Assembly: GCF_001679925.1 (NCBI RefSeq)
Contig: NZ_LYUZ01000086.1
Coordinates: forward strand, 1 to 61,483
Origin: Leisingera sp. JC1
GTDB lineage: Bacteria; Pseudomonadota; Alphaproteobacteria; Rhodobacterales; Rhodobacteraceae
Reading direction: 5' to 3'
Length of the DNA stretch: 61,483 nt
In this document: positions 1 through 61,483 of the stretch, piece after piece
Layout of the letters: each line of letters opens with the position of its first letter
Position numbering within the stretch: the first letter of the stretch is position 1
The notes under the pieces: generated by a model
Databases searched by the model: none
Seen by the model: the letters and a program-made list of their open reading frames with translations, nothing else
Told to the model about the DNA's origin: nothing
Position numbers and translations under genes: made by a program

Positions 1-3000
1 GCGGGGCGTTCTGCCGCCGCCGCTAAGGCCAGCATAGCCTGACAATTCAGACGGTAACCATTTGTAAACTTCGAGTAAACAAACAGTTCATAACCATTTT
101 CATTAGCTTCTAACTTTACCAGTGCTTCGCGAGAACTGTCTTCCGCGGCGATCAGCGGACGCAGGAAATAGAGGTCGCGGATCTCGAACGGATCTTCCAC
201 GCCGATGGCCGCCAGTGCCTCGGCGGCCATTTCGATGTAGCCAGTGCCGGGAACCAGCGCCGTGCCATCCTTGGTTCGGTGCTCATCCAGCAGCCAGTCC
301 ACAGTGCCGAAGCGCGGAGTGAAGATGCGGTTGCCTGCGGCGTCAAACGCCTGCTGCTGCAACAGCGGCTGCGGGCAGGGTTCCGGTGTGCTGGCGGATG
401 CGTTTGCGTTGCGGCCCGCCATGGCGTCGGCGGCCATGCCGGTGTCGGCCCAGACGCCCCAGTCCACCGCGATCACCCGCGTCTGGCCGCCCGCGCGGTG
501 CTTGGCCCAAGCGTTGAGGTATTCATTGGCGGCGATGTAATCTACTTGGCCCGCAGGCCGGGTTACGGTGGAGGATGAGGAGAACAGCACCATCAGTTCC
601 AGGCTGCCTTCCGGGAATACCGTATCCAGCGCCCGCAACCCGCTGACCTTGGGGGCCAGCACCTGGGCGATCTGGTCCTCGTCCTTGGCCAGCAGGGGGC
701 CGTCATGGATGACACCCGCCCCGTGGATCACGCCGGTGACCGGGCCAAAGGCACCCTCGGCATGCGCGCGCGCGGTGCGCAAGTCGCCGCTGTTGCAGAC
801 ATCCGCGGCCAGCGGCAGCACCTGACCGATGCCCTCCGCCTCCAGCGCCATCACTGCGCGGATGCGCCGGGCGGTGCGGTTGGCGGGGCTGTGGCTGCTG
901 AGGTAGCGGTCCCAGGCCTCGCGCGGCGGCAAGCCGTCGCGGGAGATCAGTGAGATTTTCGCTCCGTATTCCCGCATCAAGTGGCTGGCGATGGTAAGGC
1001 CAATACCGCCATATCCACCGGTGATCAGGTAGTGGCCGCCCTGTTTGAAGGGCGGGGTTTCCGGCTCAGGCAGCGGCTGCGGGCGCCAGCTGAGTTCGAA
1101 CCGTTTCTCCCCGCGCCAAGCGGCCGACATGTTGGCCGGCTCCGCCATCAGCTCCTCCAGCAGACGGGCGGTGATGTCAGCCTGCGCCGGATTGCGGCGG
1201 GCAAACAGGCCTTGCGGTGCCTGCGGCAGCTCAATGTCCACCGCGGCGCAGGTCAGCCCCGGCAGCTCACGCGGGATCACCCCCAGAGGGCCTGCGATCA
1301 TCGCCTTTTCCGGATAGGGCAGCGCCTCATCCCGGACCTGTGCAGCACCGGTGGTAAAGACTGTCAGATGCGCCGGGCCCGGCAGATCGGCATTGCCCAG
1401 CTCTTGCGCTAAGGCGGTCAGGGAATGGAAGCCCATCTCCAGATTGCGGTCAAAGAAGGAGGAGCCGGGGCGGAAGCTTTCCGCTTCCGTCACCAGCCAG
1501 AAATGGGCGATACGGTCCGGCAGCAGCCCGGCCTCTGCCAGATCCGCCAGCAGCGCGCCATAGGCGGCGCGGCCCTGCTCGGGCGGCAGAATATAGGAGG
1601 CGGGTGAAAGCTGCGCATAGGTGTCGCCTGCGCGGACGCGCACAACGCTATGACCCGCAGCCTCCAGCCTTTCGGCGGTGAGGGCCGCGTGGCTTGCCTC
1701 ATCCTCGAAAATCAGCCAGTTGTGCGGCTCCTGCCCCAGCTCTTGCGCCACATCCAGCGCACAATCTGCCAGCCGCGGGCGCCATGCCGGGCGGTAGCCC
1801 CAGTCGCGAATGTCGCTGTGGCGGGACGGGGGCACACTCTCGTTCTCAGCGGCTGGCTTGCCCGGCTCGATGAAATAGCGGCTGCGCTGGAAGGCATAGC
1901 CCGGCAGCGGCAGGCGGTTGCGGCGCGCCTCACCCCAGATCTGTCCCCAGTCGGCCTCCACCCCGCAGGCCCAGAGCCGGCCGATGACACCGAAGAAATA
2001 GCTGTCGTCCATCACCTCCTGATCCGGGTGGCGCAGAGAGCTGAGCACCTGGCCCTGTTTCACCGCAGGCGACATCTGCGCCAAGGCGCTGAGGGCCTTG
2101 CCGGGGCCGACCTCCAGGAACACCCGGTCCGGGGTTTTGGCAAGGGTTTCAATGCAGTCGGCATAACGCACGGTATTGCGCAGCTGGCCGACCCAGTAGT
2201 CCGCGCTGGTCGCCTGTTCCGTGGTCAGTGGTGCCCCGGTGCGGTTCGAAATCACCGGCAGGGTTGGTGCCGAGAGGTTCAGCTTACGGATAAAGTCGCC
2301 ATAGTCCTGCAGGATGCCGTCCAGCATCCGCGAGTGGGCGGCGATGTCGATGGGGATGCGCTGATGCTCCACCTCGCGGGCGGACAGGTCAGCCGACAGC
2401 CTGTCCAGCGCTTCCTGCGGGCCGGAGACCGCAGTGAGCGACGGCGCATTGACGCTGGCAATATCCAGGTCCTCGCCGTTAAGGGCTTCGACCTTGGCCA
2501 GCGGCAGAGCAATCGACAGCATGCCGCCCGCAGGCACGGTGTCAAACAACCGCCCGCGCAGCAGCACCAGGTCGATGCAGTCTTCGAAAGCCATGACGCC
2601 GGCAAGGCAGGCAGCGGTGTTTTCACCCATCGAATGACCGACCAGCGCTGCGGGTTTCACGCCCCAGCTGATCCACAGCTGCGCCAGCGCGTATTCGACA
2701 ATCATGATCAGCGGCAGCTGCACCGAAGGCTGCTGGAGCTTGGTGTTTGCCGTGTCCTCCGCACCATCCTCCGGCAGCCAGATGGCGCGGATATCGTAGT
2801 CGAGGTTTTTTTGCAGATGCTCCAGCCCGCGGTCCATCCATTCGGCAAAGACCGGTTCGGTCTCATAGAGGTCGCGCGCCATGCCCGCGTATTGCGCGCC
2901 GCCGCCGGGGAACATGAACACCACCTCAGGCGCGTCACAGAGGCGGTCGTGGGTGAAGACCTTTCGGGTGTCGTTTTCCTCAATCAGGTCAATGGCTTCG

Positions 3001-4550
3001 GCGGCGGTCTCTGCCACTAGCACCCGGCGCTTGGCAAAGCCGCGGCGGCCTTCCTTGAGGGTATAGGCCACGTCGGCTAGGTCCGCCCCGGGATTGGCCT
3101 TCAGGTACTCTGCAAGGGCTTGGGTATTGGCGTCCAGCGCCGCCTTGGACTGGCCGGACACGCAGAGGATCTGGAACGGGAAATCGCTTTCTTCCGAGGG
3201 CGCGCGCTCCGGTGCCTCCTCCAGGATCACATGCGCATTTGTGCCTCCGACGCCGAGCGAGTTGATACCAGCCCGCCGCGGTCCTTTCTGCGGTTTCCAT
3301 GGGGTGAGTTCCGCGTTCACGCGGAACGGCGAGTTCTCAAAATCAATCGCCGGGTTCGGTGCCTCGTATCCCAGCGAGGGCGGGATTTCCTTGTGGTGCA
3401 GCGCCAGCGCGGTTTTGGTCAGGCTGGCAACGCCCGCCGCAGTGTCCAGATGGCCGATGTTGGTCTTGACCGAGCCGATCCGGCAGTGTCCCCTGTCCTG
3501 CGTGGTGGCCCGGTAGGCATCAGTCAGGGCTGAGATCTCAATCGGGTCGCCCAGATAGGTGCCGGTGCCGTGGCATTCGACATAGTCAATGGTGTCCGCC
3601 GGGGTGCCCGCGGCCTCCAGCGCCTGTTGCACCGCTGCCGCCTGGCCTCCGACAGAAGGCGCGAGATAGCCCGCCTTGTCGGCGCCGTCGTTGTTGATGG
3701 CAGAACCCTTGATGACAGCCCAGATGTGGTCGCCGTCGGCAATTGCGTTCTCCAGCCGTCGCAGCGCCACAGCCCCGGCACCCGAACCGAAGACCGTGCC
3801 TTGCGCCCTGTGGTCGAAGGCATGGCAATGTCCATCGGGCGACAGGATCTCGTTTTCCTTGTAAAGATAGCCGCGGCCCTGCGGCAGTTCGATGGTGACA
3901 CCGCCCGCCAGCGCCATATCGCACTCGCCCTCGCGCAGGGCCTTGCAGGCGTAGTGCACCGCCACCAGCGAGGTGGAGCAGGCGGTTTGCACGTTGACCG
4001 ACGGTCCTTTCAAGTCGAACACATGGCTGACGCGGGTGGACAGGAAGTCCTTGTCGTTGCCGGTATGGCGCAAAAGGAACATGCCCACGTCATCGACCAG
4101 CGCCGGGTTCGAACAGATGTTGAAGTAGAAGTAGCTGCCCATGCCGCAGCCTGCGTACACACCGATGGGGCCATTGATGCTTTCCGGCGGGTGGCTTGCG
4201 TTCTCCATCGCACCCCAGGCTACCTCAAGGAACTTGCGGTGCTGGGGGTCGAGGATCGCGGCTTCCTTGGGGCTGAAGCCAAAGAATTCCGCATCGAACT
4301 CGTCAAATCCCTGCAGCCGGGCCGCGGCAGGCACATAGTTCGGGTCGGCAAGAACGGAAGCACGCTCGCCGTTCTCCAGCAGCGTTTCGCGGTCCAGAAC
4401 CTCAATCGATTCAATGCCTGCGCGCAGGTTCTGCCAGAACGTTTCTGCCGAGCCCGCGCCCGGCACCGTTACCGACAGCCCGACAATGGCAATGTCACCC
4501 GGCCTTGTCTGTATTGCAGCGTCCCCCGCTGCGGATGTCTCATCCTGCAT
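1..4550 (-). CDS. Type I polyketide synthase, KS-AT-KR-DH, 3' end outside the window
   Basis: This multidomain enzyme builds a polyketide chain from acyl-CoA units; about 1516 residues lie in the window and the frame stays open to the left edge. Seen in order: a ketosynthase with active-site Cys191 in TACSTSLVA and the CHGTGT and KTNIGH histidine motifs; an acyltransferase with GHSMGE (Ser640) and AAHS around His739; a ketoreductase with GGYGGIG from about 1178 and a YxxxN pair at Tyr1338/Asn1342; then a dehydratase starting near 1400 with His1424 in DEHRTKDG and a PGT motif. The ketoreductase lies before the dehydratase, unlike ordinary modular synthases, and no carrier domain appears between them. 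The start is the ATG 20 codons before GDIAIVGLSV. The last 100 or so bases in the window (31–130) are AT-rich, unlike the rest. Product unknown; neighbouring glycosyltransferases leave a glycolipid or exopolysaccharide link open. Confidence 0.93.
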   Translation of the reverse strand, partial: MQDETSAAGDAAIQTRPGDIAIVGLSVTVPGAGSAETFWQNLRAGIESIEVLDRETLLENGERASVLADPNYVPAAARLQGFDEFDAEFFGFSPKEAAILDPQHRKFLEVAWGAMENASHPPESINGPIGVYAGCGMGSYFYFNICSNPALVDDVGMFLLRHTGNDKDFLSTRVSHVFDLKGPSVNVQTACSTSLVAVHYACKALREGECDMALAGGVTIELPQGRGYLYKENEILSPDGHCHAFDHRAQGTVFGSGAGAVALRRLENAIADGDHIWAVIKGSAINNDGADKAGYLAPSVGGQAAAVQQALEAAGTPADTIDYVECHGTGTYLGDPIEISALTDAYRATTQDRGHCRIGSVKTNIGHLDTAAGVASLTKTALALHHKEIPPSLGYEAPNPAIDFENSPFRVNAELTPWKPQKGPRRAGINSLGVGGTNAHVILEEAPERAPSEESDFPFQILCVSGQSKAALDANTQALAEYLKANPGADLADVAYTLKEGRRGFAKRRVLVAETAAEAIDLIEENDTRKVFTHDRLCDAPEVVFMFPGGGAQYAGMARDLYETEPVFAEWMDRGLEHLQKNLDYDIRAIWLPEDGAEDTANTKLQQPSVQLPLIMIVEYALAQLWISWGVKPAALVGHSMGENTAACLAGVMAFEDCIDLVLLRGRLFDTVPAGGMLSIALPLAKVEALNGEDLDIASVNAPSLTAVSGPQEALDRLSADLSAREVEHQRIPIDIAAHSRMLDGILQDYGDFIRKLNLSAPTLPVISNRTGAPLTTEQATSADYWVGQLRNTVRYADCIETLAKTPDRVFLEVGPGKALSALAQMSPAVKQGQVLSSLRHPDQEVMDDSYFFGVIGRLWACGVEADWGQIWGEARRNRLPLPGYAFQRSRYFIEPGKPAAENESVPPSRHSDIRDWGYRPAWRPRLADCALDVAQELGQEPHNWLIFEDEASHAALTAERLEAAGHSVVRVRAGDTYAQLSPASYILPPEQGRAAYGALLADLAEAGLLPDRIAHFWLVTEAESFRPGSSFFDRNLEMGFHSLTALAQELGNADLPGPAHLTVFTTGAAQVRDEALPYPEKAMIAGPLGVIPRELPGLTCAAVDIELPQAPQGLFARRNPAQADITARLLEELMAEPANMSAAWRGEKRFELSWRPQPLPEPETPPFKQGGHYLITGGYGGIGLTIASHLMREYGAKISLISRDGLPPREAWDRYLSSHSPANRTARRIRAVMALEAEGIGQVLPLAADVCNSGDLRTARAHAEGAFGPVTGVIHGAGVIHDGPLLAKDEDQIAQVLAPKVSGLRALDTVFPEGSLELMVLFSSSSTVTRPAGQVDYIAANEYLNAWAKHRAGGQTRVIAVDWGVWADTGMAADAMAGRNANASASTPEPCPQPLLQQQAFDAAGNRIFTPRFGTVDWLLDEHRTKDGTALVPGTGYIEMAAEALAAIGVEDPFEIRDLYFLRPLIAAEDSSREALVKLEANENGYELFVYSKFTNGYRLNCQAMLALAAAAERP

Positions 4551-4811
4551 CGTCAGTACCTGACCCCATTAGCCCTTCGCAAACAGCCCGGCACGCCGCA
4601 GCCAATCCGCTTTGCGGAAATGGCAGGGCCCGCCGGACGGGTTTATTTTCGGGTGCCGGGGTTCTCCCCGGCTGCTGGCCCGGCCTGGCGGCTTGGATCC
4701 CCATCTGTTCCGCGGGGCCGGGTGAACTCAAATTTACTTTCGTCAATCCATGCGGCTGTCCTGTGGACGCATTGTGTCAAATTCGGCCGGAAAAGCGGAA
4801 ACATTGCGGCA
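4551..4811. other. Intergenic region upstream of the PKS
   Basis: These 261 bases separate the PKS start from the end of the next minus-strand gene. They should hold the PKS promoter, reading leftward. I see no convincing -35/-10 pair, operator palindrome or small gene. Confidence 0.4.
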
Positions 4812-6275
4812 TCACAGGATGCTGCGCCGTTCAGGCCCGGGGGAGCCAGGCATCAGCGCCTGCGCCCCGCCAAATAGTGCGGGCTTCTTCTGGAACAAGC
4901 CCGGGTAGAGCAATCCCTCGGCGTAGCCCAGCACCGATCCGGCGCACATCCAGGTGATCGGGATCAGCGTGGCATTCAGCAGCATATCCACCATGGTGGC
5001 CGCCAGGATCAGGGCAATCGGTGCGGCATAGGGCGACACGCTGCCCCGCGGCGCGCGGCCTGCCGCCACGGCCAGCAGCACCAAAGGTGCGGCCAGCAGC
5101 CCCATCTCGGCGATATAGCCCAGCCAGCCGAAAGTGCCGAACACGATGATCCAGCGGCCGTCCGGGATCGACAGGATCTGGCCGGTTTCCTCGTGCCGGA
5201 CCAGGTTGCGGCCCCAGCCGCCCCAGCCGAACCAGGGTTTCTCGGCGGCGCGCGCCAGGAGCTGCGCCTCGTTCTCGAACCGGTAGTTCAGCGAATGCGC
5301 CCGCTCGGCGCTGATGGTGCCGGCCTGGGCCACCAGTTCCTCGGTTGGGACCAGCCCGGTGTTGCGCAGCATGGGATAGACCACGGCAATCAAAGCGAGC
5401 AGCAGGGCCGCACGCAGCTGCCAGCGCAGCGGTGCCAAGGCAACAACCGGCACAAAGGCCAGCGCGTAGGCGAGCGAGGCGAGGCTTTTGCACAAAACCA
5501 GCACCGCAAACAGGTAACCGGCGGCCAGCGCCAGGCGGATGCGGTCCCCGCCTGCGGCAGTGCGGGCCAGGGCTGTGGCTGCCAGCAGCGCCGACATCAT
5601 GAAGAACGCCAGCCACAGCGCATGGGGCAGGAACACGATGGGCCGGAAGCCGCCCTGGCGCATCATCTGGCTGAAATCATGCTGGAAGAAGCCGTAGATC
5701 CAGACATTGATCTGCGGGCTGAAGCGGATCTCGATCAGCGATGGAACGGAATAGGCCAATGCGCCGATCATCAGCGCCAGCAGCAGCTCGCGCTGGGCCT
5801 CCGGGGTGGACAGATACCGGCGCGCCAGCAGAAAAGGGATCAGCACAATCATCTGGTTGATGATCACCGAACCAAGGTCGCGCCAGCGCAGCCCCGGCAG
5901 CTGACCGGTCAGAAAGAGGATCGGGTCTGAGTTTGCGATCTGGCGGAACAGGATCGGCTCGCCATTGGTCAGCACGGTGGGAATAACCCCGAACACGAAC
6001 AGCAGCACCAGCATCCGCACCGCCGGGTGCCGCGGCAGCAGCGGCACCGGTTTGCGCAGCAGGAAAACGCACAGCACAAAGGCCATCACCGAAGGGATGG
6101 CGAATTTGTCCATGTCCGGCACCAGCGGCAGGTCGAATTCGGCCAGCGGCGGCAGCAGCAGGTAGCCCGCAATAAAGCACCAAAGGATAGCCCGCTCCAG
6201 CGGCAGGCGCCGGAACAGGATCAGGCTGGCCAGCGGCCAGGCCAGCAGCATCAGATAGGCCAAAGCGTTGGGCAA
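4812..6275 (-). CDS. O-antigen ligase / polysaccharide polymerase (Wzy)-like membrane protein
   Basis: This polytopic inner-membrane protein of about 487 residues resembles O-antigen ligases and Wzy-type polymerases, which join lipid-linked sugar repeats at the periplasmic face. The sequence shows at least ten hydrophobic segments and, before the last group of helices, a WFGWGGWGRN stretch typical of the periplasmic part of the family. The chosen start is TTG at 6275 (PNALAYLMLL), which has a GAGGGGG ribosome site nine bases upstream; a TTG six codons earlier (6293) is also possible. It diverges from the WecG-type glycosyltransferase, so the two probably belong to one surface-polysaccharide locus. 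The substrate cannot be read from sequence. Confidence 0.75.
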   Translation of the reverse strand: MPNALAYLMLLAWPLASLILFRRLPLERAILWCFIAGYLLLPPLAEFDLPLVPDMDKFAIPSVMAFVLCVFLLRKPVPLLPRHPAVRMLVLLFVFGVIPTVLTNGEPILFRQIANSDPILFLTGQLPGLRWRDLGSVIINQMIVLIPFLLARRYLSTPEAQRELLLALMIGALAYSVPSLIEIRFSPQINVWIYGFFQHDFSQMMRQGGFRPIVFLPHALWLAFFMMSALLAATALARTAAGGDRIRLALAAGYLFAVLVLCKSLASLAYALAFVPVVALAPLRWQLRAALLLALIAVVYPMLRNTGLVPTEELVAQAGTISAERAHSLNYRFENEAQLLARAAEKPWFGWGGWGRNLVRHEETGQILSIPDGRWIIVFGTFGWLGYIAEMGLLAAPLVLLAVAAGRAPRGSVSPYAAPIALILAATMVDMLLNATLIPITWMCAGSVLGYAEGLLYPGLFQKKPALFGGAQALMPGSPGPERRSIL

Positions 6276-6467
6276 AGCCCCGTGCCCCCTCAATTCCCCG
6301 GTATTTGCATCAAAGTTTACCTGTTGCGGGTCGCGCTGTCGCGCGGATTTGCAACAACGGGTTAACGGGGTGCAGCTTTGCCACGCTGGCAGCGGTACGG
6401 TGCCAGCACGACTGGCCGGGCGGCGGCGGCGGCGCTATCACGGGGCAAAGCAGACCCGGGGACGCCC

Positions 6468-7220
6468 ATGTTTTTTGAATGCCAAGGCCGCAGGGTTGCG
6501 GTGAATACGGCCACGCGCACCGGGCTGGAAGCCGAAATCCGCGCCCGCTTCAAGGCAGGGCAGGGCTTTGCGCTGGCGACAGTGAACCTGGATCACCTGG
6601 TCAAGATGGCAGCGTCCGCGGAATTCCTGTCCGCCTATCAGGCACAGGACCTGGTGGTGGCCGACGGCCGCCCGATTGTCTGGCTGTCGCGTCTTGCCCG
6701 CCGCCCGGTGGAGCTGATGCCGGGCTCCGACATGGTGCTGCCGCTGTGCCGCCTGGCGGCTGAGGCCAAGGTGCCGGTGGTGCTGGCGGGCAGCACGGAC
6801 GAGGCGCTGCAGGATGCCGAAGAGGCGCTGACGGAAGCGGTGCCGGGGCTGGAGGTTGCCTGGACCCATGCCCCGTCCGGCTGTTTTGATCCTGACGGCG
6901 ATGAGGCGGATCAGATCCTGCACCGGCTGGATGAAACCGGTCCCTGCCTGTGCTTTCTGGCGCTGGGCGCCCCCAAGCAGGAGCGGTTCGCGCAGCGCGG
7001 CCGCAAGCTGGCGCCCTCTGCCGGCTTTGCCTCGGTCGGGGCAGGGCTGGATTTCCTGGGCGGTCATCAGAAACGCGCGCCTGCCTGGGTCCGCGCCATT
7101 GCGATGGAATGGCTGTGGCGGGCGCTGTCCAGCCCGTCGCGGATGGTGCCGCGCTATGCAAAGTGCCTGGCCATTCTGCCGGGGCAGATCCGCACGGCCT
7201 GGCGCATCCGGGAGCAATAG
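6468..7220 (+). CDS. WecG/TagA/CpsF-family glycosyltransferase (GT26)
   Basis: This 250-residue enzyme belongs to the family that transfers a sugar (N-acetylmannosaminuronate, N-acetylmannosamine or glucose in studied members) onto a lipid-linked acceptor during polysaccharide synthesis. Family signs are the N-terminal ATVNLDHLVKM segment, VVADGRPIVWL with its Asp-Gly, GSDMVLPL, and the C-terminal FLALGAPKQE followed by ASVGAGLDFLGG. The ATG at 6468 fits the family length; an in-frame start 30 codons upstream would add an Ala/Arg-rich stretch without homology. The 192-base gap to the divergent polymerase-like gene probably holds two promoters. Its sugar donor is unknown. Confidence 0.9.
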   Translation: MFFECQGRRVAVNTATRTGLEAEIRARFKAGQGFALATVNLDHLVKMAASAEFLSAYQAQDLVVADGRPIVWLSRLARRPVELMPGSDMVLPLCRLAAEAKVPVVLAGSTDEALQDAEEALTEAVPGLEVAWTHAPSGCFDPDGDEADQILHRLDETGPCLCFLALGAPKQERFAQRGRKLAPSAGFASVGAGLDFLGGHQKRAPAWVRAIAMEWLWRALSSPSRMVPRYAKCLAILPGQIRTAWRIREQ

Positions 7221-7226
7221 GAGCGG

Positions 7227-8177
7227 TTACTTGTACTCCAGTATGCCGCGGGCCGAGCCGCGCCAGCGGCGCCAGTAAAACTCCAGCGCGCCAGCGGCCT
7301 CGGCGAATTTTCCCAGCACAGTGAATAGCGCCTGTTCGAACCCCATTGGGCGGGACAGGCGCAGCACCTGCGCGGGATAGATCAGTGCAGCCAGCAGCAG
7401 AGCCGGGTTAAACAGCCCGGCCATCATGATGCCGGCAGGCAGGACAGCCCCCCACAGCAGCGCGCGGCGGGTTTCGGAGACCCAGTGCCGCTCCGGCCCG
7501 GTGCCGTGCAATGCGGCGCCTTCGGCAAAGGCGTGGCCTGCGCGGCGGCTTCGGTTCCACCATTGGGTGAAGCGCAGCATCTGTGCGTCATGCAGGGTCA
7601 TCTCAGCCTCCAGCCGCCACACCTGCCAGCCGGCCCGGCGCAGGCGCAGGCACAGCTCCGGCTCCTCGCCGGCGATCAGCCCCTCGCGGTAGCCGCCCGC
7701 GGTATAGACCGCCGCCACCCGCATCAGCGCGTCGCCGCCGCAGGCCTTGGCTTCGCCGACGGGCGTGTCCCATTCCGCATCGCACAGCCGGTTGTAGACG
7801 GACATCTCTGGGAACCGTTCCCGCCGCCATCCGCAGGCCACTGCCGCCTTGGGGTGTGCCTGCATGAAATCTGCAGCGGTGGCGATCCATTCCGGGTCTA
7901 CCTCGCAATCGCCATCCACGAACTGCACAAATTCTATCCCGGCCTCCAGTGCCGCCAGCCCGGCGTTTCGGGCGCGGGCGGCAGTGAACCGCTGGCTGAG
8001 GTCCAGCGCCACTACTTCGGCCCCCAGTGTCCGGGCTGCGTCAGCCGAGCCATCCGTGGAGCCGCTGTCGACATAGACCAGCTGCTGCACCTGGCCTTGC
8101 AGCGAGCGCAGGCAGCGGATCAGCCGTTCGCCCTCGTTGCGGCCGATGACAACCGCGGCAATGGCGGCGGCGCTCAT
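7227..8177 (-). CDS. Family 2 glycosyltransferase
   Basis: This 316-residue inverting glycosyltransferase has a GT-A fold: the N-terminal VVIGRNEGERL nucleotide-sugar loop, VDSGSTDGS, a DGDCE metal-binding DxD at about residue 88, and GEEPELCLRLRRAGW carrying the acidic catalytic-base region. A hydrophobic C-terminal segment near residues 225–270 suggests membrane association. Its ATG overlaps the stop of the upstream glycosyltransferase by four bases (ATGA), so the two are translationally coupled. It ends six bases from the convergent WecG-type gene. The role is probably in the same surface-glycan pathway; donor and acceptor are not identifiable. Confidence 0.9.
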   Translation of the reverse strand: MSAAAIAAVVIGRNEGERLIRCLRSLQGQVQQLVYVDSGSTDGSADAARTLGAEVVALDLSQRFTAARARNAGLAALEAGIEFVQFVDGDCEVDPEWIATAADFMQAHPKAAVACGWRRERFPEMSVYNRLCDAEWDTPVGEAKACGGDALMRVAAVYTAGGYREGLIAGEEPELCLRLRRAGWQVWRLEAEMTLHDAQMLRFTQWWNRSRRAGHAFAEGAALHGTGPERHWVSETRRALLWGAVLPAGIMMAGLFNPALLLAALIYPAQVLRLSRPMGFEQALFTVLGKFAEAAGALEFYWRRWRGSARGILEYK

Positions 8178-9211
8178 GCGGCCTCTCCGGCAAGAAAGGC
8201 GCGGTACGCTGACGAGCCGCGCAGGAAGCCCTGGCGCTGCAGATCTGCAATTCCCGCGTCCTCTACAGCGTCCGGCGACCACAGGCTCAGCTCCGGTTGC
8301 GCCTGCATCGCCCTGCTGCGCTGGCGGTCCTCGCCGTGTTCCGACACTGCCTCAGCCTGGATCTGCAAATCCCGCGCCAGGCTGTCACCGGCGAATTTGT
8401 AATGGCGGATCAGCCCTTCCATGTCCGCAACCCGCACCCCTGCTGAGGCGTGCGGATGCACCGCCGCCTGCACGCCCGGCCCGTTGAACACCAGCGGGTG
8501 CTTGCTGAGACAGCAGGTTTCGCCAAAGACCTTGCCCCGCACCCCGCCGAACAGCATCTTCGCGCCGCCCGGCGGCAGGGCGTTCTGGCGCAGATAATAG
8601 GCAAAGCCGGTGCCGCCGGACGCATAGCCCACCGCCAACACGGTGCTGATGTCGGAAAACCGGAAGCTCTGCACCGCTTCGGAATATGACAGCGCGCGCG
8701 CCGCGGACAGCGGGCCTTGGGGGAACATCTCCAGCATTTCGGCTTGCAGCGCCGTGTACCCATGCTGCGCCAAATAGCGGGTCAGCCCGGTCAGCCCGGT
8801 GGTGGCGCTGGCCTCAAAGTCGAACAGCTCATCCATGTCGGCAAACAGGCACCAGCGGTCCCGGCCATACCGGTCCGCCGCATAGGCGCGGAAGGTGTTT
8901 TCGTACTGCAGCCAGGGCAGGGTGGACTGCAGCACCGCAGTGTCCGGCTCCTGCCGGATGCGGTCGATGGTGCCGTCGGCGGAGCCATTGTCAAAGAACA
9001 CAAAGGCAGAGACACCCAGCCGGCGGTAGTGGTCGAAAAACACATCCAGGTAATAGGACCCGTCCCGCACCAGGGCGATCAGCACCACCTGACCGGGCGC
9101 CGCAAAGCCGCGGGCCGGCCCGTGCAGATGGCGCAGCGAGGCGCGGAACCTGGCGCGGTGCGCGATACGGCTGGCGCGGCATGCCAGCTTCTGGGTGAAT
9201 GTTCTGCCCAC
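8174..9211 (-). CDS. Glycosyltransferase family 2-like protein
   Basis: This 345-residue protein fits the Glyco_tranf_2_4 type of glycosyltransferase found in alphaproteobacterial surface-glycan loci. Visible signs are ALVRDGSYYLDVFFDHYRRL near residue 45, FFDNGSADGT, and a FADMDELFDF stretch with an acidic DxD-like motif near residue 125. The start is GTG at 9211, preceded by a GGGGA ribosome site. Its stop overlaps the start of the following glycosyltransferase, forming a two-gene operon. Whether it decorates lipopolysaccharide, an exopolysaccharide or the adjacent PKS product is not shown by sequence. Confidence 0.82.
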   Translation of the reverse strand: MGRTFTQKLACRASRIAHRARFRASLRHLHGPARGFAAPGQVVLIALVRDGSYYLDVFFDHYRRLGVSAFVFFDNGSADGTIDRIRQEPDTAVLQSTLPWLQYENTFRAYAADRYGRDRWCLFADMDELFDFEASATTGLTGLTRYLAQHGYTALQAEMLEMFPQGPLSAARALSYSEAVQSFRFSDISTVLAVGYASGGTGFAYYLRQNALPPGGAKMLFGGVRGKVFGETCCLSKHPLVFNGPGVQAAVHPHASAGVRVADMEGLIRHYKFAGDSLARDLQIQAEAVSEHGEDRQRSRAMQAQPELSLWSPDAVEDAGIADLQRQGFLRGSSAYRAFLAGEAA

Positions 9212-9298
9212 AGCGTCCCCGATCTGCGGTTGCCCGGAATTCCGCTGGCAGCTTGCCGGCTTATTCCGTCCTCTGCAAGCCCCGCTCAGGCCGCACGG

Positions 9299-12200
9299 TC
9301 AATAGTCCCGCTTGAAGAACAGGCCGACGCCGGTTTCCCCCTCGCTGTCCACAGTGCCCTGAACGGTCAGGCTTTTGGTGACGTCCAGGTTGATGCTCAG
9401 CTCGCTGTCGCCCTGGGTGTTGATGTTGAAGTCGGTATAAACGTTCTCCGCCACGTAGCCGCCCAGCCCCAGCTGCCCGGTGCCCAGGTTGTCGGTGCCG
9501 ATATCAACATCCGACGCGCCCGTGGCTTCGCGCACCTTGCTCTGGGCGCCGCCGCCGCGGCCGCTGAGCGTCAGTGCAGACCCAGCCAGCCGTGCCAGCG
9601 CCAGCGGTGAAATATCCCCGATATTTTCGCCGAACAGCAGCAATGCCAGGGCCTCTTCGCTTGGCCGCGGCGGGTCGGAGGTTACCTTGATTTCTGGCGC
9701 ATCGACCCGGCCGGAGATTTCCAGCGTCGCGGTGCCCTGTTCCGTGGCAGCGGTGGATTTGAATTCCAGATAGGGTTTCAGATCGCCCAATAGGGTGATC
9801 CGGCCCTCATCCAGTTCCAGCCGCCGGCCAAGGATATCAAAGGTGCCGCGGATCAGGCTGATCTGGCCGGAGGGCGAGGGCCGCGCGGTGGTGCCGCGCA
9901 GGTGGATCTGGCCGCCCAGTTCCGAGCGCAAGCCGCGGCCGCGGGCAAAGATCCGCGACGGTGCGCTGATCGTGATGTCGAGATCCGTTCTGCCCGAGCC
10001 GCCTGCGCTGCTGCTGCTTCTGCCGGTCAGCCCGGCGCGGGCCAGCGTCCGGCGCACGTCCCGCGGTGCGCCCACATGGCGGACCGGCGGGATCGGTGCA
10101 GAGGACACCGACCCGCCTGCGGTGTTCAGGTTGATATTGGTCTCGCCCACATTGATCTGGCCGGCAATCCGGTTGTTGCCCGCCATGGCGCCGGACATTG
10201 CCAGACTGCCGTTCAGGAGGGTCTCATAGGACAGATGATCTGTCACCACCACGTCGCCGATGGCGATCTGCAGGTTGCCGTTGAACGGCGGCAGCAGCCC
10301 CACCGGACCGCTGATCCGCACCGTGCCGCCGTCGCGCGGGCGGGCGGAGACCTGCACCTGTGCATTGGAGCGGGCAATGGAGACTGTCGCGTTGATGTCA
10401 TCCACCCGCTGCGCCGCGGCCGGGATCGCCAGCGAGGCGCCGGGAATTAGGATGGTGCCACTGACCCCGTCCAGTGCCGGAACGCCGCGCATCGACATGT
10501 CGAAGTTCGCAGGCCCTTGCATCAGGTTGGGGGAAATAAAGGGATTGAGGCCTTCCAGCCGCAGGGTGCCCTTGGCTGTCACATCGGCGGTGCCCTTCGC
10601 CTCGTTCCAGCTGCCCTCGATGCGGCTGTCGATCCCCGCCGGGCCGCTGGCGGTACTGTCCACAGTCCAGGTCCCATCGCGCCGTGTGGCGGTGCCTGCG
10701 GCAGCCAGCCGGCCGGGCAGGTCCGGCACCAGCCGCTGCAGCTCTGCCATCACCGCGTCGAACTTCAGATCGGTGCTGCCGTTGCTTTCGGTGAAGCGGG
10801 CCTCGGTCTCCACCGCAATCCCGGCAGGCCCGGTTGCTTGAACAGTTGCCTGCCATTCGCCATTGCGCCGTTCTGCCATGCCCTCGGCACTCAGTTTGCC
10901 CGCGAGCTGCGGCACAAAGCGTTCCAGCTCGTTCCAGGCCGCGGCAAAGGTGAAATCAGCGTCCCCCTCAAGCGTCACCGACCCGTCCAGCTTGGCGCTG
11001 GAGGTATGCGGCCCCTTCAGTTCCGCCACGCCGCTGAAGGTATCGCCGGTGCGGCTGAGGGTGGTGGCCAGCTCCAGCGTGCCAGGCGCCTGCGGCAGCA
11101 GCATTTCCAACCGGTTCAGCTTGGCCGTGATGTCCAGCTGGCCTGCCTGATTGTTCAGCGTGCCCTTGGCTGTCGCCGCCAGCGCGTTGCCGGCCAAATT
11201 GAATTGGTCGATGGTGATGCCGTTTTCATCCCGCGCGGCCTTCAGATCCAGCGTGGTGGTGCCTGCCAGCAGCTCATCTGCCTGGGCGATGCCCGCCGAC
11301 AGATCCTGCGCCTGCAGCGAAAGGCCGGTGTCGAACCCGCCGGTCAGCGGCGTGAAGGACCCCGTGACCTTGGCCTGCACGGCACCGCCCAGCGGACGCC
11401 CTGCCAGTTCGGAAAACCGGCCCAGATCCGCAGCGCCCGCTGTCAGGTCCGCGGTGACCTTCAGCCCCTCTTCCAACCCGTCAAAGGCCACGTCGCCCGC
11501 GGCCTGATAGTCGCTGCCGCGCAGCTCCATGTCCGTGACATGCAGCGCACCGGGGCCGTCGGTGCTGAGCGTGCCTTCAAACCGGATCTCATTGCCGGTG
11601 GCCTTGGCCAGCGCCGGGTCGCGCGGCTGGAAGCCGCTGAGGCCGGCCGTCAGCCGGCCCTCCAGCGCAAAGCCGCTGGTCTGGTCCAGGGTGCCGCGGC
11701 CGGCGATCTCAGCCGTGTCCACCAAGGCGCCCGGATGGCTCAGCTGATTGAGCACCCCGTCCAGCACCCAGCGGCCTTCGAGCGTCTTCTGCAGCTGCAG
11801 GTCGGCCTTGGCCAGCGTGGTCTGGCCGTCGCTGGTCGGCAGCGTGACCGCAGCCTGGCCGGCGGGCGGGGTGATCGCGGTCTTCAGGTTAGCGGTGGCC
11901 AGCTTGCCGCCCGCATCCAGCGCGGCGGCGCCGGTGATCCGCAGCGCATTGGTGCGCAGGACCAGCGTATCGAGCGTTACCGCGCCGCTGCCCTCGCGCA
12001 GCCCCTTGACGTTCAGGCGCAGGCCGGGACCGAAGAACGGCCGGTGCACCGGCGGCAGCAGCACGTCAATGTTGCCGCCCAGATCGGCGGAAAACCCGAT
12101 GTCGCGCGGTGTCTCAGGCGCGGCATCCGCAGGCAGAGGCCGGGCCGCCAGCACCACCTGGCCGCCCAGCCGCTCAGTTCCATTGGTGCTGAAAGCGATA

Positions 12201-12928
12201 TCGGCGGTGAAATCCGTGACCGGGCCGCTGCCCTTGGCCGTCAGCTGCAGGTCGGGATTGCCCGGCAGGTCCAGCCCGCGTGAAATCAGCCCGCCCGCAG
12301 CCTCGTCGGCCGACAGGTCCAGGGTGATCTGCTGGGTTTCATTGGCATAGGCAGCCTCCAGCCGGATGTGGTCGCCGGGCTTGTCCAGCCGTGCGGCCTC
12401 CAGTTTGGTGTCCAGCGCGCCGTCCACCAGTTTCAGGGTGCCCTCGACCCGCAGGCTGGCGGCTGTTCCGGCCAGTTCCTCGCCCAGTTCGATCCGCGCT
12501 GCCTTGATCTGACCCAGTTCGATGGCCACCGGCAGCTCCGGCAGGGCAAAGGGTGTGGTCTCGGCTTCCGGCAGCTCCGGGTCCGGCGGCAGCGGCTCAG
12601 GCGCGCGTTCGATCGCGATACGCTCCGCCGACAGCTCATTAACCGAGAACCGCCCGCGCAACAGGTCCAGCCGGTTCCAGTCCAGCACCGCACCCTCGAC
12701 GGTCAGCCAGATGCCGTCCTCGTCGGCCACGGTGATTTTCCTGATCTTGGCCTGCGAGGAAAACGCGCCCTCCAGGCCGCTCACGCTGATATAGCGGCTG
12801 TCGCCTGACAGGGTGTCCTCCAGGAAATCAACCAGTAGCCCGCCGGCGTCCTCCTTGGTGGTCTCCTGCGCGGCAACCGGCGCCACGGTCAGGCCCAGTG
12901 CGAGCGTATAGCCAAGAACCTGTCTCAA
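9299..12928 (-). CDS. tamB: Translocation and assembly module inner-membrane protein TamB
   Basis: TamB spans the periplasm as a long beta-rich groove. It works with the outer-membrane protein TamA in autotransporter assembly and, in better-studied bacteria, in phospholipid transport to the outer membrane. This 1209-residue protein has an N-terminal signal/anchor (residues 1–20), long repetitive beta-strand sequence through the middle, and the conserved C-terminal DUF490 domain in roughly the last 350 residues, ending in VGLFFKRDY. The start is TTG at 12928, overlapping the tamA stop by four bases, so translation is probably coupled. The Asp/Gly-rich repetitive composition is normal for the family. 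Confidence 0.93.
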   Translation of the reverse strand: MRQVLGYTLALGLTVAPVAAQETTKEDAGGLLVDFLEDTLSGDSRYISVSGLEGAFSSQAKIRKITVADEDGIWLTVEGAVLDWNRLDLLRGRFSVNELSAERIAIERAPEPLPPDPELPEAETTPFALPELPVAIELGQIKAARIELGEELAGTAASLRVEGTLKLVDGALDTKLEAARLDKPGDHIRLEAAYANETQQITLDLSADEAAGGLISRGLDLPGNPDLQLTAKGSGPVTDFTADIAFSTNGTERLGGQVVLAARPLPADAAPETPRDIGFSADLGGNIDVLLPPVHRPFFGPGLRLNVKGLREGSGAVTLDTLVLRTNALRITGAAALDAGGKLATANLKTAITPPAGQAAVTLPTSDGQTTLAKADLQLQKTLEGRWVLDGVLNQLSHPGALVDTAEIAGRGTLDQTSGFALEGRLTAGLSGFQPRDPALAKATGNEIRFEGTLSTDGPGALHVTDMELRGSDYQAAGDVAFDGLEEGLKVTADLTAGAADLGRFSELAGRPLGGAVQAKVTGSFTPLTGGFDTGLSLQAQDLSAGIAQADELLAGTTTLDLKAARDENGITIDQFNLAGNALAATAKGTLNNQAGQLDITAKLNRLEMLLPQAPGTLELATTLSRTGDTFSGVAELKGPHTSSAKLDGSVTLEGDADFTFAAAWNELERFVPQLAGKLSAEGMAERRNGEWQATVQATGPAGIAVETEARFTESNGSTDLKFDAVMAELQRLVPDLPGRLAAAGTATRRDGTWTVDSTASGPAGIDSRIEGSWNEAKGTADVTAKGTLRLEGLNPFISPNLMQGPANFDMSMRGVPALDGVSGTILIPGASLAIPAAAQRVDDINATVSIARSNAQVQVSARPRDGGTVRISGPVGLLPPFNGNLQIAIGDVVVTDHLSYETLLNGSLAMSGAMAGNNRIAGQINVGETNINLNTAGGSVSSAPIPPVRHVGAPRDVRRTLARAGLTGRSSSSAGGSGRTDLDITISAPSRIFARGRGLRSELGGQIHLRGTTARPSPSGQISLIRGTFDILGRRLELDEGRITLLGDLKPYLEFKSTAATEQGTATLEISGRVDAPEIKVTSDPPRPSEEALALLLFGENIGDISPLALARLAGSALTLSGRGGGAQSKVREATGASDVDIGTDNLGTGQLGLGGYVAENVYTDFNINTQGDSELSINLDVTKSLTVQGTVDSEGETGVGLFFKRDY

Positions 12929-14727
12929 AACGCCTGTCCTATACCGATATAGAATTGCAGCCCGTCCTCGGACCCGCCGTCCACCGGATAGGCAAGGTCA
13001 AGCCGGATCGGGCCGATGCCCGCCACATCATAGCGCACACCGATGCCCGCGCCCGCATGGCGCGCGGAGGAGCCGGAGACGAAACTGTCCGCGTCGACAA
13101 AGCCGAGGTCATAAAAGCCAACCAGGGAAATCTTGTCGGTGACTTTGCCCCGGACTTCGGCGGACAGGGCGGCAAAGCTGCGTCCGCCCGCGGTGCCGCC
13201 ATTGGCCGGCACGCCCAGCGACTGGTACTCATGCCCGCGCACGGTGCCCGCACCGCCGGAGAAGAACAGAAGGGTAGGGGAAATCTCGCTGAGCGATGGC
13301 CCCACCACGGAGCCCAGCTGCACGCGGCCCGCCAGCACGATCCGGTCATCCGCGCCCAGCCCGTAATAGGCACGCCCGTCGCCCTTCAGCTGCAGGCCTG
13401 ATTTGCTGCCGCCAAACCCGATGAAGGGTGTGGCAGCCCCCTGCAGGAAGTAACCGCTGGCCGGGTTCACCCGGCTGTCGCGGGCATCATATTCGGCGCG
13501 GATGCGGCCAGCCGCATATTTGAACCGGCGCTTGCCGAACACGTCTTCCGCCAGGATGGAGGACACCCCCAGCGCGGCCTCGGCATAGAATGTGTCTGAG
13601 AAAGTCCGCCGCGCCCCGATGGCACCGTAAACGCGGGTTGCGGTGTAATGCTCCTCGTCCAGCCGCTCCGCCTCAGCCAGGTAAAAGATCAGGTCATCGG
13701 GGCCCAGTTTCGCGGGCCGGTCCAGCCGAACCGCAACGCGCCCGTCGATGTCGTTGCTGCTGCCGATGCCGCTGATGCGGGCTTCGATCCGCAGCTTCTC
13801 GGCATTGCCGAACAGGTTGCGGTGCATCCAGCTGCCTGACAGTTCCAGCCCGTCGGATGAGCTGATTTCGGCGCCAAAGGTCAGGCGGCGGGGCGGCAGG
13901 TCCTCAACCTGCGCCACGAAATCGAGGGTGCCGTCCGGGTTGGGCTGATCCGCCTCGCGCAGGACAACGCTGGAAAACGTGCCGGTGCGCCGCAGCCTTG
14001 TGGCAGATTTTGAGATCAGGTCAGGGTGGAATTCTTCTCCCGCCGGGAAGCCCGCAATGCGGCGGATGGCGTCTTCGGTTACGGCGGTATCACCAGTGAT
14101 CCGCATCTGCCCGAAGCGCAGCTTCGGACCCGGCGCCAGCCGCAACCGGGCATCCAGACGCGCCTGCAGGTGATTGGCGGTGATGTTCTGCTCCGCCACG
14201 TCAGCCTTGGCGTGGCCGCTGCGGCGCCAGGCGCGGACGCCTGCAATGGCGGCATCGCGGATCACTCCGGTTCCGGCCGGCTTGCCGGGGGCGAATCCCT
14301 CGGGGGTCTCCACATCGCTGTTTTGCGGGAACGGCGCCAGCTCGGCCCGGCCAAAGACGAACTGCGGGCCGGGTTTTACGGTGATTTCCACCTTGTTTAC
14401 GGTCTTCGGCGGGTTCAGCGGCTGGATCTGCGCGGCCTCGCGCCCGTCCAGGCGGATGTTCACAACCGGCGAGAAGTGCCCCGCGTCATAAAGCACCTGC
14501 ACCAGCGTCCGGTAATCCGACAGCGCGGCTGCCAGCAGTTCCTGCACGCTGGTCTCGCCGCTGGCCGCAACCGAAGCCGACGCGCCGCGCAGCTTTTCCG
14601 CAAGGGCCTCGTCCGCCCCGGGGGCTTGCAAGGTTGCTTCGGCCGCATTGCCCGGCAGCGCCGGCAGGGTCAGGAGACTGAAGGCGAGAGCGCGCGCCAG
14701 GCAGCGCGGGCGAAAGGGAAAATTCAT
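12925..14727 (-). CDS. tamA: Translocation and assembly module outer-membrane protein TamA
   Basis: TamA is a 600-residue Omp85-family barrel that pairs with TamB. Seen are a signal peptide (about residues 1–28, cut after GNAA), a periplasmic POTRA region to about residue 280, and a C-terminal beta-barrel ending in the outer-membrane signature IGIGQAF with terminal Phe. The barrel includes the VRGHEYQSLG segment corresponding to the conserved VRG(F/Y) loop. It is first in a two-gene operon; its promoter must lie in the hairpin-rich region 14728–15160. Start is the ATG at 14727. Confidence 0.93.
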   Translation of the reverse strand: MNFPFRPRCLARALAFSLLTLPALPGNAAEATLQAPGADEALAEKLRGASASVAASGETSVQELLAAALSDYRTLVQVLYDAGHFSPVVNIRLDGREAAQIQPLNPPKTVNKVEITVKPGPQFVFGRAELAPFPQNSDVETPEGFAPGKPAGTGVIRDAAIAGVRAWRRSGHAKADVAEQNITANHLQARLDARLRLAPGPKLRFGQMRITGDTAVTEDAIRRIAGFPAGEEFHPDLISKSATRLRRTGTFSSVVLREADQPNPDGTLDFVAQVEDLPPRRLTFGAEISSSDGLELSGSWMHRNLFGNAEKLRIEARISGIGSSNDIDGRVAVRLDRPAKLGPDDLIFYLAEAERLDEEHYTATRVYGAIGARRTFSDTFYAEAALGVSSILAEDVFGKRRFKYAAGRIRAEYDARDSRVNPASGYFLQGAATPFIGFGGSKSGLQLKGDGRAYYGLGADDRIVLAGRVQLGSVVGPSLSEISPTLLFFSGGAGTVRGHEYQSLGVPANGGTAGGRSFAALSAEVRGKVTDKISLVGFYDLGFVDADSFVSGSSARHAGAGIGVRYDVAGIGPIRLDLAYPVDGGSEDGLQFYIGIGQAF

Positions 14728-14834
14728 GTCTGCTCCGGCAGCGGGCGTAAAATTACCGCCTGACCCCGGTTGAGGTCCAGGCGTTCCAAAGCAAGCCTAG
14801 CACGGGAAAATTGAGGGATGGAACCTGCAAAGCG

Positions 14835-14873
14835 GCGGCAATCCGCCGGTGTCTGGCAACGGCGGATTGCCGC
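14835..14873. repeat. Perfect 14-bp inverted repeat upstream of tamA
   Basis: The arms GCGGCAATCCGCCG and its exact complement are separated by 11 bases. The transcript would form a very stable stem in either direction. No T-run follows, so it is not a standard terminator; an operator, a 5'-UTR structure of tamA or an RNA end are all possible. Confidence 0.7.
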
Positions 14874-14945
14874 GCATGGGCGGCGGTGTCGCGGCAGCAG
14901 CTAATCAGCATTGGAAAGCGGAACAGGGTATGTGATAGATTAAAC

Positions 14946-14974
14946 CAGCTCCAGCGGGTATTCCGCCGGAGCTG
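14946..14974. repeat. 12-bp hairpin with 5-base loop
   Basis: The arms CAGCTCCAGCGG and CCGCCGGAGCTG pair with a single mismatch around GTATT. There is no T-run after it. Function is not apparent. Confidence 0.55.
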
Positions 14975-15042
14975 TCACTGTTTAACAAAGAACAAGAGCA
15001 ACGTCAGGCGCAGCCACCACTCACAAAGCAGCCAGCCTGACT

Positions 15043-15112
15043 GGAATGATACCACGCATGATTTTACTGTCTATATAATTGTCAGTTTGATAAGGTTGTG
15101 TGGTATCATTTC
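15043..15112. promoter_or_regulatory. Long imperfect inverted repeat, candidate operator of the winged-helix gene
   Basis: Two arms sharing AATGATACCAC (at 15045 on the plus strand and again from 15110 on the minus strand) match at about 17 of 20 positions and flank about 35 AT-rich bases. The right arm ends about 50 bases before the TTG of the winged-helix gene. The arrangement suits a dimeric regulator binding both arms, perhaps autoregulation; that is inference. Confidence 0.5.
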
Positions 15113-15160
15113 ACCCTGGCCCTGCCGGGGCGCGGTTTATGAGGATCCGGGAGAGCGGTT

Positions 15161-15463
15161 TTGGACCGGTTGAGACCAATTTTCGAACTTCGCGACATGC
15201 TTCACCAAATGGAGCGTGATTTAGGCCTGGACCGCCTGAGCCGGTCGGAGCGTGACGTGCTTCTGGCTGCAAATTCGCTGACAACAACGCCGGGCGAAGC
15301 GGTGCAATCCGAACAGATCCGCAATCACCGGCTGGTCAAGGGGCTTGCCCAGGCCACCTTTCACCGCACGCTCAAGTCGCTGCTGGAACTGGGGCTGATC
15401 AAGCGGGCTGGCGGCAGCAAGGCCAAGCATTATGTGGTGAGTTTCGATCCTGCGGCAAAATGA
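15161..15463 (+). CDS. Small winged-helix (MarR-like) DNA-binding protein
   Basis: This 100-residue protein looks like an isolated winged helix-turn-helix domain. Residues 26–95 contain LSRSERDVLLAA, a putative recognition segment GLAQATFHRTLKSLLELGLI, and a short wing (KRAGGSKAKHYVVS) typical of MarR-type readers. The start is TTG at 15161 with GAGAGCGG upstream; no ATG in frame gives a complete fold. It has no ligand domain. The large inverted repeat just upstream suggests self-regulation. The target genes are unknown; the membrane-protein gene 66 bases downstream may be co-transcribed. Confidence 0.72.
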   Translation: MDRLRPIFELRDMLHQMERDLGLDRLSRSERDVLLAANSLTTTPGEAVQSEQIRNHRLVKGLAQATFHRTLKSLLELGLIKRAGGSKAKHYVVSFDPAAK

Positions 15464-15505
15464 CGGCGCCGCGCCGATCATACATTCCGCGGATTGCAGG
15501 TTTCC

Positions 15506-15528
15506 CCGCTCCCGTCTAAAGGGAGCGG
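15506..15528 (+). promoter_or_regulatory. Hairpin that hides the ribosome site of the next gene
   Basis: CCGCTCCC and GGGAGCGG form a perfect 8-bp stem around a 7-base loop, ending one base before the ATG at 15530. The only good Shine–Dalgarno sequence (GGGAG, 15521–15525) is inside the stem, so translation of the membrane protein is probably limited unless the stem is opened. It could also serve as an intrinsic attenuator, but no T-run follows. Confidence 0.5.
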
Positions 15529-15529
15529 T

Positions 15530-16138
15530 ATGAGACGAGTATTTCAGCTGTTTGCTGGCCTTCAAAGTTTTGCGGTGATCACGGCCGCCTATATCATCTG
15601 TCACGGGCTGACCGCCTGGGTGGTGACGCCTGTGCAGGGGATTTTCCTGCCGGAGATCACAGTCTTTGCCAGCCTAATTTACCTGCCGCATGGGGTGCGG
15701 GTGCTGGCGGTTTGGCTGCTGGGCTGGCGGGCGGTTCTGCCGCTGGCTGCGGGCGCTTTCCTGTCGGAGTGGATATTTACCGAAGCCGGAGTGCGCCAAC
15801 TGATGGAACCTGTGCTGCTGGAATCTGTCGCCGTTGGTGCGGTCTCTGCCTTTGTGGCCTTTGAAATCGCAGGGCTGTTCGGCTGGAACCTCTATGCCGG
15901 CCAGCCGCGGCGGATTTCCTGGACCAGTCTTCTGGCGGTTGGCGCGCTGGCCTCGCTGATCAATTCGGCGGGGCAGTCGGTTGTGTTTTCGGGCCTGATC
16001 TTTCCCGGCGATCAGCTGCCGGTAATGGCGGTTTATGCCGCAGGCGATCTGCTCGGCCTTGCTGTCTGCATGCTGGCGCTGACGATGATCTTCCGCTGGC
16101 TGCGTCTGGCCGGCAAAAGGCGCTGCCCGCAGGAATAG
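15530..16138 (+). CDS. MASE1-like integral membrane protein of unknown function
   Basis: The 202-residue product is almost entirely hydrophobic, with six or seven predicted membrane helices (for example residues 10–35, 60–80, 100–120, 140–160 and 170–195). The pattern resembles the MASE1 sensor domain found at the N-terminus of some histidine kinases and diguanylate cyclases, but no cytoplasmic output domain follows; the protein ends in a short basic tail. It may be co-transcribed with the winged-helix gene. The ribosome site is inside a hairpin, see that entry. The family assignment is tentative. Confidence 0.65.
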   Translation: MRRVFQLFAGLQSFAVITAAYIICHGLTAWVVTPVQGIFLPEITVFASLIYLPHGVRVLAVWLLGWRAVLPLAAGAFLSEWIFTEAGVRQLMEPVLLESVAVGAVSAFVAFEIAGLFGWNLYAGQPRRISWTSLLAVGALASLINSAGQSVVFSGLIFPGDQLPVMAVYAAGDLLGLAVCMLALTMIFRWLRLAGKRRCPQE

Positions 16139-16140
16139 CA

Positions 16141-16161
16141 AAGCCCGCCGGAGGCGGGCTT
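16141..16161. terminator. Bidirectional terminator between membrane protein and GAPDH genes
   Basis: The 9-bp stem AAGCCCGCC / GGCGGGCTT with a 3-base loop lies between two convergent genes, with A/T tracts at its base on both strands. Confidence 0.8.
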
Positions 16162-16187
16162 GCAGTCGGAGCAGAAGGACAGGGGGG

Positions 16188-17171
16188 CTACCCGGCCATC
16201 AGCCGCGCCACATCCAGCATCCGCGCAGAGAAGCCCCATTCATTGTCATACCAGCCGAACACCCGCACCTGGGCGTCCCCGGCCATGCGGGTTTCCGGCC
16301 CGGCAATCACCAGCGATTCCGGCCGCGCCCGCAGGTCGGAAGAGACCAGCGGCCTGTCAGTCCAGCCCAGCACCTCGGACGCGGAAACGCCCTCGCGCAG
16401 TGCAGCAGTGAACTCTGCCTCGTTCATCGGGGTTTTCAGATGTGCGACCAGATCAATGGCAGAAACGCTGGCCGTCGGCACCCGCACCGCGGCCCCGCTG
16501 ACCCGGCCTTTCAAATGCGGCAGCACCTCATCGATCAGATGCATGGCGGAGGTAGTCGTCGGCACCATCGACTGCGCGCCGCCGCGCGAGCGCGCAAAAT
16601 CGCCGCGCGGCGCGTCCACCATCGGCTGCGAGTTTGTGTAACAGTGGATGGTGGTCATATGCGCGGTGTCGATCCCGGCGATCTGATCCAGCAGCTTGAC
16701 CAGCGGCGTCAGCCCGTTGGTGGTGCAGGAGGCGTTGGAGACGATCCGCGCATCGCCCAGCGTCTCTTCATTTGCACCCAGCACCACGGTCAGTTCAGCC
16801 GCGGGAGAGGGGCCGGAGATCAGCACCTTGGCAGCGCCCGCCTTCAGACCGCGCTCCGCCACGTCAGACGTCCGCGCAATGCCGGTGCATTCCAGGACCA
16901 GATCGACACCGCTCAGGTCAACTTTGGTCAGGTCGGGCTCATGGCTCACCGGAATACTGCGCCCCATCACCAGCAGCGCGTCATCACCGTGTTCAACCGG
17001 ATGGCCAAAGGGGCCAAAGGTGCTGTCGTACTGAAACAGATAGGCGCACATGTCCAAGGGCGCGATATCATTGATCCGCACCACCTCTATGCCGTCCCCG
17101 CGCGACGTGGTCAGAATCTGGCGCAGGATGGCGCGGCCGATGCGGCCGAATCCGTTGATAGCAAGTTTCAT
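16188..17171 (-). CDS. gap: Glyceraldehyde-3-phosphate dehydrogenase
   Basis: The enzyme oxidises glyceraldehyde 3-phosphate to 1,3-bisphosphoglycerate with NAD(P). The 327-residue protein starts with the Rossmann motif INGFGRIGR. It has the catalytic Cys149 in SNASCTTNG, the conserved region TTIHCYTNSQ, and ends near WYDNEWGFSARM. The start is the ATG at 17171; a TTG two codons upstream is less likely. Compared with a canonical enzyme the sequence around residues 180–200 reads DAPRGDFARSRGGAQSMVP, where usual glycolytic enzymes have a DGPxxDLRRARAA segment, so this may be a paralogue rather than the main glycolytic copy. A 9-bp inverted repeat sits 45 bases upstream of the start. Confidence 0.93.
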   Translation of the reverse strand: MKLAINGFGRIGRAILRQILTTSRGDGIEVVRINDIAPLDMCAYLFQYDSTFGPFGHPVEHGDDALLVMGRSIPVSHEPDLTKVDLSGVDLVLECTGIARTSDVAERGLKAGAAKVLISGPSPAAELTVVLGANEETLGDARIVSNASCTTNGLTPLVKLLDQIAGIDTAHMTTIHCYTNSQPMVDAPRGDFARSRGGAQSMVPTTTSAMHLIDEVLPHLKGRVSGAAVRVPTASVSAIDLVAHLKTPMNEAEFTAALREGVSASEVLGWTDRPLVSSDLRARPESLVIAGPETRMAGDAQVRVFGWYDNEWGFSARMLDVARLMAG

Positions 17172-17215
17172 GCGCAATCTATGGCAGGCGCACTGGCGCC
17201 GCTCAATCCGCTGTG

Positions 17216-17242
17216 CTTGGGAAAATGATCACATTTCCCAAG
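17216..17242. promoter_or_regulatory. Inverted repeat in the GAPDH promoter region
   Basis: CTTGGGAAA and TTTCCCAAG form a perfect 9-bp inverted repeat with a 9-base spacer containing TGATCA. It lies 45 bases upstream of the GAPDH start. No T-run follows on the minus strand, which argues for a protein-binding site rather than a terminator of the upstream gene. The regulator is unknown. Confidence 0.55.
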
Positions 17243-17292
17243 AGGATGTTTCAGAAAAACCCTGCCAAACCGCGCAAGCGTCAGGCGCGTTG

Positions 17293-17607
17293 CTATTTGC
17301 GGCAGATCACCTGCGCATAGTAGGTGCCGGTGATGTTGCGCACCATCGTGTCCAGATTGACGCTGCAGCCGGTGGCGGTGCGAATGGCCCTGACCGCCTG
17401 GCGCGCTGTCAGCACCGCGGGCGGGCGGAAGGCCAGATGCTCCAGGTTCATCCGGGTGGCGCTGTAGCGGCCCGGGGCGTCCTCCACCGGGGCCACCACC
17501 CAGTCACGGCCCAGGACGGTGACCTGTTTGCCTTCGACGCCCTTGGCCCCTGCAGCCGGGGCCAGCGCGGCGCAAAGGGCCGCTGCCAATGCAGTCTGTT
17601 TCATCAT
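17293..17607 (-). CDS. Small secreted protein of unknown function
   Basis: The 104-residue product has a clear signal peptide (MMKQTALAAALCAALAPAAG, cleaved near AGA-KG), leaving a mature domain of about 84 residues. Two cysteines, in ATGCSVN and near the C-terminal AQVICRK, could form a disulphide in the periplasm. A GGAG ribosome site lies eight bases before the first of two adjacent ATGs. I do not recognise a family. It lies between GAPDH and the IclR regulator on the same strand. Confidence 0.75.
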   Translation of the reverse strand: MMKQTALAAALCAALAPAAGAKGVEGKQVTVLGRDWVVAPVEDAPGRYSATRMNLEHLAFRPPAVLTARQAVRAIRTATGCSVNLDTMVRNITGTYYAQVICRK

Positions 17608-17673
17608 CGAAATGCTCCTGCGGTAATCACTGGCCTCAGCCTAGCGCAGGGCAGGGGCATTGCAAGGTGCTGC

Positions 17674-18450
17674 TTACAGGTGATCCACCGCTTCCGCCTG
17701 GCGCAGCTCTGCCGCGCACAGTTGCAGCCCGCGCAGCAGCCGCTCGGCATCCGCTTCCGGCTGCTGGCCCCGCGGCGCAGAGCAGCCGGCCACGATAGGT
17801 GTCCGGCCGGGGCGCGACACAGGCACCGCATAGCCGGTGATCCCGGACTCGAATTCGCTGTCCGTCAGGCAATACCCTTGCTCCCGGGCCTGTACGACGC
17901 GCTCCAGAATGACCGCGGTATCGGTCAGCGAGGTCTCTGTGTGGCGCGGGAGGTCCGTTTCCGCCAGCACCCCGGCGGACTGACCCTCCGGCAGCCCGGC
18001 CAGCAGCATCCGCCCCAGGCTGGTATGCGCCAGCGGAATATGCGAACCGGCAGTGAAGCCATAGGTGATGTGGCCGTGCTCGACGGTGGATTGCGCCAGC
18101 AGCAGCACCCGGCCCTGATCCAGCATCGCCAGTGTCACCTCGGTTTCCATCTGCCGGGCGTGGCGGTTCAGCACCGGCTGCACCCGGCGGCCGAACTGGT
18201 TGGCCTGCAGGAACCCGCCCGCCAGCGCCAGCACCCGCGGGGTCAGCGACAGCATCCGCCCGTCCTGACGCAGATAGCCCGCCTGCACCAGCGTCAGCGC
18301 GCCCCTGCGGGCGGTGGCCCGGTCCTGGCCGCTGCGCCGGGCGATCTCGGCCAGTGTCATGCTGGGGGTCTCCGCGTCAAACACCGCCAGAACCGCCAGC
18401 CCCTTGGCAAAGCTCGACGAAATATTCCTGTCCTGATCTGCCGCTGTCAT
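17674..18450 (-). CDS. IclR-family transcriptional regulator
   Basis: The 258-residue protein has the two IclR domains. An N-terminal winged helix (about residues 12–75, with MTLAEIARRSGQDRATARR as helix-turn-helix) is followed by a C-terminal effector-binding GAF-like domain with the typical GSHIPLAHTSLGRMLLAGL and GYAVPV segments. The ATG at 18450 is chosen over an adjacent TTG. It is divergent from the glutamine-synthetase-family gene, and a perfect IclR-type palindrome lies between them. It therefore probably controls itself and the GS–gcvH genes in response to a small organic acid or amine; the ligand is not predictable. Confidence 0.92.
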   Translation of the reverse strand: MTAADQDRNISSSFAKGLAVLAVFDAETPSMTLAEIARRSGQDRATARRGALTLVQAGYLRQDGRMLSLTPRVLALAGGFLQANQFGRRVQPVLNRHARQMETEVTLAMLDQGRVLLLAQSTVEHGHITYGFTAGSHIPLAHTSLGRMLLAGLPEGQSAGVLAETDLPRHTETSLTDTAVILERVVQAREQGYCLTDSEFESGITGYAVPVSRPGRTPIVAGCSAPRGQQPEADAERLLRGLQLCAAELRQAEAVDHL

Positions 18451-18521
18451 CAACTGGCCGTCCCGTTCTGTTCCTTTAGTGCCGCTGCCCGGCTGGACAT
18501 TGTGCGGATGCTGGCATCAAT

Positions 18522-18536
18522 GTTCGCTTTGCGAAC
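18522..18536. promoter_or_regulatory. IclR-type operator palindrome GTTCGC-TTT-GCGAAC
   Basis: A perfect 6+3+6 palindrome lies in the 213-base divergent region, 72 bases from the iclR start and about 128 bases from the GS start. Its form (GTTCGC arms around three bases) agrees with operators known for IclR-family proteins. I therefore assign it to the adjacent regulator by inference. Confidence 0.7.
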
Positions 18537-18663
18537 GCTGTCAAGGCGCAAAGGCACCGCAATATCCAGATTGCGCAACGGGTTGCGGGAATATCCGCCG
18601 CCGACTGGACGTGCGGGCATTTCCGGTGCAATTTCAAATAGCTCTACACCCGAGAGGCCGCCC

Positions 18664-20112
18664 ATGGCACACGATTTCACATCCGGCAAACTGGCCCGCC
18701 TGGGGCTTCTGACCCCCGAGGACTGCCGCAAGGCGGCGGAGATCACCTCCCGCGCGCAGTTCGACGGGATCGAGACGGTGCGGGTACTGTTCCCCGACCA
18801 GCACGGGCTGTTGCGCGGCAAGACGGTGATGTCAGAGGCCTTTGCCGGTATCTTCGACCGTGGCCTCAACGTGCCCGCAACCCTGCTGCTCAAGGACACC
18901 TCCCACCGCACCGCCTTTCCGGTGTGGGAGGAGGGCGCGGATCTGGCCGGGCCGATGCAGGGGGCGGGCGACGTGCTGCTGGTGCCGCGCCCGGACACCT
19001 GGCGCGCGCTGCCCTGGTCCGGCCATTCCGCCTGGATCTTCTGCACGCCGGTTTACCCGGACGGCCGGCCTATCCCCTTTGCCCCCTGCGCCGTGCTGCA
19101 GCGGCAGGTGGAGATGCTGGCGGGGCAGGGCATGGCCACCACCTTCGGGCTGGAGGTGGAGTTCCACCTGTTTGAACTTGCCGATAAATCCGCTGCCCAC
19201 GCCCAGGCCAGCCGCCCCGGTGCCCCGGTGCAGACCCGCAACCTGACGCAGGGCTACCAGTACCTGACCGAAACCCGCTATGGCGAGGTTGAGGGCATCC
19301 TCGACCTGCTGCGCCGCAACGCCCAGAAACTGGGTCTGCCTGTGCTCTCGGTGGAGATCGAAATGGGCCCCAGCCAGGTTGAGTTCACCTTCGCCCCCGA
19401 AAGCGCGATGGCGCAGGCCGACGCGATGGTGATGTTCCGCACCATGGTCAAGGAGGTCTGCGCCCGGAACGGGTTGCACGCCAGCTTCATGGCCAAGCCG
19501 CGGCTGGACAACGCCATGGCCAACGGCTGGCACGTTCACCAGTCGCTGCAGGACCTCGCCACGGGCCGCAACCTGTTCATGCCGGAAACCGCCGGAATGC
19601 TCAGCCCGCCCGCCAGCGCCTGGATGGCGGGCCTCTTGAAATACGCCGCCGAAACCTCGCTGCTGATCGCCCCCACGGTGAACAGCTACAAACGCTACCT
19701 GCCGTTCCAGCTGGCCCCCAGCCGCATCGGCTGGGGCGAGGACAACCGCGGCGCCATGCTGCGCGTGCTGATGCAGCCCCACGACCCCGCCAGCCGGATC
19801 GAGAACCGCGCGCCGGACAGCTCCGCCAACCCCTATTACGCGCTTGCCGCCCAGATCATCGCGGGCGCCGCCGGCATCCGGGAGGGGCTGGAGGCCCCGA
19901 AACCCACCCTGTCGCCCTACAGCGAAGACGCCGACCGCCTGCCGCGCTCGCTGGGCCAGGCGCTGGAAGGTTTCGCAAACTCTTCCCTCTGCCGCGAAGC
20001 GCTGGGCGCGGACACCGCGGACTACCTGCTGCAGCTCAAGACGTTTGAGTGGGAACGCTATCTGGATACCGTCAGCGAATGGGAGCAGGCGGAGTATTTC
20101 AACCTCTTCTGA
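18664..20112 (+). CDS. Glutamine synthetase family protein (possible gamma-glutamylamine ligase)
   Basis: The 482-residue enzyme has the glutamine synthetase fold: an N-terminal beta-grasp domain (LFPDQHGLLRGKTV) and a catalytic domain with GLEVEFHLFE, VEIEMGPSQVEFTF, NGWHVHQS, the ATP/glutamate segment NSYKRYLPFQLAPSRIGWG and IENRAPDSSANPYY. The sequence departs from nitrogen-assimilating GlnA, so it more probably ligates glutamate to an amine or acts on another carboxylate. The ATG at 18664 follows a GAGAGG site. It is divergent from the IclR regulator and upstream of a stand-alone gcvH, suggesting a glycine- or methylamine-related pathway (inference). Confidence 0.88.
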   Translation: MAHDFTSGKLARLGLLTPEDCRKAAEITSRAQFDGIETVRVLFPDQHGLLRGKTVMSEAFAGIFDRGLNVPATLLLKDTSHRTAFPVWEEGADLAGPMQGAGDVLLVPRPDTWRALPWSGHSAWIFCTPVYPDGRPIPFAPCAVLQRQVEMLAGQGMATTFGLEVEFHLFELADKSAAHAQASRPGAPVQTRNLTQGYQYLTETRYGEVEGILDLLRRNAQKLGLPVLSVEIEMGPSQVEFTFAPESAMAQADAMVMFRTMVKEVCARNGLHASFMAKPRLDNAMANGWHVHQSLQDLATGRNLFMPETAGMLSPPASAWMAGLLKYAAETSLLIAPTVNSYKRYLPFQLAPSRIGWGEDNRGAMLRVLMQPHDPASRIENRAPDSSANPYYALAAQIIAGAAGIREGLEAPKPTLSPYSEDADRLPRSLGQALEGFANSSLCREALGADTADYLLQLKTFEWERYLDTVSEWEQAEYFNLF

Positions 20113-20286
20113 GCCCCGGCAGGAAGCAAAATCTCTCCCTCCAGATGAATTGCCGTCTTGATCGCCGGCCCCGCCCGTTGATACCGTATACCCGCGTATG
20201 CGAGGGGCGGCCCCTTGCCATCCGCGGCGCCATTTCCGGCGGCCCGAGACATTAAAACCCACGCCTCTTCGAAGGAAAACACCCCC

Positions 20287-20646
20287 ATGAAATACACCGA
20301 GGAACACGAGTGGCTGCTGCCCGAGGGCGACCTGATCACTGTCGGCATCACCGCCCACGCCGCCGAGCAGCTGGGCGAAGTGGTCTATGTCGAGCTGCCC
20401 GAGCCGGGCACCGAAGTGTCCAAGGATGACGAGATCGTGGTGATTGAATCGGTCAAGGCCGCCTCCGACATCCTCGCCCCGCTCGACGGTGAGATCGTCG
20501 AGGTGAACGAAGCGCTCGCCGACGACCCCGGCAAGGTGAACGAGGACGCAGAGGGCGACGCCTGGTTCTTCAAGATCAAGCCGTCGGACCTGTCCCCGAT
20601 GGACGATTACATGGATGAGGCGGGCTACAAGGACTTCATCAGCTGA
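20287..20646 (+). CDS. gcvH: Glycine cleavage system H protein (stand-alone)
   Basis: H protein carries a lipoyl arm that shuttles the aminomethyl group of glycine between the P, T and L proteins. The 119-residue product has the full family length, the N-terminal YTEEHEWL motif and the lipoylation site Lys57 in VIESVKAASD. No gcvT or gcvP lies next to it, unusual for gcvH; instead the gene follows the glutamine-synthetase-family gene by 174 bases. It either serves a glycine-cleavage system encoded elsewhere or is a dedicated lipoyl carrier for the GS/IclR locus. A strong terminator follows directly. Confidence 0.93.
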   Translation: MKYTEEHEWLLPEGDLITVGITAHAAEQLGEVVYVELPEPGTEVSKDDEIVVIESVKAASDILAPLDGEIVEVNEALADDPGKVNEDAEGDAWFFKIKPSDLSPMDDYMDEAGYKDFIS

Positions 20647-20653
20647 TCCGGCT

Positions 20654-20682
20654 GCGGCCCCGCTCGGGGCCGCCACACTTTT
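20654..20682 (+). terminator. Intrinsic terminator after gcvH
   Basis: GCGGCCCC and GGGGCCGC form an 8-bp stem around a 4-base loop, followed by CACACTTTT, eight bases after the gcvH stop. Confidence 0.75.
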
Positions 20683-20706
20683 CCACAGCAGCGCAGGGCC
20701 TGTGCC

Positions 20707-20762
20707 GTCGGCCGGTTCGAGCCGGCAGGGGCAGCGGCGCTGATGCTGCAGAACCGGCCGAC
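20707..20762. repeat. 12-bp inverted repeat before the ankyrin–cytochrome gene
   Basis: GTCGGCCGGTTC and its exact complement are separated by 32 bases, ending 80 bases before the ATG at 20843. It may be an operator or a 5' RNA structure. The embedded GGTTCGAGCC resembles a tRNA T-arm, but no tRNA fits. Confidence 0.5.
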
Positions 20763-20842
20763 TGCCAGTCACAGCGTATTTTGGCGCGATGCGCCTGCCA
20801 TGTTACATTGCGTCCGTCAGACTTTCTGAAGGAGGACGCAAG

Positions 20843-21739
20843 ATGCCGCTGCGTTTCTTCCGGCCAGCCCGCCTGCTTCTGCTGCTTGTTCTTTTTCCCG
20901 GCGCGGCTGGGGCTCAAAACTTGGTTCCCTTGGCGTCCTCGGGCGATATGCCTGCCTTGAAGGCGGCCTTGCCGGAGGGCTCAAGACCTGACCCGGATAC
21001 GCTGGCCAAGCCGCTCTACTTCGCGGCCCAGCGCGGGCAGGAGGAAGCTGTGCGCTACCTGCTGTCCGCAGGAGCTTTGCCTGATTCAGCAACAGATTTC
21101 GGCACGGTGCTCGGCATTGCTGCCCGCAACAACCACACCGGCATCGTCTCAGTCCTGCTGGAGGCTGGTGCCGACCCGAACCTGCCGGGCGGTGAAGACT
21201 TGATGATGCCGCTGCATCAGGCAGCGGAGCGCGGCGCCATGGAGGCCGCCCGCCTGCTGCTCAGCAATGGTGCCGATGTGAATGCGGCGGCAGTCCGCTA
21301 CGGCTGGCCCGCGATCCACTTTGCCGAGCTGAAGGGCCGGACGGAAATGGCCGCATTTCTGCGGGAAATGGGGGCCGTCCCGGCGCCGGTCGAACCCCTG
21401 CAGACAGAGGAGCTGGAAGCCGCCGACCCCGAGGAAGGGCGCGTTCTGGCGTTTGAGTGCGCCGGCTGCCACGGCATGGCACCCGGCGAGACGGGTACCG
21501 GCCAGCATCCCGGCCCCAGCCTTGCCGGTATCGTGGGCCGGGCCAAGGCGTCGGTCGAAGGGTTTCCATATTCCAGGGCAATGCTGGCGCAAACAGGCGA
21601 CTGGACCGCCGAGGAGCTGAACCTGTTTCTCGCCGACCCGTTCAATACCGTTCCCGGAACGGAAATGAGCCGCGGCGGCCAGCCTGACCGTGCCGCGCGG
21701 ACCGCCATTATCGCCTATCTCTCAAGTCTTCCGCTCTAG
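20843..21739 (+). CDS. Secreted ankyrin-repeat and cytochrome c fusion protein
   Basis: The 298-residue protein has a signal peptide (residues 1–24, cut after AGA). Next come about four ankyrin repeats (residues 30–180, for example LYFAAQRGQEEAVRYLL and PLHQAAERGAMEAARLLL). A class I cytochrome c domain follows (about 195–298), with haem-binding CAGCH at 206–210 and Met275 in GTEM as probable axial ligand. It should be a periplasmic electron carrier whose ankyrin part docks a partner protein. GGAGG precedes the ATG. No oxidase or dehydrogenase is adjacent, so its redox partner is unknown. Confidence 0.88.
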   Translation: MPLRFFRPARLLLLLVLFPGAAGAQNLVPLASSGDMPALKAALPEGSRPDPDTLAKPLYFAAQRGQEEAVRYLLSAGALPDSATDFGTVLGIAARNNHTGIVSVLLEAGADPNLPGGEDLMMPLHQAAERGAMEAARLLLSNGADVNAAAVRYGWPAIHFAELKGRTEMAAFLREMGAVPAPVEPLQTEELEAADPEEGRVLAFECAGCHGMAPGETGTGQHPGPSLAGIVGRAKASVEGFPYSRAMLAQTGDWTAEELNLFLADPFNTVPGTEMSRGGQPDRAARTAIIAYLSSLPL

Positions 21740-21764
21740 CAGGTGAATTGCGCAGGGCAGGGGC

Positions 21765-22700
21765 TCAATACCCCCGTTCACGGTCCACTTCGTGCAGCAG
21801 GTCTTCACCCGCTTCCAGCCGCCGCAGGTTCTCCACCACGTCTTTCAGCGCGTCGCCCAGGTGCCAGCCGGACACATGCGGGGTGATGGTGACTTGCGGG
21901 TGCGCCCACAGCGGGTTGTCTGCGGGCAGCGGCTCTTTGCGCACCACATCCAGCACCGCGTGGCCGGGCGTGCCTTTGTCCAGTGCCGACAGCAGCGCGG
22001 GTTCATCCACCAGGTCGCCGCGGCCCGCATTTATCAGCACCGCACCTGGTTTCATTGCCGCCAGTGTTTCCGAATTCATCAGCCCGCGGGTGGCGGGGGT
22101 GGAGGGCAGGATCGAGCAGACATAGTCGCATTCGCCCAGCATCTGCGCCAGCGCTGTTTCGCCGTGGCGGCAGTCGACGCCCTCGATCTCCTTGGGTGAG
22201 CGGCTCCAGCCCAGCACCCGGAATCGCAGGTCGCGCATCAGCCGCGCCGTCATGCTGCCGATGTGGCCCAGCCCCAGTATGCCCACGGTGGTCTCCTGCG
22301 GCCGTTTCGGCGCCAGCGGTTCCCAGGCGCTGCGGGTCTGCGAGGCTGCATGGGTCAGCAAATTGCGCTGATCGCGCAGCACATAGGCCAGGCAGAATTC
22401 TGCGATCTCATGCGCGGGCTCCAGCGGCTTCAGCCGGGCCACCCGCACATGCGGTGCCAGGCCGGGGTGCGCCACGATAGTGTCCACACCCGCACCCAGT
22501 TTCTGCACCAGCTGCAGGTTCGGCAGCTGCGCCGGAAGATCGCCCTTCAGTGCGGAAACGCCCAGCACCGTGATCTCATCCAGATTGCCGGGGGCAGAGA
22601 CCGGCCGGATATCAGCGCCGGGCGCCATCGCCCGCAGCTCCTCTGCCAGCTGTTCCTCGGTATACCAGCCGTCGTGGCCGATGCTGATTAGCATTGCCAT
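21765..22700 (-). CDS. ghrA: D-2-hydroxyacid dehydrogenase, GhrA-like glyoxylate/hydroxypyruvate reductase
   Basis: The 311-residue cytosolic enzyme reduces 2-oxo acids such as glyoxylate or hydroxypyruvate with NAD(P)H. It shows the Rossmann motif GLGHIG at about residue 145, INAGRGDLVDE carrying the active-site Arg, a Glu in VVRKEPLP, and the catalytic His in ITPHVSG. Lengths and the C-terminal VSGWHLGDA region fit the GhrA branch better than phosphoglycerate dehydrogenase. The start is the ATG at 22700; a second Met two codons on is possible. It is convergent with the ankyrin–cytochrome gene. Confidence 0.87.
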   Translation of the reverse strand: MAMLISIGHDGWYTEEQLAEELRAMAPGADIRPVSAPGNLDEITVLGVSALKGDLPAQLPNLQLVQKLGAGVDTIVAHPGLAPHVRVARLKPLEPAHEIAEFCLAYVLRDQRNLLTHAASQTRSAWEPLAPKRPQETTVGILGLGHIGSMTARLMRDLRFRVLGWSRSPKEIEGVDCRHGETALAQMLGECDYVCSILPSTPATRGLMNSETLAAMKPGAVLINAGRGDLVDEPALLSALDKGTPGHAVLDVVRKEPLPADNPLWAHPQVTITPHVSGWHLGDALKDVVENLRRLEAGEDLLHEVDRERGY

Positions 22701-22792
22701 GCGCGTTCCTCCCCGTTCCGCGTCCCTTTGCCGGGACTAAGCCACGGTTTGCACCAAAGCGAAAGACGGTTTCTGACTTCAGGAGGCAGAGG

Positions 22793-23533
22793 CTAGTCGC
22801 GTCGCCGCACCAGGATCTGGTTGCCCTCGCCGGGCTTGGTTTCAAACAGTTTCAGCGACGCAATCAGGTCGCTCAGCTTGCGCTTGCCATAGCTGCGGGT
22901 GTCGAAATCCGGAAACGCTGCCGATATGTACTGGCCGATTTGCCCAAGGGTGAACCATTCGTCCTCCTGACCGATCGCATCCATTGCCCGCACCACCAGC
23001 TTGGCCGGGTCCGGCAGTTCAGCGGGCGCGTTGCCGTTGCCGGAGCCGTCGTCCTTCTTGGGCTTCGGCTTGGCCTTGGATGAATCCTCCAGCAGGTTCT
23101 CCACATAGATGAACCGTTTGCAGGCCCGCACAAAGGCGGCCGGCGTCTTGCGCATCCCCATGCCGAACACATCCACCCCCTGTTCGCGGATGCGGCTGGC
23201 CAGCCGGGTGAAATCGCTGTCCGAGGAGATCAGCACAAAGCCGTCGAAACGGCCCGAATGCAGGATGTCCATCGCGTCGATCACCAGCGCGATGTCAGAG
23301 GCGTTCTTGCCGGTGGTATTGGCAAACTGCTGGTGCGGCACAATCGCCAGCGACGCCAGCTTCTCCTTGTTCCAGCCCTGCGGCCCGCCGCCGGCAAAGT
23401 CGCCATAGATGCGCCGGATGCTGGCCTCCCCGAAAGAGGCGATCTCCTCGAACATCGCCTCGGCGTGTTTGGCGGAGATATTGTCGGCGTCGATCAGGAC
23501 GGCCAGAAGGGGCGGTTTTGACGGGCTTGCCAT
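22793..23533 (-). CDS. NYN-domain protein with C-terminal OST-HTH/LOTUS domain
   Basis: The 246-residue protein combines an N-terminal NYN (PIN-like) nuclease-type domain with a C-terminal LOTUS/OST-HTH fold. The NYN domain shows acidic residues in LIDADNIS near residue 16, a Thr-Gly-Lys-Asn-Ala-Ser-Asp stretch near 73–80, and VLISSDSDF near 100. The C-terminal fold (about 180–246) has WFTLGQIGQYI and YGKRKLSDLI. A charged linker (DSSKAKPKPKKDD) joins them. The family is thought to process or degrade RNA, with LOTUS binding RNA or partners. The ATG at 23533 is the first in frame. Three 11-bp repeats lie about 140–165 bases upstream. Confidence 0.85.
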   Translation of the reverse strand: MASPSKPPLLAVLIDADNISAKHAEAMFEEIASFGEASIRRIYGDFAGGGPQGWNKEKLASLAIVPHQQFANTTGKNASDIALVIDAMDILHSGRFDGFVLISSDSDFTRLASRIREQGVDVFGMGMRKTPAAFVRACKRFIYVENLLEDSSKAKPKPKKDDGSGNGNAPAELPDPAKLVVRAMDAIGQEDEWFTLGQIGQYISAAFPDFDTRSYGKRKLSDLIASLKLFETKPGEGNQILVRRRD

Positions 23534-23668
23534 TGCGGGATCTTTGCCTCTTGATTGCTGGCGGGGCGGCGCGGGGTGCCACCGCAGGAATACGTCTGGT
23601 TCGCTGGTTTCTGCGTGAGTTTGAACGGCTGTTGTGGCGATAGAATGGCGCGGGCGTGGCAGCGGCCC

Positions 23669-23701
23669 GGTGTACAGGCGGTGCACAGGGGGTGTACAGA
23701 T
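23669..23701. repeat. Three 11-bp iteron-like repeats (GGTGYACAG)
   Basis: GGTGTACAG, GGTGCACAG and GGTGTACAG start at 23669, 23680 and 23691, exactly one helical turn apart. Each carries a TGTACA or TGCACA palindrome. They lie between truA and the NYN–LOTUS gene, upstream of the latter, and look like a tandem protein-binding array. Confidence 0.6.
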
Positions 23702-23721
23702 GTCACCCCCCGTTTCCGGGG

Positions 23722-24489
23722 TCAGGCAAAGGGATCGTAGGGATACCCCACCCGCGCCAGATACAGGCCATGCCCCGGGCAGACCGGCCCGCAGGCCGCC
23801 CGGTCGCAGGCCTCTAGGGCAGCTTTCACGTCCGCTGGCTCCCAGGCGCCGGCGCCGACCCGCTCCAGCGTGCCGACAAAGCTCCTGACTTGGTTGTGCA
23901 GGAAGCTGCGGGCACGGACGTGGAAATGGATCTCAGGCCCGGAGAACCCTTGCACCCGCTCCACCCGCAGCTCATCCAGCGTCTTGACCGGGCTGGCCGC
24001 CTGGCAGATCGAGGAGCGGAAGGTGGTGAAATCATGGTTGCCGATCAGATAGTTGGCGGCTTCCTGCATGGCCTCCGCATCGAGATCGTGATTGATCTGC
24101 CAGACCTGGCCTGCGTCATGGGTCGCAGGCGCACGGCGGATCAGGATGCGGAACAGATACTGCCGCTCCACCGCGGAGAACCGCGCGTGCCAGTCACCCT
24201 CCACCCGGGCACAGTCCACAATAGCCACGGGATCGGGCTTCAGGTGATAATTCAGCGCCTCCGACAGGCGGAACGGATCCCAGTCCTTGGCCATATCGCA
24301 ATGCGCCACTTGTCCCAGCGCATGCACACCGGTGTCGGTGCGCCCGGCAGCGGCGATGGTGTGCTCCCCCGGCTCCAGCCGCGCCAGCGCAGCCTCGATT
24401 GCACCCTGCACGGACGGCAGGTCCTTCTGCCTTTGCCAGCCGGCAAAAGGCTTCCCGTGGTATTCGACTTTCAAAGCAAAACGCGGCAT
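23722..24489 (-). CDS. truA: tRNA pseudouridine(38-40) synthase TruA
   Basis: TruA converts uridines 38–40 of tRNA anticodon arms to pseudouridine. The 255-residue product has the family length and the catalytic Asp in [12 protein letters not shown] near residue 52. It also has the conserved [14 protein letters not shown] and [14 protein letters not shown] segments. The start is the ATG at 24489. It is divergent from ycjX, with 115 bases between them. Confidence 0.95.
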
Positions 24490-24604
24490 GGCCGGGCAAC
24501 TAGCAACAGGGCCGGGCCGGGGCAAGCCCCGCGTGTGGTCTGGTATCCCGGCGGGATGCTGCCTATCTTGTCAGCAGCAAGAACAGAGCAGGATCAGGGC
24601 CTTG

Positions 24605-26017
24605 GTGATAACCTCCCTTGCAGACGGGGTGATGAGCGGGGTGGAGAGCGTCACAAGCGGCCTCTCCGCAGCGCTGTTCGACCGGCCGGTCCGGCTGGGT
24701 GTCACCGGGCTGGCGCGCTCCGGCAAGACGGTGTTCATCACTTCGCTGGTCGCCAACCTGATGGACCGGGGCCGGATGCTGCAGCTTGGCGCCGCGCGCG
24801 AGGGGCGGATCGAGGCCGCCTTCCTGCAACCCCAGCCCGACGACACCGTGCCGCGGTTCGATTATGAAAATCACCTCGCGGCGCTGACCGGGCCGTCCCC
24901 CCATTGGCCGGACAGCACGCGGGCGGTATCCGAACTGCGTCTCAGCCTGAAGGTGCGGCCCGCGGGCCTGCTTGCGGGCTTGCAGGGGCCGCGCACGATG
25001 CATCTGGACATTGTCGACTACCCCGGCGAGTGGCTGCTGGATCTGGCGCTTTTGGATAAAACCTACGCCGAGTGGTCCACCGATATTCTCGCCCGCATTG
25101 CCAGCCGTCCGCAGGCGGACCGCTTTCTGTCAGAACAGTCCAAGGCCGACCCTGCAAGCGCCCATGACGAGCCGCAGGCCCAGGCGCTCGCCGCCGCCTT
25201 CACGCAGTACCTGACAACCGCCCGCGCCGCCGGTTTCTATGACTGCACCCCGGGCCGCTTCCTGCTGCCTGGCGATCTGGAAGGTTCGCCGGTGCTGACC
25301 TTCGCACCCCTGCCGCAGGACGGCAGCCCGCCGCGCGGCAGCCTGTGGCGGGAGATGGAGCGGCGCTACGAGGCTTATAAGTCCAAGGTCGTGAGACCCT
25401 TCTTCCGCGATCACTTCGCCCGTATCGACCGGCAGGTGGTGCTGGTGGATGCGCTCTCGGCGATCCATTCCGGCCCGCAGGCGGTGGAGGATCTGCGCCA
25501 TGCAATGACGGATATCCTCAGCGCCTTCAAACCGGGCCGCAACCATTTCCTGACCCGGCTTCTGGGCGGCAATCGGGTGGAGAAGATTCTGTTCGCCGCG
25601 ACCAAGGCCGACCACCTGCACCACGCCCAGCACCCGCAGATGACCGCAATCATTGAGGCGCTGACGCGCGAGGCGCAGGACCGCGCCCGCTTTGCCGGCG
25701 CCGAGACCGCGGCGCTGGCGATGGCGTCGCTGCGCACCACCACCGAGGAAATGCGCCCCCACAACGGCGCCGAGCTTCCTTGCGTGCGCGGCACCCTTCT
25801 GGAGAGCGGCAAGCAGGCAGCCTTTTACCCCGGCGCTTTGCCGCAAGACCCTGCGCAGCTGCTGGCCCCGGCGCGGCAAGGGGCGGAGCGATGGCTGGAA
25901 GGCGACTATCAGGCGATGGCCTTTGCCCCTGCGCCGCTCACCCTGAAACACGGCAGCGGCCCGCCGCATATCCGCCTGGACCGTGCCGCAGATTTCCTGA
26001 TCGGAGATGCCCTGTGA
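24605..26017 (+). CDS. ycjX: YcjX-family predicted P-loop ATPase/GTPase
   Basis: The 470-residue protein matches the YcjX family of stress-associated P-loop proteins whose role is unsettled. The Walker A motif is GLARSGKT (residues 37–44). Then follow DYENHL, the conserved LDIVDYPGEWLLDL segment, RPFFRDHFARIDRQVVLVD and ATKADHLH, which may act as the NKxD-like specificity loop. The start is taken as GTG at 24605; an ATG nine codons later also gives a full domain. Its stop overlaps the GNAT gene, and the partner ycjF-like gene follows, as in enterobacterial ycjXF. Confidence 0.88.
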   Translation: MITSLADGVMSGVESVTSGLSAALFDRPVRLGVTGLARSGKTVFITSLVANLMDRGRMLQLGAAREGRIEAAFLQPQPDDTVPRFDYENHLAALTGPSPHWPDSTRAVSELRLSLKVRPAGLLAGLQGPRTMHLDIVDYPGEWLLDLALLDKTYAEWSTDILARIASRPQADRFLSEQSKADPASAHDEPQAQALAAAFTQYLTTARAAGFYDCTPGRFLLPGDLEGSPVLTFAPLPQDGSPPRGSLWREMERRYEAYKSKVVRPFFRDHFARIDRQVVLVDALSAIHSGPQAVEDLRHAMTDILSAFKPGRNHFLTRLLGGNRVEKILFAATKADHLHHAQHPQMTAIIEALTREAQDRARFAGAETAALAMASLRTTTEEMRPHNGAELPCVRGTLLESGKQAAFYPGALPQDPAQLLAPARQGAERWLEGDYQAMAFAPAPLTLKHGSGPPHIRLDRAADFLIGDAL

Positions 26018-26469
26018 CCCTCTGCTTGCGTCCTGCCACGCCTCTCGATGCGGGGGCAACCGGTGATATTCTCTACCGTTTCCAGCAGGATACCGCCTGG
26101 ATGCCCAAGCTCTATTCATCGGCTCAAACGATCATGTTCTGCGGCATGATGATCGAACGGGGCTGGGTGACCGTGGCGGAGCGGGACAGGACGGTTCTGG
26201 GTTTCCTGGCCCTTAAGGAGCGGGAGGTCTGCTCGCTCTATCTCGCCCCGGGCGCCTGCGGGCAGGGGGTGGGCAAGATGCTGCTGGATGCGGCCAAGGC
26301 GGCCGCGCCTCGGCTGGTGCTGAACACCTTTGCCGCCAACACAAGGGCGCAGCGGTTCTATCTGCGGGAGGGGTTTGCCGAGGTCGCCCGCGGCGATGGC
26401 TCTGGCAATGAAGAGGGCCTGCCTGACATCACTTATGAGTGGCGGGCCGTGCAGGAGGCCGCGGCATGA
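26014..26469 (+). CDS. GNAT-family N-acetyltransferase
   Basis: The 151-residue protein has the acetyl-CoA-binding GNAT core: VLGFLALKEREVCSLYLAPGACGQGVGKMLLDAA includes the beta4–alpha3 pyrophosphate loop (GQGVGK), and ANTRAQRFYLREGF is the C-terminal motif. It would acetylate an amine of unknown identity in the cytoplasm. It starts with GTG inside the end of ycjX and ends overlapping the start of the ycjF-like gene by four bases. It is therefore embedded in the ycjXF operon and translationally coupled to both. Confidence 0.88.
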   Translation: MTLCLRPATPLDAGATGDILYRFQQDTAWMPKLYSSAQTIMFCGMMIERGWVTVAERDRTVLGFLALKEREVCSLYLAPGACGQGVGKMLLDAAKAAAPRLVLNTFAANTRAQRFYLREGFAEVARGDGSGNEEGLPDITYEWRAVQEAAA

Positions 26470-27455
26470 GCAACAAGCCGGTCCTGTTTGATCTGGAGGA
26501 GGAGGCTGACGCCCCCTCTGTCGCAGAGGCGCCGCCGGTGCCTGATCCCGCTCCCATGGCAGCGCGGCCAAACGCAATGGAGCAAGCGGCTCGCATCGCC
26601 GCGCGGCGCCCGTCGCGGCTGGCCCGCTGGTTCTGGGCGCTGCTGGTTGCCGTCATTGGCGCCATAGCCTCCGTCGCGGCCTGGGATTTTGCCGCCGGCC
26701 TGATCGCGCGGGTGCCGGTGCTCGGCTGGGCGGTCACCGCCGGGCTGGGGCTGCTTCTGCTGCTGGCGCTGGCCATGGCCCTGCGCGAACTGGCCGCGCT
26801 CTCGCGGCTGCGCCGCGTCGACGCGCTGCGCCATCAGGCAGCAGAGGCCGCTGATCTGACCGCCGCCCGCGCCTTCACCACCCGGCTGGAGGCTTTCTAC
26901 AAGGGCCGCGAGGATCTTAGCTGGCATCAGGCCCGGCTGGCGGAGCGCCAGGATGAGGTGATGGACGGCGATGCCCTCCTGCTGCTGGCAGAGGAAGAGC
27001 TGCTGGTGCCGCTGGACTCCATTGCCTTGCGCGAAGTGGAGGCCGCGGCCCGGCAGGTTGCGACGGTGACGGCGCTGGTGCCGATGGCGCTGGCGGATAT
27101 CCTGACGGCGCTGGTCTCCTCGCTCAGGATGATCCGCCGGGTCGCGGGGATCTATGGCGGCCGGCCCGGTTTCTTCAGCTCCTGGCGGCTGACCCGCGCG
27201 GTGCTGGCGCATCTGGCCGCCACCGGCGCGGTGGCCGCAGGCGATGACCTGCTGGAGCCGGTGCTGGGCGGGTCGGTGCTGTCCAAGCTCTCCCGCCGGT
27301 TCGGCGAGGGGCTGGTCAACGGCGCCCTGTCCGCCCGCGTCGGCATCGCCGCGATGGAGGTCTGCCGCCCGATGCCGTTCTCTGCGCAGCATAAACCCAG
27401 CACCCGCAAAGTGGTGCAGCGGGCGCTAACGGGATTGTTTTCAAAAGGAAAATAG
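26466..27455 (+). CDS. ycjF: YcjF/TIGR01620-family membrane protein
   Basis: The 329-residue inner-membrane protein is the usual partner of YcjX. It has a cytoplasmic, proline-rich N-terminus, two close membrane helices near residues 58–80 and 85–108, then a soluble helical region. A C-terminal DUF697-like segment (TVTALVPMALADILTALVSSLRMIRRVAGIYGGRPGF and following) is present. Its ATG overlaps the stop of the GNAT gene. The pair is linked to envelope stress in enterobacteria; the function here is not shown. Confidence 0.83.
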   Translation: MSNKPVLFDLEEEADAPSVAEAPPVPDPAPMAARPNAMEQAARIAARRPSRLARWFWALLVAVIGAIASVAAWDFAAGLIARVPVLGWAVTAGLGLLLLLALAMALRELAALSRLRRVDALRHQAAEAADLTAARAFTTRLEAFYKGREDLSWHQARLAERQDEVMDGDALLLLAEEELLVPLDSIALREVEAAARQVATVTALVPMALADILTALVSSLRMIRRVAGIYGGRPGFFSSWRLTRAVLAHLAATGAVAAGDDLLEPVLGGSVLSKLSRRFGEGLVNGALSARVGIAAMEVCRPMPFSAQHKPSTRKVVQRALTGLFSKGK

Positions 27456-27461
27456 GCGCCG

Positions 27462-27884
27462 TCAGAACAGTTTGGGCGGCTGGTCCTTGGGCTGCCGCAT
27501 GGCCACGATACCAGTGCGGAAGCCTTCGCCGATGCGGTTGGCCAGGGCACCCCATTGCTGCGCGGTGCGCTCCGGCAGCTCGGCCCGCAGCACCTGGTGA
27601 AACAGGCCCAGCCACAGCGGAAAATGCTCTGCCTTCACGTCGGGCCGCGATACATGCACCCGCATCGGATTGCCGCTGTAAGTGCGCTCGCGCAGGATGG
27701 CGTTGCGCCAGAAGCCTGCGATCTTCTCCTCATGCTCTGGCCAGTCGGTGACGTGGGCGGCAAACACCGGCCCCAGCACGTCGTCCGCACGCACCTGCAT
27801 GTAAAACACGGCAACCACACGGGAAATATCTTCCGCGGTGATCTCGAACCGCGCCAGCGGGTTTGTTGTTTCGGTGTCGGTCAT
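27462..27884 (-). CDS. Group III truncated haemoglobin
   Basis: The 140-residue protein fits group III truncated globins. It shows VVAVFYMQVRADDVLGPVF in the B/CD region, WPEHEEKIAGFWRNAIL in the E helix, and a proximal His in WLGLFHQVL near residue 96. These haem proteins bind O2 or NO; a role in NO detoxification or redox sensing is often proposed but not demonstrated for this group. The start is the ATG at 27884 with GGAGCAG upstream. It converges on the ycjF-like gene with six bases between. Confidence 0.88.
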   Translation of the reverse strand: MTDTETTNPLARFEITAEDISRVVAVFYMQVRADDVLGPVFAAHVTDWPEHEEKIAGFWRNAILRERTYSGNPMRVHVSRPDVKAEHFPLWLGLFHQVLRAELPERTAQQWGALANRIGEGFRTGIVAMRQPKDQPPKLF

Positions 27885-28041
27885 TGTCTGCTCCGGCCTG
27901 CCATCGACCGCTAGATAGGACGAAGCAAAGGCCGACGAAAGGGGGAAGGCGTATCTGCCGCAGCGCTTGTTCAAGGCTGTGCTGGTGCCTGCGGCTCCTG
28001 CCGCTATGGTGAGCGGGAGATTTTATAAAAGGCATTCATTG

Positions 28042-29349
28042 ATGGCGGAGAACGCAATGCGGGTGCTGGTTCTGGGCGCCTACGGGTTTATCGGGGCTGA
28101 GGTGGTGCGCGCCTTGCAGACCGCGGGGTTTAGCATGAACGGCCTGGGCCGCAGTGCCGGGCAGGCGGCAAGGGTGCTGCCTGGCGTTCCGTTTGTGCAG
28201 GGCGATCTGCTGCAGCTTTCGCAGCCAGAGGATTGGGCGCCGCTGCTGCAGGGCGTGGACGCCGTGGTCAACTGCGCGGGGGTGCTGCAGGACATGTCGC
28301 CGGGCGAGCTGGAGATGGTGCATCACACGGCCATCGCAGCCCTGGGGGCGGCCTGTGCAGAGCGGGGCATCGCTGTGGTGCAGATTTCGGCGGCCGGGGC
28401 AGGGCCGGACGCCGGGACAGAGTTCATGCGCAGCAAGGGGCGCGGCGACGCGGCCTTGCGGGCCTCTGGCGTTGCGGCCTGGATCCTGAAGCCGGGGCTG
28501 GTGATCGGACAAAATGCCTATGGCGGAACCCGCCTCTTGCGGATGCTGGCGGCAGTGCCGCTGGTGCAGCCAGTGGCGCTGGCAGATGCGCAGGTGCAAT
28601 GCATCGGCATGGCGGATCTGGCAGCGGCGGTTACTGCTGCGCTGCGCGGGGATCTGCCGCAAGGCACCTATGACTTGGTCGAGGACCAGCCGCTGACCCT
28701 GGCGGAGGTGCTGGCAGAGACCCGGGTGTGGCTGGGGTTTGCCTCGGCGCGCTGGCAGCTGCGCCTCCCGGATTGGCTGCTGCCGCCGGTGGCGGGATGT
28801 GCCGATTTGCTGGGCCGCCTTGGCTGGCGCTCGCCCTTGCGCACGACAGCAATGGCCGAAATCCGCAGCGGTGTGCGCGGTGATCCCGCACCGTACCGGG
28901 CTGCCATGGGACAGGGGATTGCACCGCTCCAGACTATCTACAAATCGCTGTCTTCCGGGCGCGCGCACCGGCTGGATGCGCGAATGGCCCTGCTGATGCC
29001 GGCTGCCGTCACGGTGCTGAGCCTGTTCTGGCTGGCCTCGGGCTTGATTGGTTTATGGCAGATAAAGGCTGCGGTGGCGGTGCTGACGGATGCGGGATGG
29101 GGCAGCCTGACGGCGAAAGCCAGCGTTGCATTCTGGTCGCTTGCCGACATTGCCATGGGGCTGGCCATCCTGTGGCGGCCCTGGGCCGCGCGGGCCTGCC
29201 TGGGCATGGTGACGGTCTCGCTGATCTACTTGGGTGCGGCCACAGCGGTCACGCCGCAGATGTGGGCGGATCCGCTGGGGCCGCTGGTCAAGGTGCTGCC
29301 GGGACTGCTGCTGGCGCTGATCACCCATCAGCTGCTGCAGGAGCGTTGA
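28042..29349 (+). CDS. NAD(P)-binding SDR-like protein fused to a DoxX-like membrane domain
   Basis: The 435-residue protein has an N-terminal extended short-chain dehydrogenase/epimerase domain (residues 5–290) with the Rossmann motif GAYGFIGAEV, VNCAGVLQ and a KPGLVIG segment. Three to four membrane helices follow (about 310–435), in a DoxX-like arrangement. The catalytic YxxxK of classical SDRs is not evident where expected (MRSKGRGD instead), so it may bind rather than turn over nucleotide. It starts at ATG 28042; an in-frame Met five codons later (MRVLVLGA) would also work. One base separates it from the DUF2269 gene, implying a two-gene operon. Confidence 0.82.
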   Translation: MAENAMRVLVLGAYGFIGAEVVRALQTAGFSMNGLGRSAGQAARVLPGVPFVQGDLLQLSQPEDWAPLLQGVDAVVNCAGVLQDMSPGELEMVHHTAIAALGAACAERGIAVVQISAAGAGPDAGTEFMRSKGRGDAALRASGVAAWILKPGLVIGQNAYGGTRLLRMLAAVPLVQPVALADAQVQCIGMADLAAAVTAALRGDLPQGTYDLVEDQPLTLAEVLAETRVWLGFASARWQLRLPDWLLPPVAGCADLLGRLGWRSPLRTTAMAEIRSGVRGDPAPYRAAMGQGIAPLQTIYKSLSSGRAHRLDARMALLMPAAVTVLSLFWLASGLIGLWQIKAAVAVLTDAGWGSLTAKASVAFWSLADIAMGLAILWRPWAARACLGMVTVSLIYLGAATAVTPQMWADPLGPLVKVLPGLLLALITHQLLQER

Positions 29350-29350
29350 G

Positions 29351-29839
29351 ATGGACCTCGACCTGATCCTGCGCTGGCTGCATGTCATAGGCGCCTGTGT
29401 GCTGCTGGGAACCGGCGCGGGCATCGCCTTTTTCATGCTGATGGCATACCGGACACGCGACGCGGCGCTGATTGCCCACACTGCCAGCATCGTGGTGCTG
29501 GCAGACCTGTTGTTCACCGCCACGGCAGTGATTGCGCAGCCTGTCACCGGCGGGTTGCTGGCCTGGCGGCTGGGCTGGCCGCTGAGCGCCGGCTGGCTGG
29601 CGCTGTCGCTGGGGCTTTATGTGCTGACAGGGCTGTTCTGGCTGCCGGTGGTCTGGATCCAGCTGCGGCTGCGCGATCTGGCGCGGGCGGCGGCAGAGGC
29701 GGGAGGGGCGCTGCCCGCGCGATATCATCGCCTGTTTGCGATCTGGTTTGCCTGCGGCATTCCGGCCTTTGCCGCGGTGCTGGCAATCCTCTGGCTGATG
29801 CTGGCACGTCCGGATCTGGGCGTCTGGCTGGTACGCTAG
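29351..29839 (+). CDS. DUF2269-family integral membrane protein
   Basis: The 162-residue protein has four predicted helices (about residues 5–28, 48–72, 78–102 and 130–155). It begins with LDLILRWLHVIGACVLLGTGAG, the typical DUF2269 N-terminus carrying a conserved His. The function of the family is unknown. It follows the SDR–DoxX-like gene by one base, so the two proteins probably act together at the membrane. Confidence 0.82.
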   Translation: MDLDLILRWLHVIGACVLLGTGAGIAFFMLMAYRTRDAALIAHTASIVVLADLLFTATAVIAQPVTGGLLAWRLGWPLSAGWLALSLGLYVLTGLFWLPVVWIQLRLRDLARAAAEAGGALPARYHRLFAIWFACGIPAFAAVLAILWLMLARPDLGVWLVR

Positions 29840-29866
29840 TTCTTACCTATTGCCTGGCCGCAGGCC

Positions 29867-29904
29867 GGGCAGCGCCCGCCCCCCCATCGGGGCGGGCGCT
29901 GCCC
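29867..29904. repeat. Palindromic repeat, copy A (GGGCAGCGCCCG family)
   Basis: A perfect 16-bp inverted repeat with arms GGGCAGCGCCCGCCCC around a 6-base loop lies 28 bases after the DUF2269 stop. The arms match copy B (48875–48971) at 15 of 16 positions. It may double as a terminator without a T-run. Confidence 0.75.
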
Positions 29905-30108
29905 TCATCAATATGCGGCACATCTGCCGCTTTACCCTCCCGCGCGCCCGTCCTATAAGGCGCTTCATGTCCCTATTCGCGGCCATCATTATTCGAATTA
30001 TATCCCCGGCGCTCTGAAACCATTGAGCCGCCGGGCAAAGGCGCTTGAGCCATCGCGCCGAACCGAATATCCCAATTTCCGACCTTGATCATCCAAAGGA
30101 CGCCCCCG

Positions 30109-33100
30109 ATGTGCGCCGACACGCCCCAGACGCCTGACTACAAAGACACCCTGAACCTGCCGAAAACCGATTTCCCGATGCGCGCAGGCCTGCCCAAGCG
30201 CGAGCCTGCCTGGCTGGAACGCTGGGCCCGGATCGGCGTTTACGACAAGCTCCGCGAGAAGGCCGCCGCAGCCAAGGGCGGCGACGGCGAACGCAAGCCC
30301 TTTACCTTGCACGACGGACCGCCCTACGCGAACGGCCACCTGCACATCGGCCACGCGCTGAACAAGACCATCAAGGACATGATCGTCCGCTCCCATCAGA
30401 TGATGGGTTTCGACAGCCGTTATGTGCCAGGCTGGGATTGTCACGGCCTGCCGATCGAATGGAAGATCGAGGAGCAGTACCGCAAGAAGGGCAAGAACAA
30501 GGACGCGGTGCCGGTTGTCGAATTCCGCCAGGAATGCCGCGCCTTCGCCGACAGCTGGGTCGACATTCAGCGCGAGGAGTTCAAGCGTCTGGGCATCACC
30601 GGCAACTGGGATGACCCGTATCTGACCATGAACTACCACGCCGAGGCTGTGATTGCTGACGAGTTCATGAAATTCCTGATGAACGGCACGCTCTATCAGG
30701 GCTCCAAGCCCGTGATGTGGTCGCCGGTCGAGAAAACTGCGCTGGCCGAGGCCGAGGTCGAATACCACGACAAGGAAAGCTTCACCATCTGGGTGAAATT
30801 CAAGGTGGCGCAGGCTGCGAAAGGCGACGGGAATGGCTTGTCGCCTCAAGAAATGGCAGCTGGACGGCACTATGCCCAAGAACCGCAGGCGGTTCGGGAA
30901 GATCTGTTGGGTGCTCAGGTTGTAATCTGGACCACTACTCCTTGGACCATCCCCTCGAACAAGGCCGTGGTTTTCGGCAAAGACATTGCCTACGGCCTCT
31001 ATGAAGTCACCGGCACACCGGATGAATGCTGGGCCGCGGTGGGTGACAAGTACATCCTGGCCGACAATCTGGCGGCTGAGGTGTTCAAGCGCGCGCGCCT
31101 GAGCGACGACCAGTATACCCGCGTAGCTGACGTGCCGACATCGGATCTGGCAGGCATCGGCCTCACCCACCCGCTGCACGGCACCGAAGGCTCCAACGGC
31201 GAATGGGACGGTATCCGCGACTTCCGCGCGGCGCCTTTTGTGACCGACACCGAAGGCACCGGCTTTGTCCACTGCGCACCCAGCCACGGTATGGAGGAAT
31301 TCGAGCTCTACCGTGACCTGAACATGCTGGAGCAGATGATCACCTACAACGTCATGGATGACGGCGGCTTCCGCGCTGACCTGCCGTTCTTCGGCGGCAC
31401 CTACATCCTCAACCGCAAGGGCGGCGAGGGCGATGCCAACAAAAAGATCATCGACAAGCTGGTTGAGGTCGGCGGCCTGCTGGCGCGCGGCAAGATCAAG
31501 CACAGCTACCCGCATTCCTGGCGCTCCAAGGCGCCGATCATCTACCGCAACACGCCGCAGTGGTTTGCCTCCGTCGACCGCAGGCTGGACGACGGCATGG
31601 GTGAGATGGGCGACAGCATCCGCGAACGCGCGCTGCGCTCGATCGACGAACTGGTGAAATGGTGGCCGCAGACCGGCCGCAACCGCCTGCATTCGATGAT
31701 CGAAAGCCGCCCCGACTGGGTTCTGTCGCGCCAGCGTGCCTGGGGCGTGCCGCTGACCTGCTTCACCAGGAAGGGCGCGTTGCCGACCGATGCGGACTTC
31801 CTGCTGCGCAACGAAGACGTGAACAAACGCATCGTCGCAGAATTCGAGGAACACGGCGCCGACGTCTGGTATCAGGACGGCTTCAAGGCCCGCGTGCTGG
31901 ACGGCATCGTTGATGCGGACGCCTATGACCAGGTCTTTGACGTTCTCGATGTGTGGTTTGACTCCGGTTCGACCCATGCCTTTGTGCTGCGCGACCGCGA
32001 AGACGGCACCGAGGACGGCATCGCCGACGTCTACATGGAAGGCACCGACCAGCACCGCGGCTGGTTCCATTCCTCGCTGCTGCAGGCCTGCGGCACCAAG
32101 GGCCGCGCGCCTTACCGCAACGTGGTGACCCATGGCTTCACGCTGGACGAGAAGGGCATGAAAATGTCCAAGTCGCTCGGCAATACCATCGTGCCGGAAG
32201 AGGTCGTCAAACAATACGGCGCCGACATCCTGCGCCTGTGGGTGGCCCAGACCGACTACACCGCCGACCAGCGGATCGGCCCGGAAATCCTGAAGGGCAC
32301 CGCCGACAGCTACCGCCGCCTGCGCAACACCATGCGGTTCATGCTGGGCTCCCTGGGCGATTTCAGCGAGGATCAGCGGGTTGAGCCCGCGGATATGCCG
32401 GAGCTGGAGCAGTGGGTGCTGCACCGTCTGGCCGAACTCGACCACAAGGTGCGCACCGGCTACCAGTCGTTCGACTTCCAAGGCGTGTTCTCGGCGGTCT
32501 TCAACTTTGCCACCGTGGATCTGTCGGCCTTCTACTTCGATATCCGCAAGGATGCGCTTTATTGCGATGGCGACACGCTGAATGCCCGTGCAGCCCGCAC
32601 CGTGCTGGATATCCTGTTCCACCGCCTGACCACCTGGCTGGCGCCGATCCTGGTCTTCACTATGGAAGAGGTCTGGCTGGAGAAATACCCGGGCGAGGGC
32701 AGCTCCGTGCACCTGCAGGACATCCCGGTGACGCCTGCCGACTGGCTGAATGAGCCGCTGGCCGCCAAGTGGTCCAAGATCCGCCAGGCCCGCCGGGTGG
32801 TGACCGCAGCGCTGGAGGTGCAGCGCACCGACAAGGTGATCGGTGCCTCGCTGGAGGCTGCGCCGGTGGTGCATGTGCGCGACGGAGAGGCGCTGGCGGC
32901 ACTGAAGTCGGTGAACTTCGCTGATATCTGCATCACCTCGGACATCGCGCTGACCAATGACCCCGCCCCGGCGGAAGCCTTCCGGATGCCGGAAGTGGAC
33001 GGCGTGTCGGTGGTGTTTGAAAAGGCCGATGGCGGCAAGTGCCAGCGCTGCTGGAAAATCCTGCCGGATGTCGGCAGCCACGGTCATGAGGGCGTTTGCG

Positions 33101-33126
33101 GCCGCTGCGACAGCGCACTGGGATAG
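30109..33126 (+). CDS. ileS: Isoleucyl-tRNA synthetase
   Basis: IleS charges tRNA-Ile. The 1005-residue class I synthetase shows the HIGH signature in GHLHIGHAL (about residue 82), the CP1 editing domain with WTTTPWTIPSNKAV, DVWFDSGSTHA, and the KMSKS loop in KGMKMSKSLGN. A C-terminal zinc site is formed by CQRC and CGRC. The ATG at 30109 is the first in frame. A short segment of CP1 (about 30810–30930, residues 234–274) uses codons such as AAA, TTG, CCT, CAA and ACT more than the rest. A strong terminator follows the gene. Confidence 0.96.
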   Translation: MCADTPQTPDYKDTLNLPKTDFPMRAGLPKREPAWLERWARIGVYDKLREKAAAAKGGDGERKPFTLHDGPPYANGHLHIGHALNKTIKDMIVRSHQMMGFDSRYVPGWDCHGLPIEWKIEEQYRKKGKNKDAVPVVEFRQECRAFADSWVDIQREEFKRLGITGNWDDPYLTMNYHAEAVIADEFMKFLMNGTLYQGSKPVMWSPVEKTALAEAEVEYHDKESFTIWVKFKVAQAAKGDGNGLSPQEMAAGRHYAQEPQAVREDLLGAQVVIWTTTPWTIPSNKAVVFGKDIAYGLYEVTGTPDECWAAVGDKYILADNLAAEVFKRARLSDDQYTRVADVPTSDLAGIGLTHPLHGTEGSNGEWDGIRDFRAAPFVTDTEGTGFVHCAPSHGMEEFELYRDLNMLEQMITYNVMDDGGFRADLPFFGGTYILNRKGGEGDANKKIIDKLVEVGGLLARGKIKHSYPHSWRSKAPIIYRNTPQWFASVDRRLDDGMGEMGDSIRERALRSIDELVKWWPQTGRNRLHSMIESRPDWVLSRQRAWGVPLTCFTRKGALPTDADFLLRNEDVNKRIVAEFEEHGADVWYQDGFKARVLDGIVDADAYDQVFDVLDVWFDSGSTHAFVLRDREDGTEDGIADVYMEGTDQHRGWFHSSLLQACGTKGRAPYRNVVTHGFTLDEKGMKMSKSLGNTIVPEEVVKQYGADILRLWVAQTDYTADQRIGPEILKGTADSYRRLRNTMRFMLGSLGDFSEDQRVEPADMPELEQWVLHRLAELDHKVRTGYQSFDFQGVFSAVFNFATVDLSAFYFDIRKDALYCDGDTLNARAARTVLDILFHRLTTWLAPILVFTMEEVWLEKYPGEGSSVHLQDIPVTPADWLNEPLAAKWSKIRQARRVVTAALEVQRTDKVIGASLEAAPVVHVRDGEALAALKSVNFADICITSDIALTNDPAPAEAFRMPEVDGVSVVFEKADGGKCQRCWKILPDVGSHGHEGVCGRCDSALG

Positions 33127-33152
33127 TCCCCATATCACCCTTTAATTGCACG

Positions 33153-33188
33153 CAACGCCCAGCCTGACCGCTGGGCGTTGTCATTTTT
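33153..33188 (+). terminator. Intrinsic terminator of ileS
   Basis: CAACGCCCAGC and GCTGGGCGTTG form a perfect 11-bp stem with a 6-base loop, followed by TCATTTTT. Confidence 0.88.
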
Positions 33189-33205
33189 ACGCCCTTTCTG
33201 CGTCA

Positions 33206-33281
33206 TTTTCCACACGTTATCCGCGAAATTCCTTGTGCTCTCTTGCGGCGGATTCCTCTAGATGTTGACCGGTTTTCCACA
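33206..33281. promoter_or_regulatory. Cluster of three DnaA-box-like 9-mers
   Basis: TTTTCCACA (33206–33214), TTATCCGCG (33217–33225) and TTTTCCACA (33273–33281) resemble the DnaA box consensus TTWTNCACA; the first two are 11 bp apart. The stretch is AT-rich relative to its surroundings. The gene context does not suggest a chromosomal origin; DnaA-controlled transcription of the downstream gene is more likely, as inference. Confidence 0.45.
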
Positions 33282-33293
33282 ATTGGTTAAGAA
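33265..33293 (+). promoter_or_regulatory. Candidate sigma-70-type promoter
   Basis: TTGACC (33265–33270) and TAAGAA (33288–33293) are spaced by 17 bases. They overlap the third DnaA-like box and the CtrA box, so a regulator bound at either would compete with RNA polymerase. Confidence 0.4.
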
Positions 33294-33301
33294 TTCGTTA
33301 A
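33287..33301 (+). promoter_or_regulatory. CtrA-type box TTAA-N7-TTAA (site 1)
   Basis: TTAA, seven bases and TTAA match the full CtrA consensus exactly. The site lies 59 bases before the membrane-protein start at 33360 and overlaps the candidate -10 element. Confidence 0.6.
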
Positions 33302-33359
33302 TTCCATGTAGATTTTTACGTCATTTCAAAAGATGGCATGGGGCAGGGGGCAATTTTCA

Positions 33360-34106
33360 ATGCTGAAGCTGAAAGCGGATGCGCAGCCGGCGGCTGAGCC
33401 GGTCAAGGTGCGCAGCGCGGCAATCCGGATTGACGGGGTGTCAGCACCAAAGAATATCAAAATCGGTCTGGTCGCCGCCAGCACGGGGCCGGCCAAGGCG
33501 AAGCCCGCGGCCGGCGGAACTGCAAAAGACGCCAAGCCCGACAATCCGGTCAGTGCTGCGAAACCCGCCCCCGCGACGCCGGAACCGGCCATGGAACCGC
33601 AGCAGTTTGCACCTTTGCCGGCGGAGAGTGGATCTGCGCTACCAAAACTGGGCCTCGCTGCCGCAGGGCTGGCGGTTGCTTCTGCGATGCTGCTCTACTT
33701 CCAGTTCGGCGGCAGTGCTCCGTCGGCGGATCAGCCGGTAGCGGCTGAGCAAGCTGTGGCAGAGCTTCCCGCAGGGGCCGCGGCTGCAGCGGGTCTGGAA
33801 GGCTCCGCTGCCAGCGGCGAGGATGCATTGGTCGCCCGCATCACCGAAGGCACGCTGGCCGCCCTGCGCAGCAAGCAGGCACAGCCCGCCTCGGCGGTTC
33901 AGGATGCGCCGGCCGCGCCTGCCGAGGGTTCGGCGCTTTACAAGATGGTGCTGACCGCCGCCGCGCAGGGCCAGTCCGCGGCCTATATCGACCAGCTGGT
34001 GAACGGCGCCTATGAACGTCAGGAAATCACTGTTCCGGCCAGCCTGATCGGCGCTGACGGGCGGGTGGATACCGCAACGCTGCTGGCGCTGTTCGTCGGC
34101 AACTAA
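33360..34106 (+). CDS. Single-pass membrane protein of unknown function, candidate CtrA target
   Basis: The 248-residue protein has a cytoplasmic Ala/Pro/Lys-rich N-terminus (1–95), one membrane helix (about 97–116), an Ala-rich periplasmic linker, and a compact C-terminal region (about 195–248, ALYKMVLTAAAQGQSAAY to the end) that looks folded. I do not recognise a family. An AGGGGG ribosome site favours the ATG at 33360 over one nine codons upstream. Its promoter region has a perfect CtrA box and three DnaA-like boxes. It is followed on the same strand by two LysM–binding-protein genes; it might act as their inner-membrane partner. Confidence 0.78.
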   Translation: MLKLKADAQPAAEPVKVRSAAIRIDGVSAPKNIKIGLVAASTGPAKAKPAAGGTAKDAKPDNPVSAAKPAPATPEPAMEPQQFAPLPAESGSALPKLGLAAAGLAVASAMLLYFQFGGSAPSADQPVAAEQAVAELPAGAAAAAGLEGSAASGEDALVARITEGTLAALRSKQAQPASAVQDAPAAPAEGSALYKMVLTAAAQGQSAAYIDQLVNGAYERQEITVPASLIGADGRVDTATLLALFVGN

Positions 34107-34141
34107 GACCCATCGGCTGCCGCGCCAGAAAGGCGCTGCCG

Positions 34142-34164
34142 CGCGGGCAGCAGTTCTGCCCGCG
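34142..34164 (+). repeat. Hairpin between the membrane-protein and first LysM genes
   Basis: CGCGGGCAG and CTGCCCGCG form a 9-bp stem with a 5-base loop. No T-run follows, so it is more likely an RNA-stabilising or processing stem than a terminator. Confidence 0.5.
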
Positions 34165-34241
34165 GACCTTAATCAACAACAAAACAACAGGCGCCGCCTG
34201 CCATTTCTGCGGATCAGGCGCCGTACACTTCCGGGGGGATC

Positions 34242-35321
34242 ATGAAGACCTTTTTCGCTGCCGCCGCCATTGGGCTGTCCGGCCTCTTTGCCACGTCCGC
34301 CGCTGCTGAAACCTGCGGCGGCATCTATACCGTTCAGTCCGGTGACAGCCTGTCGGTGATTGCCGACAAGCTGTACAAGGACGCGGGCAAGTGGAGCGCC
34401 ATCCACAACCGCAACATCGACCAGATCGGCCCCAAGCCGGGTGCTATCCGGGTCGGCATGAAGCTTTCGCTGGCCTGCCTAGAGGGCCTGCCGCTGGGCC
34501 TGCCGGGCGGCAAGGACATCTCCGCCGCCGCCCCCGCATCCGCGGTGCCGGTCAAGGTGGCGCCGGGCAACGCGGCGGTGCGGCAGAAAATCAACCTGCT
34601 GACCGGTGATGACTACGCGCCGTTCACGTCCAAAGCCTCGCACAACGGCGGCCTGATCACCGAGGTGGTGAATGCAGCGATGACCCAGGCTGCCCCGGCT
34701 GAGGGCTACGCGATCCACTGGGTCAACGACTGGTCCTCGCATTTCGACCCGCTCCTGTCCAACGCTCTGCTGGACCTGGGTTTCCCCTGGTACAAGCCCG
34801 ACTGCGAGACCATGCCGGACAGCTACCGCTGTCAGAATTTCCACTTCTCTGAACCGATGTTTGAAACCCTGATGCTGCTGTTCGCGCATAAGGACCGGCC
34901 GTTTGCGTTCACCAGCGACAGCGACATCGAGGGCAAGACACTGTGCCGCCCCGAGGGTTACCTGACCTTCGATCTGGATGAGCGCGGCCGCAACTGGATC
35001 GCCGAGAAGAAAATCACCCTGAAACAGCCGCACAAGGTGAAGGACTGCTTTGACATGGTGGCCGCGGGTGAGGCGGACGCCGTGGCGATCAACGAATTCA
35101 CCGGCCGCAGCGTGATGAAGGAGGCGGGCATTGCCGACCAGTTCACCGTGCTGCCGCAGCCGCTGTCGGTGCTGGGCATCTATGTGGTGGTGCACAAGAC
35201 CCACCCGCGCGCGGATGAGATGTTGGCGATGATCAACAAGGGCCTGCGGTCGATTCAGGAGGATGGCAGCTACCAGACCATCGTCGAAGATCACATGGCC
35301 CGGATCTGGGCCGGGTTCTGA
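34242..35321 (+). CDS. Periplasmic LysM plus family-3 solute-binding protein (paralogue 1)
   Basis: The 359-residue protein has a signal peptide (1–22), an N-terminal LysM module (about 28–78, YTVQSGDSLSVIADKLY) that should bind peptidoglycan, and a solute-binding domain of the amino-acid type (about 115–359). The binding domain includes INLLTGDDYAPFTS, LDLGFPWYKPDC, NFHFSEP and GKTLCRPEGY. Conserved cysteines in KPDC, RCQN, LCRP and DCFD may form disulphides. No ABC permease or ATPase is nearby, so it probably senses or sequesters a ligand at the cell wall rather than feeding transport. A paralogue follows 14 bases later. Confidence 0.83.
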   Translation: MKTFFAAAAIGLSGLFATSAAAETCGGIYTVQSGDSLSVIADKLYKDAGKWSAIHNRNIDQIGPKPGAIRVGMKLSLACLEGLPLGLPGGKDISAAAPASAVPVKVAPGNAAVRQKINLLTGDDYAPFTSKASHNGGLITEVVNAAMTQAAPAEGYAIHWVNDWSSHFDPLLSNALLDLGFPWYKPDCETMPDSYRCQNFHFSEPMFETLMLLFAHKDRPFAFTSDSDIEGKTLCRPEGYLTFDLDERGRNWIAEKKITLKQPHKVKDCFDMVAAGEADAVAINEFTGRSVMKEAGIADQFTVLPQPLSVLGIYVVVHKTHPRADEMLAMINKGLRSIQEDGSYQTIVEDHMARIWAGF

Positions 35322-35335
35322 GGGAGGATGCCTGT

Positions 35336-36358
35336 ATGAGACGGCTTTTCTCACGCCTTTTACAGCTGGCCGCCCTGTTCACCCTGGCGCCGGCAGCTGC
35401 CTGGGCGATTTGCGACGTGGACTACGTGGCGCAGCCCGGGGACTCGCTGTTCACGATCGCAGAGACCCATTACGGCGACCGCAACCGCTGGACCATGGTT
35501 TACTACGCCAACCAGAAACTGCTGGCCGGTGCCACCGTGCTGCCGGGGCGCAAACTGTTCATCCCCTGCATCACCGGCGCCACCGCGCCGGATGCCACCC
35601 CGCTGCGCCAGGAAAAGGCGGAACTGACGCTGCTCACCGGCAGCGGCTACGGCCCCTTCACCGACCGCAGCCTGCCCGGGCAGGGCATGGTAACGGAGCT
35701 CATCAACGCTGCGCTGGAACTGGCGCCCGCGCCGGTCAGCTATTCGGTCAGCTGGGAGGACGACTGGTCCAAACACCTGTTCCCGATGCTGGACAAGAAA
35801 GAGTTCGACATGGGTTTCCCCTGGCTCAAGCCCGACTGCGCGGCTGAACCGGACAACGAACGCTGCGTGAACTTCCATTTCTCCGAGCCGGTCATGACCA
35901 TGCCGATCATGCTGTTTGTGCGGGCCGGCGGCGGGTTTGAGTACGCCGCGGACACTGACGTCGAAGGCAAGACCCTATGCCGCCCGGCGGGGTATTTCAC
36001 CCATGACCTGAACCGTCCTGACCGGCGCTGGCTGGCCGATGGAAAGATCGAACTGGTTCAGCCCGCGACCCCGGCCGACTGTTTTCGAATGGTGGCAGAC
36101 GGCCAGGTTGATGCCGCGGCGGTAAACCTGTTCCTGGGCGCCAACACGATCGTCGCGGAAGATCTGCGCGACACTGTGGTGCCGCTGGAGAAACCGCTGT
36201 CGGAAGAAGGCCTGCATGTGGTGATTTCCAAGCGCCACTGGCGCGGCACCACCCATCTTTACCGGATCAACGCGGGTCTGCAGAACCTGCGCGACAGCGG
36301 CCGGTTCGAGGAGATCATGTCGCGCCATCTGGAATTGTTCTGGGCGCAACTGCAGTAA
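35336..36358 (+). CDS. Periplasmic LysM plus family-3 solute-binding protein (paralogue 2)
   Basis: The 340-residue protein repeats the architecture of its upstream neighbour: signal peptide (1–24), LysM module (about 30–77, YVAQPGDSLFTIAETHY) and solute-binding domain (about 95–340). It has the same signature blocks DMGFPWLKPDC, NFHFSEP, VEGKTLCRPAGY and GQVDAAAVN. The pair arose by tandem duplication and has diverged, so the ligands may differ. It follows after 14 bases in the same operon. No transporter subunit is encoded in the vicinity. Confidence 0.83.
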   Translation: MRRLFSRLLQLAALFTLAPAAAWAICDVDYVAQPGDSLFTIAETHYGDRNRWTMVYYANQKLLAGATVLPGRKLFIPCITGATAPDATPLRQEKAELTLLTGSGYGPFTDRSLPGQGMVTELINAALELAPAPVSYSVSWEDDWSKHLFPMLDKKEFDMGFPWLKPDCAAEPDNERCVNFHFSEPVMTMPIMLFVRAGGGFEYAADTDVEGKTLCRPAGYFTHDLNRPDRRWLADGKIELVQPATPADCFRMVADGQVDAAAVNLFLGANTIVAEDLRDTVVPLEKPLSEEGLHVVISKRHWRGTTHLYRINAGLQNLRDSGRFEEIMSRHLELFWAQLQ

Positions 36359-36377
36359 GGTGAGCGGTTGAGGGAGG

Positions 36378-36728
36378 TCAGGCCGTCAGCGATCTGGCCT
36401 CCTGATAGCCGTGATAGGCAGCCTTGACCTCACCCGGGGTGATCCGGTCTGCAGGCCAGGCGCGCTGCAGCAGCAGGTGCTCTGCCAGCACGGCATTTTC
36501 GTGAAACAGCTCTTCGGCGGGCTCAGGTGTATCCTGTCCGGGAACATCCCAGATGGCACCTCCGCCTTCCGGATGCAGCGCGTCCTGCGCGTGCTCTTCC
36601 TGGCCGCGCGGCGTGTTGTCGGCGGATTCGCTTTTGTCCGGATCGTCAGAGCGGACAACGGGCCGGGCGGTCAGGAAGCCGCGGTTCGGCTTGATAGGAT
36701 CTACACGTCCTGCAACTGGTATAAACAT
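36378..36728 (-). CDS. Small hypothetical protein with upstream CtrA box
   Basis: The 116-residue soluble protein begins MFIPVAGRVDPIKP. It has a charged, probably disordered middle rich in Asp, Glu and Pro, and a C-terminal helical part (HENAVLAEHLLLQRAW and following). No family is recognised. The ATG at 36728 follows a GGACCCTC stretch, a weak ribosome site. A perfect TTAA-N7-TTAA box lies 62 bases upstream. It converges on the second LysM gene. Confidence 0.65.
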   Translation of the reverse strand: MFIPVAGRVDPIKPNRGFLTARPVVRSDDPDKSESADNTPRGQEEHAQDALHPEGGGAIWDVPGQDTPEPAEELFHENAVLAEHLLLQRAWPADRITPGEVKAAYHGYQEARSLTA

Positions 36729-36789
36729 CACAGAGGGTCCTTCGCAAAGGCATTGAACCGATCTTAAACCGGTTTTTACCACAATAGGC

Positions 36790-36804
36790 TTAACAGCGTC
36801 TTAA
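36790..36804 (-). promoter_or_regulatory. CtrA-type box TTAA-N7-TTAA (site 2)
   Basis: An exact match to the full CtrA consensus, 62–76 bases upstream of the start at 36728. The wider form TTAACA-N5-TTAACA is identical to site 3. Confidence 0.65.
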
Positions 36805-36858
36805 CATATTCCGCCATTGGAGTTTGTTGCTGTTCCCGCGGTCCGGCTCCGGCTGCGC

Positions 36859-37200
36859 TCAGCCGATGATCCGCTGCACCTTGGCATAGTTCGCTTCTGC
36901 AGCCAGCGCGCTCACCGGCTTGGGGCCGGCCTGGCAGCCATTCATCAGATCCTGATAAAACGCATCCATGTCGATGCCTTTTACCGGGCGCGGTTCCAGC
37001 GCTTCTGCCCGGGCAGCTTCGCGGGCGGGGCCGATGTATTGGGTGGTGAGGGCGTCAGCGTGCTCGCCGGCCTGAAGGGCGTCGCGGGCCGGCACCATGC
37101 CGTTGGTCAGGGTTGCGTCAGCTGCGGTGCCGGCTGCCGGAGCCTGAATCCGCTTCATCGAGGTATAGAAACCGGCGGTGCTGGAGACTGGTGCAAACAT
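36859..37200 (-). CDS. Small hypothetical protein with upstream CtrA box
   Basis: The 113-residue protein starts MFAPVSSTAGFYTSMKRI, similar in its first residues (MFxPV) to the neighbouring gene at 36728. It is Ala-rich and probably helical, with a single Cys in MNGCQAGPKP and no signal peptide or membrane helix. No known family is recognised. A perfect CtrA box lies 80 bases upstream. It diverges from ogt. Confidence 0.65.
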   Translation of the reverse strand: MFAPVSSTAGFYTSMKRIQAPAAGTAADATLTNGMVPARDALQAGEHADALTTQYIGPAREAARAEALEPRPVKGIDMDAFYQDLMNGCQAGPKPVSALAAEANYAKVQRIIG

Positions 37201-37279
37201 ATTACTGACCTTTAGCTCTGTTCTTGAAATTCACTTTAGTAGAATTTGATACAACCTGGCAGGAAACCTTTAGCACTGG

Positions 37280-37294
37280 TTAACAAGACGTTAA
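37280..37294 (-). promoter_or_regulatory. CtrA-type box TTAA-N7-TTAA (site 3)
   Basis: An exact match to the full CtrA consensus, 80–94 bases upstream of the start at 37200. On the minus strand GTGCTAAAGG follows, resembling the -10 element of CtrA-activated promoters in Caulobacter. Confidence 0.68.
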
Positions 37295-37381
37295 CACACC
37301 GCTGCCGGCGTGGCTGGGCGGGGCTTGCAGTTCAGGTGGCGGCACAGGAGAATGCAGCCGCCTGCAGGCCGGAGGAAAGAC

Positions 37382-37834
37382 ATGATTTCAGCAAGCCTTG
37401 AGACGCCCGTTGGACCGCTCAGCGTGTCAGAGCGGGACGGCGCCATCGTGCGGCTGAACTGGACGGCTGAGGCCAGCGGCCAGTCCGCGCTGCTGTCACG
37501 GGCGCTGGAGCAGCTGCACGCCTATTTTGCGGGGGAACTGACGGAGTTCGATCTGCCGCTGCAGGTGGCGGGTTCAGACTTCCAACGCGCTGTCTGCGAC
37601 GCGATGCTGGCGATCCCCTTTGGCGAAACACGCACTTATGGTGATATTGCCAGGGATCTGGGTGCCCCGCCGCAGCCGGTCGGTAATGCCTGTGGCGGCA
37701 ATCCGATCCCGGTGATCATTCCCTGCCACCGGGTGCTGGGCGCTTCCGGGCTTGGCGGGTTTTCCGGCAAGGGCGGCGTGGAGACCAAGGTGGCGCTGCT
37801 GAAACTCGAAGGCGCCGCCAGCCTTCTGATCTGA
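37382..37834 (+). CDS. ogt: Methylated-DNA–protein-cysteine S-methyltransferase
   Basis: This suicide repair enzyme takes the alkyl group from O6-alkylguanine onto its own cysteine. The 150-residue protein has the acceptor Cys115 in IPVIIPCHRV, the helix-turn-helix segment FGETRTYGDIARDLG, and the Asn hinge in VGNACGGNP. It lacks an Ada-type N-terminal domain, so it is the Ogt/AGT type. GGAGG precedes the ATG at 37382. It stands alone, divergent from the small CtrA-box gene. Confidence 0.94.
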   Translation: MISASLETPVGPLSVSERDGAIVRLNWTAEASGQSALLSRALEQLHAYFAGELTEFDLPLQVAGSDFQRAVCDAMLAIPFGETRTYGDIARDLGAPPQPVGNACGGNPIPVIIPCHRVLGASGLGGFSGKGGVETKVALLKLEGAASLLI

Positions 37835-37915
37835 CGCGGCCGGCTGCATCCGGGGCCAGCGTTTTCAGAGGCGCAGGACTCACGACTGCCGGAATACCCG
37901 CACTGCCCGAGGCTG

Positions 37916-38626
37916 TCAGGCCGTGGAAGAGCTGCGGCGTTTTTCCGGCACGATCTGCTGGGCGATGCCGACAAACAGCAGGTAGACCGACGTGACCACC
38001 AGCCCCCAATGGGCCCAGCTGGCCGGGTAGAAGTCGACCCAGGCGGCCCAGCCGGCAAAGAAGGTCCAGGCCAGCGCCATAGGCAGCGAAACCTTGCGCC
38101 AGCGCACCGTGCGCACGGGATGGATGAACTTCAGCGGCAGGAACATCGCCACGGACAGCAGCGTCACCAGCACAAGGCTGGTCCAATGGCTCGGCTCCAG
38201 CGCAAAGATCACCAGCACCGGCATGTTCCACACGCCGGGATAGCCGGAAAAGGAATTGTCTTTGGTCTTCATCCGCGTGTCGGCGTAGTACATCGCACTC
38301 CCGAAGGTGATCACGATGATCGCAAACCAGCCGGTCCAGCCTGCCATCAGCCCGGATTGGAACAGGGCGAAGGCAGGGATGAAGACATAGGTCAGGTAGT
38401 CGATGATCAGGTCCAGCAGCACCCCGTCGAATTCCGGCGAGTAGCGCTTGACGTGATAGTGCCGCGCCAGCGGCCCGTCGATGCCGTCCACCGCAAAGGC
38501 CACCACCAGCCACAGGAACATCAGGCTCCATTTGCCTTCGGCGGCAGCCAGCATGGCCAGCATGGCAAAGACAGCACCGGTGGCGGTCAGCAGATGAACG
38601 GAGAGGGCGCGGATCTGAGGTGTCAT
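37916..38626 (-). CDS. pcs: Phosphatidylcholine synthase
   Basis: Pcs joins choline directly to CDP-diacylglycerol, giving phosphatidylcholine and CMP at the inner membrane; it is typical of host-associated and marine alphaproteobacteria. The 236-residue protein has about eight hydrophobic segments and the CDP-alcohol phosphatidyltransferase signature near residues 46–76 (DGIDGPLAR, DGVLLDLIIDY) with its catalytic aspartates. The length fits the family. The start is the ATG at 38626. A small hypothetical gene lies 39 bases upstream on the same strand. Confidence 0.93.
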   Translation of the reverse strand: MTPQIRALSVHLLTATGAVFAMLAMLAAAEGKWSLMFLWLVVAFAVDGIDGPLARHYHVKRYSPEFDGVLLDLIIDYLTYVFIPAFALFQSGLMAGWTGWFAIIVITFGSAMYYADTRMKTKDNSFSGYPGVWNMPVLVIFALEPSHWTSLVLVTLLSVAMFLPLKFIHPVRTVRWRKVSLPMALAWTFFAGWAAWVDFYPASWAHWGLVVTSVYLLFVGIAQQIVPEKRRSSSTA

Positions 38627-38665
38627 CCGACCGTGATGGCGAATTTGCCCCGGGCCCGCAACCGT

Positions 38666-38872
38666 TCAGTGCAAATTTGGGCGGAAATCCGTACCTGCCG
38701 GCAGCAGAATTCGGGCCATGCGGCGGCCATACGGCACCGGGTCGGTGATGGCGGGAGAGGAGAAGGGGGAGTTTGCGGGCCGGTCACGTTCCCAAGGCTG
38801 TACGCCGGGCGGCGGAGCAGGAGCCGCAGGGGCACCATCGGAAAACGAAACGGCATAGCCGGCACTTGTCAT
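38666..38872 (-). CDS. Small hypothetical protein (68 residues)
   Basis: The frame begins MTSAGYAVSF at 38872 with AAAGGA nine bases upstream. It encodes a proline-rich soluble peptide ending RMARILLPAGTDFRPNLH. Its position just ahead of pcs and the ribosome site support a gene, but no family is recognised. A degenerate CtrA-like site lies 48 bases upstream. Confidence 0.45.
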   Translation of the reverse strand: MTSAGYAVSFSDGAPAAPAPPPGVQPWERDRPANSPFSSPAITDPVPYGRRMARILLPAGTDFRPNLH

Positions 38873-38919
38873 GGCAGAATCCTTTCTGGATCGGTTTCTG
38901 CCATCTGGCCTGCAGCGGC

Positions 38920-38934
38920 TTAACAGAGGCTTGC
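38920..38934 (-). promoter_or_regulatory. Degenerate CtrA-like site (TTAA-N7-TTGC)
   Basis: One half matches the CtrA consensus and the other has two mismatches. It is noted because three perfect sites lie within 6 kb. Weak on its own. Confidence 0.2.
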
Positions 38935-38985
38935 TGCCAGATGCGCAAAATAGCGCGTATTTTATTAAATCAGGCTGCCTGCCCG

Positions 38986-39213
38986 TCACCCGCAGCAGCC
39001 GTCACCCGCTTGCACCGGCGGGCAGGGGACCGTCCCGTAAGAGCAGAAAACGCAGCAATCGCCGGGCTTTGGCCGCAATAGGGTTTTGCAGGCGGGGCAC
39101 TCGTGAAACCACTGGCAGGCGTCCTGCGGCATCTCCTCTGCCGCCTCATGCCCGCAGGCGGGGCAGGTCAGGATACTGGTCAGTTCCACTTGCAGGGTTT
39201 GTTTGCCGGACAT
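38986..39213 (-). CDS. GDCCVxC-type small cysteine-rich protein
   Basis: The 75-residue protein has two CxxC pairs (CPAC near 17–20 and CPAC near 39–42), then GDCCVFCSYG and a C-terminal GDGCCG. This fits the GDCCVxC domain family, members of which include selenoproteins and are often found near metal (mercury) resistance genes. Here all positions are cysteine codons. It would bind a metal such as zinc or act in thiol chemistry. The start is the ATG at 39213. No mer or metal-export gene is adjacent; xerC lies 51 bases upstream on the same strand. Confidence 0.82.
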   Translation of the reverse strand: MSGKQTLQVELTSILTCPACGHEAAEEMPQDACQWFHECPACKTLLRPKPGDCCVFCSYGTVPCPPVQAGDGCCG

Positions 39214-39264
39214 GGGCAGGCCCTCCTGCTGACAGCAAAGGCCAGGCCAGGGGCCCCGGTCAAG

Positions 39265-40185
39265 TCACGCTTTCGGATGGGCCTTGTTGTAGACCTCCAG
39301 CAGATGGGTGGTGTCCACTGCCGTATAGGCCTGGGTGGTCGACAGCGAGGCATGGCCCAAGAGCTCCTGGATCGCGCGCAGGTCGCCGCCTGCCTCCAGC
39401 AGATGGGTGGCAAAGCTGTGGCGCAGCGCATGCGGGGTGGCGGTGGCCGGCAGGCCCAGCTGGGCACGCGTCCTGGCCATCACGCCCTGGATCTGGCGCG
39501 GGTTCAGCGCGCCGCCGCGCACGCCGCGGAACAGGGGGGCATCTGCCTCCTGCGGATGCGGGCACAGCGACAGGTAACGCTCCACCGCATCGCGGGCGGC
39601 GGGCAGCACCGGCACCACGCGTTCCTTCCGGCCTTTGCCCAGGATGCGCAGGACCGGCGGCAGCGGCGCATCCGCCCCTGTCAGCCCCAGGGCCTCGGAA
39701 ATCCGCAAACCGCAGCCATAAAGCAGCGTTACCACGGCCACGTCGCGGGCAGCGACCCAATCCTGCTGCGACTGCAGCTCAACGGTTTCGAGAACGGCCT
39801 TGGCCGCTTCAGGTGCCAACGGGCGGGGCAGTTTCTTCTGAAACTTGGGAGAGCGCGCCAGCAGCACCGCGGCCGGCTCAAACCCTTCGCGCTCCGCCAG
39901 CCAGCGGTAGAAATTCTTGACCGCTGACAGCTTGCGTGCCAGCGACCGCGCACCGGTGCCGGAGTTGCGCTCCGAGGCCATCCAGGCCCGCATGTCCGAG
40001 GTGGTGATCCGCGCCAGCGCCCCCAGCCCCTGCGGCCCGCCGCTGTGCTGGGTCATGAAAGCCAGAAACGCAGTCACATCGCCGCGGTAGGCGGTCAGCG
40101 TGTTGGCCGAGGCGTCCTCCAGCCCGCCCAGCCGCTCCAGCCATAGCTGCAGCGCATCACGGCAGGCGGGGGACATCAGCGTCAT
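39265..40185 (-). CDS. xerC: Tyrosine recombinase XerC
   Basis: XerC and XerD resolve chromosome dimers at dif. The 306-residue protein has an N-terminal SAM-like core-binding domain (about 10–110) and a catalytic domain with the pentad Arg161 (YGCGLRISEAL), His252 and Arg255 (HALRHSFATHLL), His278 (LLGHASLSTTQ) and nucleophile Tyr287. The neighbouring DUF484 gene is the usual xerC partner, which supports XerC rather than XerD. Its ATG overlaps the DUF484 stop by four bases. Confidence 0.92.
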   Translation of the reverse strand: MTLMSPACRDALQLWLERLGGLEDASANTLTAYRGDVTAFLAFMTQHSGGPQGLGALARITTSDMRAWMASERNSGTGARSLARKLSAVKNFYRWLAEREGFEPAAVLLARSPKFQKKLPRPLAPEAAKAVLETVELQSQQDWVAARDVAVVTLLYGCGLRISEALGLTGADAPLPPVLRILGKGRKERVVPVLPAARDAVERYLSLCPHPQEADAPLFRGVRGGALNPRQIQGVMARTRAQLGLPATATPHALRHSFATHLLEAGGDLRAIQELLGHASLSTTQAYTAVDTTHLLEVYNKAHPKA

Positions 40186-40889
40186 GACAGCCAGCAGCGC
40201 ATCGTGCGTTCAAAGACGCCGCCGAAGAAGGTGAGGAGGTCGGTGCCTTGCATCGGCGAGAACTGATGCGGGTCTTCCGATCCCATCACCAGCATCCCCG
40301 GCAGGCGGCCTTCACCCAGGTCCAGCATCAGGCAGGCCTCGGAACGGATCCATTCGGCCTTCATCCCGTAGACCCGAGGGCTGCCGCCCTGGGTCTGGCG
40401 CAGGGTGACGGGGCGTTCGCTGCCGGGCTGGCCGGCATAGCTTTCGGTGAAACCGGGGCCTGCCAGCTTCAGCGCGCCGGACTTGCGCTCCACCTCGGCG
40501 CCGCCGGGCTGGGTGGTTTCCAGCACCAGCGCCAGCGCATTGACGCGCAGGATCTCCGGCATGTCCTGTTCCAGGCAGGCAAGGAAAGCGGTGAAGTCCC
40601 GCGGCTCCAGCAGCCGCAGCACAGCGCGGTGGATCAGGTTGGTGCCGGCCAGGTTGTCATAAGCCGCGGCAATCACCGAGCGGTGCGTGTCTTCCAGCCG
40701 GTCCAGCCGCGCCGCCATCCGTTCCATCGCGATGCCGCGCAGGTCAACGACGTTGGACCCCATCGCCCGCTCATTGGCGGCAACCAGGGCGTTCATCAGG
40801 TGCTGATCCTCCAGCACCGCATCGGGTTTGGCGAGAATCGCCTCGCGCAACTGGTCTTCCAGGCTGACTGTATTGCTTGAACTGCTCAT
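40182..40889 (-). CDS. DUF484 family protein (GAF-like)
   Basis: The 235-residue soluble protein belongs to DUF484, a family with a short N-terminal helix and a GAF-like domain (about 95–235). The start LEDQLREAILAKPDAVLEDQHLMNALV and the end LGMLVMGSEDPHQFSPMQGTDLLTFFG-like region are characteristic. It is regularly encoded directly before xerC, as here with a 4-base overlap, but its role in recombination or regulation is unknown. The start is the ATG at 40889. Confidence 0.88.
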   Translation of the reverse strand: MSSSSNTVSLEDQLREAILAKPDAVLEDQHLMNALVAANERAMGSNVVDLRGIAMERMAARLDRLEDTHRSVIAAAYDNLAGTNLIHRAVLRLLEPRDFTAFLACLEQDMPEILRVNALALVLETTQPGGAEVERKSGALKLAGPGFTESYAGQPGSERPVTLRQTQGGSPRVYGMKAEWIRSEACLMLDLGEGRLPGMLVMGSEDPHQFSPMQGTDLLTFFGGVFERTMRCWLS

Positions 40890-41033
40890 GTGAACTCTTA
40901 CGGCTCCGGACCTCTGACGGGTTTGGTGACGTGTATAACACGGGATTTCCCTGATGCTGCGGAAAAATGCGGGGTGTGCGGAAATTGCTGCCGGGGGCGT
41001 GCATCAGAGCCCGACCGCACCAGAAGAAACAAA

Positions 41034-41059
41034 AAAGGCGCCCGGACCGGGGCGCCTTT
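41034..41059 (-). terminator. Intrinsic terminator of the aldolase gene
   Basis: A 10-bp stem (AAAGGCGCCC / GGGCGCCTTT) around a 6-base loop lies 25 bases after the stop. On the minus strand a T-run follows. Confidence 0.85.
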
Positions 41060-41084
41060 CGTAAACGTTTGTATCGCGAAACGA

Positions 41085-41738
41085 TCAGAGGATCTTGATC
41101 TCAGCCGCCTTGATGTCGGCCAGGAAGGCGTCCAGACCCTTGTCGGTCAGCGGGTGGTTCACCATCGCCTTGATCACGGCGGGCGGCGCGGTGATCACGT
41201 CGGCGCCGATGCGGGCCGAATCCAGCACATGATTCACAGACCGGATCGAGGCGGCCAGGATCTGGGTCTCGAAGCCGTAGTTGTCATAGATGGTGCGGAT
41301 GTCCTCGATCAGCTCCATGCCGTCCAGGTTGATGTCGTCCAGACGCCCGATGAACGGGGAAATGAAGGTCGCGCCCGCCTTAGCCGCCAGCAGCGCCTGG
41401 TTGGCGGAGAAACACAGGGTCACGTTCACCATGTGGCCGTCGTCGGTCAGGGTTTTGCACGCTTTCAGGCCGTCCCAGGTCAGCGGAACCTTGACCGCGA
41501 TGTTCTCGGCGATCTCCACCAGCTTCCGGCCTTCGGCGATCATGGTTTCCGCATCCGTGGCGGTCACTTCCGCCGACACCGGTCCGTCAACCAGATCGCA
41601 GATCTCCTTGGTGACCTCGATGATGTCGCGGCCGGATTTCTTGATCAGCGACGGGTTGGTGGTGACACCGTCCACCATGCCCAGATCGTTCAGCTCGGCA
41701 ATGGCGCCGATCTCGGCAGTATCTACGAAGAATTTCAT
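41085..41738 (-). CDS. fsa: Fructose-6-phosphate aldolase / short transaldolase
   Basis: The 217-residue protein belongs to the small transaldolase group that either cleaves fructose 6-phosphate or performs transaldolase reactions in the pentose-phosphate pathway. The Schiff-base residue is Lys83 in IAVKVPLT. Other family blocks are [19 protein letters not shown] and [11 protein letters not shown]. Sequence alone does not decide between aldolase and transaldolase. The start is the ATG at 41738; it diverges from priA across 81 bases. Confidence 0.9.
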
Positions 41739-41819
41739 GGGGCAGTCCTTTGGATGGGTTGGCCTCGGTCGCCACAGCCTTTACCTCATGGAAATACGGG
41801 CGGCAACATAGGCAGCAGT

Positions 41820-44015
41820 ATGAGCGGGCAGGAGTTCTTTCAGGCAAGCGAACGGGTTGGGGTTCTGACCACGCAACCCCTTGACCGGCTGCTGGATTAC
41901 CGCGCGCCGGAGGGCGGCTGCTACCTCGGCGCCTATGTCGAGGTGCCGCTGGGCCCGCGCAAGGTGCTGGGCGTGGTCTGGGGGCCGGGTGCGGGTGACT
42001 TCGATTCGGCCAAGCTGCGCTCTGTCATCCGGGTGCTGGATGTGGCGCCGATGCGGACCGAGATGCGCCAGTTTCTGGGCAAAGCTGCCGACTACACCCT
42101 GACACCCATGCCCGCGATGCTGCGGCTGGCCACCCGCGCGCCGGGGCTTTCCGATCCGCCCTCGATGCGCAAGATCCTGCGCCGGGGCGAGGGCGTGCCG
42201 GACCGGATGACCGACGCCCGCACCCGTGTGCTGGAGGTGCTGGAGGAGTACGGCGGCCTCGCCTTCACCCCCAAGGAACTGGCGGAAATGGCCGATGTGA
42301 CGCCGTCAGTGGTGAAGGGGCTGGTCAAGCAGGGCGCCCTGCGTGAGGAGGAAGCCCCCCGCGACACGCCTTATCCGCATTTGGATCCGGAACTGCCCTC
42401 CAAGCAACTGACCGAGGATCAGGCCAAGGCCGCTGCCGCGCTGGCCGAGGGCGTCCATAGCGGGCGTTACGGCACCACGCTCCTCAAGGGCGTCACCGGC
42501 TCCGGCAAGACCGAGGTCTATCTGGAGGCCGTCGCCGCCGCCCTGCGCGCCGGGCGGCAGGCGCTGGTGCTGCTGCCGGAAATCGCGCTGACCGCCGAGT
42601 TTCTGACCCGCGTCGAGGCGCGCTTTGGTGCCAAACCGGCGGAATGGCACTCCGGCGCCACCATGACCGAACGCCGCCGGGTCTGGAAAATGGTCGGGCA
42701 GGGCGCGGCCCAGCTGGTGATCGGCGCCCGCTCGGCGCTGTTCCTGCCGTTCCGCGACCTCGGCCTGATCATCGTCGATGAGGAGCACGACACCTCCTAC
42801 AAGCAGGAGGACGGAGTCCTGTACAACGCCCGCGACATGGCAGTGCTTCGTGCCGCCATGTGCTCGGCGCAGGTCGTGCTGGCCTCGGCCACGCCGTCGC
42901 TGGAGACCTGGGCCAATGCCGAAGCCGGCAAGTACAACCGCCTGAACCTCACCTCCCGCTTCGGCGCCTCGGTGCTGCCCGACATGCGTGCGGTGGATAT
43001 GCGATCCGAGGACCTGATGCCCTCCACCTGGATTTCGCCGACCCTGAAACAGGCGATGAAACTCAGGATGGAGCGCGGTGAGCAATCGCTGTTGTTCCTG
43101 AACCGGCGCGGCTTTGCCCCGGTCACAATCTGCCGTGCCTGCGGCGCCCAGGTGGCCTGCGACCACTGCGACGCGCGGATGGTGGAGCACCGCTTCATGA
43201 AGCGGCTGATGTGCCACCAGTGCGGCGAGACCAAACCGGTGCCTGAAGCCTGCCCTTCCTGCGAGGTGGAGGGCAAGATGGCCCCGGTCGGCCCCGGCAT
43301 CGAACGGCTGGCGGAGGAAGCCACCGCCCTGTTCCCGGAGGCCCGCATCGCGGTTCTCAGCTCCGACCTGTTCGGTTCCGCCCATGCGCTGAAGCAGCGG
43401 ATCGAGGAAATCGCCGTGGGCGAGGCCGACATCATCCTCGGCACCCAGCTGGTCGCCAAGGGCCACAACTTCCCGCTCTTGACGCTGGTGGGGGTGATCG
43501 ACGCCGACCTTGGCCTGCAGGGCTCCGACCTGCGCGCGGCGGAGCGGACCTTTCAGCTGATGCGCCAGGTGGCGGGCCGGGCAGGGCGCGCCGAACGGCC
43601 GGGCGAGGCGCTGATGCAGACCTTCCAGCCCGAACACCCGGTGATCCGGGCGATCCTGTCGGGGGATGAGGAAAGCTTCTGGAAAGCCGAAGCAGCCGAG
43701 CGCCAGGCGGCAGGCGTGCCGCCCTATGGCCGGATGGCCGGGATCATCCTGTCGGGGCCGGATCTGGCAGCGGTTTTTGACCTTGGCAACGCCATGGCCC
43801 GCAACGACGGCCCGCTGCGCCAGATCGGTGCCCAGCTTTTCGGCCCGGCACCTGCGCCCATTGCCCGCGTCCGCGGCCGCCACCGGGTTCGCCTGCTGGT
43901 CAAGGCTCCGAAAGGCGTACCGTTGCAAGAGGCGCTGGCCCGCTGGACCGCGCCGCTGCGCCTCAAGGGCGACTTGCGCCTCAGCATCGACATTGACCCG
44001 CAGAGCTTTTTCTGA
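41820..44015 (+). CDS. priA: Primosomal helicase PriA
   Basis: PriA restarts stalled replication forks. The 731-residue protein has an N-terminal DNA-binding domain (ERVGVLTTQPLDRLLDYR), then Walker A in TGSGKTEVYL near residue 227, DEEHD as Walker B, SATPSLETW, and zinc-binding cysteines (CRACGAQVACDHCD and CHQCGETKPVPEACPSC). Helicase motifs GTQLVAKGHNFP and RQVAGRAGRA follow. The ATG at 41820 matches the family start; longer in-frame sequence upstream runs antisense to the aldolase gene and is not real. Confidence 0.95.
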   Translation: MSGQEFFQASERVGVLTTQPLDRLLDYRAPEGGCYLGAYVEVPLGPRKVLGVVWGPGAGDFDSAKLRSVIRVLDVAPMRTEMRQFLGKAADYTLTPMPAMLRLATRAPGLSDPPSMRKILRRGEGVPDRMTDARTRVLEVLEEYGGLAFTPKELAEMADVTPSVVKGLVKQGALREEEAPRDTPYPHLDPELPSKQLTEDQAKAAAALAEGVHSGRYGTTLLKGVTGSGKTEVYLEAVAAALRAGRQALVLLPEIALTAEFLTRVEARFGAKPAEWHSGATMTERRRVWKMVGQGAAQLVIGARSALFLPFRDLGLIIVDEEHDTSYKQEDGVLYNARDMAVLRAAMCSAQVVLASATPSLETWANAEAGKYNRLNLTSRFGASVLPDMRAVDMRSEDLMPSTWISPTLKQAMKLRMERGEQSLLFLNRRGFAPVTICRACGAQVACDHCDARMVEHRFMKRLMCHQCGETKPVPEACPSCEVEGKMAPVGPGIERLAEEATALFPEARIAVLSSDLFGSAHALKQRIEEIAVGEADIILGTQLVAKGHNFPLLTLVGVIDADLGLQGSDLRAAERTFQLMRQVAGRAGRAERPGEALMQTFQPEHPVIRAILSGDEESFWKAEAAERQAAGVPPYGRMAGIILSGPDLAAVFDLGNAMARNDGPLRQIGAQLFGPAPAPIARVRGRHRVRLLVKAPKGVPLQEALARWTAPLRLKGDLRLSIDIDPQSFF

Positions 44016-44221
44016 GACCGGGCAGGGGGCTTTGCCCCCGGCCTGCGGCCTCCACTGGGGGTACTTCTGACCAGAAAGAAGCGGGCTTCCTCTTGCCGCA
44101 AGTATCCCGGAGCGCGAGGCAGGGCCTCGCGTGGGACACCTCTGCGCGCTGATGCGGAGCTTAATGTGCAGGCGGGTTTTCCCTCTCGCCAGACCGGCGG
44201 AACAGGCGTAAACCCTTGCTC
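44016..44221. other. Hairpin-rich spacer after priA
   Basis: These 206 bases hold a GGGGGC-TTT-GCCCCC hairpin (44025–44039) that may terminate priA, and a CGCGAGGC/GCCTCGCG hairpin (44113–44131). Between them ACTTCTGACCAGAAAGAAG and TTGCCGCAAGTATCCC look like a repeated intergenic element of the kind common in Rhodobacteraceae; the second assignment is from memory, not from copies in this window. No gene is seen. Confidence 0.4.
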
Positions 44222-45457
44222 ATGTTCAAACCGATGCCCCTTTCCGAGGCTCAGGGCCTCCCGTTCTGGCGCCGTCCCGTGACGCTTCTGTTCCTGATGG
44301 CGCTGGCGATGCCGATTGCCTTCAACACCTGGAGCGCGCTGCTCAACAACTTCGTGATCGAGGCGGCCAATTTCGACGGTGCCGACATCGGCCTGTTGCA
44401 CACGGTGCGCGAGATCCCCGGCTTCCTGGCCGTTGGTGTGATCGCGGTGATCCTGTTCGTGCGCGAGCAGGTGCTGGGGCTGATCTCTTTGGTGATGCTG
44501 GGGGTGGCCACCGCGGTCACCGCCTGGTTCCCGTCGCTCGGCGGCCTCCTGATGGTGACGCTGCTCAGCTCTATCGGCTTTCACTACTACGAGACGGTGA
44601 ACCAGTCGCTGCAGCTGCAATGGCTGCCCAAGGACCGCGCGCCGCAGACGCTGGGCTGGCTGGTCGCAGCCGGGTCGGCAGCAACGCTGGTGGTCTACGG
44701 GCTGATCGTGTTGACCTGGGAAAGCCTGGGTCTCAGCTATAACACTGTGTTCCTGGCCGCAGGCGGGCTGACCGCTGCAATCGCACTGTTTGCGCTCTTG
44801 GCTTATCCGCAGTTCGACGCACCGCATCCGCAGACCAAGAAGCTGATCCTACGCAAACGCTATTGGCTCTATTACGCGCTGCAGTTCATGGCGGGCGCCC
44901 GGCGGCAGATCTTCGTGGTCTTCGCAGGTTTCATGATGGTCGAGAAATTCGGCTTCGAGGTGCATGAACTCACCGGCCTCTACCTCATAAACCTGGTGAT
45001 CAACATGACCGTGGCGCCGATGCTGGGCAAGGCCGTCGCCGCCTTTGGCGAACGCCGCACGCTGATTTTCGAATACGCAGGCCTGGCCATCGTCTTTGCG
45101 GCCTATGGCGGCATCTACTGGTTTGGCTGGGGCGTGGTGATTGCGGCCGTGCTTTATGTGGTCGACCATGTGCTGTTTGCCCTGGCGCTGGCGCTCAAGA
45201 CCTATTTCCAGAAGATCGCCGACCCGGGTGACATCGCCCCGACTGCCGCCGTAGCCTTTACCATCAACCATATCGCGGCGGTGTTCCTGCCGGTGCTGCT
45301 GGGCCTCCTCTGGGTCTATGAACCGGGCCTGGTCTTTGCCCTGGCAGCCGCCATGGCGCTGGTGTCGCTGTCCCTGTCGCTGCTGATCCCGCGCCATCCG
45401 GAACCGGGGAACGAGACCATCTTCAGCAAATACGCGCGGCCTGCGCCGGCGGAATGA
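44222..45457 (+). CDS. MFS-like multi-pass transporter
   Basis: The 411-residue protein has about 12 hydrophobic segments in two groups separated by a loop near residues 195–215 (FDAPHPQTKKLILRKRYW), as in the major facilitator superfamily. I see no signature that names a substrate. A charged MxxF-free C-terminus (PRHPEPGNETIFSKYARP) is cytoplasmic. The start is taken as ATG at 44222; a TTG two codons earlier is possible. No strong ribosome site is present, and the gene stands between priA and prmA without apparent functional link. Confidence 0.8.
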   Translation: MFKPMPLSEAQGLPFWRRPVTLLFLMALAMPIAFNTWSALLNNFVIEAANFDGADIGLLHTVREIPGFLAVGVIAVILFVREQVLGLISLVMLGVATAVTAWFPSLGGLLMVTLLSSIGFHYYETVNQSLQLQWLPKDRAPQTLGWLVAAGSAATLVVYGLIVLTWESLGLSYNTVFLAAGGLTAAIALFALLAYPQFDAPHPQTKKLILRKRYWLYYALQFMAGARRQIFVVFAGFMMVEKFGFEVHELTGLYLINLVINMTVAPMLGKAVAAFGERRTLIFEYAGLAIVFAAYGGIYWFGWGVVIAAVLYVVDHVLFALALALKTYFQKIADPGDIAPTAAVAFTINHIAAVFLPVLLGLLWVYEPGLVFALAAAMALVSLSLSLLIPRHPEPGNETIFSKYARPAPAE

Positions 45458-45461
45458 CCCT

Positions 45462-45531
45462 TCCGCCCCGCCAGGGGGCGGAGCGCCCGCGCATGAGCTG
45501 AGCGCGGGCGCTGCCTGGCTTGCAGCCAGGC
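45462..45531. repeat. Three tandem hairpins, related to the GGGCGCTGCC palindrome family (copy C)
   Basis: TCCGCCCC/GGGGCGGA (45462–45482), AGCGCCCGCGC/GCGCGGGCGCT (45482–45512, perfect 11 bp) and GCCTGGC/GCCAGGC (45513–45531) follow one another directly. The middle one shares GGGCGCTGCC with copies A and B. Confidence 0.65.
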
Positions 45532-45593
45532 GGGCGCTTGACGAGAAGGCCGCGGCGGCCTAGGCGCTTGGCAACAGTTTCAGGAGCGACGCC

Positions 45594-46466
45594 ATGCCCA
45601 CATACACCGCCCTCACCACCCTTTCCGCAAAAGCCCGGGCCGAAGCGCTGGGTGAAGCCATGGAGCGGCTCATCCCGGAGCCCACCGGCATCGGCGTCTT
45701 TGAGATGGAAGACGGTTCCGGCCTGTGGGAGGTCGGCGGTTATTTCACCGAAGCGCCGGATGAGGCAGGCCTCGCCCTGCTGGCCGCGATGCATGAGGCC
45801 AAGCCCTTTGTGGTCTCCGAGGTGCCGGAAACCGACTGGGTTGCCCATGTGCGCCGCGAGCTGGCGCCGGTCGAGGCGGGCCGCTTCTTTGTCTACGGCT
45901 CCCATGACGCGGACAAGCTGCCGGCGGACAAGATCCCGCTGCTGATCGAGGCGGCAATGGCGTTCGGCACCGGCCACCACGGCACCACGCTGGGTTGCCT
46001 CAAGGCGCTGGACCATTTGCTGGACGAGGGCTTCAGCGGCGAAAAAGTGGCCGACATCGGCTGCGGCACCGCGGTGCTGGCGATGGCCGCCGCCCGGGTC
46101 TGGGACGGCACCATCCTGGCCAGCGACATTGATGAGGTGGCGGTCGAGGTGGCTGAGGCCAACCTCAAGGCCAATGGCATGGAAAGCCAGGTCGCCTGCC
46201 TGGAGGCAGCCGGTTTCGACAACCCTCAACTGCAGGAACAGGCCCCCTACGACCTGATCTTCGCCAACATCCTGAAGGGGCCGCTGGTGGCCCTGGCGCC
46301 TGACCTGACAGCGAATCTGCGCCCCGGCGGTTATGCGATTCTCTCCGGAATCCTGAATGAGCAGGCTGATGACGTGGTCAGCGTTTATGCACAGAACGGC
46401 GCCAATCTGGCGCGCCGGGACGAAATTGGTGAATGGACAACGTTACTTCTCCGTAAAACGGATTGA
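45594..46466 (+). CDS. prmA: Ribosomal protein L11 methyltransferase
   Basis: PrmA trimethylates several residues of ribosomal protein L11. The 290-residue enzyme has a small N-terminal recognition domain (about 1–100) and a class I S-adenosylmethionine-binding domain. The latter shows AFGTGHHGTTLGCL, VADIGCGTAVLAMAA near residue 150, ASDIDEVAVEVA, and the substrate motif FANILKGPL (NILxxPL). CAGGAG precedes the ATG at 45594. It stands alone. Confidence 0.94.
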   Translation: MPTYTALTTLSAKARAEALGEAMERLIPEPTGIGVFEMEDGSGLWEVGGYFTEAPDEAGLALLAAMHEAKPFVVSEVPETDWVAHVRRELAPVEAGRFFVYGSHDADKLPADKIPLLIEAAMAFGTGHHGTTLGCLKALDHLLDEGFSGEKVADIGCGTAVLAMAAARVWDGTILASDIDEVAVEVAEANLKANGMESQVACLEAAGFDNPQLQEQAPYDLIFANILKGPLVALAPDLTANLRPGGYAILSGILNEQADDVVSVYAQNGANLARRDEIGEWTTLLLRKTD

Positions 46467-46569
46467 TTGAACTAAGTTTGCGGCAAATTTGAGAGGCTTG
46501 CCCCATTTTTGCCGCATTTTTAGCCAATCATGGGCCATCCGCTGGTGGGGGCCAGTTCGGAGACTAGTG

Positions 46570-46914
46570 ATGGTCGAACATCGTGATCAGTTTCAGTCGC
46601 GGTTGAAGCAAATCAACCGCAAGCATGCGGCCTTGTCTGAGGGGTTTTCCGCAAAGATGCGGCCGGACGGGCTTTTGGTGATTCAGCCGCGCCGTGTGCA
46701 GTCCCGGATCTCGGCCCGCACGGTGGTGTTCTTCACCGCCGCCTTTCTGCTGTTCAAGGGGTTCCTGATCGCAGCGCTTGGTTCGGCCAGCTATGATGAC
46801 CGGGTTGTGAAGCTGGCAGGGGGCAGCGCGGTCGAACGTGCCGGCGCCTTCCTTATGCAGGCAGAACCCGCTTCCCTATACATCGCTCAGAAGATCGGGC
46901 CGGTTCTGCGCTAA
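46570..46914 (+). CDS. Small single-pass membrane protein of unknown function
   Basis: The 114-residue protein has a basic cytoplasmic N-terminus, one membrane helix at about residues 50–70 and a short periplasmic tail ending IAQKIGPVLR. Motifs of a known family are not visible. The start at 46570 is preceded by GGAGAC; an earlier in-frame start lies in the prmA 3' region. A terminator follows at 46943. It may be an auxiliary envelope factor. Confidence 0.7.
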   Translation: MVEHRDQFQSRLKQINRKHAALSEGFSAKMRPDGLLVIQPRRVQSRISARTVVFFTAAFLLFKGFLIAALGSASYDDRVVKLAGGSAVERAGAFLMQAEPASLYIAQKIGPVLR

Positions 46915-46942
46915 GCGCTACCCCGCTCTGAAGACGAATACC

Positions 46943-46972
46943 AAAGGCCGCTGGCAGAGCAGCGGCCTTTTT
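46943..46972 (+). terminator. Intrinsic terminator after the small membrane protein
   Basis: AAAGGCCGCT and AGCGGCCTTT form a 10-bp stem around 8 bases, followed by a short T-run. Confidence 0.8.
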
Positions 46973-47005
46973 CGTGTTCTCTCCGGCCCGCTGGGGCTTC
47001 AGGCA

Positions 47006-47043
47006 ACAAAAAACGCCGCGGCCTGTTCAGGTCCGCGGCGTTT
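47006..47043 (-). terminator. Intrinsic terminator of the DUF1127 gene
   Basis: An 11-bp stem (AAACGCCGCGG / CCGCGGCGTTT) with an 11-base loop is followed by TTT and further T on the minus strand. It stands back to back with the terminator at 46943. Confidence 0.82.
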
Positions 47044-47088
47044 CCCTGTGCGCCCCCAAGGGAGGAGGAGGGCGAAATCAGGGGTGTC

Positions 47089-47307
47089 TTAGAAGACGGT
47101 CTTGCCGGTGGCCACGCCATCGATGTCGCCGCGGCACATGCCGATGTCGGCCAGCTCGCGGTCGGACAGGCCATTCAGCGCGTTGCGGGTCACGCGGGCG
47201 TCGTTCCAGGCGGCGAATGCGCCGGTTGCGGCGGCAACCAGAGCGCCGAGACGGCCAAACAGGCCGGTGGAACCATAGGTGGTGCGGGTGGTATCAAATG
47301 CGGCCAT
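47089..47307 (-). CDS. DUF1127 family small protein (YjiS-like)
   Basis: The 72-residue protein has the DUF1127 C-terminal signature: WNDARVTRNALNGLSDRELADIGMCRGDIDGVA. This Arg-rich motif is known from short proteins that bind RNA or affect phosphate and C/N metabolism in other alphaproteobacteria. GAGGAC precedes the ATG at 47307. Its promoter region holds a 17-bp palindrome (47411) and a possible TTGCCG/TAGATG pair spaced by 17 bases. A strong terminator follows. Confidence 0.9.
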   Translation of the reverse strand: MAAFDTTRTTYGSTGLFGRLGALVAAATGAFAAWNDARVTRNALNGLSDRELADIGMCRGDIDGVATGKTVF

Positions 47308-47645
47308 ATCCGTGTCCTCTGATTAGCTGTTAGCATCCGTCGCGTTATTGCGATGGCGGGCATCTAGTGGCGAAATATTTGCCCGGCAAGGCCTGAAATT
47401 GCATGTGTCATATGCGCTGTGCGCATAGCTGTTCGCCTTGTAAATAAGGGGTTTACGGTGCGGTGCTGAACAGGGGCGGAAATGTCGTTCCCGCTGGTGC
47501 GAAAGGTCGTTTCCAGGCCGCAGAAGCACGCTTCCCGGAAACAATCGGCTATGAAAGCAATTGGACATGTTCGCGTTTTGTGCTAACCGTGGGTCAAAAT
47601 AATTTCCGGCAAACGGGCCGGCATGCGGGCAGGGGCAGGCACATC
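47308..47645. other. 338-base divergent region between DUF1127 gene and ruvC
   Basis: The region must carry promoters for both genes. A possible minus-strand promoter pair (TTGCCG and TAGATG, 17 bases apart, about 47365–47393) serves the DUF1127 gene, and a palindrome at 47411 lies just upstream of it. No clear ruvC promoter or SOS (LexA-type GTTC) box is visible, nor any small gene. Confidence 0.45.
47411..47427. promoter_or_regulatory. Perfect 17-bp palindrome TATGCGC-TGT-GCGCATA
   Basis: Seven-base arms around TGT lie 104 bases upstream of the DUF1127 start, just beyond its candidate promoter. The form suits a dimeric activator or repressor; the regulator is unknown. Confidence 0.5.
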
Positions 47646-48143
47646 ATGCGGATTTTGGGAATTGATCCGGGGTTGCGGAACCTTGGATGGGGTGTGATCG
47701 AATCGCGCGGCTCCCGCCTCAGCCATGTCGCCAACGGTGTTTGCACCTCCGACGGCGATGATCTGGGCGAACGCCTCCTGTCGCTGCACAATCAGGTCAC
47801 TGAGATCATCGAAGCCTTTGCTCCGGACCAGGCGGCAATTGAACAGACCTTCGTAAACAAGGACGGCGCCGGCACGCTGAAGCTGGGCCAGGCCCGCGGC
47901 GTGGCGCTCTTGACGCTGGCCAAGGCCGGGCTGGTTGTGGGCGAATACGCCCCCAACCGCGTGAAGAAAACTGTGGTGGGCGTCGGCCACGCCGAGAAGG
48001 AACAGGTGATGCATATGGTCAAGCTGCAGCTGCCAGGCTGTCTGCCGAAGAACGCCGATGCGGCAGATGCGCTGGCGATTGCCATCTGCCACGCCTATTA
48101 CGGCGGCACGCAGCAGCGCCAGCTGAAGGAGAAACGCGCATGA
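47646..48143 (+). CDS. ruvC: Holliday junction resolvase RuvC
   Basis: RuvC cuts Holliday junctions. The 165-residue nuclease has the catalytic acidic residues at Asp7 (RILGIDPGL), Glu in AIEQTFV near 67, and the C-terminal [13 protein letters not shown] with two Asp. The ATG at 47646 matches the family start. Its stop overlaps ruvA by four bases, so ruvCA are coupled; ruvB follows 176 bases later. Confidence 0.96.
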
Positions 48144-48829
48144 TCGGCAAACTGACGGGACGGCTCGACTACCGGGCGCAGGACCATGTGCTGATCGACG
48201 TGCGCGGCGTCGGCTATATCGTCTACTGCTCCGACCGCACCATGGCGGCTTTGCCGGGTGTGGGCGAAGCCATCGCGCTTTATACTGACATGGTGGTGCG
48301 CGAGGATCTGATGCAGCTCTACGGCTTCACCTCGCTGGTGGAGAAGGAATGGCACCGCCTGCTGACCTCGGTGCAGGGGGTGGGCGCCAAGGTGTCGCTG
48401 GCCATTCTTGGCGCGCTGGGGCCGGACGGGGTGAGCCGCGCGATTGCACTGGGGGACTGGGCCACGGTCAAGGCCGCCAAGGGTGTCGGTCCCAAGACCG
48501 CGCAGCGCATCGTGCTGGACCTCAAGGACAAGGCGCCGGGCGTGATGGCAATGGGTGGCACAGTCGTGGATGCGATGGATGGCCCGGGTCTGGAGGTGGT
48601 GGAGGATGCCGATCCTGCGCCTGCCGCCAAACCAGCCCGCAAGTCACCGCCGAAGAAGCCCTCGGGCGCGGCCGCTGCCTCCGCCGGGGCGCTGTCGGCC
48701 TTGGGCAATCTGGGCTATGGCCCCTCGGATGCGGCAGCAGCGGTTGCCGAAGCGGCGGCGACCTATCCGGACGCGGATGAGCCGGAACTGATCCGCGCCG
48801 CGCTGCGGCTGCTGGCGCCAAAGGGGTGA
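48140..48829 (+). CDS. ruvA: Holliday junction helicase subunit RuvA
   Basis: RuvA binds the Holliday junction and loads RuvB. The 229-residue protein has domain I ([11 protein letters not shown], a barrel), domain II with helix-hairpin-helix motifs ([17 protein letters not shown] and [20 protein letters not shown]), a variable linker of about 50 residues rich in Ala, Pro and Lys, and the C-terminal RuvB-binding domain ([17 protein letters not shown]). It is somewhat longer than the typical ~200 residues because of the linker. Confidence 0.96.
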
Positions 48830-48874
48830 TGTAAGTTGTTGCGGATATCGGATGCCCGACCCGGCCGGGAGGCC

Positions 48875-48971
48875 GGGCAGCGCCCGTCCCGCCCCCCGTC
48901 AAACCGAAGGTTTGCCTTCGGCAAAACGGGCGGGCGCTTCGCTTCCTGCCCCGCCGGGACGGGCGCTGCCC
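48875..48971. repeat. Palindromic repeat, copy B, with internal hairpin
   Basis: Perfect 16-bp outer arms (GGGCAGCGCCCGTCCC and its complement, 48875–48890 and 48956–48971) enclose a second hairpin, CCGAAGG-TTTG-CCTTCGG at 48904–48921. The outer arms match copy A at 15 of 16 bases and both copies are preceded by GGCC. It occupies most of the gap between ruvA and ruvB. Confidence 0.75.
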
Positions 48972-49005
48972 TTTCCGCGTTCCCTCTAGTTGCGGAAACA
49001 CTGAT

Positions 49006-50025
49006 ATGATTGACGCCGACCCCGCCCTGCGCCCCGAACCGCTGCCGGAAGACAACGACCGCGCCCTGCGCCCGCAGGGGCTGGGTGAGTTCATCGGCCA
49101 GGCCGAGGCCCGCGCTAACCTGCGCGTTTTCATCGAAAGCGCCCGCCGCCGCGGCGAGGCGATGGATCACACGCTGTTCCACGGGCCCCCGGGCCTCGGC
49201 AAGACCACCCTGGCGCAGATCGTGGCGCGCGAGCTGGGGGTGAACTTCCGCATGACCTCCGGCCCGGTGCTGGCCAAGGCAGGCGACCTGGCGGCAATCC
49301 TCACTAACCTCGAAGCCCGCGACGTCTTGTTCATCGACGAAATCCACCGGCTGAACCCGGCGGTGGAGGAAGTGCTTTATCCTGCGATGGAGGACTTCGA
49401 GCTGGACCTGGTGATCGGCGAAGGCCCGGCGGCCCGTACCGTGCGGATTGAGCTGCAGCCCTTCACCCTGGTCGGCGCCACCACTCGCATGGGCCTCTTG
49501 ACCACGCCGCTGCGCGACCGCTTCGGCATTCCGACCCGGCTGCAATTCTACACTATTGATGAGCTGTTTGAGATCGTCAGCCGCAATGCCCGCAAACTTG
49601 GTGCCCCGGCCGATGACGCCGGCGCCCGCGAAATCGCGCGGCGCGCCCGCGGCACCCCTAGGATCGCCGGGCGGCTCCTGCGCCGCGTGGTGGACTTCGC
49701 GGTTGTCGAGGGCGATGGCACCATCACCCGGGAGCTGGCCGACGGTGCCCTGACGCGGCTGGGGGTGGACCAGCTGGGGCTGGACGGCGCCGACAGGCGT
49801 TATCTGAAGCTAATTGCGGAAAACTACGGCGGCGGCCCGGTGGGGATTGAGACGATCTCCGCGGCCCTCAGCGAGAGCCGCGACGCGCTGGAGGAGGTGA
49901 TCGAGCCCTATCTCTTGCAGCAGGGACTGATCCAGCGCACCCCGCGCGGGCGGATGCTGGCGCAAAAGGCCTGGACCCACCTGGGAATGCCGCCGCCGCG
50001 CAGCCAGAACGACCTTTTCGGGTAA
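49006..50025 (+). CDS. ruvB: Holliday junction branch-migration ATPase RuvB
   Basis: RuvB is the hexameric motor of the RuvAB complex. The 339-residue AAA+ protein has Walker A GPPGLGKT (60–67), Walker [11 protein letters not shown], sensor 1 LVGATTR, the arginine-finger region and the winged-helix C-terminal domain ([25 protein letters not shown]-type). It follows ruvA across a palindromic repeat, so it may have its own RNA processing. Confidence 0.96.
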
Positions 50026-50208
50026 CACCGGTGCGCTGCCGCGCGGCGTGGCTGTGCCATGCCTGGGCCGCGCCGCGCCAGCGGCGCTTGGCCCAAGGCT
50101 GGTTCCGGCGGCCTGGTGCAGCCAGGAGGCCGGACAGACGCGGGAGCCGGCCCCCTTGCCGCCGCGCGGCACAGACGGCATAGACGGGACAGCACCAAGG
50201 AGACGAAA
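50026..50208. other. GC-rich spacer after ruvB
   Basis: These 183 bases contain several short GC-rich inverted repeats (for example GGCCGCGCCGCGCCAGCGGCGC around 50067) and share GCGCTGCCGCGCGG with 34133. I see no gene. Confidence 0.35.
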
Positions 50209-50874
50209 ATGACCGCCCAGCTGCCAGACCTGACGCCGGAACAGATCGAAGCCCTGTTCACCCGCCACGACGGCGCCTACGCCTTTGCCCGCTGGGGGCG
50301 GCCGGTGGCGCCGATCGTGTTCGGGGTGCAGGACGAGACCCTGAAAACCGTCAAGGGCGCGCTGGAGGCGGTGATGACGCTGGCGGGCCACCAGATGGCC
50401 GAGACCGACCCGGAGCTGGGCTCGAACCTGATGTTTTTCTTCTTCCGTGACTGGGATGAGCTGCTGGAGGTGCCGGATCTCGACCGGCTGATCCCGGGGC
50501 TGCAGCCGCTGGTCGGGCGGCTGAAGGCGGGTGATGCCAGCCAGTACCGCGCCTTCCGGTTTGACGATCAGGGCGGCATTAAGGCGGCGTTTGTGTTCCT
50601 GCGGATGCAGGGCACGATGGCGCAGATGCCGGCCGAGACGCTGGCGCTGACCCAAGCGGTGCAGGTGGCGCTGATGTGGGGTGATGCGGCCTTTGCCGAG
50701 GCGTCGCCGCTGGCGGTGCTGCCGGAAACCGGCGCCACCATCCTGCGGCCCGAAATCGCGGGGGTGATTGCTGCGGCCTATGACCGGATGATGCCGGTGG
50801 CGGCAGAGGATAAATCCCACGCCGTGCGGCTGTTCGCCCGCCTGCAAGCCCCGGCGGAACCGCCGCAGAGCTGA
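50209..50874 (+). CDS. Hypothetical protein of 221 residues
   Basis: The soluble protein starts MTAQLPDLTPEQIEALF; GGAGACG lies upstream. Middle blocks MFFFFRDWDELLEVPDLDRLIPG and FRFDDQGGIKAAFVFL are hydrophobic and beta-rich, and the C-terminus contains IAGVIAAAYDRMMPVAAED. No signal peptide or membrane helix is seen and I do not recognise a family. Its stop overlaps the start of thpR by one base, making a two-gene unit between ruvB and ybgC. Confidence 0.75.
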   Translation: MTAQLPDLTPEQIEALFTRHDGAYAFARWGRPVAPIVFGVQDETLKTVKGALEAVMTLAGHQMAETDPELGSNLMFFFFRDWDELLEVPDLDRLIPGLQPLVGRLKAGDASQYRAFRFDDQGGIKAAFVFLRMQGTMAQMPAETLALTQAVQVALMWGDAAFAEASPLAVLPETGATILRPEIAGVIAAAYDRMMPVAAEDKSHAVRLFARLQAPAEPPQS

Positions 50875-51416
50875 TGCGCGCCTTTGCCGGACTGCCGCTG
50901 CCGGACGCAGCCCTGGATGCGCTGGAACGGGTGCAGGAGGGGCTGACCGTGGGCCGCCACGTCCCGGCAGAGAACATGCACCTGACGCTGGCCTTCCTCG
51001 ATGACCAGCCGGAGGCCGGACTGCAGACCCTGCATCAGCTGCTGGCAGAGATCAGTGCGCCGCCCTTGCAGCTCACCTTCCGCGGGCTGGACACCTTTGG
51101 CGGCAAGCTGCCGCGGGTGCTGGCGGCGGAAGTGCAAAAAACGCCGGAGCTGGCGCATCTGCGTGACCGGGTGCGCAGTGCCTGCCGCACCGCCGGGATC
51201 GATCTGCCGCGCGAACGCTTCCGCCCGCATGTGACGCTGGCGCGTTTTCCCCGGCACCTGGAGGCCGGGCAGGTGGAAAAGATCGCCCGTTTCCTGTCCG
51301 CAACAGCGGAGTTCGGGCTGGAATGCGAAGCTGCCAGTTTCACCTTGTTCCAGTCAACGCTGGCGCCGGAAGGGGCGCGCTATGACGTGCTGGCGGAGTA
51401 CTCTCTGGCGGGATGA
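50874..51416 (+). CDS. thpR: RNA 2',3'-cyclic phosphodiesterase
   Basis: ThpR (LigT family, 2H phosphoesterase) opens 2',3'-cyclic phosphates of RNA. The 180-residue protein has both HxTx motifs: His36 in HLTL and His119 in HVTL. Its ATG overlaps the upstream stop codon. The biological substrate is uncertain in the family; RNA repair or processing is usually assumed. Confidence 0.93.
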   Translation: MRAFAGLPLPDAALDALERVQEGLTVGRHVPAENMHLTLAFLDDQPEAGLQTLHQLLAEISAPPLQLTFRGLDTFGGKLPRVLAAEVQKTPELAHLRDRVRSACRTAGIDLPRERFRPHVTLARFPRHLEAGQVEKIARFLSATAEFGLECEAASFTLFQSTLAPEGARYDVLAEYSLAG

Positions 51417-51476
51417 GCCGCTTGCAGCGGTTTGGCGCCGCCCATAGGGTGCGCGGGCAAACGCGAGGAGCAGGCA

Positions 51477-51860
51477 ATGAACCACCAATTTCCCGTCCGG
51501 GTCTACTACGAGGACACCGACATGGGCGGGATCGTCTATCACGCCAATTACCTGCGCTTCATCGAGCGCGCCCGCAGCGACTGGGTGCGCGGCATCGGGG
51601 TGGATCAGAACGCCATGCGCGAGGCCGGGCTGATCTATGTGGTGCGCCGGATCGAGGCGGACTACCTGGCGCCTGCCAAATTTGACGAGGAGCTGCTGGT
51701 CACCACCTCCGTGCACAACGTCACACCCGCCCGGATGGTCCTGAATCAGGAGGTCACGCGGGACGGGCAGGTGCTGTTCCGGGCCCAGGTCACCATCGTC
51801 TGCATCACCACGGGCGGCAAACCGGCCCGGCTTCCGGCAGAGATTCGCGCATTACGGTAA
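51477..51860 (+). CDS. ybgC: Tol-Pal-associated acyl-CoA thioesterase YbgC
   Basis: The 127-residue hotdog-fold thioesterase hydrolyses acyl-CoA and is regularly the first gene of the tol-pal cluster. It has the signature YEDTDMGGIVYHANYLRF with Asp15 as likely catalytic residue. The ATG at 51477 follows GAGGAG; an earlier in-frame start would add a non-conserved stretch. tolQ follows 107 bases later. Confidence 0.94.
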   Translation: MNHQFPVRVYYEDTDMGGIVYHANYLRFIERARSDWVRGIGVDQNAMREAGLIYVVRRIEADYLAPAKFDEELLVTTSVHNVTPARMVLNQEVTRDGQVLFRAQVTIVCITTGGKPARLPAEIRALR

Positions 51861-51967
51861 CATTTGGCGTCCGCGCGCCTGTTTTATTGGCCTTTGCCAT
51901 TGAACTGCGCTAGCGTCTTGCCAAATAAGGCCGGATAAACGGCCGGGAAAAACCGTAGAGCAGGCGA

Positions 51968-52663
51968 ATGGAAGCAGAAACTCTGGCGCTGGCGCAGGAG
52001 ATTGATTTCTCCATGTGGGGCCTTTTCGCGCGGGCCACCGTAACCGTGAAACTGGTGATGCTGATGCTGGTGGGGGCCTCGATCTGGTCCTGGGGCATCA
52101 TCATCCAGAAAACCATCAACTACCGTCTTGCCCGCAGGGAAGCGGACGCTTTTGACCGGGCATTCTGGTCCGGCAATCCGCTGGATGAGCTGTTCGACAA
52201 GGTCGGCGCAGAGCCGCCGGGCCAGGCCGCGCGCATCTTTTCCGCAGGGATGACGGAATGGCGCCGCAGCCACCGCAGCGATGGCGGGCTGATCCCCGGT
52301 GCGCAGGCGCGCATCGACCGCTCGATGGACGTGGCCATCGCCAAGGAGACCGAAGGCTTGCAGGGCGGGCTGTCGGTGCTGGCAACCGTCGGCTCCACCG
52401 CGCCGTTTGTGGGCCTGTTCGGCACCGTCTGGGGCATCATGACTGCCTTCATCGAGATTGCCGAGCAGCAGAACACCAACCTCGCCGTTGTGGCGCCGGG
52501 CATTGCCGAGGCGCTGATGGCAACCGGCCTTGGTCTCTTGGCCGCGATCCCGGCGGTGGTTTTCTACAACAAGCTGAGCGCGGACAGCGACCGCATCATC
52601 GGCGGCTATGAGGCCTTTGCCGACGAGTTCGCCACCATCCTCAGCCGCCAGCTGGATTCCTGA
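51968..52663 (+). CDS. tolQ: Tol-Pal system subunit TolQ
   Basis: TolQ and TolR form the proton-driven motor energising TolA during outer-membrane constriction. The 231-residue protein has three membrane helices (about 20–45, 135–160 and 170–200) and the family region LSVLATVGSTAPFVGLFGTVWGIM with the Thr that faces the proton channel. The ATG at 51968 follows GAGCAGG. tolR starts four bases after its stop. Confidence 0.95.
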   Translation: MEAETLALAQEIDFSMWGLFARATVTVKLVMLMLVGASIWSWGIIIQKTINYRLARREADAFDRAFWSGNPLDELFDKVGAEPPGQAARIFSAGMTEWRRSHRSDGGLIPGAQARIDRSMDVAIAKETEGLQGGLSVLATVGSTAPFVGLFGTVWGIMTAFIEIAEQQNTNLAVVAPGIAEALMATGLGLLAAIPAVVFYNKLSADSDRIIGGYEAFADEFATILSRQLDS

Positions 52664-52667
52664 GGCC

Positions 52668-53159
52668 ATGGGCGCCGCAGTCCAGCAGCCTTCGGGAGGC
52701 GGCAACCGCCGCCGGGGCCGCCGCCGCGGGCGCGGCCGCCCGATGTCCGAGATCAACGTGACGCCCTTTGTGGACGTCATGCTGGTGCTTCTGATCATCT
52801 TCATGGTGGCCGCCCCGCTGATGACCGTCGGTGTGCCGGTGGAACTGCCCAAGACCGCTGCAGGCGCCTTGCCCGGCGACGAGGAAGAGCCGCTCACTGT
52901 CACAATGACTGCCGAGGGCGGGGTGGAGATCCAGACCACCCCGGTCGCGCGCGAGGAACTGGTGGCCAAACTGCGGGCGATTGCGGCTGAGCGGTCGTCT
53001 GACCGGGTTTTCCTGCGCGCCGACGGGCGGATCGCCTATTCGGACGTGATGCAGGTGATGGGCGCGCTGAATGCGGGCGGTTTTTCCAACGTGGGGCTGG
53101 TGACGGACACTGGCGGTCCGGCGCTGGACGGGCAGCGGGCCGGAAGCACAGGGCAGTAG
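52668..53159 (+). CDS. tolR: Tol-Pal system subunit TolR
   Basis: TolR is the second motor subunit. The 163-residue protein has a Gly/Arg-rich cytoplasmic start, one membrane helix (about 35–57) whose FVDVMLVLLIIFM carries the proton-binding Asp, and a periplasmic ExbD/TolR domain ending near residue 150. The basic N-terminus (GGNRRRGRRRGRGRP) is longer than usual. It ends 14 bases before tolA. Confidence 0.94.
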   Translation: MGAAVQQPSGGGNRRRGRRRGRGRPMSEINVTPFVDVMLVLLIIFMVAAPLMTVGVPVELPKTAAGALPGDEEEPLTVTMTAEGGVEIQTTPVAREELVAKLRAIAAERSSDRVFLRADGRIAYSDVMQVMGALNAGGFSNVGLVTDTGGPALDGQRAGSTGQ

Positions 53160-53173
53160 GCGGGGCGCACAGG

Positions 53174-54301
53174 GTGCAGACCGGAACCAAAATCTCGCTG
53201 GCAGGCCATGGGCTGTTGATGACCTGGGTTGTCTTCGGCGCCTGGTTCCCGTCCGAACCCTTGCCATCCAACGTGCAGCAAGTGGCGCTGATTTCCTCGG
53301 AGCAGTTCGAGAAGCTCAGCCAGCAGCGCCAGGCGCCGCAGGTGTCGCCGGAGCCTGCGCCGCTGAATGAGCCTGCCGCTGTTCAGCCCGCACCGGAGCC
53401 TGCGCCGCAGCCGGACCCGGAGCCGGAGATCACCCAGCCCGAGCCGGTGGCCCCGGTAGAGCCCGACCCGCAGGTGACGGAACTGCCGGAACAGCCGCCG
53501 GAACCCGAAGTGCCGGTTGAGCTGCCCTCTGCCGCGGAAGCGCCGGAAGTTTCCTCGCTGGTGCCGCAGGTCCGGCCTGAAACCGCGCCGCGCCCGGTGG
53601 ACCGGGTGGCGCCGGAACCGGTCGCGCCGCCGGAGCCGGATACGAAGATTGACGATATCGTCCAGCCTGAGGTCGCGCCCGAGGAGGGTGCCGAGACCGA
53701 GCAGGACGTGCAGGAAGCCACCGCGCGTGAGGCCGCGAGCGACCGGATTGTGACTGAGGAGAACGAGGGCGAGGATGTGGCAGCCTCCGCTGCGCCCGCG
53801 GTGTCAAAACGGCCCAAGACCCGGCCGGCCCGGCCCCAGCCGGACCCGGAACCGCAGGTGACAGAAGCGGCGCAGCCGGCAGAAACAGAGCAGACGGATA
53901 CTGCCGATGCGGTTGCCGATGCGCTGGCAGAGGCACTGGCAGGCGGCGCCGATGTGGAGGCGCCGGAACCCTCCGGCCCGCCGCTGACGCTGGGTGAGAA
54001 GGACGCGCTGCGGGTTGAGGTGTCGCGCTGCTGGAACGTCGGCTCGCTCTCCACCGATGCGTTGAAGACAACTGTGGTGGTCGGCGTGTCGCTGTCGCAG
54101 GATGGCAAGCCGGACACCGGGTCAATCCGGATGCTGTCCAGCACCGGCGGGTCTTCGGCAGCGGCAAAGCAGGCCTATGAGGCGGCCCGGCGGGCGATTA
54201 TCCGCTGCGGGTCGGCAGGCTTTCAGCTTCCCCCTGAAAAATATTCGCAATGGCGCGATATTGAGATGACATTCAATCCTGAAAGGATGCGGATCAAATG
54301 A
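53174..54301 (+). CDS. tolA: Tol-Pal system TolA / TonB-like energy transducer
   Basis: TolA links the TolQR motor to TolB and Pal. The 375-residue protein has an N-terminal membrane helix (about 8–28), a very long Pro/Glu-rich periplasmic region (about 40–260, many PEP and EPxP repeats) and a C-terminal domain (about 270–375) with [32 protein letters not shown]-type sequence and two Cys. The central domain is acidic and Pro-rich rather than the Ala/Lys helix of E. coli. The start is GTG at 53174. Confidence 0.88.
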
Positions 54302-55623
54302 GGAAAATACTGGCAGCTCTTCTGATCGGTGCCGCAGCAGCGGCAGGCGCGGGCGCGGCCATGGCTCAGGATGGCCCGCTTCGCATCGAGATCGACCAGG
54401 GCGTGATCGAGCCCTTGCCCTATGCGGTCCCGGATTTCGTGCCGGAGACCCCGGCGGCATCGGAATATGCCACCCAGATCGCCCGGGTGATCGCCGCCGA
54501 CCTGAGCGGCACCGGCCTGTTCCGGGAGGTGCCGGCCAGCGCCCATATCTCCAAGGTCACGGGGTTCGACAGCCCGGTGAAATACGCCGATTGGAAGGCG
54601 GTGAACGCGCAGGCGCTGATCACCGGCGCGGTCAGCGTCAACGGCAACCAGCTGACGGTGCGCTTCCGCGGCCATGACGTCTTTGCCGAGAAAGAGCTGG
54701 GCACCGGGCTGCAGTTCAACGGCACCACCGACGGCTGGCGCAGGATGGCGCATAAGGTGGCGGATGCGGTCTACAGCCGGATCACCGGCGAAAGCGGCTA
54801 TTTCGACAGCCGGGTGGTCTATGTCTCCGAAAGCGGCCCCAAGAACGACCGCCGCAAGCGGCTGGCGGTGATGGATTACGACGGCGCCAACGTGCAGTAC
54901 CTGACCAACAGCGCCTCCATCGTGCTGGCCCCACGGTTCTCGCCTACCGGCGACCGGGTGCTTTATACCAGCTATGAAAGCGGCTTCCCGCAGATCCATG
55001 TGCTGGACGTCGGCCAGGTGCAGCGCAAGGTACTGTCCAGCGGCGACGGCACCATGAGCTTTGCGCCGCGGTTTGCCCCCGACGGGCGCACCATCGTCTA
55101 TTCGCAGACCCAGGGCGGCAATACCGACCTGTTCTCGATGGATATCAGCACCGGCGCCAAATCCCGGCTGACCTCGGCCCCCTCGATCGAGACGGCGCCG
55201 TCGTTCTCGCCCGATGGCAGCCAGATCGTGTTCGAAAGCGACCGTTCCGGCAGCCAGCAGCTCTATGTGATGCCGGCGGGCGGCGGCGAGGCACGGCGGA
55301 TCAGTTTTGGCGAGGGCCGCTACGGCACGCCCGTATGGTCGCCGCGCGGCGACATGATCGCCTTTACCAAGCAGAACAAGGGCCGCTTTCACATCGGTGT
55401 GATGCGTACAGACGGCGGCGAGGAGCGGCTGCTGACGGCGTCGTTCCTGGACGAGGGGCCGACCTGGGCGCCCAATGGCCGGGTGATCATGTTCACCCGC
55501 GAAAGCCAGGGCAGCGCCGGACGCGCGCTGCTCTATTCGGTGGACATCACCGGGCGGAACCTGAAACCTGTCAAAACACCGGACGGGGCTTCGGATCCGG
55601 CCTGGTCGCCGTTGCAGAATTAA
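54298..55623 (+). CDS. tolB: Tol-Pal system beta-propeller TolB
   Basis: TolB is the periplasmic propeller that competes with peptidoglycan for Pal. The 441-residue precursor has a signal peptide (1–23, cut after AMA), an N-terminal alpha/beta domain (about 25–160) and a six-bladed propeller with repeated [17 protein letters not shown]-type blades up to the C-terminus. The ATG overlaps the tolA stop by four bases. Confidence 0.95.
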
Positions 55624-55715
55624 GTGAAGTGAATTGGCGGGGATACCCGCATGGAACCTGAACCGGGCATGTGTTAATTTCCGGTCAAGAAACGCAAAAG
55701 GGATAGGCAGACAAC

Positions 55716-56222
55716 ATGAGCGGTTTGAAATTGGCAATTGCGGCTGTAGCCGTTCTGGGCTTGGCGGCCTGCAGCAACAACCGGTGGGATGACACGGCCA
55801 ACGGCGGCGGCGCCGGTGCAGGGGCCGGCGTGGGGGCAGGGGCCCTGGATCCGGCAAGCCCGGCCTATTTCCAGCAGACCGTTGGCGACCGGGTGCTGTT
55901 CCTGGTGGACCAGTCGACGCTGACGCCCGAAGCACAGGGCATCCTGCAGGGGCAGGCGCGCTGGCTGACCCAGAATGCCGACTATGTTGTCACCATCGAG
56001 GGCCACGCCGATGAGCAGGGCACACGCGAATACAACCTTGCCCTGGGCGCCCGCCGTGCCAACGCCGCGCGGGAATACCTGATTTCGCAAGGGGTTGCAG
56101 GCCACCGCCTCAAGGTTGTCAGCTACGGCAAGGAGCGCCCGCTGGAAATCTGCTCGAATGAGGCCTGCTATTCCAAGAACCGCCGCGCGGTCACCGTGCT
56201 GGCCGGCGGTCTGACGGGGTAA
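55716..56222 (+). CDS. pal: Peptidoglycan-associated lipoprotein Pal
   Basis: Pal anchors the outer membrane to peptidoglycan. The 168-residue precursor has a lipoprotein signal with Cys19 in GLAAC, a Gly/Ala-rich linker, and an OmpA-type domain (about 55–165) with the peptidoglycan-binding motif TIEGHADEQGTREYNLALG. The C-terminal CSNEACYSKNRR pair may form a disulphide. The ATG at 55716 lies 92 bases after tolB, cpoB four bases after its stop. Confidence 0.96.
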   Translation: MSGLKLAIAAVAVLGLAACSNNRWDDTANGGGAGAGAGVGAGALDPASPAYFQQTVGDRVLFLVDQSTLTPEAQGILQGQARWLTQNADYVVTIEGHADEQGTREYNLALGARRANAAREYLISQGVAGHRLKVVSYGKERPLEICSNEACYSKNRRAVTVLAGGLTG

Positions 56223-56226
56223 GGCC

Positions 56227-57069
56227 ATGAAGCGCCTGCGCACCGTACTTCTTGCCTCCGTGATGCTGCTGCCGGTGCCGCTGGCGGCGCAGGACAGCCA
56301 GACGCTGGCGGACATCCGTCAGGAGCTGACCGTCCTGCATGTGGAAATCCAGCGCCTGAAGCGGGAGATGTCGACAACCGGGGCGCCGTCGGCGGATGTT
56401 TCCGGTGATACGGTTCTGGACCGGGTCGCTGCAATCGAGAGCGAACTGCAGCGGCTGACCCTGCAGACCGAGCAGATGAATCACCGGATCGACCGCATCG
56501 TCACCGATGGCACCAACCGGATCGGCGACCTGGAATTCCGCCTGGTTGAGCTGGAGGGCGGCGACCTCGGCGCGCTGAAGGAAACCACGACGCTGGGCGG
56601 CGGCGAGCTGCCTGCCAGCGGCGGTGCGGCACTGCCCGCTGCTGGCGCAGAAACCTCTGGCGGTGATACCGGCGGCGGTGAACTGGCCATTGGCGAGCAG
56701 GCGGACTTTGATGCCGCCGAAAAGCTGCTGGCGGACGGCGCGTATCAGGACGCGGCAGAGAAATTCGCGGCCTTCAACCAGTCTTACCCTGGCAGCCCGC
56801 TGGCGCCCGCAGCCGAATTCAGCCGCGGCAAGGCGCTGGACGGGCTGGGCGACACCCGCGAAGCGGCGCGCGCCTATCTGGCGGCCTTCACCGGCAACTC
56901 GGCCGGGCCGGTGGCACCCAAGGCCCTGTTCGAGCTTGGCGCGGCTCTTGGCCGGCTGGGCCAGACCGATCAGGCCTGCGTGACGCTGTCCGAGGTCGGG
57001 GTGCGCTTTCCGGGGGCCGCGCAACAGGCTGAGGCCGCGGCAGAAATGGCCAAGCTGGGCTGTTCTTGA
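56227..57069 (+). CDS. cpoB: Cell-division coordinator CpoB (YbgF)
   Basis: CpoB links outer-membrane constriction to peptidoglycan synthesis. The 280-residue precursor has a signal peptide (1–20), a coiled-coil segment (about 25–110, with LADIRQELTVLHVEIQRL and repeated heptads), an Ala/Gly-rich linker, and C-terminal TPR repeats (about 160–280, including AEKLLADGAYQDAAEKFAAF). Its stop overlaps tilS, coupling translation. Confidence 0.94.
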   Translation: MKRLRTVLLASVMLLPVPLAAQDSQTLADIRQELTVLHVEIQRLKREMSTTGAPSADVSGDTVLDRVAAIESELQRLTLQTEQMNHRIDRIVTDGTNRIGDLEFRLVELEGGDLGALKETTTLGGGELPASGGAALPAAGAETSGGDTGGGELAIGEQADFDAAEKLLADGAYQDAAEKFAAFNQSYPGSPLAPAAEFSRGKALDGLGDTREAARAYLAAFTGNSAGPVAPKALFELGAALGRLGQTDQACVTLSEVGVRFPGAAQQAEAAAEMAKLGCS

Positions 57070-58319
57070 CGGGGCTGCGGCGCGATATCCTGGGGCTGCT
57101 GCGCGGCCAGTTCCAGTCCAGACTGACCGGCAAGCTCGGTATTGCCGTGTCCGGCGGCAGCGATTCGATGGCGCTGATGCACTTGATGAAGGAGGCCTTT
57201 GAAGGCGAGCCGGTCGAGTTCCAGGCAGCAACCGTGGACCATGGATTGCGGCCGGAATCGGCAACTGAGGCCGACTGGGTGGGCGACGCCGCTGCCGAAC
57301 TGGGAATCGCGCATGAGGTGATCCGGTGGGAGGAAGGCCCGGGACAGGGCAACCTGCAAAAACAGGCCCGCGAAGCGCGCTATGATCTGCTGTGTGCCTG
57401 GGCGAGGCGCAACGGAATCTCCACCCTCTGCGTGGCGCATACAGCGGACGATCAAGCCGAAACACTGCTGATGCGCATGGCCCGGATCTCAGGAGTGTCG
57501 GGGCTTTCCGGCATGCCGCCGCGCCGGGTGCACAAGGGCGTTACCCTGGTGCGGCCGCTGCTGGAAGTCACCCGCAGCGAATTGCGCCAGTTCCTGCAGG
57601 AGCGCGGCATCGAATGGTGCGAGGACCCCAGCAACAGCGATTTGCGCTATGAACGGGTGCGGGCACGCCGCGCTTTGGCGGAACTGGCACCGCTGGGCCT
57701 GACGCCGACGGTGCTGTCCCGGGTTGCCCAAAACATGAACAAGGCGCGCGAGGCGCTGGACTGGTACGTGTTCCTGGCGGCCCGCGACATGGCCCACGTG
57801 CAGGCCGGCGCGGTGGTTCTGTGCCAGCGGAAATTCCGAACTCTGCCCAGCGAGACCGGCTACCGGCTGCTGGTCAAGGCCATCCAATGGGTGGCGGGAA
57901 CCCCCTATCCGCCGCGCCGGGTGCCGATGGAAATCGCCGTTCTGGCCGCGCGCGGCGGCGGTGCGGCGACGGTGGCCGGCTGCCATTTGCTGACAACCTC
58001 CAAACAGATCTGGATCTGCCGCGAGGCCAAGGCGGTCGCAGGCGTCACATCGCTGCCCGGCCAGGTCTGGGACAGCAGGTGGAAGGTTTTCGGAGGTGAC
58101 GCAAAGGGTTGCGAAGTGCGGCACTTGGGGCGTGGCGGTCTGTTAAATTGCCCCTCCTGGCGGGCAACCGGCGTGCCGGGCACCGTGCTGGAGTCCTCGC
58201 CGGCGGTGTGGCGCGGTGCCGAACTGGCGGCTGCGCCGGTGGCCGGACTGGGCAATGGATGGACGGCGGAACCGGTGGCAAACGAAGAAGAGTTCTTCGC
58301 ATCCCTTTTATCGCATTGA
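57066..58319 (+). CDS. tilS: tRNA(Ile)-lysidine synthase TilS
   Basis: TilS adds lysine to C34 of the AUA-decoding tRNA-Ile. The 417-residue protein has the PP-loop SGGSDS at residues 29–34 and the ensuing family region VDHGLRPESATEADWV, AHTADDQAETLLMR. The start is TTG at 57066 inside the cpoB stop region. The C-terminal domain appears complete. Confidence 0.93.
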   Translation: MTGLRRDILGLLRGQFQSRLTGKLGIAVSGGSDSMALMHLMKEAFEGEPVEFQAATVDHGLRPESATEADWVGDAAAELGIAHEVIRWEEGPGQGNLQKQAREARYDLLCAWARRNGISTLCVAHTADDQAETLLMRMARISGVSGLSGMPPRRVHKGVTLVRPLLEVTRSELRQFLQERGIEWCEDPSNSDLRYERVRARRALAELAPLGLTPTVLSRVAQNMNKAREALDWYVFLAARDMAHVQAGAVVLCQRKFRTLPSETGYRLLVKAIQWVAGTPYPPRRVPMEIAVLAARGGGAATVAGCHLLTTSKQIWICREAKAVAGVTSLPGQVWDSRWKVFGGDAKGCEVRHLGRGGLLNCPSWRATGVPGTVLESSPAVWRGAELAAAPVAGLGNGWTAEPVANEEEFFASLLSH

Positions 58320-58397
58320 ACCTGCCCGAATGATCCTTATTTTAAGCACAACGCAGGCGGCCTGACAGGTGCGCCTAATTGATAGGGAGAACTTTCC

Positions 58398-60311
<1,914 letters not shown>

Positions 60312-60324
60312 TCCCAAAGGTTTA

Positions 60325-60359
60325 AACCCCCGGATGCCGCTGGCCTCCGGGGGTTTTTC
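60325..60359 (+). terminator. Intrinsic terminator of ftsH
   Basis: AAACCCCCGGA and TCCGGGGGTTT form an 11-bp stem around 11 bases, running into TTTTT. Confidence 0.9.
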
Positions 60360-60473
60360 ATTTCCGGTACTGAACTGCGAAAACACAAAAAAGCATGGCA
60401 GCCGGGCTGGCGCCATACCGCACCGCCTGTATGCTCGCGGCAATGTCAAAGGGTCATGCGAGGGAGAGCAGGC

Positions 60474-61049
60474 ATGCCGGTGCTGCGGAAAACGGAATTC
60501 ACGGGCGAGATCGTGTGGCTGGGCCATGTGCCTGCGGAAAGCGGGTTGCAGGCGGTGCCGGCGGACCGTTTGGACCTTGGCTTTGCCGGAATTGACGGCG
60601 GGCGCCACGAGGGCGAAAACCGCCCTTCCTGCGTGCGGGTGCGCAATCTCTACAAGGAAGGCACTGAAATCCGGAACGTGCGCCAGCTGACCATCCTGTC
60701 GGAAGAGGAGCTGGCGCTGATCGCGGCGGACATGGGGATGGACAGCGTCAACCCGGCGCATCTGGGTGCCACCATCGTGCTGCGCGGCATCCCGGACTTC
60801 ACCTTTGTGCCGCCGTCCTCGCGCCTGCAGGGGGCGGACGGGGTGACGCTGACGGTGGACATGGAGAACCGCCCCTGCGTGCTGCCGGGCCGCGAGATCG
60901 AAAAGGACCACGCAGGCTTCGGCGCGCGCTTCAAGCCGGCGGCGCAGAACCGGCGGGGAATCACCGCCTGGGTCGAACGCCCCGGGTGCCTGCAGCTGGG
61001 CGGAGAACTGGCGCTCTTTGTTCCGGATCAGCGCGCCTGGGCGCCCTAG
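60474..61049 (+). CDS. MOSC domain-containing protein
   Basis: The 191-residue protein fits the MOSC domain (molybdenum cofactor sulfurase C-terminal fold), with LTVDMENRPCVLPGREIEKDH carrying a conserved Cys at about residue 137. The MOSC fold is thought to handle sulphur or bind molybdenum cofactor; stand-alone members have unproven roles. The ATG at 60474 follows GGGAGAG. A terminator overlaps its stop codon. Confidence 0.85.
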   Translation: MPVLRKTEFTGEIVWLGHVPAESGLQAVPADRLDLGFAGIDGGRHEGENRPSCVRVRNLYKEGTEIRNVRQLTILSEEELALIAADMGMDSVNPAHLGATIVLRGIPDFTFVPPSSRLQGADGVTLTVDMENRPCVLPGREIEKDHAGFGARFKPAAQNRRGITAWVERPGCLQLGGELALFVPDQRAWAP

Positions 61050-61060
61050 GCGCCCTTTTT
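61039..61060 (+). terminator. Intrinsic terminator overlapping the MOSC stop codon
   Basis: GGGCGCC and GGCGCCC pair around CTA of the stop region and run into TTTTT. Confidence 0.75.
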
Positions 61061-61237
61061 CGGGGAATTCCGTTTCCTTTAAGGAACCTTGGCAGGGCCT
61101 GCGAAAGACCCCACGCCGCATCAAGGCGTGATAATGTCGGAAATCACGCGCGTATTGTGCCGCATTTTGGCTAAGTCTACCGCCAAACCGGCATTCCCGT
61201 GCCGGCGATTGTATGCAAACTCAGCAGGAACCTTGCC

Positions 61238-61483
61238 ATGAGCTACAAGAGTGACATCGAGATTGCGCGTGAGGCGCAGAAGAAGCCGATCCAGGAGATT
61301 GGCGCGAAGATCGGGATTTCCAGCGATGACCTGCTGCCCTACGGCCATGACAAGGCGAAGGTGAGCCAGGGGTTCATCGACTCTGTGCAGTCGAAGGAAG
61401 ACGGCAAGCTGATCCTGGTGACCGCGATCAACCCGACGCCTGCGGGCGAAGGCAAGACCACCACCACCGTGGGTCTGGGCGAC
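61238..61483 (+). CDS. fhs: Formate–tetrahydrofolate ligase, 5' part
   Basis: Fhs makes 10-formyl-tetrahydrofolate from formate, tetrahydrofolate and ATP, feeding one-carbon metabolism. The 82 residues in the window show the conserved start [27 protein letters not shown], and the nucleotide-binding [16 protein letters not shown]. The gene runs off the right edge. The ATG at 61238 has AGGAACC upstream. Confidence 0.95.

Follow-up and report, generated by a model that had tools for sequence, protein, structure and literature searches.

In Caulobacter, the location of a full CtrA motif relative to the transcription start has been used to assign its effect: in the text of PMC4287350, repression is assigned to a 5' base at -14 and activation to one at -39, and it is described there that the -10 repressor class consists mostly of half sites, with full sites being mostly near -35. 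At the hemE Ps promoter, boxes at -35 and -10 bind cooperatively and repress, as reported in the text of PMC11264516. The CtrA regulon of the Rhodobacterales is known mainly through activated motility genes. The regulon text for Dinoroseobacter shibae reports predicted boxes at cckA, divL, ctrA and flagellar genes (PMC4046655), and when the phosphorelay is lost in Phaeobacter inhibens, expression mostly falls, according to the text of PMC12363192, so that repression would be the less usual mode.

The stretch of DNA analysed here (the window; 61,483 bases) has three TTAA-N7-TTAA boxes, upstream of an operon that begins with the gene MP and upstream of two small genes, sm1 and sm2. The best reading of the sequence is that these boxes would be real CtrA operators and that the genes may be additions to the known regulon. 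A description of MP, sm1 or sm2 as CtrA targets was not found in the literature examined, and the genes are not named in the passages covered here of the regulon papers on D. shibae (PMC4046655) and P. inhibens (PMC12363192).

Occurrence and conservation of the boxes

A pattern scan of the window finds the exact box at 33287, 36790 and 37280 only, in agreement with an earlier, sequence-only reading of this DNA. Dinucleotide shuffles of the window yield a mean of 0.02 boxes, and none of 100 shuffles reached three. In the whole genome (5.19 Mb), 27 sites are found versus 33 for the pattern read backwards; the genome-wide count alone therefore gives no enrichment. Given these 27 sites, a cluster of three inside 4,007 bases is unusual (P = 0.0056). 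The other boxes of the genome include those at motB, at a CckA-like kinase gene and at a Ser/Thr-kinase operon, but most of the genome's other sites have no evident CtrA link. The gene calls at these other boxes, as at the sm2-homologue loci and the outside-genus LysM-SBP loci discussed below, are crude ORF picks. The wider form TTAACA-N5-TTAACA, assigned earlier to the last two sites, does occur here, with a final A that varies in relatives.

The decisive evidence for the three boxes is their conservation. An exact box precedes MP in 21/21 genomes of the genus (apparently Leisingera), and the corresponding counts are 16 of 17 for sm1 and 20 of 21 for sm2. The sites are kept upstream of orthologues within the genus; outside it they are kept in part (3/7 for MP, 0/2 for sm2). 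The boxes persist while the encoded proteins drop to about 40-60% identity across the genus. The MP, sm1 and sm2 loci of the 21 genus genomes (233,022 bases) hold no additional exact box, and in these loci TTAA pairs with the N7 spacing occur 65 times, whereas none of the other spacings between 0 and 24 exceeds 22 occurrences.

The genome also encodes CtrA (NF045991, 430.8 bits; cut-off 350), whose DNA-binding region is identical over 54 residues to what we take to be the Caulobacter sequence. Membership of the MP, sm1 and sm2 promoters in the CtrA regulon, as suggested before, can thus be considered well supported, because of the conservation in the genus, the occurrence of an MP box in three further genera, the presence of CtrA and the boxes at motB, the CckA-like kinase gene and the Ser/Thr-kinase operon, even if most other sites show no evident link. 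The family searches do not bear out a connection with motility or gene-transfer agents: MP, sm1 and sm2 have no matches in Pfam, NCBIfam and PHROGs, and no homology to flagellar or gene-transfer-agent proteins in these collections. The closest link is with a BapA-type adhesin and is seen in other genera. The predicted structures, obtained with five sequences each, are poor (mean pLDDT of 36.9 for MP and 52.5 for sm2).

The MP operon and its promoter

MP (33360..34106, plus strand; 248 residues) is the first gene of an operon with two LysM/solute-binding proteins, SBP1 and SBP2. It has a conserved C-terminal region and, in a low-confidence model, one likely membrane helix at about residues 96-115. 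An in-frame ATG is also present at 33333, and the conservation of the protein begins at 33360. SBP1 (34242..35321, plus strand) is a LysM and SBP_bac_3-like periplasmic protein with family scores just below the cut-offs (SBP_bac_3, 25.1 bits versus 26.4; LysM, 19.5 versus 20.9). SBP2 (35336..36358, plus strand) is a diverged second protein of this kind (SBP_bac_3, 23.2 bits versus 26.4; Pfam LysM, 11.7 versus 20.9), which matches an NCBIfam LysM model with an E-value of 1.6e-6. Both have weak PHROGs matches (best E-value of 1e-7) to endolysin, tail, transglycosylase and unknown families, and these are taken to reflect the LysM/SBP domains. In the plasmid collection, one 73% match is found, limited to the two SBP genes.

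The candidate -35 element of the operon is TTGACC (33265..33270, plus strand), and its TTGAC is present in 28/28 MP promoters (21 of the genus and seven of other genera). Box 1, TTAAGAATTCGTTAA (33287..33301, plus strand), with 58 bases between it and the MP ATG, starts 22 bases after TTGAC, as it does in all 24 box-bearing MP promoters, including three from other genera. By this spacing the box falls on the predicted -10 element and would cover the start site, which is where CtrA represses in Caulobacter, as described in the text of PMC4287350; this suggests repression of the operon. The three boxes do not form a single class of element: the one at MP covers the predicted -10 region.

Outside the genus, MP was counted solely if adjoining LysM-SBP genes (seven in all); most other matches to the MP profile are LysM proteins sharing just the C-terminal region. 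The three promoters with an exact box (G075, G399 and G367) keep the eight TTAA letters and the 22-base spacing but differ in the seven bases inside the box and in the spacer. In a shuffle control of the outside-genus promoters, 15 of 400 sets had one box and none had two or more. The promoters of G064, G126, G263 and G387 have TTGAC and no box, so that the promoter does not need the box. In other genera a type I secretion cluster or an adhesin is found alongside the MP operon; a BapA-type adhesin gene adjoins it in four of them, and these are the four of the seven operons that lack the box. A BapA_N protein is encoded in 21/21 genus genomes. Control of the adhesin itself by CtrA was considered and rejected, as the 20 upstream regions that could be read contain one site with a single mismatch and not a single exact box; the genome of the window (L259), where the adhesin is at a contig end, is left out of this count.

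LysM-SBP genes are found in 56 outside-genus genomes, and the loci of 42 of these (470,802 bases) have six exact boxes, four of them upstream of the first gene of the operon. The box of G375, TTAACGGTTTGTTAACCAT, is 123 bases before SBP1. The genome of the window has a second LysM-SBP pair behind a Ser/Thr kinase gene, headed by an exact CtrA box that is present in all seven close kinase orthologues, which exist in 7/21 genus genomes.

The sm1 and sm2 promoters

The sm1 gene (36378..36728, minus strand) encodes a protein of 116 residues with the conserved start MF.PV.G and a LTARPVVRSDDP motif. It is present in 17/21 genus genomes, in one of which the match covers the first 61 residues only, and no homologue is found outside the genus among the 248 genomes searched. 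Box 2, which reads TTAAGACGCTGTTAA towards the gene (36790..36804, minus strand), is separated by 61 bases from the sm1 ATG at 36728. Of the 16 exact boxes upstream of sm1, 14 are at the position of box 2 and the other two are at a nearer position only. A second CtrA-like box with one mismatch (36764..36778, minus strand) is 26 bases from box 2. In relatives this distance is 25 bases, and the pair is present in 12/17 genomes when allowing one mismatch per box, with both boxes being exact in eight.

The sm2 gene (36859..37200, minus strand), present in 21/21 genus genomes, encodes a protein of 113 residues with a conserved C-terminus, QAGPKP..ALAAEA.Y. G253 has a homologue located between ileS and ogt, and so, with a weaker match, has G075, each without an exact box; marginal matches in G250 and G268 (E-values of 0.001 and 0.008) were dismissed as not credible. 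Box 3, TTAACGTCTTGTTAA followed by CCA (37280..37294, minus strand), is separated by 79 bases from the sm2 ATG at 37200. Its conserved form towards sm2 is TTAAC-N6-TTAACCA, with TTAAC as the first half in 18/20 and CCA in 20/20 of the genomes with an exact box. Between box 3 and sm2, column conservation reveals the element TCAAATT-N-TA-N-TAAAGTGA (37231..37249, minus strand), which is probably the core promoter of sm2. In both the sm1 and the sm2 promoters conservation is seen at the TTAA letters and not at most of the flanking bases.

Proposed regulation and alternative explanations

It is likely that the three boxes are working CtrA operators by which MP is repressed, sm2 is activated and sm1 is under combined or biphasic control; binding, start sites and direction are what we infer from sequence and position. 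With an operator over the -10 element and the start site of a TTGAC promoter, CtrA~P would block MP-SBP1-SBP2, which would then be expressed at low CtrA activity. The canonical TTAAC-N6-TTAACCA of sm2 lies upstream of the conserved core element, as would be expected for activation, and at sm1 the two boxes 25 bases apart may allow combined or biphasic control. Several observations speak against this reading: the poor -10 match at MP (TAAGAA or AAGAAT), where the box might contain the -10 element and yet not serve repression; the four outside-genus MP operons and the two sm2 homologues that lack an exact box; the unenriched genome-wide count, with no evident CtrA link at most other sites; and, as regards repression, the mostly lowered expression on loss of the P. 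inhibens phosphorelay and the predominance of half sites in the Caulobacter -10 class.

It is conceivable, but rather unlikely, that all three are CtrA sites that activate, also at MP, with the genes belonging to the usual motility-phase regulon. CtrA being mostly an activator in P. inhibens, according to the text of PMC12363192, agrees with this, as do the canonical sm2 box and the distance of the G375 box from SBP1, but the fixed 22-base spacing, by which the box of every box-bearing MP promoter falls on the predicted -10 element, where CtrA is reported to repress, does not. The repeats might instead be conserved pieces of the core promoters, or be bound by a different regulator, and only resemble CtrA boxes. 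This would fit the long stretch conserved around the MP box within the genus and the unenriched genome-wide count. We nevertheless regard this explanation as improbable, given the four outside-genus MP promoters that have TTGAC without a box, the three that retain the TTAA letters while the bases between them change, the variable flanks at sm1 and sm2 and the DNA-binding region of the encoded CtrA, presumably the same as in Caulobacter. Chance pairing of TTAA in AT-rich intergenic DNA can hardly be believed: some of the 27 genome sites are surely fortuitous, but these boxes are kept in 16 to 21 genomes whose proteins have diverged, at loci without any further exact site.

If the three boxes are operators of the proposed kinds, the box fixed on the predicted -10 element of an envelope operon would be a candidate site at which CtrA represses sessile-side genes directly, and sm1 and sm2 are flagged as candidate CtrA targets. 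As a guess, the MP operon could serve sessile cells as an envelope-sensing unit anchored to peptidoglycan. More tentatively than the assignment of the operators, CtrA might directly time two LysM/solute-binding operons (the repressed MP operon and the one with Ser/Thr kinase, FHA and PP2C), tying an undescribed peptidoglycan-anchored sensing system to the swim-or-stick decision, with sm1 and sm2 as small lineage-restricted effectors.

Comparison with known systems

The TTAA-N7-TTAA operator is the same as that of the Rhodobacterales CtrA regulon in the texts on D. shibae and P. inhibens, and so is the CckA-ChpT-CtrA relay. The proposed placement of the MP operator over the -10 element would match that in the CtrA-repressed Caulobacter promoters ctrA P1, ctrA P3 and hemE Ps, where the 5' base is near -14, as described in the texts of PMC4287350 and PMC11264516; the positions proposed here are deduced from the conserved TTGAC and its spacing, rather than from mapped starts. 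When compared with LysM/SBP_bac_3 operons that include a Ser/Thr kinase, FHA and PP2C, the operon of the window has MP replacing the kinase and has no FHA or PP2C gene. The kinase-linked operon of the same genome shares with the MP operon both the LysM-SBP pair and the exact CtrA box at its head.

Three CtrA-type boxes and the genes behind them

The CtrA box TTAA-N7-TTAA occurs exactly three times in the window (33287, 36790 and 37280), versus 0.02 expected from dinucleotide shuffles, and the remark of the sequence-only reading that it noticed no other full site there holds. Box 1 precedes MP (33360-34106, plus strand), a membrane-protein gene heading an operon with the LysM/SBP_bac_3-like (LysM-SBP) genes SBP1 (34242-35321, plus strand) and SBP2 (35336-36358, plus strand), and boxes 2 and 3 precede the small minus-strand genes sm1 (ATG at 36728) and sm2 (ATG at 37200). 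The flanking genes are ileS upstream (named by eye) and an ogt-type methyltransferase gene past sm2.

Family searches in Pfam and NCBIfam give no match for MP, sm1 or sm2. SBP1 scores slightly under the curated cut-offs for both SBP_bac_3 and LysM. SBP2 falls just short of the SBP_bac_3 cut-off, and its LysM match is weak in Pfam and has an E value of 1.6e-6 with an NCBIfam model. Among named relatives, the closest found is Leisingera sp. ANG-M7 (97% at sm2). Rhodobacterales proteins that share the C-terminal region of MP (L121-L144) have, as read by eye, one N-terminal membrane helix and an apparent C-terminal LysM domain.

The whole genome (5,190,966 bases) has 27 sites versus 33 for the pattern read backwards, and the genome-wide total is therefore not enriched. 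The clustering of three boxes within 4,007 bases is nevertheless unusual (expected triplets 0.0052, P 0.0056, given the genome sites).

Conservation within the genus

When the window is compared with 20 other loci of the genus, locating the genes in each, MP and sm2 are present in 21/21 genomes and sm1 in 17/21 loci. Conservation upstream of the orthologues, on which the sequence-only reading had staked its proposal, is found within the genus: window included, the box is exact at MP in 21/21, at sm1 in 16/17 and at sm2 in 20/21, and with one mismatch allowed in 21/21, 17/17 and 21/21, respectively. The boxes are kept in the far genus members, in which protein identity falls to about 39-60%. 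No further exact box occurs in the 233,022 bases of the 21 loci, where N7 is the commonest spacing of TTAA pairs (65; next 22).

Geometry of the promoters

TTGAC is present in all 28 MP promoters examined (21 of the genus, seven of other genera), and the first base of the box lies 22 bases past the first T of TTGAC in 24/24 box-bearing promoters (the spacing of G164 is tabulated as 23, because its match was taken from one base further upstream). With TTGAC as the -35 element, the box would span about -13 to +2. In Caulobacter, a full motif is interpreted as repressing when its 5' base is at -14 and as activating when it is at -39, and half sites that cover the -10 repress (PMC4287350). The position of the MP box, taken with the repressing -14 position, points to repression, and the MP operon is predicted to be repressed by CtrA~P.

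The sequence TTTTCCACA is found between TTGAC and the CtrA box (33265-33290) in 14/21 genus MP promoters, counted by eye, and anywhere in the 160 bases upstream of MP in 15/21; it is absent from the seven other-genus MP promoters compared. It closely resembles a DnaA box.

The sm2 box is directly followed by CCA in 20/20 exact cases, its first half is TTAAC in 18/20, and a third TAA half occurs at N6 in 17/20; in the window, 79 bases separate the box end from the ATG. Between box 3 and this ATG lies the strongly conserved element TCAAATT-N-TA-N-TAAAGTGA (37231-37249), with conservation roughly equal to that of the CtrA box. It does not resemble a promoter type familiar to us; a similar AT-rich stretch is also seen in the outside-genus genomes G253 and G075.

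At sm1, a second box 25 bases closer to the gene is found in 12/17 genomes, both being exact in eight (in the window the two are 26 bases apart and the second has one mismatch). Exact matches number 14/17 for the farther box and 10/17 for the nearer. This pair is comparable to that of Caulobacter hemE Ps, where boxes at -35 and -10 are bound cooperatively and repress (PMC11264516).

Homologues outside the genus

By profile search, the only good sm2 homologue outside the genus is in G253 (2e-27); the match in G075 is weak (0.0017). The two genes lie between ileS and ogt, and neither has an exact box. A search of 247 other genomes found no sm1.

Seven outside-genus genomes (G075, G064, G126, G263, G399, G367 and G387) have MP with two LysM-SBP genes after it. 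In G075 the operon is near gyrB and not ileS, and its exact box keeps the 22-base spacing; exact boxes are also present in G399 and G367 and absent in the other four. Such a frequency (3/7) compares with one box in 15/400 and more than one in 0/400 shuffle sets. The 42 outside-genus LysM-SBP loci surveyed (470,802 bases, from 56 genomes listed with such genes) contain six exact boxes, two elsewhere and four before the operon, three of these being about 60-90 bases before MP and that of G375 123 bases before SBP1.

The four genera without the box are exactly those in which a gene for a BapA_N and Ig-repeat adhesin adjoins the MP operon (G064, G126, G263 and G387; L148, L149, L150 and L185). An outer-membrane efflux gene is present in three of these four loci, that of G387 being labelled via similarity to the G064 protein. 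In G367, a type I secretion cluster lies some 2 to 5.5 kb away from MP; it encodes an ABC transporter, an HlyD family protein and a protein with a partial outer-membrane-efflux match. No adhesin is labelled in the G399 MP locus, and no adhesin- or secretion-type gene was spotted by eye in that of G075. The genus of the window has a BapA_N protein in 21/21 genomes, outside the fetched MP loci, and none of 20 readable regions upstream of these genes has an exact CtrA box. A trypsin-like protease gene (L186:4536-5300) also adjoins the G367 operon.

A second LysM-SBP operon

A further LysM-SBP pair is encoded in the same genome (G000:C84; L204:3875-11533), in the order Ser/Thr kinase, LysM/SBP, LysM/SBP, FHA protein, PP2C phosphatase and a gene of unknown function. 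An exact CtrA box stands before this operon. Close orthologues of the kinase gene occur in 7/21 genus genomes, and all seven have the exact box. In at least 10 of 38 other loci a kinase-like gene accompanies LysM-SBP genes, a grouping that recurs across Rhodobacterales genera; no exact box is seen before these kinases, a weak test as several loci begin inside or near the kinase gene.

CtrA and other boxes in the genome

The genome encodes a protein 75% identical to a Caulobacter CtrA sequence; it scores 430.8 bits with the NCBIfam CtrA model (cut-off 350) and is identical to the Caulobacter sequence in residues 148-201, within the DNA-binding region. Other boxes lie upstream of a MotB gene, of a Ser/Thr-kinase gene, of a CckA-like kinase gene (score under the family cut-off, locus cut) and of a gene for a PAS-domain protein taken for DivL, which the NCBIfam search did not identify as such. 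Most remaining boxes have no evident CtrA link, and several are inside or behind genes.

An exact box at L092:9366-9380 (G000:C13:10465) lies between two genes, presumably ftsA and ftsZ, judged from the look of their protein sequences. Three overlapping exact boxes, with four TTAA at 11-base steps, occur at L097:2300-2336 (G000:C81:94299-94335), with no convincing gene called alongside, and a trypsin-like gene (L109:1323-2171) is found at another box.

Comparison with the known regulon

Very probably, all three sites are genuine CtrA operators and the genes behind them additions to a regulon already known; the link of these genes to motility or gene-transfer agents, proposed by the sequence-only reading, is not supported. 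In Dinoroseobacter shibae, predicted CtrA boxes are also reported at cckA and divL (PMC4046655). CtrA and its site are already well known. Within the searches made, what looks new is the targets, the constant placement of the operator over the promoter in different genera, and the double link to LysM-SBP genes.
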